Origin: Planctomycetota bacterium
Lineage (GTDB): Bacteria > Planctomycetota > Phycisphaerae > Phycisphaerales > SM1A02
NCBI GenBank assembly: GCA_022563315.1
Contig: JADFNO010000009.1
Span: 1-44,228 of the forward strand
Length of the DNA stretch: 44,228 nucleotides
Direction: 5' to 3'
Part shown: piece by piece, positions 1 through 44,228 of the stretch
Position numbering within the stretch: position 1 is the stretch's first letter
How the letters are laid out: each line of letters opens with the position of its first letter
The notes under the pieces: generated by a model
Told to the model about the DNA's origin: nothing
Databases searched by the model: none
The model's input: only the letters and a program-made list of their open reading frames with translations
Program-made: the position numbers and the translations under genes

Positions 1-1029
1 GTCCTGCGGACCGCCCTTCGACATCGCTACGAACTGGATCTCGAACGGCTCGGCCGGGGCGTGCGCTTTCTCGCCCGCGCCAACAACCTCGAAGATAGAC
101 TGCTGGCCGCCGAACTCGGCGTGGCCAGCGGCGATGAGGCGCTCGCCAAGCTCGCGACTGAGACCACAAGGAAGATTATCCTGCGCATGCGTCGGATCAG
201 TGCCGGAGCGCTGTCACCCCGTCTGGCCGTGCTGACCGGCGCACCCGACCTTCGCCGGCATTTTCGCTGGCAACAATGGCTGCGCAAGATCGGGCGCCGC
301 TTCGAGGTTCGACCCGCCTACGCTGTTCCGACCCCCACGGACCCACCGCTGCCGCCCGGACTTCTGGCGGGGCTTGAACCCGAACGATTTGCGGCATTGG
401 AAACCTACATCGACACGCTCAGCGAACGTTACGTGGATCTCGCCATCTGCCTTGACTGCACCGCGAGCATGTCCGGTGAGCTCGCCGAAGCCCAAGGCGG
501 GATCGACGACATGATGCTCTTCCTCGGCGACGTGGTCAAGTCATTGCGCGTCGGGATTGTGGGGTATCGAGATCGGCGCGACGAGTTCGAGACCAAAGCC
601 TGGGACTTCACCCACGACATCAACGAAGCCCGCCGACGGTTGTGGAGCCTCACCGCCGCGGGAGGCGGAGATACGCCCGAGTCGGTGTATCCCGCGCTGC
701 GCATCGCCTATGCCCGATTCAGTTGGTTGCCCAGCCACACCAAGGTGCTGGTGCTCATCGGCGACGCCCCACCGCGCGTCGGCACGGGGACGCTGTGCAT
801 CTCGCTCGCTAAGCGCGGCGCCGAAATCCAACTCACCACCCACGTGATCCAGGCTGACGGCAAGGACGTCAAGCACTTCCCACAGATCGCCGAGGCCGGC
901 GGCGGGCGCTGCGTCAACCTCGAACACGGCGACTCCCTCATCGCCGAAATCACCGGCCTCACCCTCGGCGACCGGTTCCAAGCCGAGCTCGGCGAGTTCT
1001 TCGACACCTACCTCGAACTGTGCCGCTAA
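1..1029 (+). CDS. VWA-domain protein (5' end cut by window)
   Basis: The reading frame is open from the first base of the window, so the gene almost certainly begins upstream. A GTG at 61 would be an internal start. The C-terminal two thirds form a von Willebrand factor A domain. A beta strand, VDLAICLD, runs into the MIDAS-like motif DCTASM (D-x-T-x-S) near base 452. It is followed by a conserved GYRDRRDEF segment, by GGGDTPESV and by the strand KVLVLIGDAPP. This arrangement suits a metal-dependent protein-binding module. The N-terminal part is charged, helical and not recognised. I see no membrane segment in the visible part. The partner and pathway are unknown. The next gene converges on it from the other strand. 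Confidence 0.75.
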   Translation, partial: VLRTALRHRYELDLERLGRGVRFLARANNLEDRLLAAELGVASGDEALAKLATETTRKIILRMRRISAGALSPRLAVLTGAPDLRRHFRWQQWLRKIGRRFEVRPAYAVPTPTDPPLPPGLLAGLEPERFAALETYIDTLSERYVDLAICLDCTASMSGELAEAQGGIDDMMLFLGDVVKSLRVGIVGYRDRRDEFETKAWDFTHDINEARRRLWSLTAAGGGDTPESVYPALRIAYARFSWLPSHTKVLVLIGDAPPRVGTGTLCISLAKRGAEIQLTTHVIQADGKDVKHFPQIAEAGGGRCVNLEHGDSLIAEITGLTLGDRFQAELGEFFDTYLELCR

Positions 1030-1178
1030 CTGTCAACCGCCCTCACCCGCTGGCTGCGCAGCGAAGAATGCGCTGATCGGCGTTCGTTGACGTTCGCGCC
1101 GCCGTGGCCGGCGGGGCTATTGAAGCCTGCGAATGCAATGTTCGATGACTGCCTTCAGTCCACCCGTATCTTTGCTAG

Positions 1179-1222
1179 CCGCACATGAATATGTGCGGGC
1201 GCCCGCGGATATGCATCCGCGG
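1179..1222. repeat. Two tandem perfect 8-bp hairpins
   Basis: The first hairpin is CCGCACAT-GAAT-ATGTGCGG (1179-1198). The second is CCGCGGAT-ATGC-ATCCGCGG (1203-1222). They are joined through the palindrome GCGGGCGCCCGC. Both stems are perfect with 4-nt loops. No T-run follows, so this is not a classical intrinsic terminator. The position between convergent 3' ends suits a bidirectional transcript-end or REP-like doublet. Confidence 0.7.
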
Positions 1223-1296
1223 CTGGTACGAGTGACCTCGTCGAACATTACCAACACAGGACTCAATAAACGGTCGCCATTGTCTTCCTAGTGCCA

Positions 1297-1347
1297 AATG
1301 CCTAATGCCTAATGCCTTCTTCTCCCCCCTTGATGCCATGATGCCAT
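1297..1347. repeat. Heptamer and octamer microrepeats
   Basis: Three consecutive AATGCCT heptamers occupy 1297-1317. After a short pyrimidine-rich spacer, two GATGCCAT octamers follow (1332-1347). The tract ends two bases before the stop codon of the minus-strand dockerin-tailed gene. Confidence 0.75.
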
Positions 1348-1349
1348 CT

Positions 1350-2795
1350 TCATGGACACGGCCCCCAGTTGCCCAGCAAGATGAGCAGATCCTTCACGCC
1401 AACGTCGCCGCTGTTGTCGAAGTCGGCGGGACAAGCTCCCTTCTTCGGGCACGGCCCCCAGCTACCCAGCAAGACGAGAAGATCCTTCACGCCAACATCG
1501 CCGTCGCCGTCGCCGTCAATATCACCGACACAGTTTTGCCGCGGAACAACTACTGTGAACGCGACCGACTCGGGTGTCCCCGGTCGAAACAGTCCGAGCG
1601 TTACGTCGCCCGGAGCCGGCTCAACGTCCGCGTCGAACCAAAAGTTATACATCGTCCCCCAACGCAAGGCGTTGGTGTTGGGATTCTCGGCGAAGGTGGC
1701 CGGGCTGGACCAGACTACGGACGTGTCGCCGACGGCTATCTCCCAATCCGTGTTGTCGTACGCTTCGCCGGAATGGTAATCGACATCATGAAACCCAACG
1801 TTGCTCACGGCCGCTCCTGGGGGGATCGGGACGCTGAGCGATCCGCCGCTTCGGTGTGAGTTGAGATTGAACAGGGCGTATTCGTAGCGCCACGTACCGT
1901 CGTCGTTGTCGCTGGCCTTGGCGGCGGCATAGAAGCGGCCTTCCTCAGGCACGTCGACCTTGAAGATCTGAACTGACTCATCAGGCATGTTGATGCCGTT
2001 GCCATGGTCGCGCCAGGCAAGGATGGCGGGAATCGTTTCATACATGGGGCCCGTGACAACAAGGTCGAAGTCGGGGCCGAGCGTAACCTGTCTATACGAG
2101 GCGTTATTGAGCCAGTTACCCCACTGGGCATCGTCAGTGGCGACGTACACACCCTCGACGAAATAGATGGAATCGGGGAAGTTGGCCTCAGTGATGTCGG
2201 ACTCGACAACTTGTAGCCGCCTGAAGATTGCGTTGCCGCTGCCGCCGGGCGCTGCTTGCCAATCGCCGGAATAGGGATTCAGGTCGGACCTCGGGCCGAG
2301 GCGGGATTGGCCGCCGTTATACCCAGCGCTGTAGATATCCCGACACCCGACGCCGAGCAATGATCCCCCCACGCCGTTGCAGCCTATGCTGCACCCGCTG
2401 CCGGCCGCAGCGCAGCAGGCATGCTTCACCCAGGACATGCCGACCTGCATCAGCCGACCGTTGTAAAGTCGATAAGCGTTCATGGCCAGCCCGGGTGTTC
2501 CATTGTGGGAGTTTCCCCACAGCAGGTTCTCGTCCCCGATGTTGCAGGTGTAGCTGCCAAGTGAATAGCCGCGTATCCCGCCGACGGCGCCCCAATTGCT
2601 CACCGACTGGCAGTTAGTGTAGATCACGTCCGGGCCAATCGCGCCGGCCGACACACCGCCTTCGCCGGCTTGGTTCGTCACGGTCTCGGCGACCTGTTCA
2701 TCCGACGAATCGAGGTCGCCTCCCGCATTCAGCTGAGCAACAACGATTACTGCGCCGGCGGCGGCGACGGATCCAAAGAATATTTCAAGCCTCAT
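1350..2795 (-). CDS. Secreted protein with C-terminal dockerin-like repeats
   Basis: This is an extracellular or surface protein of about 481 residues. A hydrophobic signal segment (FFGSVAAAGAVIVVAQLNAG) follows MRLE. The central part is rich in Gly, Asn, Trp and Cys, which suggests an extracytoplasmic beta-rich fold of no family I recognise. The C-terminus carries two calcium-loop repeats, GDIDGDGDGDVGVKDLL and ADFDNSGDVGVKDLL, each ending LLGxWGPCP. Dockerin-type tails of this kind are common on Planctomycetota secreted proteins. I prefer the ATG at 2795, which has AAGGTAGG about 10 nt upstream. A GTG four codons earlier (2807) lies too close to that site. A substrate-binding or sorting role for the tail is inference. 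Confidence 0.75.
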   Translation of the reverse strand: MRLEIFFGSVAAAGAVIVVAQLNAGGDLDSSDEQVAETVTNQAGEGGVSAGAIGPDVIYTNCQSVSNWGAVGGIRGYSLGSYTCNIGDENLLWGNSHNGTPGLAMNAYRLYNGRLMQVGMSWVKHACCAAAGSGCSIGCNGVGGSLLGVGCRDIYSAGYNGGQSRLGPRSDLNPYSGDWQAAPGGSGNAIFRRLQVVESDITEANFPDSIYFVEGVYVATDDAQWGNWLNNASYRQVTLGPDFDLVVTGPMYETIPAILAWRDHGNGINMPDESVQIFKVDVPEEGRFYAAAKASDNDDGTWRYEYALFNLNSHRSGGSLSVPIPPGAAVSNVGFHDVDYHSGEAYDNTDWEIAVGDTSVVWSSPATFAENPNTNALRWGTMYNFWFDADVEPAPGDVTLGLFRPGTPESVAFTVVVPRQNCVGDIDGDGDGDVGVKDLLVLLGSWGPCPKKGACPADFDNSGDVGVKDLLILLGNWGPCP

Positions 2796-3220
2796 CGGTT
2801 TGTACACCTACCTTTAGCGCCCGGTGGCGAGTATCCCCCCAAAGCGACTGCAATGTTACCGCATGCCAAGGGTATCTCACAAGGCCTGAGTGTTGAGAAT
2901 CTCGCCGTTTCTATCTGGTTGTCAGGCACCCGGAAGGACTGAGAACGCGATATCCCGCGACCGAAAGCCGGTCCCTGACCAGCGACGTTCGTCCCGAGGC
3001 ACTCAAGACACATGGGAAGTGGTTTGTGACCCACCCCGCGGCCACCCCGACGCTGCGTCAACCGACCGTGGGAAAAGGAACCCTCACCACTGGAACGACG
3101 CACCGGTTTTCGCGCGCAATCACGCTCGGTGCGTCTTCCATTCGAGCGGACGGCAGTGCTTTTGCAGTAATCGCCTGGATACAACTACAGGTACCAGCCT
3201 CGGCCGTCGAGGAACACGAC
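2796..3220. other. Divergent intergenic region
   Basis: This stretch lies between the divergent dockerin-tailed and GEEISWGQR membrane-protein genes. I see no convincing gene, hairpin or consensus promoter. The frame of the plus-strand gene stays open back to a GTG at 3026. The extra 65 codons are low-complexity and have no ribosome-binding site, so I leave them out of the gene. Confidence 0.5.
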
Positions 3221-4051
3221 GTGGAAGCCTCTGATCCGAGATTGTCGAATCCCGGGTTGACGCCGGCGAAGGGAGTCCAAGGCCACCGGGGAATACCCCG
3301 CGCCGTCTTGGGATTTACCGCCAGCGCGGTGTCGCTGCTTGCGATCTCGTACGGCGTCTTCGTCCTTGATGACGCGACGATCTTGGCACTCGGCAAAGAG
3401 GACGGCCTCTTCGAGTACGCTACGGCGATCTGCTTCGGCGTCGCGGGCGTGCTGTTCCTGGTGTGCTTTGCAACGAGCCGAGCCGGCAACGACTTGCTCC
3501 TGTTGCAAACACGTCGCAATGTGTTTCTACTCTTGCTTGGATTGCTCTTTCTCTTCGGCTGCGGCGAGGAGATCAGTTGGGGACAGCGCCTGCTGGGATT
3601 CGACACGCCCGACTCGATCGCGCGCGTAAATCTGCAGCGCGAGACGAACATTCACAACCTGACGATATTCCATCGGCGCGACGCTGGGGGCGAGGAGAAA
3701 ACCGGTTTGACGCTGTGGCTCAGCGTGGAGCGGCTCTTCAGCCTGTTCTGGCTGACGTATTGTTTCGTGGTCCCGCTTGTGGTTGGAGCGATCCGACCGA
3801 TCCGGCGACTGTTGCAACGGATCAATCTGCCGATCGTGCCGCTTTGCCTGGGCGTGTTCTTCCCGCTGAACTATGCGATCGCCAAGTCCATTGAGCTTGG
3901 CCTCGGGGGCGAGACGAGCCCGTTGCACTGGCCGCTGCTGGAGATCAAGGAGAGCTGCTTTGCGGCACTGTTCCTGCTGACGGCGGTGTATTTCCTGCGG
4001 CCGACGACGGGCGAGTGTGAAGCGAAACGCGTCCTTCTCGCGACCCCGTAA
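3221..4051 (+). CDS. Polytopic membrane protein with GEEISWGQR motif
   Basis: This is an integral membrane protein of about 276 residues with roughly six hydrophobic helices. Between the third and fourth lies a polar signature, CGEEISWGQRLLGFDTP, followed by NLQRETNIHNL. I know this GEEISWGQR...N.Q.E.N.HN combination from uncharacterised bacterial membrane proteins. The clustered Glu, Trp, Gln, Arg and His look like an active or binding site within the bilayer, but no function is established. The GTG at 3221 is chosen because GAGGA lies about 8 nt upstream and because the hydrophobic core begins soon after. An upstream start at 3026 is possible but unsupported. The gene appears to be single. 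Confidence 0.65.
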   Translation: MEASDPRLSNPGLTPAKGVQGHRGIPRAVLGFTASAVSLLAISYGVFVLDDATILALGKEDGLFEYATAICFGVAGVLFLVCFATSRAGNDLLLLQTRRNVFLLLLGLLFLFGCGEEISWGQRLLGFDTPDSIARVNLQRETNIHNLTIFHRRDAGGEEKTGLTLWLSVERLFSLFWLTYCFVVPLVVGAIRPIRRLLQRINLPIVPLCLGVFFPLNYAIAKSIELGLGGETSPLHWPLLEIKESCFAALFLLTAVYFLRPTTGECEAKRVLLATP

Positions 4052-4216
4052 ACACTTCATTGGCTCGGGGCAGCTAAGCGTTCGAGCAAGATCAGCGGCG
4101 CATTGCCATCTCACCCTACGCCCACAACACTCGCCTCAAATGGAACGGGCAACGACGTTGCTGTGCTCGCTCGAAGGAACCAGATCGGTACACGGCGCGT
4201 CAAGGGCGCTGCCCGC

Positions 4217-5707
4217 TCAGCCGCCGTGCGCGCCTGAGCCTTCATCGCCGCCACGGCCACCGCGACGGCCACGGCCCTCGCCGAAACCGCGCCACCGCTG
4301 ATCACCTCGACGCTGCTCTTGTATCTCCGGTAGGCGCTGGACTTGTCCAGGCGTGAGCATCGCTGCAAGCTGCTCGTGGTACCGCTCATCGAATTCACGT
4401 CGAGCTTGGAACTGCTCGCGGGTCCGGTTGTCGCGCCTCCGTGTTTGTTGGTCGCGCCCGAAGTTCCCGCTCGCCATACGTTCAAGGAACCGGCGTCGCT
4501 GCTTGGGTTCCTCGGACTTGATGAGGTTCATCAGTTGCTCGTTGCGCACGCCCAGCTCCACCTCGTACACCTCGAGCAAGCCCGCCACGGCTTCGGCGAT
4601 TTCGGAATCGAGATCGTCAAAATTCGCCACCGCCTCGAAAGCCCGCTGCACCGTCGTCTTGCGGTACACCCGGCCATACGCTCGTTCACGGTACGACCGC
4701 ACGAATGTGTCACCGACATCCTCAGGCAGTTCCTCGGCTACGGATGATGCATATTCCTCATTGACATCCCGAACGGCCACCCGCCGAACCATCTCCCCAT
4801 CGTACAGCGACAGCGCGCGCTTTGAGTCGCGCTGCATCATGGCCGAGAAGCTTTGCACGCGAGACTCTTCGAGATACGCATTGCGATCGCGCAGAGCGGT
4901 GTCCAGCGTGACCTCGTACTCCTGGAGGACCGGCGCGACCGCATCGCTGTCGGCGGAATCGAGCCCCATCGCGCGCACAAGGTCGAACAGATCGACACGC
5001 TCGCCGGACAGCTGGCCTCGCTGAATCGTCTTTTGGCGAATCAGCTTGCGCTCCAAGCTCGGCCAAGGTGATCGCTGATCGTCACGAAGCACGAGCTGTA
5101 AATCGCCGACGAATTGGTCTCGCAGCCTCACCTTTTCCGCACGGAAGATCTTGTACTTGTCGGCGGCGTCAGCGGTCAGTTGCTCCAACTCCTCTGGATC
5201 GATCTGTGGCATGTAGGTCTGGCGAGCTTGTTCTCGCATTTCCTGGCCCCGACGGCGAACGATTTCCATGATCTGTTCGCGGGCCTCTTCGCTCAATGAG
5301 GGATCACGAGCAAGCTCCATCTGCTGCCGCAAGGACTGCCAACGCTCGCGCATCTGCTCGCGCGCGCGCCGGCGCTCACCATCGTCGCCGGAGCGGTCCG
5401 GGCGAAGCCGGCGCACAATCTCATCGAGATCAGTCCGCGCGGCCTGGAACGCATCGTCGTATTCGGCGAACAACGTCTGCACGATCATTTGCTGCATCCG
5501 GTCAAGCGACAGGTCATCGTTGAACTGCACGATATCGCGCCGGTTGAAGTCCGGCTCGAGCAGATACGCCAGTCCGCGCATCGCGCCCATGCCGCCCATC
5601 CCACGCGACTGGGCGAAAGCCGGGCCGGTCAGAAACATCGCCAAGCTGAGCATACAGCAAAGCGTCGTTACTGGACTGAACACGTTGCTTGTACGAGGGG
5701 TGGTCAT
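4217..5707 (-). CDS. Secreted charged helical protein with RG-rich tail
   Basis: The product is 496 residues and carries a signal peptide (TTLCCMLSLAMFLTGPAFAQS). The rest is almost wholly charged alpha helix rich in Arg, Glu, Gln and Asp, resembling Spy/CpxP-like helical periplasmic proteins repeated several times. It ends in a Gly/Arg tail (GRGRRGGRGGDEG). The ATG at 5707 is chosen because GGAGG sits 8 nt before it. It is the last gene of the leftward set sigma factor, anti-sigma factor, EF-hand sensor and this protein, 72 bp after the sensor gene. I infer a periplasmic effector or chaperone-like target of the ECF system. It has no EF-hand itself but shares the RG-rich tail style with the divergent redoxin. 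Family membership is not established. Confidence 0.65.
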   Translation of the reverse strand: MTTPRTSNVFSPVTTLCCMLSLAMFLTGPAFAQSRGMGGMGAMRGLAYLLEPDFNRRDIVQFNDDLSLDRMQQMIVQTLFAEYDDAFQAARTDLDEIVRRLRPDRSGDDGERRRAREQMRERWQSLRQQMELARDPSLSEEAREQIMEIVRRRGQEMREQARQTYMPQIDPEELEQLTADAADKYKIFRAEKVRLRDQFVGDLQLVLRDDQRSPWPSLERKLIRQKTIQRGQLSGERVDLFDLVRAMGLDSADSDAVAPVLQEYEVTLDTALRDRNAYLEESRVQSFSAMMQRDSKRALSLYDGEMVRRVAVRDVNEEYASSVAEELPEDVGDTFVRSYRERAYGRVYRKTTVQRAFEAVANFDDLDSEIAEAVAGLLEVYEVELGVRNEQLMNLIKSEEPKQRRRFLERMASGNFGRDQQTRRRDNRTREQFQARREFDERYHEQLAAMLTPGQVQRLPEIQEQRRGDQRWRGFGEGRGRRGGRGGDEGSGAHGG

Positions 5708-5779
5708 GCAAAAATCCTCCAAATGTCGATTTGTTCTATCCATGGGATCGGCGGAATAGGTTCACAACACATCACGGGA

Positions 5780-6445
5780 TCATTCGTCGGACGACTTGCG
5801 GTCGTTTCTTTGACTCATCCATTCACGCATCGCGGCGCGCTCGGTCTCATCAATCTGCCCATCCCCGTTGGCGTCGAATCGCTCGTGCATTTCACGACGG
5901 CGTTGCTCGTGATCTTTGCGACGCTCTTTGATATGTTCCTGAGCAGCGGCGCGCTCCGCGGCATTGAGTTGGCCATCGCCGTCACTATCAAACTTTCGGA
6001 GTATTTCCTGCCAATGAGGGCGGCCCCGTCGGCTGTGACCAACACGGCGGGAGAGTTTACGACACTGCTCCGGCGACAACGTCCTGACAAAGTCGTTGAA
6101 GCGATCTGATCGAGCACGACCTCGCTGCTGGCGCAGTTCCGCCTCTTGATCAACCAAATCGTGCACCCCCCGCAGGTTCGGCTCATCGCGCGATAACTCG
6201 CTGATGAGCTCTTCGTGCACAAGGGCAAGGCCTTCTTCGTACTCCTGTTGGTCGACCTCCATGTTCCTGCGTAGCTCGGCAAACAGCGCCGACTGCGATT
6301 CGTCCAGATTCAATTCGGCGGCAACGAGATTGGTCACGCGATCACCGTTGGCAGTTTCACCGCGCACCTGCCACGAACCGAGGACGAAGAACGCGTTGAA
6401 CATCAATGATAACGCCAGGATGAACCAATAGAAGCTGCGAATCAT
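5780..6445 (-). CDS. Membrane-anchored CnrX/Spy-like EF-hand protein
   Basis: The product has 221 residues. An N-terminal hydrophobic helix (residues 5-23) anchors a periplasmic domain. Residues 40-135 are amphipathic helices with the pattern LDESQSALFAELRR ... LSPEQCRKL, resembling the heavy-metal-resistance / Spy / CnrX helical hairpin family. Two canonical EF-hand loops follow, D153-E164 (DSDGDGQLNAAE) and D191-E202 (DANGDGQIDETE), in a basic helical context. Its ATG overlaps the anti-sigma stop codon (ATGA at 6442-6445), so the two are translationally coupled. By analogy with the CnrH-CnrY-CnrX order, it could be the periplasmic sensor that controls the anti-sigma factor, with calcium or another metal as ligand. 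That role is inference. Confidence 0.7.
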   Translation of the reverse strand: MIRSFYWFILALSLMFNAFFVLGSWQVRGETANGDRVTNLVAAELNLDESQSALFAELRRNMEVDQQEYEEGLALVHEELISELSRDEPNLRGVHDLVDQEAELRQQRGRARSDRFNDFVRTLSPEQCRKLSRRVGHSRRGRPHWQEILRKFDSDGDGQLNAAERAAAQEHIKERRKDHEQRRREMHERFDANGDGQIDETERAAMREWMSQRNDRKSSDE

Positions 6446-7032
6446 CGGGGCCTCTCCGTAAGTAAAGCGGCGATAAGCTCGATCTCGCCGGCATCCTCAT
6501 CGGGCGGATCAAACACGCCGAACGACATCTCCGTCGCGAGTTGATCGAGCCGCAGATCGGTCGAAGCGGTCCAAGCCGTCCCCGTGTGGTACCCAAATAC
6601 ACAGATTGCAACGGACGCCGCGGCCGCCGCCGGCCAACGGGCCGTGCGCCACTTCAAGCCCAACAACGGTTGACTTTGGGCGCTCACCAACGCCTGGGCG
6701 GACTCGATCACGCGCTCCGGGGCGGCTGGGCGCGATCGCGCCGTTGCGACAACGATCAGCCGCGCGTCGGCCACGGCCTCACGACATTCACGGCACACGA
6801 CGAGGTGTGTCTCGATCGACTCGATCTCGGCCGCCGAGCGACGGCCGTCGAGATACGACGCCAGCTCCAACTGGCCCGGGCACGCTGCCGATAACGCCGG
6901 CTTCATCGGCGCAGCGCTTCGCCACAATCGTTCGTCGGTTGGGTTCTTTTGGTCGTCCACAGGCATAGCGTTCCCCGGATGGTATACGAGGCCACCGACA
7001 GCGGCATCCCCGGGAATCTCGACGCGTTTCAC
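6442..7032 (-). CDS. Zinc-finger membrane anti-sigma factor
   Basis: This is a probable anti-sigma factor of up to 196 residues. It shows a zf-HC2-type zinc motif with C51 and then H76-x3-C80-x2-C83 (HLVVCREC), numbered from the GTG. A single membrane helix follows around residues 132-150, then a short periplasmic tail. In this family the cytoplasmic zinc domain sequesters a cognate ECF sigma factor. The GTG at 7032 overlaps the sigma-factor stop (GTGA). The ATG at 6966, which has GGGGA about 5 nt before it, is an equally good start and keeps the whole zinc motif. The 3' end overlaps the EF-hand sensor start by 4 nt. The arrangement strongly predicts co-translation with both partners. Confidence 0.8.
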   Translation of the reverse strand: MKRVEIPGDAAVGGLVYHPGNAMPVDDQKNPTDERLWRSAAPMKPALSAACPGQLELASYLDGRRSAAEIESIETHLVVCRECREAVADARLIVVATARSRPAAPERVIESAQALVSAQSQPLLGLKWRTARWPAAAAASVAICVFGYHTGTAWTASTDLRLDQLATEMSFGVFDPPDEDAGEIELIAALLTERPR

Positions 7033-7553
7033 CGGGATTGAAAGTGGGACCGGAGGCGACTGAGCGCCTTGTGCTTGGTGCTCCTGATCGTCTGCTCATC
7101 AACGTTGAGCATCTGAGCCGCCTGGGCAACCGAACGATCTTCGTCGAACAGCAAGGTCAGGACCAGCCGTTGGCGAGCGGTCAGGAGATGAAGCGGCACG
7201 GTTTGGCCGTCCGGGGTCGGCTCGGCGGCGGGAATCTGGGACGGATCGAGGCCCGACGTCTCCAGCCGGCGTTTGCGAAGACAATCGATGGCGACGCTGC
7301 GGGCCACCAGGGTAAGCCAGGTTTCCAGCGACGCACGCTGTGGCTCGAATTTCCGCAGCAATCGATAGTCATCCTTGACGAGGCGGACGAAGACATCCTG
7401 AGCCACGTCCTCAGTGGTGCGGCCGGTCGAACCCGCGCCCCGAGAGCCGAACACATGCCCAACCGCGGCGTAGATCACGCCTGAGTACCGCTGGACGAAA
7501 TCGTCCCAGGCCTGCTTGTCGCCTTCTAGGCAGTGGTGAAGGTTGACATCCAT
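7029..7553 (-). CDS. ECF-family RNA polymerase sigma factor
   Basis: The product has 174 residues, a normal length for an ECF sigma factor. Region 2 is visible in ...TTEDVAQDVFVRLV... followed by LETWLTLVARSVAIDCLRKRR. Region 4 is visible in LTARQRLVLTLLFDEDRSVAQAAQML with the recognition helix TIRSTKHKALSRLR. There is no region 3 and no extra C-terminal domain. GGAATGAG lies a few bases before the ATG. It heads a tightly overlapping leftward set with the anti-sigma factor and the EF-hand sensor. Such operons usually autoregulate. A 7-bp inverted repeat lies upstream at 7620-7639. Confidence 0.9.
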   Translation of the reverse strand: MDVNLHHCLEGDKQAWDDFVQRYSGVIYAAVGHVFGSRGAGSTGRTTEDVAQDVFVRLVKDDYRLLRKFEPQRASLETWLTLVARSVAIDCLRKRRLETSGLDPSQIPAAEPTPDGQTVPLHLLTARQRLVLTLLFDEDRSVAQAAQMLNVDEQTIRSTKHKALSRLRSHFQSR

Positions 7554-7619
7554 ATGCTCATTCCAACGCCGTTGCGGCCTTTGGATTACACCACGCCGGG
7601 CCCTTTAGGTCACTGACAC

Positions 7620-7639
7620 CGGATTCGTCGAAGAATCCG
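7620..7639. promoter_or_regulatory. Inverted repeat in divergent control region
   Basis: The arms CGGATTC and GAATCCG flank a 6-nt spacer (GTCGAA). The site lies 67 bp before the sigma-factor start and 138 bp before the redoxin start, in their shared intergenic region. It could be an operator or part of an ECF promoter. Only the symmetry is seen; function is inferred. Confidence 0.35.
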
Positions 7640-7776
7640 TCAACTGCGGGGGATGAACGGGCCGGCGAGATCGTACAATCCAGCAGCGGCGTCATTCCTC
7701 CAATGGTGTAGAATGCCGCCGGTTTCGCATCAACGGTTTGATGAGCGTTGAACGCCTCACCAAGGAGAATACACGA

Positions 7777-8907
7777 ATGAGAATCCGAAACTCGTCCCTC
7801 TATCTGGCGGGCCTGTGCGCGATGTTGGGCGCCGCGTCCGCCTTCGGTCAGACTCTGGACCGCCAGAGCCACCGTCCAAGCGATCGGGCCACCATCGCCA
7901 AGGTTGGCGAGCCCGCCCCGAACTTCACGCTAAATGATGCCAGTGGCAAGGCGCACACGCTCGCGGACTACCAGGGCAAGCTGGTTGTCCTGCAATGGAT
8001 CAATCCTGATTGCCCGATCTGCACGCGCGTCAACCAATCAGGCATCACGACTGAGATGGCCAAGGCAATCCGGGCCATCGCGAAGGATTTCGTGCACCTG
8101 ACGATCCACTCCACACACTACATGGAGCTGGACAAGTCCGTCGCCTACCTCAAGCAGCACAAGGTCAAGGCGCCGGTGCTGGACGATCGCGATGGGAAGG
8201 TTGGACATTTGTATGGCGCCAAGACGACGCCGCACATGTATGTCATCGATAAGAAGGGCATCCTGCGCTACGCCGGTGCGATTGACGATGACCCACACGG
8301 CAAGAACCGCGAACGTGCGGTGAATTACGTGATCAATGCCGTACGCCAAATTGCAGCAGGCGATACGGTCACTCCGGACACGACCAAAGCCTACGGCTGC
8401 AACGTCAAGTACGACCCGAACGCGCCGAAGCGGGAACGCCCGGCCCGCGGTCAACGTGGTGATCGCCAAGGCCGCGGTGGGCGAGGCGGATTTGGGTTTG
8501 GTCAAATGCTTGAGCGCTTGGATACCAACGGCAACGGCAAGATCGATGCTGATGAACTGTCCGAGTTGCGTCAGGGCATGCGAGATCGCATTCTCGAAGC
8601 TGATAGCAACGGCGATGGCGCGATTGACGAAAGCGAAATCAAGGCGATGGAGGAGGCCCGGCTCCAGCGCATGCTCGAACGCTACGACAAAGACGGCGAC
8701 GGCGAATTGAGCGATGACGAGCGCGAGGCCATGCGCCAGGATTGGCGTCGCGGTCGTGGTGGTGACGGTGGCCGTGGTGGTGACGGTGGCCGTGGTGGTG
8801 AGGGTGGCCGTGGTGGTGACGGTGGCCGCGGTGGTGACGGTGGCCGTGATGGCGATAGGGGCCGTGATGGCGATGGGGGCCGTGATGGCAATGGAGGTGC
8901 GTACTAA
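7777..8907 (+). CDS. Secreted redoxin with three EF-hands and RG-repeat tail
   Basis: The product has 376 residues. It starts at the ATG with AAGGAG about 9 nt upstream; an in-frame ATG at 7738 lacks such a site. A signal peptide ending near SAFGQ is followed by an AhpC/TSA-redoxin domain (VGEPAPNFTLNDASG). The active-site-like motif is C79-P-I-C82, with the thioredoxin cis-proline in TTP (P152) and a further Cys in YGCNVKY (C208). Three EF-hand loops follow, at about 249-260, 276-287 and 304-315. The end is a DGGRGG-type repeat tail encoded by 18-bp tandem repeats. It is divergent from the ECF operon, which suggests shared control. The likely role is periplasmic disulfide or peroxide chemistry on a calcium-binding scaffold. 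The substrate is unknown. Confidence 0.8.
   Translation: MRIRNSSLYLAGLCAMLGAASAFGQTLDRQSHRPSDRATIAKVGEPAPNFTLNDASGKAHTLADYQGKLVVLQWINPDCPICTRVNQSGITTEMAKAIRAIAKDFVHLTIHSTHYMELDKSVAYLKQHKVKAPVLDDRDGKVGHLYGAKTTPHMYVIDKKGILRYAGAIDDDPHGKNRERAVNYVINAVRQIAAGDTVTPDTTKAYGCNVKYDPNAPKRERPARGQRGDRQGRGGRGGFGFGQMLERLDTNGNGKIDADELSELRQGMRDRILEADSNGDGAIDESEIKAMEEARLQRMLERYDKDGDGELSDDEREAMRQDWRRGRGGDGGRGGDGGRGGEGGRGGDGGRGGDGGRDGDRGRDGDGGRDGNGGAY
8761..8886 (+). repeat. Seven 18-bp in-frame tandem repeats
   Basis: The unit GGTGACGGTGGCCGTGGT occurs seven times with increasing divergence toward the 3' end, and an eighth partial copy follows. It encodes GDGGRG-type hexapeptides in the redoxin tail. The first two units are identical, which suggests recent slippage or unequal exchange. 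Confidence 0.9.
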
Positions 8908-8951
8908 GCGCCGATCACTGACTCCGTAACGTCATTTCGATACACAAACCG

Positions 8952-8987
8952 AGCGGGCGCTTTGATACGAGGCGCCCGCTTTTCTTT
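8952..8987 (+). terminator. Intrinsic terminator after redoxin gene
   Basis: The stem AGCGGGCGC / GCGCCCGCT has an 11-nt loop and runs directly into TTTTCTTTG. It lies about 45 bp after the redoxin stop. Both GC-rich arms pair perfectly. Confidence 0.8.
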
Positions 8988-9003
8988 GTCTGAATAAGGT
9001 TTC

Positions 9004-9050
9004 AGGTGCCGCCCGCGTGGTCACTGAAGTGACCACGCCTCCAAGGTGCG
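9004..9050. repeat. REP-like palindrome, partial copy
   Basis: A GGTGCCGCCC lead is followed by a perfect 10-bp inverted repeat, CGTGGTCACT-GA-AGTGACCACG (9016-9037). The GGTGCC lead matches the elements at 10205 and 41186, but the closing TGGCACC arm is missing. It lies between the 3' ends of the redoxin and obg genes. Confidence 0.5.
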
Positions 9051-9075
9051 TAGAACATGGATTGTGACTTGAGGA

Positions 9076-10107
9076 TCACGTACCGGATCGCCAGCCGGTC
9101 GTTTCGCGTTTGCCGAGGGATTCCCAGCACGCTTCGAGCAATGCAGAGAGTCCATCGCCGGTCGCGCCGGAGGCGGCCATTGGCGGTGCGTCAAACTGGC
9201 GGGCAAATCCGGCAACACGCTCGGCACGATCATCTTCCGGCACGAGATCAATCTTGTTGAGGACGACGATCTCGGGTTTATCGAGCATCGCCGCGGAGTA
9301 TTCGCCGAGCTCGCGCCGAATCGCTCTGTAGCTTTCCACCGGATCTGAGCCGTCCATCGGCGCGATATCCACGAGGTGAACGATCACTCTGGTTCGCTCG
9401 ATGTGGCGAAGAAAGTCGTGACCGAGCCCGGCGCCCCCGGAAGCGCCTTCGATCAGCCCCGGAATGTCGGCAACGACCAACCGCCGTTCACCGGGCAGTT
9501 CGGCGATGCCCAGGTTCGGTGACATGGTCGTGAAGGGATAGTCAGCGACTTTGGGCGTTGCCCGGCTGATCGCGCGCAGCATCGTGGACTTGCCCGCATT
9601 TGGTTTGCCAACCAACCCGACGTCGGCGATAAGTTTGAGCTCAAGCCGAAGCGTGCGCTCCTCTCCCGGTTCGCCGGGCGTGGACTCCCGCGGCGCTTGG
9701 TTGGTCGCGGATTTGTAGTGTTCGTTCCCGAAACCGCCCTTCCCGCCGTGGGCGATAACGACGCGTTGACCAAGCTCACTGAGATCGTGCAGCGGCTCGG
9801 CGGATTGAGAATCGGCGTCAAACACGAGCGTCCCCAGCGGCAGGCGGACCTCGCAATCATCCCCACCGGCGCCGTGTTTGGACTTGCCCATCCCGTGTCG
9901 CCCGTTGCCGGCCCGAAAGTGCGGCGAAGCGGCCACACCAATCAGTGAATCGAGCGAAGGATCGGCCACCAACACGACGTCACCGCCGTGACCGCCGCTG
10001 CCGCCGTCAGGTCCGCCCTTGGGCACGAACTTCTCTCGGCGGAAACTCATGCAGCCAGCCCCGCCTTGGCCGGCTCGAACGAAAATCTTTGCACGATCGA
10101 CAAGCAT
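9076..10107 (-). CDS. obg: GTPase Obg/CgtA
   Basis: This is the ribosome-associated GTPase involved in late 50S assembly and stress control. The start MLVDRAKIFVRAGQGG is the conserved Obg N-terminus, so the ATG at 10107 is used although the frame stays open upstream. The glycine-rich Obg fold spans residues 1-155 (GGSGGHGGDV, GGKGGFGNEHYKS). The G domain shows G1 GLVGKPNAGKST (164-175), the switch TT at 193-194, G3 DIPG (214-217) and G4 NKID (284-287). At 343 residues the protein ends soon after the G domain, so it lacks the long C-terminal extension found in some Obg proteins. It is downstream of rpmA on the same strand, a common bacterial pairing, but a palindromic element of 115 bp separates them. 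Confidence 0.95.
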   Translation of the reverse strand: MLVDRAKIFVRAGQGGAGCMSFRREKFVPKGGPDGGSGGHGGDVVLVADPSLDSLIGVAASPHFRAGNGRHGMGKSKHGAGGDDCEVRLPLGTLVFDADSQSAEPLHDLSELGQRVVIAHGGKGGFGNEHYKSATNQAPRESTPGEPGEERTLRLELKLIADVGLVGKPNAGKSTMLRAISRATPKVADYPFTTMSPNLGIAELPGERRLVVADIPGLIEGASGGAGLGHDFLRHIERTRVIVHLVDIAPMDGSDPVESYRAIRRELGEYSAAMLDKPEIVVLNKIDLVPEDDRAERVAGFARQFDAPPMAASGATGDGLSALLEACWESLGKRETTGWRSGT

Positions 10108-10204
10108 GAGGAAGCAAAGCACGAAGGGATTCAGGCAGACGGGAAATACCGGATGCGATGATAGGGTCACACTAGAGCACGTATCACCTGGAAGAATGAC
10201 TTGA

Positions 10205-10319
10205 GGGTGCCACGCACAGCGAGGCCGCCGAGTCGTGCGTGCCGCTGGACCACTTGCGTGCTTCGGGTCCGATGCGATAAGACACCGACGACTCCCTTGG
10301 GTCGCTGTCGGTGGCACCC
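10205..10319. repeat. REP-like palindromic element between rpmA and obg
   Basis: Perfect 9-bp outer arms GGGTGCCAC (10205-10213) and GTGGCACCC (10311-10319) enclose two further hairpins. CACGCAC pairs with GTGCGTG (10211-10241), and CACCGAC pairs with GTCGGTG near the right end. The whole can fold as a cloverleaf-like structure in the 249-bp gap between rpmA and obg. No transposase is encoded. Confidence 0.75.
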
Positions 10320-10356
10320 GCGGAGCCGTGCAGCGCGCAGGTCTAGTTTCGGCTTC

Positions 10357-10641
10357 TCAACTACCGGCCCGTTGAGCTGCGGTGAAGGCGGGAATCGACG
10401 GGTCGCTGGGAACGAGATCGACAAACCGCCCACGGAAGTGCACCTGACCGGCCGCAATGGCGTACAGGGTGTCGTCACCGCCCCGGCGGACCAGGTACCC
10501 CGGCTTGAAGTGCGTTCCACGCTGGCGAACGATGATTGCCCCGGCCTTGGCCACTTGACCGCCGTAGAGCTTCACGCCGAGGTACTGCGGGTTGGAGTCC
10601 CGGCCGTTGCGGGTGGATCCTTGTCCCTTCTTGTGGGCCAT
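10357..10641 (-). CDS. rpmA: 50S ribosomal protein L27
   Basis: This is a 94-residue protein of the large ribosomal subunit, located near the peptidyl-transferase centre. It starts [19 protein letters not shown], the typical L27 N-terminus. It continues with the conserved [20 protein letters not shown] and [18 protein letters not shown] segments. GGAG lies about 7 nt before the ATG. The usual partner rplU (L21) is not adjacent; the upstream gene encodes an unrelated secreted protein. obg follows on the same strand. Confidence 0.97.
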
Positions 10642-10738
10642 GGCGGCACTCCAAATCGAGAATCGACGGGTTCAGTGGTCACGACCAACCGGATCGCAGG
10701 CCAACTCGCGTAGAAAAGTCGGGAAGTTTAGCGGCCGG

Positions 10739-11365
10739 CTACCGCAGAATCCACTGCTGTCGAACGAGCTCCGCGGGCTTGGAGCCACGAGCCAGCGCAT
10801 CACCGCGAATGAGGTAGTCGCGCTGAAGCGTTTTGCGGAGCAGGACTTGTTCGTTGGTGATCGGATTAGTCACGCGGGCCGTTTCGCCGCTGATCCCGGC
10901 AATAAACAATGAAATCTCGTTCACGTCAGTATTCTGGGCCGGCCAGATGACGAGCCCCTCCTTGGCGTGCTCGCGGCCGTGGAAAATATCGCCGATGACC
11001 TCGTTCTGCGTCTCCAGGAAGATATTGCCGAGGAGGTCGCGGATATCGTCGGCCACACGAGTGGAAACCGCGCGTCCGGATTGCATGATCTCGCCGCCAT
11101 CGGTAAACACGGTGAAGCTGGGGGCCCAGACCTGGTCCCGCCCCGTTCGATTCGTGACCTTGTAGGTGAAGTACCAATATGTGGCCGCCTCGCCCGCGGC
11201 GTCGACATACAACCTCAGCTCGCCCGGCTCAAAGTCGAGCTCCCAGCGATAGGGCACGGTCGCCGGCTTGGGGTAGGCCCAGACCGCGGCCGTGAGGATC
11301 AGCACCGCCAGGCAGGCCGAGGCCACGCTCCGGGCCAACAAACGCGTATCAGAAGTCAGCCGCAT
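10739..11365 (-). CDS. Secreted protein of unknown function
   Basis: The product has 208 residues. A signal peptide (ASACLAVLILTAAVWA) ends before YPKPATVPYRW. The mature part begins with a beta-rich segment (WELDFEPGELRLYVD ... YWYFTYKVTNRTGRDQVWAPSFTVFTDGGEI) resembling an immunoglobulin-like periplasmic domain. The C-terminal half contains WPAQNTDVNEISLFIAGISGETARV. The ATG at 11365 is used because GGAG lies about 9 nt upstream. I do not recognise a characterised family. It lies upstream of rpmA and divergently from the GNAT gene. No catalytic motif is evident. Confidence 0.65.
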   Translation of the reverse strand: MRLTSDTRLLARSVASACLAVLILTAAVWAYPKPATVPYRWELDFEPGELRLYVDAAGEAATYWYFTYKVTNRTGRDQVWAPSFTVFTDGGEIMQSGRAVSTRVADDIRDLLGNIFLETQNEVIGDIFHGREHAKEGLVIWPAQNTDVNEISLFIAGISGETARVTNPITNEQVLLRKTLQRDYLIRGDALARGSKPAELVRQQWILR

Positions 11366-11438
11366 CAGGTCAATCTCCGCTGAAAAGGCACGGTCGCTAT
11401 TGTATGGCAAGGCCGTTGGTGGTCAATGGACCGCAGTA

Positions 11439-12419
11439 ATGACCGTTTCGCAGACCAACCCCGGACAGTTGCATCCTCCCGAGGACGAGGAGCCGGAGTC
11501 TCGGATCGTCCAGGTGGGCCCGGCCCAGCAACTGGAGGCGGTCCAACGCCTGGTGGCGGTCGGCTCGCCCAGCGATCGAGCCAACGCCCAGCGGTTCATG
11601 CACTACGCCAAGACGAACGAAATCGTGCTGGACGCTATGTGGGGACGGGTCGATCGGGAAGGCCGGATCGTGCAGACGGTCCTGGCGGTGCCCAACCCGG
11701 GTCGAACGGCGATGGTCTTCGCCAGCCATCCCGGGTCGCCGCAGGAGGTGCCGTCGCTGGGGAAGCTCATCGACCACGCTGCGGGCCACTTGGCAACCCA
11801 GGACGTTCATCTGGCCCAACTGCTCCTGGAGCCGGACGAGTCGTTGGAGCGCCAAGCCGCCCTGGCCGGCGGATTCTCCGAGCTGGCCAGCCTGACCTAC
11901 CTCCAGCGACCCGTGTCGAAGCGGACGCTACCGGCATCGCCGCAATGGTGCGACGGCGCCGCGACCGAGGCCTATGTCGAGCATCGCTACGACGATTTCC
12001 TCTCGGCGGTAATGGCCACCTATCAGGACACGCTGGATTGCCCGAAGCTCTTTGGCCTCCGTGAGCCGCAGGACATCCTCGCCGGCCATCGCGCCACGGG
12101 GAAGTTCGATCCGTCCCTGTGGACATTGCTTCGCGTGGACGCAAAACCGGTCGGCGTCGTTCTGCTCAATCCCTTCCCCGAGCAAAGAACGATCGAGCTG
12201 GTTTATCTGGGGTTGGCGCCGGTCGTTCGCGGCCGGGGCCTCGGCCGGCAACTGCTGCGACACGCCTTGCGCCTCCTCCACGGGCGGCGGGAACGGATCG
12301 TCACCCTTGCCGTTGACGAGCAGAACGCTCCGGCACTGCGAATCTATCGGGCCGAAGGGTTCCGGGACGAACTTCGACGCGTGGCCCTGATCCGATCGTT
12401 GCGCAGCGATTCACCCTGA
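11439..12419 (+). CDS. GNAT-family N-acetyltransferase
   Basis: The product has 326 residues and probably transfers an acyl group from acyl-CoA to an amine. The acceptor is unknown. The C-terminal domain has the GNAT motif A, LGLAPVVRGRGLGRQLL (the R/Q-x-x-G-x-G/A signature), followed by motif B residues VDEQNAPALRIYRAEGF. The N-terminal half may be a second, degenerate GNAT-like fold, since it contains paired segments such as RTAMVFASHPG and VHLAQLLLEPDE. The ATG at 11439 is the first plausible start, although its ribosome-binding site is weak. The gene ends 376 bp before dnaA. Confidence 0.8.
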   Translation: MTVSQTNPGQLHPPEDEEPESRIVQVGPAQQLEAVQRLVAVGSPSDRANAQRFMHYAKTNEIVLDAMWGRVDREGRIVQTVLAVPNPGRTAMVFASHPGSPQEVPSLGKLIDHAAGHLATQDVHLAQLLLEPDESLERQAALAGGFSELASLTYLQRPVSKRTLPASPQWCDGAATEAYVEHRYDDFLSAVMATYQDTLDCPKLFGLREPQDILAGHRATGKFDPSLWTLLRVDAKPVGVVLLNPFPEQRTIELVYLGLAPVVRGRGLGRQLLRHALRLLHGRRERIVTLAVDEQNAPALRIYRAEGFRDELRRVALIRSLRSDSP

Positions 12420-12795
12420 ACAAGCCGAATCATTACGCCCAACGTCGAGCGCGCGTCAAGTCCATCCAGCAGCATCGCTTCTGAGGTTATCCACCGCGAA
12501 TCGACATCCCCGTCGAACCAGTGGACAACATTTTTTTTTGCAGTGAACCTCCCGGCCACACCGTGGGTTGTGAGCCGCGCTGCGTTTTGATTCGAGATTC
12601 GCGCTTGTGAAACTGCGCGCTCGGTCGTACGCTCCGCACGTTGTTTTTTCAACGACGATCTCAACCGGCAGAAAGCTCCCGGCGTTGCGGATGAAAGCCG
12701 CTTCGACGCGAAGATAGAGGATCAAGATGCGATACCGCAGCCGTCGCCCGATCACGAATACACCCGCAAGATCAAGGATCAAGTGAGGTGAATAC
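12420..12795. other. dnaA upstream region, weak replication-origin candidate
   Basis: This region between the GNAT gene and dnaA holds one DnaA-box-like 9-mer, TTATCCACC (12487-12495). A weaker one on the other strand, TTGTCCACT (12520-12528), sits directly before a T9 run. There is also a CGTTG-T6-CAACG hairpin (12639-12654). Boxes beside an AT tract next to dnaA suit an origin or an autoregulatory site. No cluster of perfect TTATCCACA boxes is present. No gene is seen. Confidence 0.25.
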
Positions 12796-14253
12796 GTGAC
12801 CCAGAGCACTTGCACACACATGACAACCCGAACCTTGACACAACGGCTGGCCGATCGCATCGGGTCGCATAAATACGACATGTGGTTCGACCGCACCGCG
12901 AAGCTTACGGTAAGCGCAGAGCGTGTGGAGGTTGCGACCGGCAGCCAGTTCGTTGCCGACTGGATCGCCAGCCATTTCTCCGACGACCTGCGCGGCGTCG
13001 CCAGCGAAGCCCTCGGCCGACCGGCAGACGTGCACATCCACGTTGATCCGGATCTGTTCGACCAGGACTCGACCCGCCGCGAGCACCGGCCCAACGGGTC
13101 GCAGACTCCAGAAAAGACCGATCGAGTAGAACGCTCGACGCCGGAGGCCGACCGCAGCACAAAGCCCAACCGGAATTCCCCGCGACGAAGACTCGATGAT
13201 TTCGTCGTCGGTCAGTCCAATGAGCTCGCCTTTTGCGCTTCAACGCGATTGGCCGAGTCCCAATCAACGGCCGAGGTATCTCCCTTGTTCCTCCACGGCG
13301 ACTGCGGCGTCGGGAAGACGCACTTGCTGCAGGGCATCTGTCAACGATTCGCCGAACGAGGCAACCGCGGCGCCGTTCGGTATGTAACCGCCGAGCAGTT
13401 CACGAACGAATTCATTGCATCCGTGCGCAACGGCCACATTGAGGCGTTTCGCCGGCGGACCCGCAGGCTCGATCTGCTGGCCATCGACGATGTGCATTTT
13501 CTCTCGAACAAGGTGGCGACACAAAACGAGTTCCTGTACACGTTGGATGCGATCGACTTGAGCGGGGCCCGGGTGGTGATGGCTTCGGACGAACATCCGC
13601 GTCAGATGCGATTCTCCGCGGGCCTCATCAGTCGCTTTGTGGCCGGCATGGTCGTCCAGATCCACCGCCCGGATCGCGAGACGCGAATCGAGCTGGCGCA
13701 GCGGTTGGCCTCGACGCGCGGGCTGCGGCTCACCGACGCGGCCAGCGAGATACTCGCCAGCCATTGTCTCGCGTCGGTCCGGGAGCTGGAGGGTGCGATC
13801 AACAAGCTCGCGGCCCTGCGGTCCCTGTCGGACCGTCCCGTCGCCGACGGGGAGGTGGGAGCCCTGCTCGTCCAGCAACTGTTCAACGACGGCGCGTGGC
13901 GACCAAAGATGCCGATCAAGCTAAAGACCGTCGTGGAGGTGGTCTGTGACCGGCTGGGTGTGAATCGAGCGGATCTGATGGGCTCGGGCCGGCATCGCCG
14001 CGTCGTCCTCGCCAGAGGTCTGGTCGCCTACCTTGGGCGAATGCTCACCACCCTCAGCTATCCGGAGATCGCCCACGCGATGGGTCGCCGACACCACTCA
14101 ACCGTGCATACAGCCGCCAAACGCGTGACCGGTCAACTCGAAGGTCACAAGACGATTGACCTCAGCACGGTCGGCCTCGGGGCCGGCGTCTCGTTGGCGG
14201 AACTCGTCGATCAGCTTCGGCATCTGATCGTCCGCGCCGCGCCGCAGCGCTGA
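12796..14253 (+). CDS. dnaA: Chromosomal replication initiator DnaA
   Basis: The product has 485 residues and is the AAA+ initiator that binds and opens oriC. The GTG start has GAGGTG about 6 nt upstream. Domain I is short and includes YDMWFD. A polar linker covers about 85-130. The AAA+ domain has Walker A GDCGVGKTH (168-176), Walker B LLAIDD (227-232) and FLYTLDAI. Domain IV has the helix-turn-helix signature SYPEIAHAMGRRHHSTV. Aligned from memory to E. coli DnaA, the recognition segment GGRDHTTVLH reads GRRHHSTVHT here. Thus the base-contacting D433 and H439 are replaced by His and Thr, while H434 and T436 are kept. No dnaN follows; the next gene encodes a secreted HEAT-like protein. Confidence 0.95.
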   Translation: MTQSTCTHMTTRTLTQRLADRIGSHKYDMWFDRTAKLTVSAERVEVATGSQFVADWIASHFSDDLRGVASEALGRPADVHIHVDPDLFDQDSTRREHRPNGSQTPEKTDRVERSTPEADRSTKPNRNSPRRRLDDFVVGQSNELAFCASTRLAESQSTAEVSPLFLHGDCGVGKTHLLQGICQRFAERGNRGAVRYVTAEQFTNEFIASVRNGHIEAFRRRTRRLDLLAIDDVHFLSNKVATQNEFLYTLDAIDLSGARVVMASDEHPRQMRFSAGLISRFVAGMVVQIHRPDRETRIELAQRLASTRGLRLTDAASEILASHCLASVRELEGAINKLAALRSLSDRPVADGEVGALLVQQLFNDGAWRPKMPIKLKTVVEVVCDRLGVNRADLMGSGRHRRVVLARGLVAYLGRMLTTLSYPEIAHAMGRRHHSTVHTAAKRVTGQLEGHKTIDLSTVGLGAGVSLAELVDQLRHLIVRAAPQR

Positions 14254-14301
14254 TTGGGAGCATGGAAGCCTCGCGCAGCCGCAATCGGCTACACTGACGT
14301 C

Positions 14302-15804
14302 ATGCGCAGAACCGGCGCGCGGTGGTCATCGCTACTCGTGCTGTCGTTCCTCGTGGTCGCGGTGGAGGTGCTACCCGCACAATCGCCCACCGAGGACCGC
14401 GCGATCGAAGCGTCCCTACGCCACGTGCGACAAGCGGTAGTTCCGCAACGGAACGGCGCCGACTTAGTGGCGCTGTTTTCGCTACGGCAGTTACGTGATG
14501 CATCGTTGCGGCCGTTCTTTTATCAGCTTGCGCAGCGCGGCGACCCAGTCGTGCGTGTTCACGCGATCCTCGGCCTCGGGGAGATTAGTGAGACCGGTCG
14601 CGTCGATCCGTGGCTGATTACGCAGCTCCAATCGCCACAGGCCAGGTATACCGTGATCGCGAATGCGCTCGAGATGGGACTGCTCGATATCGATCACGTG
14701 AATCAGATGCTCGCGGGCGACGAGTTGGAAGCTCGGCCTCGCGTCGTGCTTTTGGCATACTTGATCTCGCAGCATGAACCCGTGGATCGGCAGGCCCTGG
14801 CCCGGCTCGCTGCCAGCGGGAACCTGTCGGTCGCCGGGCTCGCCGCCTGCCTGCGGGCGCAGATCGGCGACGACGACGACTTGACCCGCTACCGACAGCG
14901 TCTTGATGCCCTGACGCGCAGCGACCGCAACCGACATCTGGTTGATCTGCTCCAGGCGATTGGCGACTACCGACTGACGGGTGCGCTCGATCTCGCCGAG
15001 AAGGTATTGGCCGCGCCGGACGCCGACGCCGAGGTCGTTCTGACGGCATTGAACACGATGCTTGTCCTGGATCCGCCGACGGGCGTAACGCTTTTCAATC
15101 GGCATTTGGCGGTCGATACCTCATACAGCCGGAAGGTGCGCTACGCGCTGTTGTTGCTCGAGGCAGGACGCGGGGTTCCTGCGTCGGCTTATGATCGGTT
15201 GCCAGCGGACGACCAACTGCTCGGTCACATGGCCCGGGCCGGTCGCGCGATCTCGACTGGCGCCGACGCGTCGCGGCCGTTGATCGATCTGTTGTCGCTG
15301 GGCCACTATCGTGCGTCGCGGTGGGTGATCGATGCCGCGGGTGAGCTCGACACGGCGCAAGCAACACTCGTGTACGAATACCTGATCGACGCCATCGAGG
15401 GTGATCGGCGTGGCCGTGACGAGCGTGCCGAGCTGGCGATGATCGCGGCGGCTCGCCTCTTCGAGATCAACCCCCAAGCCGTCACCGACAGACTCGTCGC
15501 CGTGGATGATGACAGCCTGACGCAGCAAGCAATCCTGCTCGGTCTCTTCGACAGCCGCGCACCCGAGGCGGGCGAGGCCGCCAGGCGTGTCAAGCGCATT
15601 GGCTACGGCCGGGCGGACTCCATGGCGCTGATTCTCATCGCCAAGCACACTGATCGCTTGAGTGAGAAAGAACTCCAGGACCTCGGGGTCATTGCGTCCG
15701 GCGGCCGTGTGTCCGCGGTCCTCCAGGCGCAGGCCGGCTGGCTGTATCTCAAACACGCTGGGCGTCTCGAGCATACCCTGGCCGTGATATTCGCCGATCC
15801 ATAA
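14302..15804 (+). CDS. Secreted HEAT-like repeat protein
   Basis: The product is about 500 residues. The N-terminus MRRTGARWSSLLVLSFLVVAVEVLPAQS is a clear signal peptide ending near PAQS. The rest is a regular series of short helix pairs (for example DPVVRVHAILGLGEI, ARYTVIANALEMGLL, RASRWVIDAAGEL), suggesting HEAT/armadillo-like repeats that bind protein partners. The ATG at 14302 is chosen so that the signal peptide is N-terminal. There is no good ribosome-binding site, but TACACT lies 7 bases before the ATG, so a leaderless transcript is possible. An in-frame TTG directly after dnaA (14254) is an alternative. The aminotransferase gene follows immediately. Confidence 0.7.
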   Translation: MRRTGARWSSLLVLSFLVVAVEVLPAQSPTEDRAIEASLRHVRQAVVPQRNGADLVALFSLRQLRDASLRPFFYQLAQRGDPVVRVHAILGLGEISETGRVDPWLITQLQSPQARYTVIANALEMGLLDIDHVNQMLAGDELEARPRVVLLAYLISQHEPVDRQALARLAASGNLSVAGLAACLRAQIGDDDDLTRYRQRLDALTRSDRNRHLVDLLQAIGDYRLTGALDLAEKVLAAPDADAEVVLTALNTMLVLDPPTGVTLFNRHLAVDTSYSRKVRYALLLLEAGRGVPASAYDRLPADDQLLGHMARAGRAISTGADASRPLIDLLSLGHYRASRWVIDAAGELDTAQATLVYEYLIDAIEGDRRGRDERAELAMIAAARLFEINPQAVTDRLVAVDDDSLTQQAILLGLFDSRAPEAGEAARRVKRIGYGRADSMALILIAKHTDRLSEKELQDLGVIASGGRVSAVLQAQAGWLYLKHAGRLEHTLAVIFADP

Positions 15805-16995
15805 GTGGGCTGTGCCATGCCTCGATCAAACGCTGCCGATCCCATTCCACTGAGCCAACCCGACATCACCGAGGCGGAGATCCGCGGCGTGGTCGAAACC
15901 TTGCGGAGCGGTCGGCTTTCCACTGGACCGCGACTGGAGGAGTTCGAGCGGCTCATCGCCTTGCGCGTGGGGCGGCGGCACGGTGTCGGCGTCAGCTCCG
16001 GGACGGCCGGTCTGCATTTGGCGCTGCTGGCGTTGGGTGTCAAACCGGATGACGAGGTCATTACGCCCGCCTTGAGCTTTGTCGCCTCGGCCAATTGCAT
16101 TCTGTACGTTGGGGCGACGCCCGTCTTCATCGATTGCGATCCTCGCACGCTGAACATGCGACCTCGAGAGGTGGAAAAGCACATCACCGACAAGACCAAA
16201 GCAATCGTTGCCGTTGAGGTCTTCGGCAACCCCGCCGGGATGTCGGACTTGGCGGCACTATCGACCAAGTACGAAATCCCGCTCATCGAAGATGCCTGCG
16301 AAGGACTTGGCGGGCGATACCTCGACGACCCGATCGGACGGTACGGACGTCTCGCCGTCTTCGGGTTCTATCCGAACAAGCAGATCACAACCGGCGAAGG
16401 CGGCATGATCGTCACCGATGATGATCGAATTGCCGATCTGTGCCGATCGTTGCGCAATCACGGACGGCCGACGGACTCCACGGTCGCCGATGAAGGGCTC
16501 GGCTCATGCCTCGTTCACGAACGACTCGGCTACAACTATCGGCTCAGCGAGCTTCACGCGGCGCTGGGCGTCGCCCAGATGCGCCGGCTGGACGAATTGA
16601 TCGAAGCGCGGCAGCGCGTCGCCGCCGCCTATACCCGCCGGCTCATGGGCAACACCGACCTCATCCTGCCCACCGTTGAGCCCGATACTTTCATGAGCTG
16701 GTTCGTCTATGTCGTTCGTCTCAGCGATCGATTCACCGCTGACGATCGAAACTACATCATTGAGGGGTTGCACCGCCACGATGTCGGCGCTGCCGACTAC
16801 TTCCCCCCGATTCCCATGCTGCCTTTCTATCGTCGCATGTTTGGATACAAGCCTGGCGACTATCCCGTGGCCGAGTCCGTGAGTCAGCGCACGATCGCCC
16901 TACCGTTCTTCAACCGCCTCTCGGATCGTGAAGTGGACCTCGTCTGCCAGACGCTCGAACTCATGATGACGCGCATCGCCTTCGCCCGCAGCTGA
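15805..16995 (+). CDS. DegT/DnrJ/EryC1/StrS sugar aminotransferase
   Basis: This is a PLP-dependent aminotransferase of 396 residues that usually forms amino sugars on nucleotide-linked keto-sugars. The family pattern is complete: IPLSQPDITEAEIRGV, the phosphate-binding GVSSGTAGLHLAL, IEDACEGLGG with the PLP-contacting Asp, and FGFYPNKQITTGEGGM with catalytic Lys at residue 192. The C-terminal domain includes SWFVYVVRL and ADYFPPIP. The GTG at 15805 abuts the previous stop codon; the ATG at 15817 is equally possible. It ends 23 bp from the 3' end of the flagellar flbD gene on the other strand. A role in flagellin or surface glycan modification is conceivable but not shown. The exact sugar cannot be told. 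Confidence 0.88.
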   Translation: MGCAMPRSNAADPIPLSQPDITEAEIRGVVETLRSGRLSTGPRLEEFERLIALRVGRRHGVGVSSGTAGLHLALLALGVKPDDEVITPALSFVASANCILYVGATPVFIDCDPRTLNMRPREVEKHITDKTKAIVAVEVFGNPAGMSDLAALSTKYEIPLIEDACEGLGGRYLDDPIGRYGRLAVFGFYPNKQITTGEGGMIVTDDDRIADLCRSLRNHGRPTDSTVADEGLGSCLVHERLGYNYRLSELHAALGVAQMRRLDELIEARQRVAAAYTRRLMGNTDLILPTVEPDTFMSWFVYVVRLSDRFTADDRNYIIEGLHRHDVGAADYFPPIPMLPFYRRMFGYKPGDYPVAESVSQRTIALPFFNRLSDREVDLVCQTLELMMTRIAFARS

Positions 16996-17018
16996 CAGAA
17001 GACTTCAGACCTGAGCGT

Positions 17019-17216
17019 TCAACTCGGCGGAAGCAGCGTGCGCAAGCTCCGGCCGTAGTCGATCGTTTTCGCCACGACCTGTTTCATCGGCTCCTGCACG
17101 ATGATGTGATCGCCATTGATCAGCGTGATGGTCGTATCGGGGTTTTCCTCAACCGAGCGGATGAGATCCGCGTTCACCACCATTGGTTTTCCATTGAGCC
17201 GAGTGACGGTAATCAT
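17019..17216 (-). CDS. flbD: FlbD/SwrD-family flagellar protein
   Basis: This 65-residue protein reads MITVTRLNGKPMVVNADLIRSVEENPDTTITL, then INGDHIIVQEP, the full pattern of the FlbD family (SwrD in Bacillus). SwrD supports flagellar torque and swarming. It lies 34 bp after flgE, exactly where the family sits in the Bacillus fla/che operon. In this window it is the last gene of the flagellar run. motA, fliL, fliM and the export genes that often follow are absent, and the aminotransferase gene converges instead. Confidence 0.9.
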   Translation of the reverse strand: MITVTRLNGKPMVVNADLIRSVEENPDTTITLINGDHIIVQEPMKQVVAKTIDYGRSLRTLLPPS

Positions 17217-17250
17217 CGAAGAGGACTAGGCATGAGGGGATGAGAAGAAG

Positions 17251-19035
17251 CTATCGCCCGAGAACGAGAAGTTGGGCGAACAGGTCATTGGTGGTGGTGA
17301 TGATTCGGCTGGCCGCGGAGTAGCCGGTCGAGGCCAAGATCAGGTTGATGAACTCCTGCGAGAGATCGACGTTGGACAGTTCCAGCGCCCCACCGATAAG
17401 CCGGCCCGTTCCGAACTCTAAGGGGCTCGTGATCAGCGCGGTGCCGGAGTTCGGCCCCGCCCTGAACAGGTTGCTGCCGGCGTCGACGAGACCCTCGGGG
17501 TTGGAGAACTTCGCCAGTGCCAGTTGCCCGATGTTTCGGGTCAGACCGTTGGTGAACGACCCGGAGATGATCCCGTCTTCCCCGATCGAGAATCCGCTGA
17601 GCGTACCGATGGGCGAACCGTCCTGAAAGACGGCGGCCAGGACGCTTGTGTTGTCGGTCAGCGCGGTGATGGCGTCGGTGCCATCGTCAAAACTCATTGA
17701 CACGGTCAACGGACTCGCCGCACCGTTGGTGCGCACCATTGAGAACGACTGATTCGTGGCCGAGATGAAACGGCCGTTGGCGTCGAACTCGACGACGCCC
17801 AAGCCGACGACACGGTCCAGCGCATCGTTGTCCGACGACTCGGCGACAAACTCCCAGGTTGAGCCCGCATTGGGCGTCGTTGACTGAAGGACGAACGTGA
17901 GATCCACCGTCAACCCGGTGCCCAGCGAGTCATAGACGATGAAGCTCGTTCGCACCGATTCGCCATCCGCAGAACCGGATTTGGTCATGATAAACGGCTG
18001 ATCGATCGGGGACCCGGCCGGCGTACCGGCGTAGGTCACCGACATGTCCGCATTGTCGATGTCGAGATCCTGCACCGTGCCCTCGTTGCCGGTGATAATG
18101 ATCTGACCAGCGGCGTTGATCGTGATGCCGCCGCCGAGCGTCTCGCCGCCGATGGTCGAACCGTCCAGCCCCAGCACTTTATCGAGAAACGCGAGATAGT
18201 CGTTCATCGTAGTGCCAAAGGCATCGACGCCTGCGACAGAGGCCTCACCCGAAGTCATGAACCCGAACGTGTGCGAGCCGAGATCCTTGCCACCTTTCTC
18301 GATGCCGCTCACCGTGACGATCGCTTGCTCGCCGCCCTCGATGGCCAGGAACTCGCCCCCGGAACCATCGTCGATGAACAAGTCGTTGCCGACTACGGTG
18401 AGATCCTCCGTGCCAACCATGAAACTGCCCGGAGTGCCCGAAACCGTGTACATCGCCCGGGCCTCATGGATCGATCCGGTGGCGGCGACAACACCAGACG
18501 GATTGACGTTGCCATTGAAACTCACGCTTCGCGTCGCCTCGGCCAGCGTCAACGTCCCGACGGGAATGTTCAACTCAACGAGGTTGCCGGCGATGATCTT
18601 GAACTGTTCGTCCACGGCGAAACCCATGACCTTGGCCCCGCTGATGGTGACCAGATCATTGGCTTGGTTGCGTTGAAGCGCGCCGGCTCGGGTGTAGAAC
18701 CGCTCGCCCGCCTTCTCGACGATGAGGAATCCATCGCCCTCGATGGCGACGTCAGTCGGCACGCCCGTCGCGCTGATCGAACCGTTGGTGAAGTTCCGCT
18801 GCGTGCCCGCGATCGAGACGCCCAGCCCGATCTGCCCGGGGTTCGTGCCGCCGGTGTTGTCGCTCGGGGCCGTGCCGAGCGAAAAGTTTCGGCTGAACGT
18901 CGGGGCGAAAATCATCCGGTTGGATTTGAACGCGATCGTGTTGACGTTCGCGATGTTATTGCCGATCACGTCCAAGTTACGAGCGTTGGCGGCCAACCCG
19001 GACAACCCAGTGAACATTGCAACTGTTGAAGCCAT
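17251..19035 (-). CDS. flgE: Flagellar hook protein FlgE
   Basis: The product has 594 residues, somewhat long for FlgE, and polymerises to form the hook. The N-terminal rod/hook signature ANARNLDVIGNNIANVNTIAFKSNR and the C-terminal helix VDLSQEFINLILASTGYSAASRIITTTNDLF are the axial coiled-coil parts. The FlgE-family segments GDGFLIVEKAGERFYTRAG and IGQLALAKFSNPEGL flank the surface D2-type domains, which carry the extra length. AAGGAG precedes the ATG. flg-operon protein and flgD lie upstream; flbD follows. Confidence 0.93.
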   Translation of the reverse strand: MASTVAMFTGLSGLAANARNLDVIGNNIANVNTIAFKSNRMIFAPTFSRNFSLGTAPSDNTGGTNPGQIGLGVSIAGTQRNFTNGSISATGVPTDVAIEGDGFLIVEKAGERFYTRAGALQRNQANDLVTISGAKVMGFAVDEQFKIIAGNLVELNIPVGTLTLAEATRSVSFNGNVNPSGVVAATGSIHEARAMYTVSGTPGSFMVGTEDLTVVGNDLFIDDGSGGEFLAIEGGEQAIVTVSGIEKGGKDLGSHTFGFMTSGEASVAGVDAFGTTMNDYLAFLDKVLGLDGSTIGGETLGGGITINAAGQIIITGNEGTVQDLDIDNADMSVTYAGTPAGSPIDQPFIMTKSGSADGESVRTSFIVYDSLGTGLTVDLTFVLQSTTPNAGSTWEFVAESSDNDALDRVVGLGVVEFDANGRFISATNQSFSMVRTNGAASPLTVSMSFDDGTDAITALTDNTSVLAAVFQDGSPIGTLSGFSIGEDGIISGSFTNGLTRNIGQLALAKFSNPEGLVDAGSNLFRAGPNSGTALITSPLEFGTGRLIGGALELSNVDLSQEFINLILASTGYSAASRIITTTNDLFAQLLVLGR

Positions 19036-19086
19036 GGTATTCTCCTTGTCTCAGTCGCTCGTTCGGGATCGCGACTGATTGATCGT

Positions 19087-19596
19087 CTACGCGCGGCCGG
19101 TACCCGGTAGCGCAACGGATTGGGCGCTCGCAATCTGGCGAGCCACCGCCGGGGGCGGCATGCGCGCGGCGGGAGGACCTAAGAGTTCGGCCTCCTGCTC
19201 GTCCGCGCCCGGGACATAGATTGCAGCATCGAGCTCATGGACGAAACGAGACCCATCGCCAGCCGATAGCTCCGCGGTGAGTGTCCGTTGCGCGACATCG
19301 AGCACGAATCCACGCCCGTCGATCAGCGTCATGGCCCGCTTCGCGCCCGAGGCCTCAGCCAGGTCGGCTGCCGCTGACAGTCGAGTGATCTGTTGATCGT
19401 CCAGCGTTTCGTTCGGTTCAAAGGTAATCTGCACCCGTCGTCCGCTCTCGATCGCGCCGCGGGAGGCGAGCGCGAGTAACTCATTGAACGTCTGATCCGC
19501 CAGACCCGGCCGCGCCGGCGCCGGCGCTGACGGAGTGAAACCCGGCCTGACGACCGGTTCAAGCTGCCGAAGAAGTTGAGCGGAGTCAAGCGTCAT
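19087..19596 (-). CDS. Flagellar-operon protein (TIGR02530-like)
   Basis: The product has 169 residues and lies between flgD and flgE. The central part, VQITFEPNETLDDQQITRL, then GAKRAMTLIDGRGFVLDVAQRTLTAEL, follows the pattern of the small flagellar-operon family found at this position in Firmicutes. In that family a helix is followed by A..KGa..sLv....a.ivsv.NrTvITa. The N- and C-terminal Pro/Ala extensions are longer than usual. No enzymatic motif is seen. A role in hook assembly is inferred from position only. Confidence 0.65.
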   Translation of the reverse strand: MTLDSAQLLRQLEPVVRPGFTPSAPAPARPGLADQTFNELLALASRGAIESGRRVQITFEPNETLDDQQITRLSAAADLAEASGAKRAMTLIDGRGFVLDVAQRTLTAELSAGDGSRFVHELDAAIYVPGADEQEAELLGPPAARMPPPAVARQIASAQSVALPGTGRA

Positions 19597-19650
19597 TGTC
19601 GGTGGGAGTCAAGAGTTCTTTCCGAGGAGCGGGCATAGCCCGAAGCGGCG

Positions 19651-19666
19651 CGGATCGATCGATCCG
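19651..19666. repeat. 16-bp perfect palindrome between flgD and the next gene
   Basis: CGGATCGATCGATCCG is self-complementary over all 16 bases and lies in the 76-bp gap after flgD. It contains the locally abundant CGATCG hexamer. It may be a chance run of that motif or a protein-binding site. Confidence 0.5.
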
Positions 19667-19672
19667 GGGGTG

Positions 19673-20098
19673 TTACAGATCAGGGTCCGTCTCGTAAATG
19701 GTGTCCAAAGATTCGAACGGCACAATGAACCCGCTGTCCAACTCGAGCACCACCGAATCACCTTCACGATTGACCGACCGGACATAACCCGAGACACGGT
19801 CGCTTGAAGCAGTCAGGCCGGTGATGAACTTTCCGATGAGATTGCTCCCCGCCGCCAATTGGTTTTCGGTCACGAGCGACTTGAGCTGTTCGATGAGTTG
19901 GATGTCCGACTCGATGGAACGAATGGAGTTGAGCTGTTGCAGTAGCGCGTTTGAATCGCTCGGGGCCAAGGGGTCCTGGTTGGCAAGCTCGGTGAAAATG
20001 ATGCGAATAAAATCTTCAGACGACATATCGCTGAAGCGGTTCCCCACGTTCGGTCGAACGGCGGTGTCCAGAGAATTCGTAGCCGGGATTTGGGTCAT
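19673..20098 (-). CDS. flgD: Flagellar hook-assembly scaffold FlgD
   Basis: The product has 141 residues. It resembles the short FlgD of Bacillus and lacks the C-terminal Ig/TUDOR part of enterobacterial FlgD. The conserved FLRIL-type segment appears as DFIRIIFTELANQDPLAPSDSNALLQQLNSI, the hook-cap region. The C-terminal beta-rich stretch GYVRSVNREGDSVVLELDSG resembles the small domain of the short form. FlgD caps the growing hook and is removed on completion. The start lies 2 nt after the fliK stop. Confidence 0.88.
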   Translation of the reverse strand: MTQIPATNSLDTAVRPNVGNRFSDMSSEDFIRIIFTELANQDPLAPSDSNALLQQLNSIRSIESDIQLIEQLKSLVTENQLAAGSNLIGKFITGLTASSDRVSGYVRSVNREGDSVVLELDSGFIVPFESLDTIYETDPDL

Positions 20099-20100
20099 TG

Positions 20101-21831
20101 CTAGTTAGCTCCAGCCGGTTGCGGTGAGACGTCAAACGCGGTGTACTCGCTGGTCGATCGAGGCATGGGGTGACGGAAGGAGCCGGTCTGGTCACCGTCG
20201 CGTCGCCCCCGGCTTTCTCCCTTTCCCGCGTCTGCCTCATGCCGTTCCTGTTGATTTTGCTGCTCCGCCGCGTCTTGGCGCGTTGCCTGGACGTTGCCTT
20301 GTTGTACGGTGTGCACGGTGAGTCGCTCCACGGTGAATCCGTGCCCTTGTAACGCGGATCGCAGCACGGCTAAGGATCGTTCAAGCAATGCCTGTGCCTG
20401 CGGGGTTGCGGTCTGAAACTCGGCGGACACGGTGCCTTGGGTAATCGTCATCTGAATGCGAAGCTGGCCGAGTTGGGGCGGTTCCAGACGCATCGTCAGC
20501 ACGCCGCCGCGCTGGTTGAGCGTGGCCGACAACCCGCGCAGAATTCGCGCTGTGAACGGATCATGGACGGGATCTGCGCTTGGCGTTGGCGTGGTCGGCA
20601 TTGGGAGTGCCTGCACCACACTGGCGGTCGGGCGGCTCGGCAACGACGCCGGGAGCGGCGCCGCGAGCTGAAGCGTGGCCGGCTGCCCCGTCGTGTTCTC
20701 TACGCGCACAGCCGCATCAATCTGCACCGCTCGCGCCGAAGCCGGGGCCCGCGGTGTTGGTTCAGCCCTCGACGTATGCCGGTCGGGCTGATCTGAACGC
20801 GATTGCGATTGATTCTCGTTACTGCGATATTCCCGTGAGGTCTCGCCCTGCCCGTGCTGGATTGGAGACTGCAGGGCGCCTCCTTCCCGCGGCGCTCGTC
20901 CACCCGCCTGATGAGGTTCATAATTGACGGTTCCTCGTTCGCCAGGCGCGGCCGAGGCTGGCGGCAACTGCCCATCGCCGGATTGTGACGGCGTTGAAGA
21001 CGGCGCACGCGACACCGTATCATCCGTCGCGATGGATTTCGGCGGTGACTGAGTCGAAGCTGAGGTTGGTTCCAACGACCGACTATCAGCGGCGGACTGG
21101 CTGTCACCCGAAGAGGCGCGATCAGTACCGTGTGAATCGGCCCCGATCTGCTGCCGTTCATACGCAACGTCGGGGCGAGATGCGGAGTCAGCCTCGCTCG
21201 CAATCGACGTTGGGGGCGAGGATGGCCGACCCTCGGCTGGCGCGGCAGTCGAGTCCTGGCCCGGCGCTGATGGACCGGGCGCGGCGTTGGAAGGGCCGGC
21301 CGAAGACGCTTGGGATGAGCCCCCATCGCCGGATCGTTCCGTACCCGTTGCGTCGCCCCGAACGATCGTCGACGCTGTGGATTCGATTGATTTGAGATTT
21401 GTCTGTTGGTCCAGCTCCCGGGCAGGCTCCTCTTCGGCCGAGACAGCGGAATCTGCTGGCAACCCTTGCGCGGAACCGGCATCATTTTGCGCTGGATCCT
21501 CGACCGGTTCCGCCGGCGTGGACCGTCCCACTGGCTCCGCATCCGGCTGATCAGGCGGTTCGCCGGTCACGGGTTGGTCGCGGCTCGGCGACGTGTCCTG
21601 GGTATCTTCGAACCCCGATGCAGCCCGGTCGTGCGCCGCATCACTCACTCTCGCCGAGCTGACGCCGTTTTCTGTGGAAATTGGTTGGGAAGAACGAAGT
21701 TGCGCAGCATCCTGCACGATCTGCGCGAACGAAGAACGATCGGTCGCTGAACTGATGGGCGATCGGCTCGGCCGTTCATACAGACCCGGTTTCTGCGGAA
21801 GATCATTCAGTGTCGGGAGAAGCGTTTGCAT
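20101..21831 (-). CDS. fliK: Flagellar hook-length control protein FliK
   Basis: The product is about 576 residues. A long, probably disordered Ser/Thr/Pro/Gln/Ala-rich region (about 50-420) acts as the ruler in this family. The C-terminal Flg_hook domain follows: LTMRLEPPQLGQLRIQMTI, VSAEFQTATPQAQALLERSL and LQGHGFTVERLTV. FliK measures hook length and switches export specificity. The ATG at 21831 overlaps the 3' end of the motE-like gene by 29 bp. An upstream in-frame start would overlap further and adds only Arg-rich codons. The last residues are rich in Gln and charged residues. Confidence 0.88.
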   Translation of the reverse strand: MQTLLPTLNDLPQKPGLYERPSRSPISSATDRSSFAQIVQDAAQLRSSQPISTENGVSSARVSDAAHDRAASGFEDTQDTSPSRDQPVTGEPPDQPDAEPVGRSTPAEPVEDPAQNDAGSAQGLPADSAVSAEEEPARELDQQTNLKSIESTASTIVRGDATGTERSGDGGSSQASSAGPSNAAPGPSAPGQDSTAAPAEGRPSSPPTSIASEADSASRPDVAYERQQIGADSHGTDRASSGDSQSAADSRSLEPTSASTQSPPKSIATDDTVSRAPSSTPSQSGDGQLPPASAAPGERGTVNYEPHQAGGRAPREGGALQSPIQHGQGETSREYRSNENQSQSRSDQPDRHTSRAEPTPRAPASARAVQIDAAVRVENTTGQPATLQLAAPLPASLPSRPTASVVQALPMPTTPTPSADPVHDPFTARILRGLSATLNQRGGVLTMRLEPPQLGQLRIQMTITQGTVSAEFQTATPQAQALLERSLAVLRSALQGHGFTVERLTVHTVQQGNVQATRQDAAEQQNQQERHEADAGKGESRGRRDGDQTGSFRHPMPRSTSEYTAFDVSPQPAGAN

Positions 21832-22525
21832 TGCCGGCGTCGTCCGGGCCGTCGGCCGGTAGGCCGAAGGTCCTGAGTTGCTCCAGCAATTCCGTTGCCA
21901 GTTTGTTCTCGGCGTTGGTCTTGAACGCACCGAGCACCTTGGCGGCCGACCGGGGTTTCATCGCGTTCAGGTAGGCGACCGCCTGATCGGCCTTGCCCGT
22001 GTTGAGAAGCTCGACGATCGTCTGCTTCGCCTGTTTCGGCGGCAACGACTCCAGCAGCTTCACCGTCTTGGCAAACTGTTCGTCCGTCTTGCGATTCATC
22101 TCAGCCGCGGCCGTCTCTTCCCAACGCTCGACACGAGCCTTGGAATCGGCCTCCTGCTCCTCAAACAGACGCTGTGATTCGGCGAGCTGCGCAAGACGCC
22201 TCTGCTTCGCATCTTCCAGCCGACGGATTTCCTGATTCGTGTGTCGCGTTACTTGTGAACCGATCTCGATCGCCGCCGCGCTGGAGAATGGCGGATCGGC
22301 GCGAAACGCGATTTCCTTGTGCTCCGCGAGTTCGGCCTCGACTTGCCTCTGGGCTCGCTTTGCCGCAACCTGCCCCTCGGGGATCGTCATCGAGAACAGT
22401 TCGCGAACCTGTTGGACACGTGCGCCGTCCAGGCGATCCGAATGCCACAGCCAAACGGCGAACGTCGCCAGCGCGAGCAGATGAACCACAGCCAGGAAAC
22501 TCACGATACTCCAGATCGTCTTCAT
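21803..22525 (-). CDS. MotE/YlxF-like flagellar protein
   Basis: The product has 240 residues. A single membrane helix (about 7-28, VSFLAVVHLLALATFAVWLW) is followed by a long charged coiled coil. The end is an MgtE-N-like helical domain (LLESLPPKQAKQTIVELLNTGKADQAVAYLNAMKPRSAAKVLGAF). This order defines the MotE/YlxF proteins found between fliJ and fliK. The ATG overlaps the fliJ stop (ATGA), with AGGAG upstream, so translation is coupled. A role as a chaperone or anchor for motor parts is known for one MotE; it is only inferred here. Confidence 0.82.
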   Translation of the reverse strand: MKTIWSIVSFLAVVHLLALATFAVWLWHSDRLDGARVQQVRELFSMTIPEGQVAAKRAQRQVEAELAEHKEIAFRADPPFSSAAAIEIGSQVTRHTNQEIRRLEDAKQRRLAQLAESQRLFEEQEADSKARVERWEETAAAEMNRKTDEQFAKTVKLLESLPPKQAKQTIVELLNTGKADQAVAYLNAMKPRSAAKVLGAFKTNAENKLATELLEQLRTFGLPADGPDDAGNANASPDTE

Positions 22526-22974
22526 AATGTAGACTCCTTGCGGGCGGCCGCGATGACCGCAAGCTCATCAAGGGCGGCGGTCTCGGCCTTGTTCAAGGCG
22601 GCTTTCCATTGTTCGTACCGCCGGTCCCGGACGAACTCGATCGCGCGCCGGCGGCGAGCCGCCTCGATCAACCGGGTCCGCGCAGCCTCGAGCCTCTTGT
22701 ACACCCCCGCCAACTCGAGCACGATCTGCTGCGCACGGCGCATGACTTGAAGCGAGGAGTTGGCGTGAAGCCGGAGGTCCCGCACCTCGATCAGTCCTGT
22801 CAGTCCATCGCGCAGCATATCTTTGTTCGACACCAGGTTCCGCTGATGGCCTCGCAGGATTTCTTCCAGACGTATTCGCTCTCGCTCGATCCCGGCGACG
22901 TCGCGCTGAAACGTCTCTTCAGAGCGACGTCGCGCTTTGAGAACCGGCTCAAGAGAGAACACAAACCGTGCCAT
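22522..22974 (-). CDS. fliJ: Flagellar export chaperone FliJ
   Basis: The product has 150 residues, typical of FliJ. The whole chain is a charged coiled coil starting MARFVFSLEPVLKARRRSEE, the characteristic N-terminal FliJ pattern. FliJ is the central stalk of the FliH-FliI ATPase complex and shuttles chaperones. The gene lies 15 bp after fliI and overlaps the motE-like gene by 4 nt. Confidence 0.88.
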   Translation of the reverse strand: MARFVFSLEPVLKARRRSEETFQRDVAGIERERIRLEEILRGHQRNLVSNKDMLRDGLTGLIEVRDLRLHANSSLQVMRRAQQIVLELAGVYKRLEAARTRLIEAARRRRAIEFVRDRRYEQWKAALNKAETAALDELAVIAAARKESTL

Positions 22975-22989
22975 TTCGCTACGCTCCCG

Positions 22990-24375
22990 CTAAACCCGCC
23001 TTGCGCCGCCGCCTCCGGCCGCCGACCCCCCGGCCGATCCCTTCGCGTACTGAGCCTTCGCCGCCGCCGCGAGCTCGATCAACTGCCGGCAACTGTGCGG
23101 GAAGTTGGCTTCTTCGGTGATACCCTGCTGAAGCATCGCGTCGATCTTCGGCTTCAGCGCGATCGCGACGTCGCAATCGGCGTTGGAGCCGTGGGCGTAA
23201 GCGCCGATATTGATCAGCTCCTCAGCTTCGGCACGAGCGGCCAGGAGCTTCAGAACCAGTCTCCGGGCGGCCTGATGATGCTCGTCGCAGACAAGATCGG
23301 CTACGCGAGAGACGGAATCCTGCATATCCACGGCTGGATAGTGTCCGCGGCCGGCCAGTTTCCGCGAGAGCACGACGTGGCCGTCCAGCACGCCGCGAGC
23401 CGCATCGGAAATGGGTTCGGTCAGATCGTCGCCCTCGACCAGCACCGCATAGAACCCGGTGATCGATCCGCCGCCTTCGATCGATCCGGCCCGCTCCAGC
23501 AGCTTGGGCAGCATCGCAAAGACTGAGGGCGTATAACCCTTCGTCGCCGGCTGCTCCCCGATGGTCAGGCCGATCTGGCGCTGGGCCTGGGCCAACCGTG
23601 TCAGCGAGTCCATCATCAGCAAGACATCGGCGCCCTGGTCTCGGAAAAACTCCGCCACGGCCGAAGCGACCATCGCCGCGCGCACGCGCAACAGCGGCGA
23701 CTCGTCTCCGGTGGCCACCACGACCACCGATTTGGCCAGCCCGGTCGGCCCCAGTGACCGTTCGATGAATTCGCGGACCTCTCGGCCGCGCTCGCCCACC
23801 AGTGCCAGCACGTTGACATCAGCGGCGGAGTTCCGGGCGATCATGGCGACGAGTGTCGATTTCCCCAGGCCGGGCCCGGAAAAGATCCCCACACGCTGGC
23901 CTTTGCCGACGGTAAGCATGGTGTCGATCACACGGACACCCGTGGGAAGCGGCTGATCGATTCGGCGGCGATGCAGCGCGCACGTAGGCGGCGGATCGAG
24001 CGGACGGGCCACGCAATCCGACGGGAACGCGCCCCCGTCAATCGGGCGGCCCAAACCGTCGATGATCCGTCCCAGGAACGACCGGCTGATCGCGACCGTC
24101 TGGGCGGTTTGCTCGCCGTGGACGTGCATGCCCGGGGCGATCCCGTCGTTGGAGCCGAACAACATCACGATGCTGCGCGCGCCGTCGAACCCAACGACTT
24201 CGCCGCGGATGACGCGCGAGCTGTTTCGGCCAAGCTCCAGGCGCACCATCGCTCCGACCGGGAGCGGCAAGTCATCCACATACAGCCCCAATCCCCTCGC
24301 CGCCGCCACCGTGCCGATGAGCTCTTGAGATTGCAACCGGCCCAGCGTGTCAAGTTGTGGCCCAAGCACCGTCAC
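22990..24375 (-). CDS. fliI: Flagellum-specific ATPase FliI
   Basis: The product has 461 residues and is the ATPase of the flagellar type III export apparatus. It shows the F1-beta-like fold with the P-loop GIFSGPGLGKSTL, then ALVGERGREVREFIE, Walker B region VLLMMDSLTRLAQAQRQIGL and the family segment GEQPATKGYTPSVFAMLPKLLERAG. The P-loop has PGLGKS where many FliI proteins have SGVGKS. The GTG start overlaps the fliH stop (GTGA at 24372-24375), so the two are coupled. Confidence 0.95.
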   Translation of the reverse strand: MTVLGPQLDTLGRLQSQELIGTVAAARGLGLYVDDLPLPVGAMVRLELGRNSSRVIRGEVVGFDGARSIVMLFGSNDGIAPGMHVHGEQTAQTVAISRSFLGRIIDGLGRPIDGGAFPSDCVARPLDPPPTCALHRRRIDQPLPTGVRVIDTMLTVGKGQRVGIFSGPGLGKSTLVAMIARNSAADVNVLALVGERGREVREFIERSLGPTGLAKSVVVVATGDESPLLRVRAAMVASAVAEFFRDQGADVLLMMDSLTRLAQAQRQIGLTIGEQPATKGYTPSVFAMLPKLLERAGSIEGGGSITGFYAVLVEGDDLTEPISDAARGVLDGHVVLSRKLAGRGHYPAVDMQDSVSRVADLVCDEHHQAARRLVLKLLAARAEAEELINIGAYAHGSNADCDVAIALKPKIDAMLQQGITEEANFPHSCRQLIELAAAAKAQYAKGSAGGSAAGGGGARRV

Positions 24376-25133
24376 GACTGAGCTTCTTCTGCCAACGCAT
24401 CATCTCCCGGCGTATCGTTGCCCGGGGCCGCGTCGACGGACTGCGGCAACAGCGTGTCGACAATCCGCTGGATTTGGCGCTCGATCGTGGCGTCGATGCG
24501 GCCGGCGCCCGTGCTGATCACACAGCCGCCGGGCGTCACCGATGGGTCGTCGCGAATGGCGGCGTGCGTGCAGGTGCTGATCTTGTCGATCAGATCCGGC
24601 AACATCGCCTCCACCAGAGCCCGATCCTGCGGAGCGACCGCCACCGTCACCGCCCTCGGCGCCACGAGCAGCGCCAATGCCTCGGCGAGCTGATCCCCGA
24701 TGACCGTCGAATCAGTCTGAATGATGCGGTACGTGACCTTCTCGGCCACGGCGAGCGCGAGGCGCAGCACGTCCTCGCGGGCCGCCAGAAGCATGCTGTT
24801 GCGATCGGTTTCCCAATGCGCCAGAGCCGCGTTGAAGGCGACCTGAAGATCCGTGAGCTGCGGCGTGAACTCGGCGATCGCCTCCGCGCGACCAGCTTGC
24901 CGGCCTTCCTCGCGTCCTTGGGCCAGGCCTTGATCCTTGCCCTCAGCAAAGCCGCGATCGGTGGCGGAATCGACCAGCTTCGCCGCCTCCTCTTCGGCCC
25001 GCTCCATGATCTGCTGCGCTTTCTGTTTCGCCTCTTGCAGCACGTGCTTGGACTCACGAGCCAGATCGCCCAGGTTAAACACCGAGGTGCCCTTGGGGAG
25101 CGGACCGGCCGTTGTGTTCTTGATCAATGCCAT
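24372..25133 (-). CDS. fliH: Flagellar assembly protein FliH
   Basis: The product has 253 residues. The helical N-terminal region (ARESKHVLQEAKQKAQQIMERAEEEA) carries GxxxG-like repeats (GFAEGKDQGLAQGREEGRQAG), the hallmark of FliH. The C-terminal domain includes DPSVTPGGCVISTGAGRIDATIERQI. FliH binds and restrains the FliI ATPase. The ATG at 25133 (MALIKN) is favoured because earlier codons lack FliH character. Confidence 0.88.
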   Translation of the reverse strand: MALIKNTTAGPLPKGTSVFNLGDLARESKHVLQEAKQKAQQIMERAEEEAAKLVDSATDRGFAEGKDQGLAQGREEGRQAGRAEAIAEFTPQLTDLQVAFNAALAHWETDRNSMLLAAREDVLRLALAVAEKVTYRIIQTDSTVIGDQLAEALALLVAPRAVTVAVAPQDRALVEAMLPDLIDKISTCTHAAIRDDPSVTPGGCVISTGAGRIDATIERQIQRIVDTLLPQSVDAAPGNDTPGDDALAEEAQS

Positions 25134-25164
25134 ATAAACGAAAGCCAATGATTCGTGACGCGGG

Positions 25165-26199
25165 TCAGACCACGAGATCGTCGTCACCCCGGCCGGAGAT
25201 GATGATGTCCCCGGCATCCTCGAGGCGTCGAACCACATCGACGATGCGCTGTTGCGCGGCTTCGACGTCGCTCAGTCGCACCGGCCCCATGTACTCCATG
25301 TCTTCCTTGATCAGATCGGCAGCGCGGGCGGACATGTTGGAGAATATCTTCTCTTTCAGCTCATCACTCGCCGTCTTCAAGGCGAGGCAAAGCTCATCAT
25401 TGTCGATTTCCTTGAGCACCGCCTGGATGCCCTTGTCGTTGACCTTGAGGATGTCGTCGAAGACAAACATCAGCCGACGAATGTCTTCGACAAGATCGGG
25501 GTCCTCCGCCTCGACGCCCTCCATAATCGCTTTTTCCGTGGATCGGTCACACAGGTTCAACACCTCAGCGACCGTCTCTACGCCGCCCACCTTCTCCATC
25601 GAATGCATGAGCATGTTCGACAGACGCGACTCCAAACCGTGCTCCACCTCGCGGATCACTTCCGGGCTGGTCTGCTCCATGTGCGCGACACGACGAACCA
25701 CCTCGATCTGCTTCTCGACCGGAAGTCCCATCAGGATTTCCGACGCCTTGTGATGCGCAAGATGACTAATGATCAGCGCGATGGTTTGGGGATGCTCGTC
25801 CTGGATGAACGTCAGGAGGTTCTCGCTCTCGGCCTTCTGGAGGAAGGAGAACGGCGTTCGCTGAACCTGAGTCTGAATCTGCTGGATCATCCGATCCGCC
25901 AGCTTCGGATCGAGCGATTTCTCCAAGAGCTTCTTGGCGTAGTCCAGTCCGCCCTCCTTGGCGTATTGACTGGCCATCCGCATCGCATAGAACTCGTCGA
26001 TGACCTGATCGCTCAGCTCGGCCGGAACTTCCCCGAGCGATGCCAGCGCGCGGGTAACCTCTTCGACCATGACGGTCGGAAGATGCTGGAGCAGCGTCGT
26101 GGCCACCTCGTCGTCCAGCGACAACAGCAAAATGGCGGCCTTGATCACACCGTCCAACTCGGAAACGTTTTTTGGCAATTTTCGCTGGTGAATGGACAT
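25165..26199 (-). CDS. fliG: Flagellar motor switch protein FliG
   Basis: The product has 344 residues, normal for FliG. It shows LDGVIKAAILLLSLDDEVAT at the N-terminus and the conserved ENLLTFIQDEHPQTIALI segment containing the EHPQ motif. The C-terminal torque domain reads FVFDDILKVNDKGIQAVLKEIDNDEL, with the charged residues that interact with the stator. FliG couples stator ion flow to rotation and sits on the FliF ring. Confidence 0.95.
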   Translation of the reverse strand: MSIHQRKLPKNVSELDGVIKAAILLLSLDDEVATTLLQHLPTVMVEEVTRALASLGEVPAELSDQVIDEFYAMRMASQYAKEGGLDYAKKLLEKSLDPKLADRMIQQIQTQVQRTPFSFLQKAESENLLTFIQDEHPQTIALIISHLAHHKASEILMGLPVEKQIEVVRRVAHMEQTSPEVIREVEHGLESRLSNMLMHSMEKVGGVETVAEVLNLCDRSTEKAIMEGVEAEDPDLVEDIRRLMFVFDDILKVNDKGIQAVLKEIDNDELCLALKTASDELKEKIFSNMSARAADLIKEDMEYMGPVRLSDVEAAQQRIVDVVRRLEDAGDIIISGRGDDDLVV

Positions 26200-26217
26200 G
26201 CGCGGCGCCGTTTCCCC

Positions 26218-27882
26218 CTAAACCTCAGCCTTCGCCCAGCGGCGCACGAGGTTGGCTGCCTCCTCCGGGCTCGTCTTGATCGTCTCGTTGATCTGCTCCA
26301 GGAGCTGTCCTCGACGCAGCTCCGTGTCGTCCAGCTCGACCCCTTCCAGGGCCAACGATGACTCCTCCGCTTCACCGACCAAGTCCGAGTCGTCGATCTC
26401 AAGCGCCGGAGGCAGGCCCACGATCTCCGCCGGCGACGGCAGCTCCTCGCGAACGCTCGCTTTTCGCACCATCAGAAACATCATCGCCAAACTGATGAAT
26501 GCCAGGCTTCCGAGACCGACGTATCTGACCATCGGTCCGCCCACCATAGCCCCCGTCCAGCTCTCCGGCACGACCTCGACACCCCCGGGTGCGAGCAGCA
26601 ACGGCGGCATTGCGAAGTCCGGATACGAACTCACCACCACCACGCCCGGCACTGCATCGTCGAACGGGCCGGTGTCGATCAACGGCTCGATGTCGCTCTT
26701 GATTCGAGCGATCTCCGCGTCGACTACCGCTTGCAGTGCCGCAGCGTCCGGCTCCGCCGTCGGATCGTTCTGATCCTGTTGATACATCCCGATGAAATAG
26801 GAGCGCGGGATCAGCACGGTCGAGTTGATCTTCAGGGCATACCCCTTCGGGTCCTGCTCTAATGTTCTTTCGCTGGGAAACCGCGGTTCCAACTCGCTTT
26901 CCGATCGATCCAACGTGCGATCCGAGCCGATCGGCCCGATGGAAGCGATCTCAACGCCTATGTTTGATCGAACGCCCGGTTCACCGGCTTGGCGTTGGTT
27001 GGTTTCAGTCTCCGATTCGATGCTCTCGCTCGTTGGAGCACTCACGGGTTCCTGGTACTTGTCGATGCGCGTCGATTGGCTCGTGGCGTTGACCATCACG
27101 TTCACGGCCACGCGAACGCCGGGGATGTATTCCAAGGCCGTAAGGAGCGTGTTCTTCACTTCCTTCTCCAGGGCAAGCTTCCGCTCCAGGTAGACGCCGG
27201 AATTGACATCATCCTCGTCGCGGGCATTATGAGACCGCCCGGTCGTTCCATCGATGATGGCGATGTTGCTGGCGTCCAGGCCCGCCTCCGATCCCGCCAC
27301 GAGTTGGGCGATCGCCTCGACCTGAGCCTGTGACAGGGGGCCGCCGCGCGTGAAGACGATCACCGAAGCCGTCGCCGGCGCGAAGTTGCGACCAATTCCA
27401 CTTCGATTCGACGGATCGATCACAACCGTGGCTTGCTTGATGCCGCGCAGCCGGCTGATCATTTTGCCAAGCACGTTCATCTTCGCGATCAGCCAGCGCC
27501 GGTCGTGTTGCTGCCGTGTCAGGAACGGGCTGTCCTGCTCAATCAGCTTGTCGAAGTTGACCTGATCCGGGTCCATCACATCAGTATCGAGAAGCTTGGC
27601 GACGATGTCGTAGCGTCGTTCGCTCGGCACGAGCAGCTCACTCCCGCGCTGCTCATGGGGGATCCCAGCCGAGTCCAGATAGGCGATCGCCCGCGCCCGG
27701 GCGCCTTCGTCCGCCAGCGTGACCGGCAACGGCATCATCGATGGCTGACCGGTGAGTTGCGCCACCAGAAAAAGCGACAACACCACGATCGCCATCAGCG
27801 ACCCGATCAGAAGCCGCGCCGTGGGCGGCAGCCCTTTCATCTGGGCGACAATGTTGTCGAGAATCCGTTGCAACGCCTGCAT
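26218..27882 (-). CDS. fliF: Flagellar MS-ring protein FliF
   Basis: The product has 554 residues and forms the MS ring in the inner membrane. Membrane helices lie at about 23-42 and 452-472. The periplasmic part contains the YscJ/FliF segments IPHEQRGSELLVPSERRYDI and ATVVIDPSNRSG. ALEYIPGVRVAVNVMVNATSQSTR is typical of RBM3. The C-terminal tail after the second helix, ending NLVRRWAKAEV, is the FliG-binding segment. GGAGG lies about 7 nt before the ATG. Confidence 0.95.
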   Translation of the reverse strand: MQALQRILDNIVAQMKGLPPTARLLIGSLMAIVVLSLFLVAQLTGQPSMMPLPVTLADEGARARAIAYLDSAGIPHEQRGSELLVPSERRYDIVAKLLDTDVMDPDQVNFDKLIEQDSPFLTRQQHDRRWLIAKMNVLGKMISRLRGIKQATVVIDPSNRSGIGRNFAPATASVIVFTRGGPLSQAQVEAIAQLVAGSEAGLDASNIAIIDGTTGRSHNARDEDDVNSGVYLERKLALEKEVKNTLLTALEYIPGVRVAVNVMVNATSQSTRIDKYQEPVSAPTSESIESETETNQRQAGEPGVRSNIGVEIASIGPIGSDRTLDRSESELEPRFPSERTLEQDPKGYALKINSTVLIPRSYFIGMYQQDQNDPTAEPDAAALQAVVDAEIARIKSDIEPLIDTGPFDDAVPGVVVVSSYPDFAMPPLLLAPGGVEVVPESWTGAMVGGPMVRYVGLGSLAFISLAMMFLMVRKASVREELPSPAEIVGLPPALEIDDSDLVGEAEESSLALEGVELDDTELRRGQLLEQINETIKTSPEEAANLVRRWAKAEV

Positions 27883-27987
27883 GCGTCGGCCTCCATGCCT
27901 TGAGTGCTCAGCGTTGAGCCGTCCCCCACCGTCGTGCCCGCCCCTTCAGCCTCCGGCCAGGGCGATCACCGGCTCACTCTTCTTCGA

Positions 27988-28299
27988 TCAAACTCGTATT
28001 TGTTTCAGCTCGTCATAAGCGGCCATAACCTTGTTGCGAACCTGGAGCAGCAGTCGAAACGCCGTGTCGGCCTTTTCGGTGGCGATCATGACGCTCTCGA
28101 CATCATTCCGTCGCCCGGTCATGAAATCCTCGATCGCCTCCTTCGCGTCGCGCTGGAGTTCGTTGACCGTATTCAACTGATCCTGAAGCATGTCCGCGAA
28201 GTTGGCGCCTCCCGCCTTGGGCGGGACAAGGTTCGGCCCCAGCAGAAACTCGCGATTCAACGCGCCGCTGTTTCCAATAAGTCCAACAGGATCAGTCAT
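27988..28299 (-). CDS. fliE: Flagellar hook-basal body protein FliE
   Basis: The product has 103 residues, normal for FliE. The C-terminal half, FADMLQDQLNTVNELQRDAKEAIEDFMTGRRNDVESVMIATEKADTAFRLLLQVRNKVMAAYDEL, is the full family pattern. FliE joins the MS ring to the rod. The gene lies between flgC and fliF as in many phyla. Confidence 0.93.
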   Translation of the reverse strand: MTDPVGLIGNSGALNREFLLGPNLVPPKAGGANFADMLQDQLNTVNELQRDAKEAIEDFMTGRRNDVESVMIATEKADTAFRLLLQVRNKVMAAYDELKQIRV

Positions 28300-28352
28300 G
28301 GCAGGAGAAGGCGTCCGGAGTTCGGTGGTTCACGAAGTCAATCGATCAGGAT

Positions 28353-28757
28353 CTACGCGATGATTTTCAGGGCGGCCGACAGCATTGATTTTGTCGCTTC
28401 GATCGCCGTGATGTTCGCCTCGTAGGCTCGAGCGGCGTCCATCGCGTTCATGGTTTCGATCACGGAGTTGACGTTGGGATACGACACGTATCCATCGGCG
28501 TCGGCAAAGGGCGAGCCCGGTTCGTATTTTTGGTTCAAGGGGCCGTAGTCAATCTCGATCGACGCGACATGCACGCCTTCCGTTCGGCCGCGAGCCGGAT
28601 CACCCTCGCTGAAGACGACCGTTCGTCGGCGATACGGCTCGTATTCATCGTTCTCATTCAGGATCGTTCGTTGGTTTGCAATATTTGCGGCGATAACATC
28701 CAGACGTATTCGCTGGGCGACGAGGGCTGAAGTCGAGATGTCAAGAGCGCCGTACAT
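28353..28757 (-). CDS. flgC: Flagellar basal-body rod protein FlgC
   Basis: The product has 134 residues. It starts MYGALDISTSALVAQRIRLDVIAANIANQRT, the rod-protein N-terminal signature. It contains YVSYPNVNSVIETMNAMDAARAYEANITAIEATKSMLSAALKI, the axial C-terminal helix of FlgC. It forms part of the proximal rod. A heptamer repeat tract lies in its 58-bp leader after flgB. Confidence 0.93.
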   Translation of the reverse strand: MYGALDISTSALVAQRIRLDVIAANIANQRTILNENDEYEPYRRRTVVFSEGDPARGRTEGVHVASIEIDYGPLNQKYEPGSPFADADGYVSYPNVNSVIETMNAMDAARAYEANITAIEATKSMLSAALKIIA

Positions 28758-28765
28758 GGGGATGA

Positions 28766-28800
28766 GGGGTCAGGAGTCAGGAGTTAGGAGTTAGGGATTA
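28766..28800. repeat. Five tandem heptamers between flgB and flgC
   Basis: The units are GGGGTCA, GGAGTCA, GGAGTTA, GGAGTTA and GGGATTA, read on the plus strand. They fill most of the gap between flgB and flgC. The pattern GGNNTYA resembles the short tandem heptamers (STRR) described in cyanobacteria. Confidence 0.8.
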
Positions 28801-28815
28801 GGGCAGGGGTGGGGG

Positions 28816-29250
28816 TTAGAGTCGTTCGCGGATAGCCGTGTTGAGTAGAGCCATGCGGCCGCGAAGCAGTTCCGCAGCCAGGCGGAAGGTCATGAAGTTC
28901 TCGGCCAGGTCCTGCATGGTTCGTTCCAGATTCCGGTCGTTGCGGTCGTGGAAGAGAATGTTGTTCGCGATCGGCTTCGGATGCAGCGTTATGCCGGTCG
29001 AATTGAACTCAACCATCGGTGAATCGCGAAGCTCCAGCTCGCCGCCTCTGGCACCATGATTCTCACGGCGGGCATCGACGGCCTCGCCCAATTGGGCTTG
29101 GAAGGCGTCAACGGAGACGTCCATCGCGCGGTAGCCGGGGGTGGAGAAATTCGCAATGTTGTTAACGATGAGCCGGTGCCGTTGACCGGCGAACTGCACC
29201 ATTCTCTCCAGTACGGGCAGGGCACCTGCATTGGTGACGCCGTCGATCAT
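28816..29250 (-). CDS. flgB: Flagellar basal-body rod protein FlgB
   Basis: The product has 144 residues. The N-terminus MIDGVTNAGALPVLERMVQFAGQRHRLIVNNIANFSTPGYRAMDV is the rod-protein pattern. The C-terminal segment ERTMQDLAENFMTFRLAAELLRGRMALLNTAI is typical of FlgB. The ATG at 29250 has GGGAG about 9 nt upstream; the frame stays open further up but without FlgB character. It is the first gene of the basal-body/hook operon and follows a sigma-54-like promoter candidate. Confidence 0.92.
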   Translation of the reverse strand: MIDGVTNAGALPVLERMVQFAGQRHRLIVNNIANFSTPGYRAMDVSVDAFQAQLGEAVDARRENHGARGGELELRDSPMVEFNSTGITLHPKPIANNILFHDRNDRNLERTMQDLAENFMTFRLAAELLRGRMALLNTAIRERL

Positions 29251-29291
29251 GTTTGCACGCTCCCGAAGCGCAAGGCTACATCGAATTGCCA

Positions 29292-29306
29292 GCAAAACGC
29301 AGGCCG
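29292..29306 (-). promoter_or_regulatory. Sigma-54-type promoter candidate for flgB operon
   Basis: Read on the minus strand, the 15-mer is CGGCCTGCGTTTTGC. It keeps the invariant GG and GC pairs ten bases apart and the TTGC of the -12 element (consensus TGGCACG-N4-TTGC). The -24 half is imperfect. Transcription would start about 30 nt before the flgB ATG. An NtrC-type activator gene ends about 85 bp upstream. Confidence 0.45.
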
Positions 29307-29388
29307 TAGGCCGATCCCCGGCCCGCCAAGCACCCGTATGCGATTCAGGGCGCAGTTCTTGCGCGACGCGAAACATTTGCGCGGTGAT

Positions 29389-30828
29389 TCAGAGCGTTTC
29401 GGCGACAATCTGCTGCTCCTTCCACTTCTTGAGCTTCAAGCCGAGCGTGCGAACGCCAATCCCCAGGGCGGTGGCGCTGCGCTGTCGATGGCTCTTGTTG
29501 TGTTTGAGGGTGGCGACAATCGCCTCGCGTTCAACGTCGTCGAGGGTCAGACGACCGTCGCAAACGATCCCCGGACAGATTCTCGTCTCTCCCGTCAACG
29601 GGGCGACCTCGATCATCGCGGCGGGGAGGCCCGGTACTACGTCCGGACTGGAAAGCCACGGCGCGATCATTGACGCTTCGATCACCTCGCCGCACGTCAG
29701 GACGACCGCCCGCTCGCAGATGTTCTGTAGCTCGCGCACGTTGCCCGGCCAGGGATAGTGACGCATCAGTTGGAGCACCTCCGGCTCGATCGTCTTGACC
29801 GGCTTTCCCTCACGGGTCGCGACCAGTCGGACGAAGTGCTCGGCCAGCTCGGGCAGCTCCTCGATGATGTCGCGAAGCGGCGGCATCTGTACGGGCAGGA
29901 CGTTGAGACGGAAATACAGATCCTGGCGGAACGTCCCCCGGGCAACCTCAGCGGGGAGGTCGCGGTTCGTGGTGGCGATGACGCGCACGTCGACGGTTCG
30001 GCTCGTGCTCGAGCCGACGCGCTCGAACGATCGCTCCTGGAGCACGCGCAGAAGCTTGGCCTGGATAGCGGACGATATCTCGCTGATTTCATCCAACAGC
30101 AGTGTTCCCCCGTCGGCCAGCTCGAAGCGGCCCTTGCGGAGTCGATCCGCGCCGGTGAAAGCGCCCTTTTCGTGCCCGAACAGCTCCGACTCCAGCAGGC
30201 TTGTGGAGAGGGCGGCGCAGTTGATCGCCAGGAACGGCATCTTCTCGCGCGAGCTGCGTTGGTGAATCCATCGCGCCGCGATCTCCTTGCCGGTGCCTGA
30301 TTCTCCGCTGATCATCACGGTGCTGTGACTGTCGGCGATCCGGGCCAGGCGCTCCTTGAGCTCGCCCATCGTCCGCCCATTGCTGATCATCTTGTGCGTC
30401 GTTTGGGCCTGACGACTCCCACCCGGGGTGGCGGCGGCGCGGAGGATCTGGTTCTCCTTCAGCAGCTTGGCGTGTTTGATCGCGCGATCGATCGCCACCA
30501 GCAGTTCGTCACCGCTGAACGGCTTGGTGATGTAGTCAAACGCGCCTTGCTTCATGGCCGCAACAGCGGTCTGAACCGTGCCATACGCCGTCATGAAGAT
30601 GACCGGAAGCTGCTCGTCGATCCGGCGAATCTCCTGCAGGAGTTCCAGTCCGTCCATCTCCGGCATCTGAAGATCGGTGATGATCGCGTCAAACGATCGT
30701 TGCCCAAGCCGCTGCAGGGCCGCCTGTCCGGTCGAGGCCGCGACCACGTTGTGCCCCTTGCGTGCGAGTGTGGCGGCCACGCTGTCGCGCATCATCTCTT
30801 TGTCATCGACGACGAGTATCCTGCTCAT
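29389..30828 (-). CDS. NtrC-family sigma-54 response regulator
   Basis: The product has 479 residues. A receiver domain has the phosphorylatable D52 in IITDLQMPEMDGL. The AAA+ sigma-54 activation domain has Walker A GESGTGKE, the sigma-54-contacting GAFTGA loop, and the R-finger region (FRQDLYFRLNVLPVQMPPLRD). A Fis-type helix-turn-helix ends the chain (RSATALGIGVRTLGLKLKKW). The ATG overlaps the kinase stop (ATGA). Its place directly before flgB fits a FleR/FlgR-type master activator of flagellar genes, which is inference from context. Confidence 0.92.
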   Translation of the reverse strand: MSRILVVDDKEMMRDSVAATLARKGHNVVAASTGQAALQRLGQRSFDAIITDLQMPEMDGLELLQEIRRIDEQLPVIFMTAYGTVQTAVAAMKQGAFDYITKPFSGDELLVAIDRAIKHAKLLKENQILRAAATPGGSRQAQTTHKMISNGRTMGELKERLARIADSHSTVMISGESGTGKEIAARWIHQRSSREKMPFLAINCAALSTSLLESELFGHEKGAFTGADRLRKGRFELADGGTLLLDEISEISSAIQAKLLRVLQERSFERVGSSTSRTVDVRVIATTNRDLPAEVARGTFRQDLYFRLNVLPVQMPPLRDIIEELPELAEHFVRLVATREGKPVKTIEPEVLQLMRHYPWPGNVRELQNICERAVVLTCGEVIEASMIAPWLSSPDVVPGLPAAMIEVAPLTGETRICPGIVCDGRLTLDDVEREAIVATLKHNKSHRQRSATALGIGVRTLGLKLKKWKEQQIVAETL

Positions 30829-31805
30829 GCTCCGTGCTCCATTGACGAGAAGTTGTCAGTGATCGGCTCAGCGTCCAGCTGGCCGCGGCCGTTCAGTGGG
30901 GGCAGCTCGGTATCGCCCGGTCCGCCCAACGGGAGGTACAGCCTCACCTCGGCGCCGCCGTCGGGACGGTTCTCGACCGACACCTGGCCTCCGTGGGCAT
31001 CAACAATGCGGTGGACGATGGCCAGCCCGAGCCCGGTGCCGGTCTTGCGGGTCGTAAAAAACGGATTGAACATGCGCTTGACGACGTGCTCGTCAATGCC
31101 CGGCCCGGTGTCCGCGACGCTGAATACCGCCATTTCCACACGGCTACCATCGGGACGCCGGTGCGTACCCCGCGACACCCCGGCCCCGAGCTCGCGCCGA
31201 GCGGAACCTGATTCGATCATCGCGTCCGCAGCGTTACGCATGACATTGCTCAAAGCCAGGACGAACAGCCCTGCATCGACCTCGATATTGAACTGGGAAC
31301 ATCGAACGTCTTCCCGCACCACGGTGATGTCACCGTCGGCCAGCAGTGGTTCGCACGTTCTTAGCGCCCGGTCGATCAGCGCCGCCGCCGAAATCGGCGC
31401 CGTGTGAACCGTCGTGTCGCGGGCGAACAGCAGCACGTCCCGGACGACGGCATCGAGACTATCGATGGCGTGTGCGATCTTTTCGCAGAGTTCGGCCTGC
31501 TCGGGTCGCTCGGCCAGATCCTCCGCCAGCATTTGCACGTACAGTTGGATCGAAGCGAGGGGATTGCGGACCTCGTGAGCGATCCCCGCGGCCATCTCTC
31601 CCAGGGCCGCCAGTGATCGCGACCGGCGAAGCTGCGCATTGGCCTCGGCCAGCTCGCGCTGGAGATGGGCCACCTCGCCCCGCAAAGCGACATGCGTTTG
31701 CTGCAATCGGTGCGTCGTCTCGTTGACCGAGCGCATCAGTCGCTCAAGATCATCGAGGCCGACGTCCGGCGGAAGCGCGATGTTGGGAAGGGCAACAGTG
31801 CTCAT
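30825..31805 (-). CDS. Soluble sensor histidine kinase
   Basis: The product has 326 residues and no membrane segment, so it is cytoplasmic. A short helical N-terminus leads to the H-box LGEMAAGIAHEVRNPLASIQ with H77. The ATP domain has the N-box (LSNVMRNAADAM), the G1 box (DTGPGIDE) and FFTTRKTGTGLGLAIV. AAGGA lies before the ATG at 31805. It starts 2 nt after the FlgN-like gene and overlaps the response regulator. This matches FleS/FlgS-type kinases that report basal-body assembly. The signal is not evident from the sequence. Confidence 0.9.
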   Translation of the reverse strand: MSTVALPNIALPPDVGLDDLERLMRSVNETTHRLQQTHVALRGEVAHLQRELAEANAQLRRSRSLAALGEMAAGIAHEVRNPLASIQLYVQMLAEDLAERPEQAELCEKIAHAIDSLDAVVRDVLLFARDTTVHTAPISAAALIDRALRTCEPLLADGDITVVREDVRCSQFNIEVDAGLFVLALSNVMRNAADAMIESGSARRELGAGVSRGTHRRPDGSRVEMAVFSVADTGPGIDEHVVKRMFNPFFTTRKTGTGLGLAIVHRIVDAHGGQVSVENRPDGGAEVRLYLPLGGPGDTELPPLNGRGQLDAEPITDNFSSMEHGA

Positions 31806-31807
31806 GC

Positions 31808-32266
31808 TTATCCTTGGCGGTCCGCGAACCGATTCATGACCGGATGCGACTTGAAATACGCCTGATGCGCTTTCTTTGCGTTCCCCACCCCGGCCAGTTC
31901 TTCTCTCGTACGATCGCGTCTTGATTCGAGGCGCTGTTGATCTTCGCTGTCGCGCTTCATGACTTGGGCGAGTTGATGATTGATCGTCTCGACCAGGCCC
32001 CCGATCTGCCGCTTGGAGGCTTCGGAAACGTTGCTGCGATCGCACCGCAGTTCCTCCAGAAGCGTCGTCAGATCGCCCTGACTGGCGATGACTCGATCGA
32101 TGAGCTCCTGGCGGCGCCCGAGTACGGACAGCAACGCTTCCGTCTTGCCGGACTCAACAAGCTCGGATTGCTGAGTCGCCAGTTTCGCGAGCTGCTCCAC
32201 GAGCGATTCCTGCTCTTGCAACACCCGGATCAGGCGTTCTGTCGAGTTTTGGTCAGCGTTCGTCAT
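31808..32266 (-). CDS. FlgN-like flagellar chaperone
   Basis: The product has about 152 residues, almost entirely helical. The N-terminal pattern LIRVLQEQESLVEQLAKLATQQSELVESGKTEALLSVLGRRQELIDRV follows the FlgN/FliT layout, a helix of polar heptads then a second one. FlgN keeps hook-filament junction proteins export-competent. The ATG at 32266 is favoured over a GTG at 32281; neither has a strong ribosome-binding site. The gene is followed after 2 nt by the histidine kinase. Assignment rests on helical pattern and flagellar context. Confidence 0.6.
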   Translation of the reverse strand: MTNADQNSTERLIRVLQEQESLVEQLAKLATQQSELVESGKTEALLSVLGRRQELIDRVIASQGDLTTLLEELRCDRSNVSEASKRQIGGLVETINHQLAQVMKRDSEDQQRLESRRDRTREELAGVGNAKKAHQAYFKSHPVMNRFADRQG

Positions 32267-32297
32267 CGTCGATAAGCGCACCGGCTCTGGCCGGGCA

Positions 32298-34871
32298 TCA
32301 ATTCAGCGGAATGTTCTGGAGCCAGCGGGCCCACGCATCACGATCCAGCAGCGAGTCCGGGGCCTCGAAGACGCTTTCGGGGAGCTGGCGAAGCCGCACC
32401 AGCGCGCGATTATGCGCCACGCGGGCGCGGTTGGGGTCGCCAAGTTTGTAGTAGCAGTTCACGATCTGGATCAGGGCGGTCAGCGACGAATGATGCTCAG
32501 GGAAGCGCTGAGCGGTCGCGTCATAAAACTGAACGGCTTGGTCGAAGAGCTCCAGCTCGAACGCACAATCGCCCTGGTACAAGTAGGCGTCACGGATGAA
32601 ACGCCGTTGCGCGTGATCGGTTGGGGGCGGGCCCGAGGGATCGTCCCGGCGAGACAGTTCGGAATAGAGCTCAAGCGCTTGCTCAAGCTGTTGCGCGCGG
32701 AGCGTTCCCAGCCGCTGTCGCTCCGAGGGCGCAAGAACCGGGTCCTCATGCTGATCACGCAGGTCGTTGGCATGGCGCCGGTGGCTGTCCGCCAACTGAA
32801 AGAGAATCTCGTTGGAACGCGCATCTTCGGGATAGCGCTGGTATGCCTTACTGAGATTCTCGATGGCCGGAACGTACTCGCCCGCGTCGTAGAACAGCGC
32901 GCCGAGTTCGAACAGCGCCTCACGATACTCCGGCGCATTGGGATCAAGCTGGACATTGCCCTGCAGCACCTGCTCGAGTCGCTGCTGGGCCTCATGCCGA
33001 CGGCCGAGCTCCAGGAAGCATCTGGCCAGCGGGACATGGGCGCCGGCGGCGTACGGGCTGCGCGGGTGGTCGACCAGCACCTGCTCGTAGTACTTCACCG
33101 CCATCTGGAAGTCCGATTCCGCCTGATAGCATTGGCCGAGCCGGAAGATCGCCTCCGGGCGGCGCGGATCAGCCTCGGAGCGGCCGGCGATGTACTCGGT
33201 GAAGTGGGTAGCCGCGAACTCACGGTACCCCGCCAGGTCGTAGCTGTCCGCGGCGAGCCACAAGGAATCGGCCCACGTCTCATCCTGGTCGGAAGCGCCG
33301 GCGATGCCGCGGGCGTGGCGAACGTAGTAGTCGCCGGCGCGGCGGTAGTGCTGCATGGCCTCGTGGCGCGTCGCGGGATCGACCTCGGTGAGCCGGGACA
33401 AAACCACCTCATCGGTACCCAGCGCCGAACGAAGGAGATCGTCAGCGCGTTGGCGGCTCGTGTAGGCGACTCGAAGAAGTATCCCCACCGGCACCTGGCC
33501 GGGCTCAAACATCGCCTTGGCGAGGGTGACGAATTGCAACGCGACCTCCAGCTTCCCTGCCATCAGCGTTGCCTCGTGTCGGTCGGTCAGACTGTGGGCA
33601 ACGCGCAGGGCGGTCACGTCGCGGCGCGGACCGGCCTCGGGCAGGAGATCGTGAATCTGCTGATAGTCGGCCAGGCTCAGGTTGTGATCTCCGAGCACGC
33701 TGTGCACCTCGGCTCGCCCCAGCAACCCAGGCAAATAGCTGCGGGTGGAGACAAAGTCGCGCACGACCTCGTCGAATCGCTCGAACGCCTCGCGCCACCG
33801 GCCGTTGGCGACGTCAACCTGCCCCAGCAGCACAAGCGTGTCACCGCGCTGCGACTCCGGGCCAATGAATTGACCCATCGCTAAATGGAGGTTGAACTCG
33901 GCGTCGGCATGCTCACCGAGGTCGTAATATCCGCGGGCGAGCAAGGTATACAGCTCGCCGAAGTTGACGCCCTCGCTTTGGGGCTGGTCGATCTCGAACC
34001 GCCGCATGTCAACAAGGAGTCGATCGACCGCCTCTTGTGTGAACCCCTTCTCCAAGCGAAGCTCAGCCATTCGCGCGACCGCCCACACGGCGTCCGCGGC
34101 CCTCAGCAGGGGGTCATGGCGGTACCGCTCCAAAAGCTTCATGAGTGACTCGAACGGCAGATCGGACTGTCGAAGGCTGTCGTCCACGAATCGGCGCAGG
34201 ACATGGTTGCGGCGGCGTTGGATATCCAGGGCAGTATCGCCCCCGGCCGCGGCCAAGCCGTCCAACTCGGCCAGAAGACGCTGCGCCTCCTCCCGGTCGC
34301 CGACGGCGATGAGCGCCAGGGCGAATCGCTCCAGGCGAGCCGGGCCCATCCGCGCGCCGAGGTCCTCAGCCGTGGCGTATCGTTCCGCCACGCGGCGATG
34401 GTTCTCCAGGACATCGATCTCCTGATCGGCCTGTGAAGCCGCAATCCAGTCACCCACCAGGGCGTGAAAGCGTGCCTGCTCGGGCTGGCTGGCCAGGTAG
34501 AGCTTCGGCTCGATCACGTCATTGAGCTGTGAAGCCGCGAGATTCAGCTGACCGCCGGTGAGCAGTTGCTCGACCTGGTCCAACGCGCCTCTGAAATCGT
34601 TGTCCGGCTGTCGATGAGTCGCAATCGAGATGCCCAGAAAGATCAGGGCTGCGCTGAGCACGATCGCCGGGACCTGCCAGAGGTTGCCCCACGCCGACCA
34701 ATCGTCACTGCGTGCGTCACCCGACTCCGCGTCGTCCGCGGAGGCATCGTCGCGTGGCCTCTTCTTGCCGCGCTCCAGTTCTTGATCGTCGGCCACTGGA
34801 GATCCTCTCGCTGCCGTTTCCGATCGCGCCTCGCAATCGGGTCCGCCGATCGCGTCCAGCGGTGAATCCAT
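32298..34871 (-). CDS. Large membrane-anchored TPR protein
   Basis: The product has 857 residues. A cytoplasmic charged N-terminus is followed by one membrane helix (about 66-84, VPAIVLSAALIFLGISIATH). Then comes a long array of tetratricopeptide-type helix pairs, for example AIFRLGQCYQAESDFQMAVKYYEQVLVDHPRSPYA and YREALFELGALFYDAGEYVPAIENLSKAYQRYP. Such proteins are scaffolds outside the membrane. GAGG lies about 9 nt before the ATG. A 7-bp inverted repeat covers the start codon. It precedes the FlgN-like gene by 31 bp, so co-transcription with the regulators is likely. Its link to flagella is not established. Confidence 0.8.
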   Translation of the reverse strand: MDSPLDAIGGPDCEARSETAARGSPVADDQELERGKKRPRDDASADDAESGDARSDDWSAWGNLWQVPAIVLSAALIFLGISIATHRQPDNDFRGALDQVEQLLTGGQLNLAASQLNDVIEPKLYLASQPEQARFHALVGDWIAASQADQEIDVLENHRRVAERYATAEDLGARMGPARLERFALALIAVGDREEAQRLLAELDGLAAAGGDTALDIQRRRNHVLRRFVDDSLRQSDLPFESLMKLLERYRHDPLLRAADAVWAVARMAELRLEKGFTQEAVDRLLVDMRRFEIDQPQSEGVNFGELYTLLARGYYDLGEHADAEFNLHLAMGQFIGPESQRGDTLVLLGQVDVANGRWREAFERFDEVVRDFVSTRSYLPGLLGRAEVHSVLGDHNLSLADYQQIHDLLPEAGPRRDVTALRVAHSLTDRHEATLMAGKLEVALQFVTLAKAMFEPGQVPVGILLRVAYTSRQRADDLLRSALGTDEVVLSRLTEVDPATRHEAMQHYRRAGDYYVRHARGIAGASDQDETWADSLWLAADSYDLAGYREFAATHFTEYIAGRSEADPRRPEAIFRLGQCYQAESDFQMAVKYYEQVLVDHPRSPYAAGAHVPLARCFLELGRRHEAQQRLEQVLQGNVQLDPNAPEYREALFELGALFYDAGEYVPAIENLSKAYQRYPEDARSNEILFQLADSHRRHANDLRDQHEDPVLAPSERQRLGTLRAQQLEQALELYSELSRRDDPSGPPPTDHAQRRFIRDAYLYQGDCAFELELFDQAVQFYDATAQRFPEHHSSLTALIQIVNCYYKLGDPNRARVAHNRALVRLRQLPESVFEAPDSLLDRDAWARWLQNIPLN

Positions 34872-34876
34872 TCACC
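34861..34876. promoter_or_regulatory. Inverted repeat over TPR-gene start codon
   Basis: GGTGAAT-CC-ATTCACC is a perfect 7-bp inverted repeat with a 2-nt spacer, and the ATG of the minus-strand gene lies inside it. It could hinder translation or bind a repressor. It may equally be chance. Confidence 0.3.
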
Positions 34877-34962
34877 GTCGCCTCGCTTATCGGTCGCAGC
34901 CTCAAGCGGACTTCAGCATTCAGAAACGGGTGCCGACTCAGGTTATCGGTCGTTCTGAGGCT

Positions 34963-36516
34963 TCAATTTTTAGGTGATACGGTATGCACCACAAGGGTTC
35001 GGGCCATGAGATCCCCAAGCCCCTGGAGGTGGTGGTTCAGTAGCCCGAACACCGCTAGCACTGGTATGAGCAGCACAATGATCTTGAAGGCATTGCGAAC
35101 GAGAATCGACCCCAGGGCAGGTCGCACCCCATGCGCCGCGACGACCCGCGCGCCCAGCAGGGCTTTACCCACCGACCGCCCCGCCACGATCTCCCCGAGT
35201 GTGCAGTGCATCATGGTGATTCCGATCAGCCAGAGCGACGGCGCGGCATCGGCGATGTCGGGTGTCCACATCGGCAACCGCAGCAACTCCGCGGGTGTGC
35301 AACCAAGCAGCAAAATTGTGGCTACACCTCCGAGGGCGAGATCAATGGCCAACGCGAGCATCCGCGGCGTCAGCCCGAGCACGGCCATGGTCGCCGGCAG
35401 CGTCGGCGCCGCCGCTTGGCTCGCCGGCTTGAATATCAACACGAGCAGCAGAACAGTGATCGCAACCGCGAACAGCAGAGGCATATGCAGCGTCCGCAGC
35501 GGCAGCAGGCCTTGACTTGTCATCGCCTCGGATGGACTCAGCTTCCCGGTGATTGGATCGATACGGCGCAGCCGCAAGCCCCCTTGGGTGGACTGCTCGA
35601 CCAAACGCATCCCGTCGCGAAGACCGAACAGCCCCCACCGCCCGCTCGGCGCGGCAAACTCGCCGAGCGAGACCAACGAGCCCGGGCGCAGATAGGCGAT
35701 CTCCACCCGGCCGGGCCTGGCGCCTTGCAGGACGAGGGCGACCTGGGCCTCACATCGGGTCACCGCCGCAACCGACCGAAGATCGACCGGTACCTCGACC
35801 GGCGTCCACGCCCCTTGGGCGTGTCGTTGATGGAGCACGGTCCGGCTGTGATCACCGGGCGACGCGACAAGCAGAAGAAGGTTCCCCGGGGCCGATCCAA
35901 CCGCCAGCCGATACCGCCCCCCGATCGGAAGGTCCTCCGGAAGCTCCAGTCGTTCCCATCGCGCGCCTCGGAGCTGCTCAAGCACCGGTTCGGCGAGGAC
36001 GGGTTCGGCGGCGATGGAATCCTCGCCGGCTTGCACGCCCGCCCCGGCACGCTGTGTTGGCACCCGCAGGGCGACCGGGCCCTGTGGCGTCCCCACGAAT
36101 CCCGCCAGGTTCCCCAACCCGTCCAACGAGGCGACGACGCTCAGTCGATCAGGCGGGTCGAAGGAATACACGCCGATGGCCGGGTGGCGCTGGACCTCGA
36201 CGGTGAATGTCTCTCGGTCCGGCTGATCAGCGCTGATCTTGGGCGCGAAGATAAGCCACAATCGGTTTGCCCACGCTGCCATCACCTCCGGCCGCTCCTG
36301 CAACGGCTGGCCTCGGCTGTAGTGTGCACCGTCCATCTCAATCGCGTGGTGGTACAGCATGAGCGCATCGTTCGCCCCGCTGGACGGTGCAACAAACCAC
36401 AGATGATCGTCGCTCGACGCCCCAACCAAACCCCCGGCGCTGGCCGAACTCACCAGGACTGCTGACCACCCAGCCGCCAGTGCAGCCAACCGGTAATTTT
36501 CTCGGAGCCGGCGCAT
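34963..36516 (-). CDS. RDD-domain membrane protein with extracytoplasmic domain
   Basis: The product has 517 residues. A signal segment (LAALAAGWSAVLVSSASAGG) leads to a beta-rich domain of about 330 residues with repeated Trp and Gly strands, perhaps propeller-like. A membrane helix (LLFAVAITVLLLVLIF) comes next. The RDD domain then has the family's Arg-Asp pattern in RMLALAIDLALGG. It continues through two further helices to GRSVGKALLGARVVA and GLGDLMARTLVV. RDD proteins are mostly uncharacterised; some are ion transporters. The ATG at 36516 has no strong ribosome-binding site. The lipoprotein gene lies 23 bp upstream on the same strand. Confidence 0.75.
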   Translation of the reverse strand: MRRLRENYRLAALAAGWSAVLVSSASAGGLVGASSDDHLWFVAPSSGANDALMLYHHAIEMDGAHYSRGQPLQERPEVMAAWANRLWLIFAPKISADQPDRETFTVEVQRHPAIGVYSFDPPDRLSVVASLDGLGNLAGFVGTPQGPVALRVPTQRAGAGVQAGEDSIAAEPVLAEPVLEQLRGARWERLELPEDLPIGGRYRLAVGSAPGNLLLLVASPGDHSRTVLHQRHAQGAWTPVEVPVDLRSVAAVTRCEAQVALVLQGARPGRVEIAYLRPGSLVSLGEFAAPSGRWGLFGLRDGMRLVEQSTQGGLRLRRIDPITGKLSPSEAMTSQGLLPLRTLHMPLLFAVAITVLLLVLIFKPASQAAAPTLPATMAVLGLTPRMLALAIDLALGGVATILLLGCTPAELLRLPMWTPDIADAAPSLWLIGITMMHCTLGEIVAGRSVGKALLGARVVAAHGVRPALGSILVRNAFKIIVLLIPVLAVFGLLNHHLQGLGDLMARTLVVHTVSPKN

Positions 36517-36539
36517 GCTCGGATGATACCCTCGTCCGG

Positions 36540-37484
36540 CTACGGCGTTGACGACATCTCGAGCTGGCCTTCGATCCGATCGGGACGAAACGCGCGCCGT
36601 AACCAATCCAACTCGAAATACTTGTCCTTCACCGCATCCGTCGGACCACGCAGCGCCAGCTTGATCGACCCGGACCCGTCGGCATTGAACACTTCTGCGA
36701 GCGTCGGGAACCGGGGCTGGGTCCCCGGCACTGCGCCGGCCATCTGAACCAAGTCGTACCGCCGTAAAGACAAAGTACTGTGCCTCAGGATTTCATGGTC
36801 CGGTGCGAGCAATTCCACGCGGATCGGCAGAAACGACTCCCGATCGAAAAACAGGCGCAGCCGATCGTCCGCCTCGCGAATCGTCACGACCCATGCTTCC
36901 CGCCCAGCGTCGTATGTCACCGGCGACGAATCCGTCTCGGCCTCAGCCGGAAGTCGCCCCAAGCCCAAGAGCTTCAGCAGTATGATCGGCTCGATCGGAA
37001 CCCCGGCCGCCGCCTCGGGTTGGTTCTCGCCGCTCGCATCGTGCAGATACAGAACGGTCTCGTCGCCGCGGAAGTCGATCGTCCATGTGTCCGAGCCGTT
37101 GGAGCCTATCCACATCAGCCGCTCGCCGAGCTTTTGCACGTCTATTGCAGTCCGATCGGGCAAGACGATCCAGACCTCGGCGCGACCGCTCTCGAAGTGT
37201 CGGCCTTGGTCGTCGGTCCACCGAAGCTCGATGACGCCCGCCGCGTTCACGGACGTCAGCCGATCGAGGCGGTCGTTATGTCGAGCGGCGATGGTCTCAT
37301 ATGAAGGCACTTGAAGTTCGCTGCCGTCGGCGCCGGGGTGCGGCATCGTCTGACAGGAAGTCAGTGTCGCGGTGCAAGTCATTGCACACCCCAGCAGCAC
37401 CGCGCATCGAGTTCTGAGCGCACGATCGAGCCGACACCGCCTGGGTGTCTCGTGGAGATTGTTGTCGCGCTGGCGTGAGTTCAT
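36540..37484 (-). CDS. LolA/DUF4292-like lipoprotein
   Basis: The product has about 314 residues. The N-terminus contains a hydrophobic stretch with the lipobox-like LTSC (TCTATLTSCQTM), so the mature protein is probably lipid-anchored. The rest alternates strands and turns (AAGVIELRWTDDQGRHFESGRAEVWIVLPDRTAIDV, WIGSNGSDTWTIDFRGDETVLYLHD). This resembles the open barrel of LolA/LolB and DUF4292 proteins that carry lipoproteins. The ATG at 37484 is chosen, but a GTG at 37514 overlapping the previous stop is possible. The match is by pattern only. Confidence 0.6.
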   Translation of the reverse strand: MNSRQRDNNLHETPRRCRLDRALRTRCAVLLGCAMTCTATLTSCQTMPHPGADGSELQVPSYETIAARHNDRLDRLTSVNAAGVIELRWTDDQGRHFESGRAEVWIVLPDRTAIDVQKLGERLMWIGSNGSDTWTIDFRGDETVLYLHDASGENQPEAAAGVPIEPIILLKLLGLGRLPAEAETDSSPVTYDAGREAWVVTIREADDRLRLFFDRESFLPIRVELLAPDHEILRHSTLSLRRYDLVQMAGAVPGTQPRFPTLAEVFNADGSGSIKLALRGPTDAVKDKYFELDWLRRAFRPDRIEGQLEMSSTP

Positions 37485-37513
37485 CGGTCTCTGGGTCCCC
37501 GCGACGCAATCCA

Positions 37514-38071
37514 CTAGAACTCGCCGCGCAAGATCTCGGTGAGCTGATCGGAAAGCTCGCGAATGTCCTCTTCACTCAGTTGTGGGTTGGGCACCTCAAT
37601 GGGCGGCGAGTTGGGGTCGGCGCCTCTGGGCAGCATCAGCCACCGTTCGTCGTCGCCGTCCCCGCTTCGGCCGACGTATCGCAGCCGACGCTTGCGCATC
37701 AGAATAAGGGCAAGGATGAAGCGGAACGCGGCACGTTGGGGTCGCACGTCATCGGCCAGCCGGTCGAACAGATCCAGCAACACGTCGTCATCGACCAGTA
37801 TCTTCTGCTTGGCGTCAGGTTGGGGGACGATCGTCCGCCAATAACTGAACAAACCGTCGGGGCGGGCTCCGCCTTCCCACGCCTCCAGGCAGAAGTCGAA
37901 CCGGTCGAAGCCTTCGTCCTCGGGTCGCTCGCAGAGCGTCGCGACACACGCCGAGCCCGGCTCCAACGGCCGGCCGGTTGCCGCACACAGCCCCGTCGAA
38001 CGGGCCACACGATACTCAGCGCCATACCTCGACACAGGCTCAATCTTACGACCTCGCCGGGGAGTCGTCAT
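37514..38071 (-). CDS. Conserved hypothetical protein with CxxTG..L..G..C motif
   Basis: The product has 185 residues. The N-terminal LCAATGRPLEPGSACVATLCE places three cysteines in a zinc-ribbon-like spacing. FDFCLEAWEGG and LFSYWRTIVP come next. The middle is helical (DDDVLLDLFDRLADD ... FRFILALILMRKRRLRYV), and the C-terminus is acidic (SEEDIRELSDQLTEIL). No signal peptide is seen. I do not recognise a characterised family. It is divergent from dacA across an 81-bp gap and overlaps the possible GTG start of the lipoprotein gene by one base. A metal-binding cytoplasmic protein is the most that can be said. Confidence 0.65.
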   Translation of the reverse strand: MTTPRRGRKIEPVSRYGAEYRVARSTGLCAATGRPLEPGSACVATLCERPEDEGFDRFDFCLEAWEGGARPDGLFSYWRTIVPQPDAKQKILVDDDVLLDLFDRLADDVRPQRAAFRFILALILMRKRRLRYVGRSGDGDDERWLMLPRGADPNSPPIEVPNPQLSEEDIRELSDQLTEILRGEF

Positions 38072-38152
38072 CCTTGGAACGGCCCCGGAAACCGGCGGGT
38101 GCGCGGCCAGGCGGTATACTTGCCTGGCGATTCGCGTCCCCTTGAACGTCCC

Positions 38153-39049
38153 ATGCTTCGAACCATCGAAAAGATCCTACGCAGCTACGACTGGTATGAG
38201 ATCATCCTCGAAGTGGCGGTCATCTGGCTGTGCGTCTACCTGGTCGTTCGCTTTCTCAAGGGCACGCGGGGCGCGGGCGTTATCAAAGGCTTCGCGATCC
38301 TGCTGGTGCTGGTGACCCTGGCCATTCAGGTGCTAGGACAGGGATCGGACGTCTTTGGGCGCTTGAAGTTCATCTACGATCGGTTCCTCGGCCTAGTGGC
38401 CTTGCTTCTGATCGTCGTCTTCCAGCCGGAGCTGAGGCAGGCGATGATCCGGCTGGGACACACGCGGTGGCTGGGCGGATCGCGGCGTCAGGTCGGTCGC
38501 GTGGTGGATGCCGTCAGCGAAGCGATCAGCTTCCTCAGCAAGAGTCAATTCGGGGCGTTGATCGCCATCGAACGCACCGTCGGGCTCGGGGGGCTGGTGG
38601 AGGGCGGCGTCAAAGTGGACGCGAAGGTCAGTGCGCGGTTGCTGGAGTCGATCTTCTGGCCCAACAGTCCGCTCCATGATCTGGGGGTCGTGATCCGCGG
38701 TGACCGCGTTCTGGCGGCGAGCGTTCAGTTCCCCCTCGCTGAGGAAGGGTCGATAGCGCCGGAGCTGGGCTCGCGCCATCGCGCCGCGGCCGGTCTCACG
38801 CTGGAAGCCGATTGCCTGGTGGTCCTCGTCAGTGAACAAAGTGGAGCGATCTCGATCGCGGAGCATGGGATCCTCCAGCTCGATGTGCCACGGGATCAGC
38901 TTCGGGAGTTGCTGGCTCAGCGACTCGAAGCGCTTCCCGACGAGACGACCCCCCAGCCTGAGACGCCCGACGCCGGGCCTCACGATCGCCCAGCCGATCA
39001 ACAACCGTCCACGGACGATCACCCCGCGGCCTTGGCCAAGGAGGCGTGA
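38153..39049 (+). CDS. dacA: Diadenylate cyclase DacA/CdaA (variant DGA motif)
   Basis: The product has 298 residues. Three membrane helices (about 14-33, 42-62, 77-93) precede the DisA-N domain, as in CdaA, which makes c-di-AMP from two ATP. The catalytic RHR motif is kept (GSRHRAA, R208-R210), as is VSEQSGAIS. The DGA motif is changed: in NSPLHDLGVVI, D176 is retained but Gly-Ala is Leu-Gly. The start is the ATG at 38153, which gives the family's N-terminus. A proline/acid-rich tail follows. It overlaps the cdaR region, and AGGAGG inside its 3' end serves the next gene. Whether it is active is uncertain. Confidence 0.88.
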   Translation: MLRTIEKILRSYDWYEIILEVAVIWLCVYLVVRFLKGTRGAGVIKGFAILLVLVTLAIQVLGQGSDVFGRLKFIYDRFLGLVALLLIVVFQPELRQAMIRLGHTRWLGGSRRQVGRVVDAVSEAISFLSKSQFGALIAIERTVGLGGLVEGGVKVDAKVSARLLESIFWPNSPLHDLGVVIRGDRVLAASVQFPLAEEGSIAPELGSRHRAAAGLTLEADCLVVLVSEQSGAISIAEHGILQLDVPRDQLRELLAQRLEALPDETTPQPETPDAGPHDRPADQQPSTDDHPAALAKEA

Positions 39050-39051
39050 AC

Positions 39052-40068
39052 ATGGGATCGCGTAGTCAACTGCCTACCTATTTGATTGTCACCGTGGTGG
39101 CGGTGCTGATCTGGTTGTGGGCGGCCGGCGAGACGCGCGAGACGGGCGAGCGCACGTTTCACGTCCAGTTCACCACCCAGTTTCCCGCCGATCACATCGT
39201 CACCCCGAGCGAGACGACTATAAGCGTGGAGATTGAAGGCTCGAGGTCCGCCTTGCGATCTGCCCCAGCGATGGGGTCGCCCATTGTGTTGACGCTCGAT
39301 GCAGGGCTGGGCGATCATGCCGTGGATCTGGTCCAGCTCCTCAACGACCACCCCGAGTTGCGCGACGCGCGAGTCAGCGTCATCTCGACCGATCCTCCCT
39401 CGCAAGAGGTCACGATCGACAAGCTGGTCTCAGCCACCGTGCGTGTCGAAGTTCCCGACCTTGGACGTTTGCAGACTGACGGCGCGATCCTGATCGACCC
39501 GTCGCAGGTGACGGTTCGCCTACCGCGGCGCCTGCTGGGTCGACTCGGCGCGGGCGTGAGTGTGAAGGCGCTCGTCGATCCGGCGCAACTGGGGCGGCTG
39601 AATCCCGGGGAACCGGCCCGGCTGACCGCGCGCGTCGAGCTTCCCGAGTCATTAGCGACGCAAGCATCGGTCAGGGTGACGCCGGCCGCGGTCACGGTTT
39701 CATTCACGGTTCGCTCCAATATCAAGGAAGTGACGCTGCCGACCGTTCCTGTCCACATCATGGGACCGTGGAAGGACCACGAGGAATACATCGTGGAGGT
39801 GGCTGAAGCCGATCGATTCCTCGAAAACGTTACGATCACGGCTGACGCGGCCCTCATTGATCGGATCGCAGCGGGCGATGTCAAAGTTTTTGCGCTCGTG
39901 CACATCAGCAGCACGGAAAAAGAGCAGGGCATCGAAGCCAAGCCCGTTACATGTTTCCTCGCTCTGATCTCGGAAGGCGAATCCACCACCGTTACCGCTG
40001 AACTTGACGGATCGTCACAACCGCCGCTGATTCACCTGCGCATCAGCGAACGGGCCAGGCCGCAATGA
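39052..40068 (+). CDS. cdaR: YbbR-domain protein, CdaA regulator
   Basis: The product has 338 residues. A membrane helix (LPTYLIVTVVAVLIWLWAAGE) anchors an extracytoplasmic chain of YbbR-type repeats, recognised by strands such as RTFHVQFTTQFPADHIVTPSETTISVEIEGS and ASVRVTPAAVTVSFTV. CdaR/YbbR binds the CdaA cyclase and tunes its activity. The ATG at 39052 is preceded by AGGAGG at 9 nt; a GTG at 39046 overlapping the dacA stop is too close to that site. The dacA-cdaR order is the classic one; glmM, often third, is absent here. Confidence 0.85.
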   Translation: MGSRSQLPTYLIVTVVAVLIWLWAAGETRETGERTFHVQFTTQFPADHIVTPSETTISVEIEGSRSALRSAPAMGSPIVLTLDAGLGDHAVDLVQLLNDHPELRDARVSVISTDPPSQEVTIDKLVSATVRVEVPDLGRLQTDGAILIDPSQVTVRLPRRLLGRLGAGVSVKALVDPAQLGRLNPGEPARLTARVELPESLATQASVRVTPAAVTVSFTVRSNIKEVTLPTVPVHIMGPWKDHEEYIVEVAEADRFLENVTITADAALIDRIAAGDVKVFALVHISSTEKEQGIEAKPVTCFLALISEGESTTVTAELDGSSQPPLIHLRISERARPQ

Positions 40069-40114
40069 TCTGACCGCCCGAGGCGCAGCGCGGAATCGTG
40101 AAAAAAGAAGTCCG

Positions 40115-41137
40115 ATGGAATCGACGCAATCGTACTTGCAAAGTCGCACACCGTCCGATCCACCGACGATCTTCGTCGGACGGGTCACCAGGCTCATTCG
40201 CCTCATCGGCCTGCTTCGCAGCACGAACCAGCCCCTGACTGTGGACCAGCTCGCCGTTCAACTCGGCGTGAGTCGCCGAACCATCTTTCGCGATCTGAAG
40301 CTGATGCAGCAAGCCGGTGTCGCCTATACGTCGGTCTCCGGACAAGGCTATCGAATCGACAACGACGCATTTACCGCTCGCTTGGATCTCGGTCCAGTTG
40401 AGGTGCTGGGGCTGATGCTGCTGGAAAAGCTGGCCGACGCCGCCCCCAACCAGCCGCTATTTGGCCCCGCCGTCTCAGCCATTCACACTGTACTGGCCCA
40501 GCTTCCCGCACCCGCTCGAACCGTGTACGAAGACTTGATGTCGAGCGTGAGCATCTCCCCCGGCGCGGTGGACTTCTCCCACGACGACGACCAGCATTAT
40601 CGCTCGCTTCAATACTGCATCGAGGAACGAAAGGTCTGCCGAGTCCTCTATGACCAGGTCGATCCCAAGAAGCGATTGAACACGAAAATCCGACCGCTCC
40701 ATCTGCATTTCTACAAGCGTTCGTGCTATGTGCTGGCCTTCAGCGAACAGCACGATGAGGTCCGGATGTTCAAGCTGGCTCGGATCGTCGAGCTGGAACC
40801 CACCGAAGAAAACTTCGCTGGGTTTGCGTTCTCAATCGAGGATTACCTGGACGACGCCTGGGGCATCATCCCCGGCGATCGCAAGTACGACGTTGTGATC
40901 GATTTCTCGAAGCGCGTGACGTCGAACGTGACCGAAGTCCAGTGGCATCGCACCCAACAGAAAACGATTCACGCTGACGGCTCGTGTCAGCTTCGGTTCC
41001 ACGTCAACGGCCTGCAGGAGATCAAGTGGTGGGTGTTGGGGTATGGAGACGAAGCGTTGGTGCGTGAGCCGCCGGAGCTGCGCCAGGTTGTTCAAGACCT
41101 CGCCCAGCGCATCGTGCGCAAGTACGACGAGAACTAA
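40115..41137 (+). CDS. HTH and WYL-domain transcriptional regulator
   Basis: The product has 340 residues. An N-terminal helix-turn-helix (LTVDQLAVQLGVSRRTIFRDLKLMQQAG, about 40-70) is followed by a WYL domain (about 165-240). The signature region reads LHLHFYKRSCYVLAFSEQHDEVRMFKLARI, where the Trp-Tyr-Leu of the name is Cys-Tyr-Val. A WCX-like C-terminal segment ends the chain (LRFHVNGLQEIKWWVLGYGDEALV). WYL regulators often sense nucleic acids or small nucleotides and control DNA-repair and defence genes. No defence genes are near, so the target is unknown. It begins 46 bp after cdaR; the ribosome-binding site is weak. Confidence 0.88.
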   Translation: MESTQSYLQSRTPSDPPTIFVGRVTRLIRLIGLLRSTNQPLTVDQLAVQLGVSRRTIFRDLKLMQQAGVAYTSVSGQGYRIDNDAFTARLDLGPVEVLGLMLLEKLADAAPNQPLFGPAVSAIHTVLAQLPAPARTVYEDLMSSVSISPGAVDFSHDDDQHYRSLQYCIEERKVCRVLYDQVDPKKRLNTKIRPLHLHFYKRSCYVLAFSEQHDEVRMFKLARIVELEPTEENFAGFAFSIEDYLDDAWGIIPGDRKYDVVIDFSKRVTSNVTEVQWHRTQQKTIHADGSCQLRFHVNGLQEIKWWVLGYGDEALVREPPELRQVVQDLAQRIVRKYDEN

Positions 41138-41185
41138 CCCAGCGTATCATACGAAGAATCCCAAATAATTCTCGTGCGTTTCGCA

Positions 41186-41256
41186 GGTGCCATGCTTCAT
41201 TCCCGACGCGTCGGAATGAAGCATGCTTTGCCCTAAAAGGGTCAAAGCATGGCACC
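41186..41256. repeat. REP-like palindromic element with two internal hairpins
   Basis: Outer arms GGTGCCATGCTT (41186-41197) and AAGCATGGCACC (41245-41256) are perfect 12-bp inverted repeats. Inside, CATGCTTCATTC pairs with GAATGAAGCATG around a CCGACGCGTCGG palindrome. CATGCTTTG then pairs with CAAAGCATG around CCCT-AAA-AGGG. The element lies between the WYL gene and tyrS, which converge. Confidence 0.85.
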
Positions 41257-41282
41257 CGCCTGTGGATCAATTGCGATTCGTA

Positions 41283-42608
41283 TCACTCCCACCGTGTCGC
41301 GTGCCATCGCTTCTTGCCTCGGCGCAAGAGGATCGTGTGGGCGTGCAGCAGATCGGCCGTGGTCAGACAGTGATCGGCCTCGGCTCGTGTCCCGTTGATA
41401 GCGATCGCGCCGTTGCCGAGGAATTCGCGGGCTTCTCGTTTCGAACCGGCCAGGGATGTCTGCACGAGCACGCCCACCGTCGACACGCCGTCCCCTTCCA
41501 AGAGCGACTTATCGTGCGTTGAATGCGGTACGTCGGCGAAGACTTCTTCCAGCATCGACTCCTCGAGCCCGCGCACGTCGCCGCTGAACAGCGCTTGCGA
41601 AGCGCTCTGGACCTTCTTCAGCTCCTGCTCGCCGTGCAACATCTCGGTCATGTGGGACGCGAGCGCGCGTTGGGCGACACGGTCTTGGGGGGCCTTTTCG
41701 TGCTCCGCTGCCAGCGCTTCGATCCGGTCTCGGCTCAACACCGTGTACCACTTGAGCCACTGCACGACATCTGCATCAGGCAGGTTGATCCAATATTGAT
41801 AGAACGCATACGGGCTGGTGCGCTCCTTCGTGTCGGCGGAAAGCCAAATCGCGCTTCCCTCGGACTTGCTCATCTTCTTCCCATCCGACCGCGTGACCAG
41901 CGGGGCTGTGACGCCAAACACCTGGCCCGGTTCGGCCCCAAACTCCCGCCGTATCAAGTCCATCCCCGCCACGATATTGCCATACTGATCTGAACCCGAC
42001 ATCTGCACCGTACAGTCGAACGCTCGGCGTAAGTGCAGGAAGTCGTAGGCCTGGAGGATCATGTAGCTGAACTCGGTGTAGCTGATGCCTTGCTCGCGCT
42101 GCTCCAACCGCCATTTGATCGACTCCCGCTGGATCATCTCATTGACGGAGAAGTGTTTACCTACATCGCGAAGCACCTCGATAAACCCCAGCTTGTCCAG
42201 CCAATCGACGTTGTTGACCAGGACGGCGGCGTTGGGCAGGGCCGGGTCGAAGTCGAGCAGGCGCTCAAGGATCCGGCGCTGACTGGCTACGTTCGCCTCA
42301 ACTTGTTCTCGTCCAAGCAGTGCGCGTTCATCATCCCGACCGGAGGGATCGCCGATCAACCCGGTGCCGCCGCCCATCAGGGCGATGGGCTTGTGACCGG
42401 CCCGCTGCCAGTGCATCAGCAGCTTGATGGGGATGAGGTTGCCGATGTGCAGGCTGTCGCTGGTCGGATCGAAGCCGACGTAGGCGACACGCCCCGGCGT
42501 GGCCAGGTGCTCGTCAAGCTCCACCCCCGCCGTACGCTGGTGCAACAAACCGCGCCAGGCAAGTTCGTCCAGGAAGCTCATCGTCTGTTCGGTCTTCGTC
42601 CGAGACAT
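41283..42608 (-). CDS. tyrS: Tyrosyl-tRNA synthetase
   Basis: The product has 441 residues and charges tRNA-Tyr. The class I HIGN motif lies in DPTSDSLHIGNL, the Tyr pocket in SYTEFSYMILQAYDF and QMSGSDQYGNIVAGMDL, and the KMSKS loop in RSDGKKMSKSEGSAIW. The C-terminal S4-like domain ends in REAREFLGNGAIAINGTRAEADHCL. The ATG at 42608 is used; an internal ATG nine codons later (MSFLDELAWRGLL) is a good alternative and matches the usual TyrRS N-terminus better. The length is normal for the bacterial type. Confidence 0.95.
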   Translation of the reverse strand: MSRTKTEQTMSFLDELAWRGLLHQRTAGVELDEHLATPGRVAYVGFDPTSDSLHIGNLIPIKLLMHWQRAGHKPIALMGGGTGLIGDPSGRDDERALLGREQVEANVASQRRILERLLDFDPALPNAAVLVNNVDWLDKLGFIEVLRDVGKHFSVNEMIQRESIKWRLEQREQGISYTEFSYMILQAYDFLHLRRAFDCTVQMSGSDQYGNIVAGMDLIRREFGAEPGQVFGVTAPLVTRSDGKKMSKSEGSAIWLSADTKERTSPYAFYQYWINLPDADVVQWLKWYTVLSRDRIEALAAEHEKAPQDRVAQRALASHMTEMLHGEQELKKVQSASQALFSGDVRGLEESMLEEVFADVPHSTHDKSLLEGDGVSTVGVLVQTSLAGSKREAREFLGNGAIAINGTRAEADHCLTTADLLHAHTILLRRGKKRWHATRWE

Positions 42609-42629
42609 CGCAGTTCGGTCGCAACAATG

Positions 42630-43115
42630 TTAGTGATCGTGCGGCGGATAGTAAGCGCTGATCGCCTCGATTGCCTTGCGTAGCGCGACCGCCGCCTTCG
42701 GGTCCACCGTCTGCTTGGCTTTCATCGCCGCCACGATCACTGCATGGTGCGCGGCGAGCTTCTGAAGGTACGCATCGTACGCATCGGTGCCCGGCTCCGC
42801 CGCTTTCACGCGCTGGGCCAAGTAATATTGCGCGATCGTCGTTTGGATTCTCTCGGCGTGCTGCTCCTTGGTCATGACCCAGCGCGTCGCTTGATTGAAG
42901 CTCTGCGCATCTTGCTTGCCCGCCAACGCGTTGATCTGATCCATCGCCTTGGCGATCGTCGTCGTGTCCTCGAGCATGGCCGTGATCCGGGCGTGGTCGT
43001 CGTAGATGCCGCAGGGCACCTGACAGTGCGCCACCGCAACCGGACGAATCGCCGCCAGGAACATCGAGCCGACAGCGCCTGCCACTACCGCGGTCAAAAG
43101 AACTGAGTTTCGCAT
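42630..43115 (-). CDS. sodN: Nickel superoxide dismutase with secretory signal
   Basis: The product has 161 residues. After MRNSVLLTAVVAGAVGSMF comes LAAIRPVAVA and then HCQVPCGIYDDHARI. This is the nickel hook of SodN (H-C-x-x-P-C-G-x-Y), in which His1, Cys2 and Cys6 bind nickel and Tyr9 gates the site. The helical remainder resembles SodN, including RWVMTKEQHAERIQTTIAQYYLAQR. In known SodN a short leader is removed by SodX so that His becomes residue 1. Here a signal peptide ends AVA directly before His30, so a signal peptidase could expose it. GGAG lies about 7 nt before the ATG at 43115, seven codons after an earlier possible start. No sodX is seen in the window. Confidence 0.9.
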   Translation of the reverse strand: MRNSVLLTAVVAGAVGSMFLAAIRPVAVAHCQVPCGIYDDHARITAMLEDTTTIAKAMDQINALAGKQDAQSFNQATRWVMTKEQHAERIQTTIAQYYLAQRVKAAEPGTDAYDAYLQKLAAHHAVIVAAMKAKQTVDPKAAVALRKAIEAISAYYPPHDH

Positions 43116-43205
43116 GATTGATCTCCGATTCAAACTTCCGTCTCATAAAGCCGGCCCACGACCACCGCGAGCGCCGTCCCACCAGAATACCGCGAATTCC
43201 CTCGA

Positions 43206-43841
43206 TCAGCCCGGCGCATTTGCCGGCCGCCCCCACTGGGCTACCTCAGCCTTGATTTTGCGCCGCGAGAACCAGATGAGCATGAAGATCGGCAGCGCCC
43301 ACCCCCAAATCAAACCGATGACGAGGCCCACTGCACCCATCGCCTGCATAAGTGCGGGCAGGAATCCAGGCATGTTCCCGGCCATGTTCGGATCCTCCGC
43401 CATGGCTTGAAACTGAGCCTGTTGAACAATGTAACTCAATACGCTGTTACCAACGACCAGTACCATCTTGAGACCTGCCCAGGTCAGGCAAGTACTGCGG
43501 CCCCATGCGCGGCGCCGCAGCAGGCCGATCCCTCCGATCAGCAAAACGATCGCCAAGACCATCGTGAGCGCCCCAGAGATGATCAATGCGGGTTTAAGGC
43601 CGTCCAGTGCGCTCGTCATCTCCGCAGCCTCGCCTTGCGGCACGAGCGACATGAATTGGTCAAGGAACAGCGACGAGACCAGGCCGAAACAACCCCCTAA
43701 AACCGCCAGCGAACCTAAGATCGTCGCGATGACGCCGATCACCATCGGCCAAGACGACGGCTTCGGTGGGATTGCCCCGGCGTCCGTCGGCGGCGTCATG
43801 GGTGTTGGCGGCGGCATCGGGGGTCCAGTGGTCGTCATCAT
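43206..43841 (-). CDS. Four-helix membrane protein with proline-rich N-terminus
   Basis: The product has 211 residues. A Pro/Thr-rich cytoplasmic start (PPMPPPTPMTPP) precedes about four membrane helices: IGVIATILGSLAVLGGCFGLV, LIISGALTMVLAIVLLIGGIG, a middle one near LKMVLVVGNSVLSY and a last one in LIWGWALPIFMLIWF. It ends FSRRKIKAEVAQWGRP. The final helix and tail closely match the next gene, so the two are paralogues. GGGAG precedes the ATG. No known function is recognised. Confidence 0.65.
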   Translation of the reverse strand: MMTTTGPPMPPPTPMTPPTDAGAIPPKPSSWPMVIGVIATILGSLAVLGGCFGLVSSLFLDQFMSLVPQGEAAEMTSALDGLKPALIISGALTMVLAIVLLIGGIGLLRRRAWGRSTCLTWAGLKMVLVVGNSVLSYIVQQAQFQAMAEDPNMAGNMPGFLPALMQAMGAVGLVIGLIWGWALPIFMLIWFSRRKIKAEVAQWGRPANAPG

Positions 43842-43871
43842 TCAGGCTCCCTCATTACGCACAGCAATTGA

Positions 43872-44228
43872 CTATAGCGCAGACTCATCCGAGCGCCGCC
43901 GCCACTGTGCCACTTGTGACTTGATCGTCGCCCGTGCGAACCAGATCACCATGAACACCGGCAAGACAAGCTCGATCAACGCGACGATGACAGTTACAAT
44001 CGCAGTGCCTATCTGCTCCCCTTGGCCGCCGCTCGGTACAGGCGCATCGAAATGCAAGACAAGCGTGATCACCGTCGCGATGATCGTCCAAGGAATTGTT
44101 AACCACGACCAGAGTGCGCAAAGTCTCGCACCAGAAGCCTGACGGCGCAGTAGTCTCACGGCGCCGACAAACAGGAGGATAACCAGCGCCAGTCCGACCA
44201 CGCTTGCGAAAACCGACCAAGTAGCAGG
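43872..44228 (-). CDS. Paralogous membrane protein (5' end cut by window)
   Basis: The frame is open to the window edge, so the gene starts outside; a GTG at 44201 would be internal. The visible 118 residues show three hydrophobic helices, VVGLALVILLFVGAVRLL, LTIPWTIIATVITLVLHF and IVTVIVALIELVLPVFMVIWF. The tail FARATIKSQVAQWRRR matches the end of the preceding paralogue (FSRRKIKAEVAQWGRP). The pair probably arose by tandem duplication. Confidence 0.6.
   Translation of the reverse strand, partial: PATWSVFASVVGLALVILLFVGAVRLLRRQASGARLCALWSWLTIPWTIIATVITLVLHFDAPVPSGGQGEQIGTAIVTVIVALIELVLPVFMVIWFARATIKSQVAQWRRRSDESAL

Follow-up and report, generated by a model that had tools for sequence, protein, structure and literature searches.

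A nickel superoxide dismutase of a Planctomycetota bacterium, predicted to be exported and to be matured by signal peptidase and not by SodX

Nickel superoxide dismutase (NiSOD) binds nickel through the amine of His1, as established for the Streptomyces enzyme, and is usually described as SodX-dependent. The window analysed here, a stretch of 44,228 nucleotides from a Planctomycetota bacterium, carries a NiSOD gene whose product has a hydrophobic leader in front of this histidine. The locus raises the question of how His1 is freed. The first-pass annotation proposed that signal peptidase takes the place of SodX, with export and maturation in one step.

The sodN gene is located at 42630..43115 on the (-) strand and encodes a precursor of 161 amino acids. 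The start codon is the ATG at 43115; a Shine-Dalgarno sequence, GGAG (43123..43126, (-)), is located 7 nt 5' of it and is conserved in two close relatives, L062 and L063. The leader, MRNSVLLTAVVAGAVGSMFLAAIRPVAVA (43029..43115, (-)), consists of 29 mainly hydrophobic residues and is followed directly by HCQVPCGIYDD, which confirms that AVA immediately precedes HCQVPCGIY. It has the features of a signal peptidase I substrate: a basic start (MRN), a hydrophobic core and the junction AVA/H. The cut is predicted between Ala29 and His30 from the -3/-1 rule, hydrophobicity and conservation, the junction being kept as AVA/H in L062 (mature part 95% identical to the window protein) and as AYA/H in L063. 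A Tat route via an upstream TTG start (MNRRSIMR...) was rejected, as L063 does not conserve this start, whose Shine-Dalgarno spacing is also poor. The gene order membrane protein, sodN, tyrS (window 41283-43841, (-)) is common to the window and L063; only 21 nt separate the end of sodN from the start of tyrS in the window, and the two may be co-transcribed.

The protein matches Pfam Sod_Ni (PF09055) with 121.1 bits (E 5.7e-35; curated cut-off 25). The score against the NCBIfam sodN model TIGR02753, which describes the SodX-dependent subfamily, is 39.3 bits, below the equivalog cut-off of 90. The nickel hook, HCQVPCGIY (43002..43028, (-)), has the pattern H-C-x-x-P-C-G-x-Y, and alignment with the Streptomyces enzyme places His1, Cys2 and Cys6 as the expected ligands. 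H1, C2, P5, C6, G7 and Y9 are common to the Streptomyces enzyme and all aligned proteins of the two NiSOD classes described below (A and B). Hook residue 3 is Gln in the window protein, Glu or Gln across class B and Asp in class A; a His occupies the position of Arg47 of the Streptomyces enzyme. Sequence similarity to solved NiSODs is weak (best PDB match E 0.17). The AlphaFold2 model of the mature chain, encoded together with the stop codon by 42630..43028 (-), has a pLDDT of 92, with low confidence at the first hook residues. Searching with this model in Foldseek places solved NiSODs at ranks 1-16 in the PDB, and VIA-align gives them Z scores of 13.6-14.0, compared with 11.4 for unrelated helical bundles. 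The modelled protein is thus a four-helix bundle of the NiSOD type. The C-terminus reads PPHDH.

A search for SodX (TIGR02754) through the whole source genome, the assembly of which is 96% complete, returned nothing at E ≤ 10, and none was found near sodN, as the first-pass annotation had noted for the neighbourhood; the genome search proposed there thus turned out in its favour. One signal peptidase I is present, with its Ser and Lys motifs. Of two S24-type proteins, one is a LexA-like repressor and the other a helix-turn-helix repressor, judged by sequence. The genome also encodes a single Fe/Mn-type SOD, which lacks a signal peptide, and a CuZn-SOD was not found in the 96%-complete assembly; the nickel enzyme is therefore the only SOD found in the genome with an export signal.

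We consider it likely that the window gene encodes a Sec-exported, extracytoplasmic NiSOD that is cut by signal peptidase I between Ala29 and His30 and does not need SodX. The pre-protein would be made with a Sec-type signal peptide and cut during export. This single cut would yield an extracytoplasmic enzyme with a free N-terminal His, able to bind nickel together with Cys2 and Cys6; as one cut would free His1 outside the cytoplasm, SodX would be dispensable. Since nickel would not be fully ligated before the cut, loading would have to follow it, outside the cytoplasm. Possible oxidation of Cys2 and Cys6 in that location speaks against the scheme. In this organism the protein would be the extracytoplasmic SOD, alongside the Fe/Mn-type enzyme.

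The proposal that signal peptidase replaces SodX gains support from a survey of 392 genomes spread evenly over Planctomycetota. Sod_Ni is present in 55 of them, and two classes can be told apart among the readable genes. In class A, with 14 genes, the hook reads HCD and the leader is short and of low hydrophobicity; in class B, with 43 genes, among them the window gene, the hook reads HCE or HCQ and the leader is a hydrophobic signal peptide. Thirteen of the 14 class A genes adjoin a SodX-like gene, the fourteenth being cut off by a contig end; of the 43 class B genes, none does (13/13 readable versus 0/43, p 5e-13, with related genomes not independent). With named genomes added, the class B count is 0/119. 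All nine SodX matches above the curated cut-off are beside class A genes. Weaker TIGR02754 matches in class B genomes fall below the cut-off, mostly in longer frames resembling general signal peptidases. A signal-peptide leader and an adjacent SodX are mutually exclusive in the survey. Both classes occur together in three genomes, G100 (L012/L034), G169 (L008/L044) and G191 (L009/L035), with SodX beside the class A gene in each. G393 (L145 and L095) also holds both. In these four genomes, where one enzyme has SodX alongside and the other a signal peptide, use of NiSOD in two compartments could be tested naturally.

The AxA/His junction does not distinguish the classes. All 14 class A leaders end in [AV]xA/H, so SodX-linked enzymes have it too, and the junction was discarded as evidence in itself. 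A comparison of planctomycete SodN leaders, suggested in the first-pass annotation, thus upholds the exclusion of adjacent SodX by signal-peptide leaders but not AxA/His as a mark of them. The classes are separated by the hydrophobic core (median best 12-residue hydropathy 2.46 in class B versus 0.25 in class A), by hook residue 3 and by the lack of SodX. Within class B, 111 of 119 distinct leaders obey the -3/-1 rule at the His junction, compared with 10-39 at any of nine neighbouring offsets, so the junction is far above chance.

Some class B genes are exceptions. The f37 clade, five genes (L046, L049, L054, L056 and L057; support 95), has F, R, L or W before the His, and L050, L029 and L105 likewise break the rule. 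In a clade of three genes, L108, L117 and L055, the last from the family of the window organism, a stretch of about 25 residues separates a normal-looking signal peptide from the final Ala/Ser before His. This spacer resembles a propeptide. Given the residues that precede His in f37, signal peptidase could not produce His1 there and another protease is implied; judged from their leaders, both lineages probably require a further cut. The window leader belongs to the simple type: the one-step scheme suits it, with its AVA/H junction and hydrophobic core, and does not extend to these relatives.

The second protease required in some class B members could act more widely. Signal peptidase would then make only the first cut, and an unlinked aminopeptidase or pro-peptidase would trim to His1 throughout class B. 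Such a step would have to exist in f37 and in the clade with the spacer, but 105 of the 119 leaders, the window's included, fit the -3/-1 rule within reach of the hydrophobic core, so it is unneeded in those, and no protease gene recurs among the class B neighbours. We regard this explanation as unlikely. Equally, a SodX-like protease might be present in the genome and mature the window enzyme as in class A. The assembly is about 96% complete, and class A leaders share the AxA/His junction; that SodX was missed is possible though unlikely because of the class-wide pattern. The search at E ≤ 10 was empty, and the S24-family proteins proved to be repressors by sequence. In the phylum sample SodX adjoins no class B gene out of 43, every match over the cut-off sits beside class A, and class A leaders lack the hydrophobic core. 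Maturation of the window enzyme by a missed SodX is very improbable, the least probable of the alternatives weighed here.

Doubt may also be directed at the activity. The exported protein could bind nickel or another metal via the hook, its main role being metal binding or transfer and not superoxide dismutation. Class B sequences stand far from the solved enzymes and score below the NCBIfam cut-off, they deviate at hook residue 3 and at the position of Arg47, and at least four His are found in the last 20 residues in 22 of 118 proteins. Against this, the six hook residues and the NiSOD bundle are kept, and CuZn-SOD is rarer with class B (3/43) than in genomes without NiSOD (70/337; p 0.04, kinship ignored). 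CuZn-SOD accompanies class A in 5/14. The lower frequency with class B fits a role shared by class B NiSOD and CuZn-SOD. We rate a metal-binding role as improbable, slightly more so than general trimming by a second protease, and retain the reading of the window protein as an exported, signal peptidase-matured NiSOD.

Class B is not peculiar to the source organism or to Planctomycetota; by sequence pattern, it appears to be spread over about eleven bacterial phyla. Eighty relatives were obtained from named genomes, assigned to eleven phyla by record titles and mostly metagenome assemblies; as this set was fetched with the class B pattern, it is uninformative on the A:B ratio. Eleven of the named genomes were searched whole. 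In ten, the sole Sod_Ni gene belongs to class B and no SodX match exceeds the cut-off. The remaining genome, that of Alteromonas sp., holds, besides a class B gene, a separate one of class A, whose leader MSHSIVKALDSLFGFQTASA stands directly before HCDIPC and which is adjoined by a SodX-like protein of 59 bits, just below the cut-off. In a tree of the mature domains, a single long branch with support 100 separates class A from class B; with 138 columns only, the inner branching is unsure.

The window protein thus shares with SodX-dependent NiSODs (Streptomyces SodN; TIGR02753) the hook, the four-helix bundle and AxA before His1. It differs in residue 3 (Gln/Glu, not Asp), in the His aligned with Arg47, in its hydrophobic signal peptide, in the lack of an adjacent SodX and in its place in a separate deep clade. 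A second, exported clade of NiSOD, predicted from these sequences, is well supported, with the window gene as an ordinary member. On balance we favour a broader division of NiSODs into two deep clades: one matured by SodX and with non-exported leaders, the other exported, found in about eleven phyla, mostly matured by signal peptidase and loaded with nickel outside without dedicated helpers, in the niche of CuZn-SOD.

In the open literature covered by the search, no statement of the split between SodX and signal peptide, or of one-step maturation, was found. Dupont et al. 2008 reportedly examined the N-termini of NiSODs and may have anticipated part of the finding. Cyanobacterial NiSOD has been treated as cytoplasmic, and sodN without sodX was read as possible non-use (PMC8346466). 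In a 2025 study (PMC12537917), the signal peptide of a planctomycete Sod_Ni, that of Roseiconus lacunae (WP_230780104.1), which ends in SASA directly before His, served as search bait; the passages concerned do not discuss SodX or maturation. Signal-peptide NiSODs had thus already been noted in passing. In exported His1 metalloproteins such as LPMOs, CopC and DUF4198 (PMC12537917), removal of the signal peptide likewise exposes a metal-binding N-terminal His; these are other families with other metal sites, alike in maturation but not relatives.

Should signal peptidase indeed mature class B, a missing SodX would be no argument against function in such organisms. Exported nickel SODs would then be present in many bacteria, and the insertion of nickel outside the cytoplasm could be tested in ordinary hosts.

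No partner gene (nickel chaperone, protease or transporter) was found among the class B neighbours. Neighbour clusters at these loci are mostly frame shadows of sodN or follow taxonomy. ABC-type ATPases occur at seven class B loci and were rejected as partners, their positions and strands being varied. C-terminal histidines are commoner in class B, and some of the tails could, by their composition, hold metal. His-rich tails are seen in L052, L101, L041 and L031, with as many as 8 His among the last 20 residues. In one further locus (L060:45-1466, (-)), a class B NiSOD continues into an additional C-terminal region of about 310 residues.
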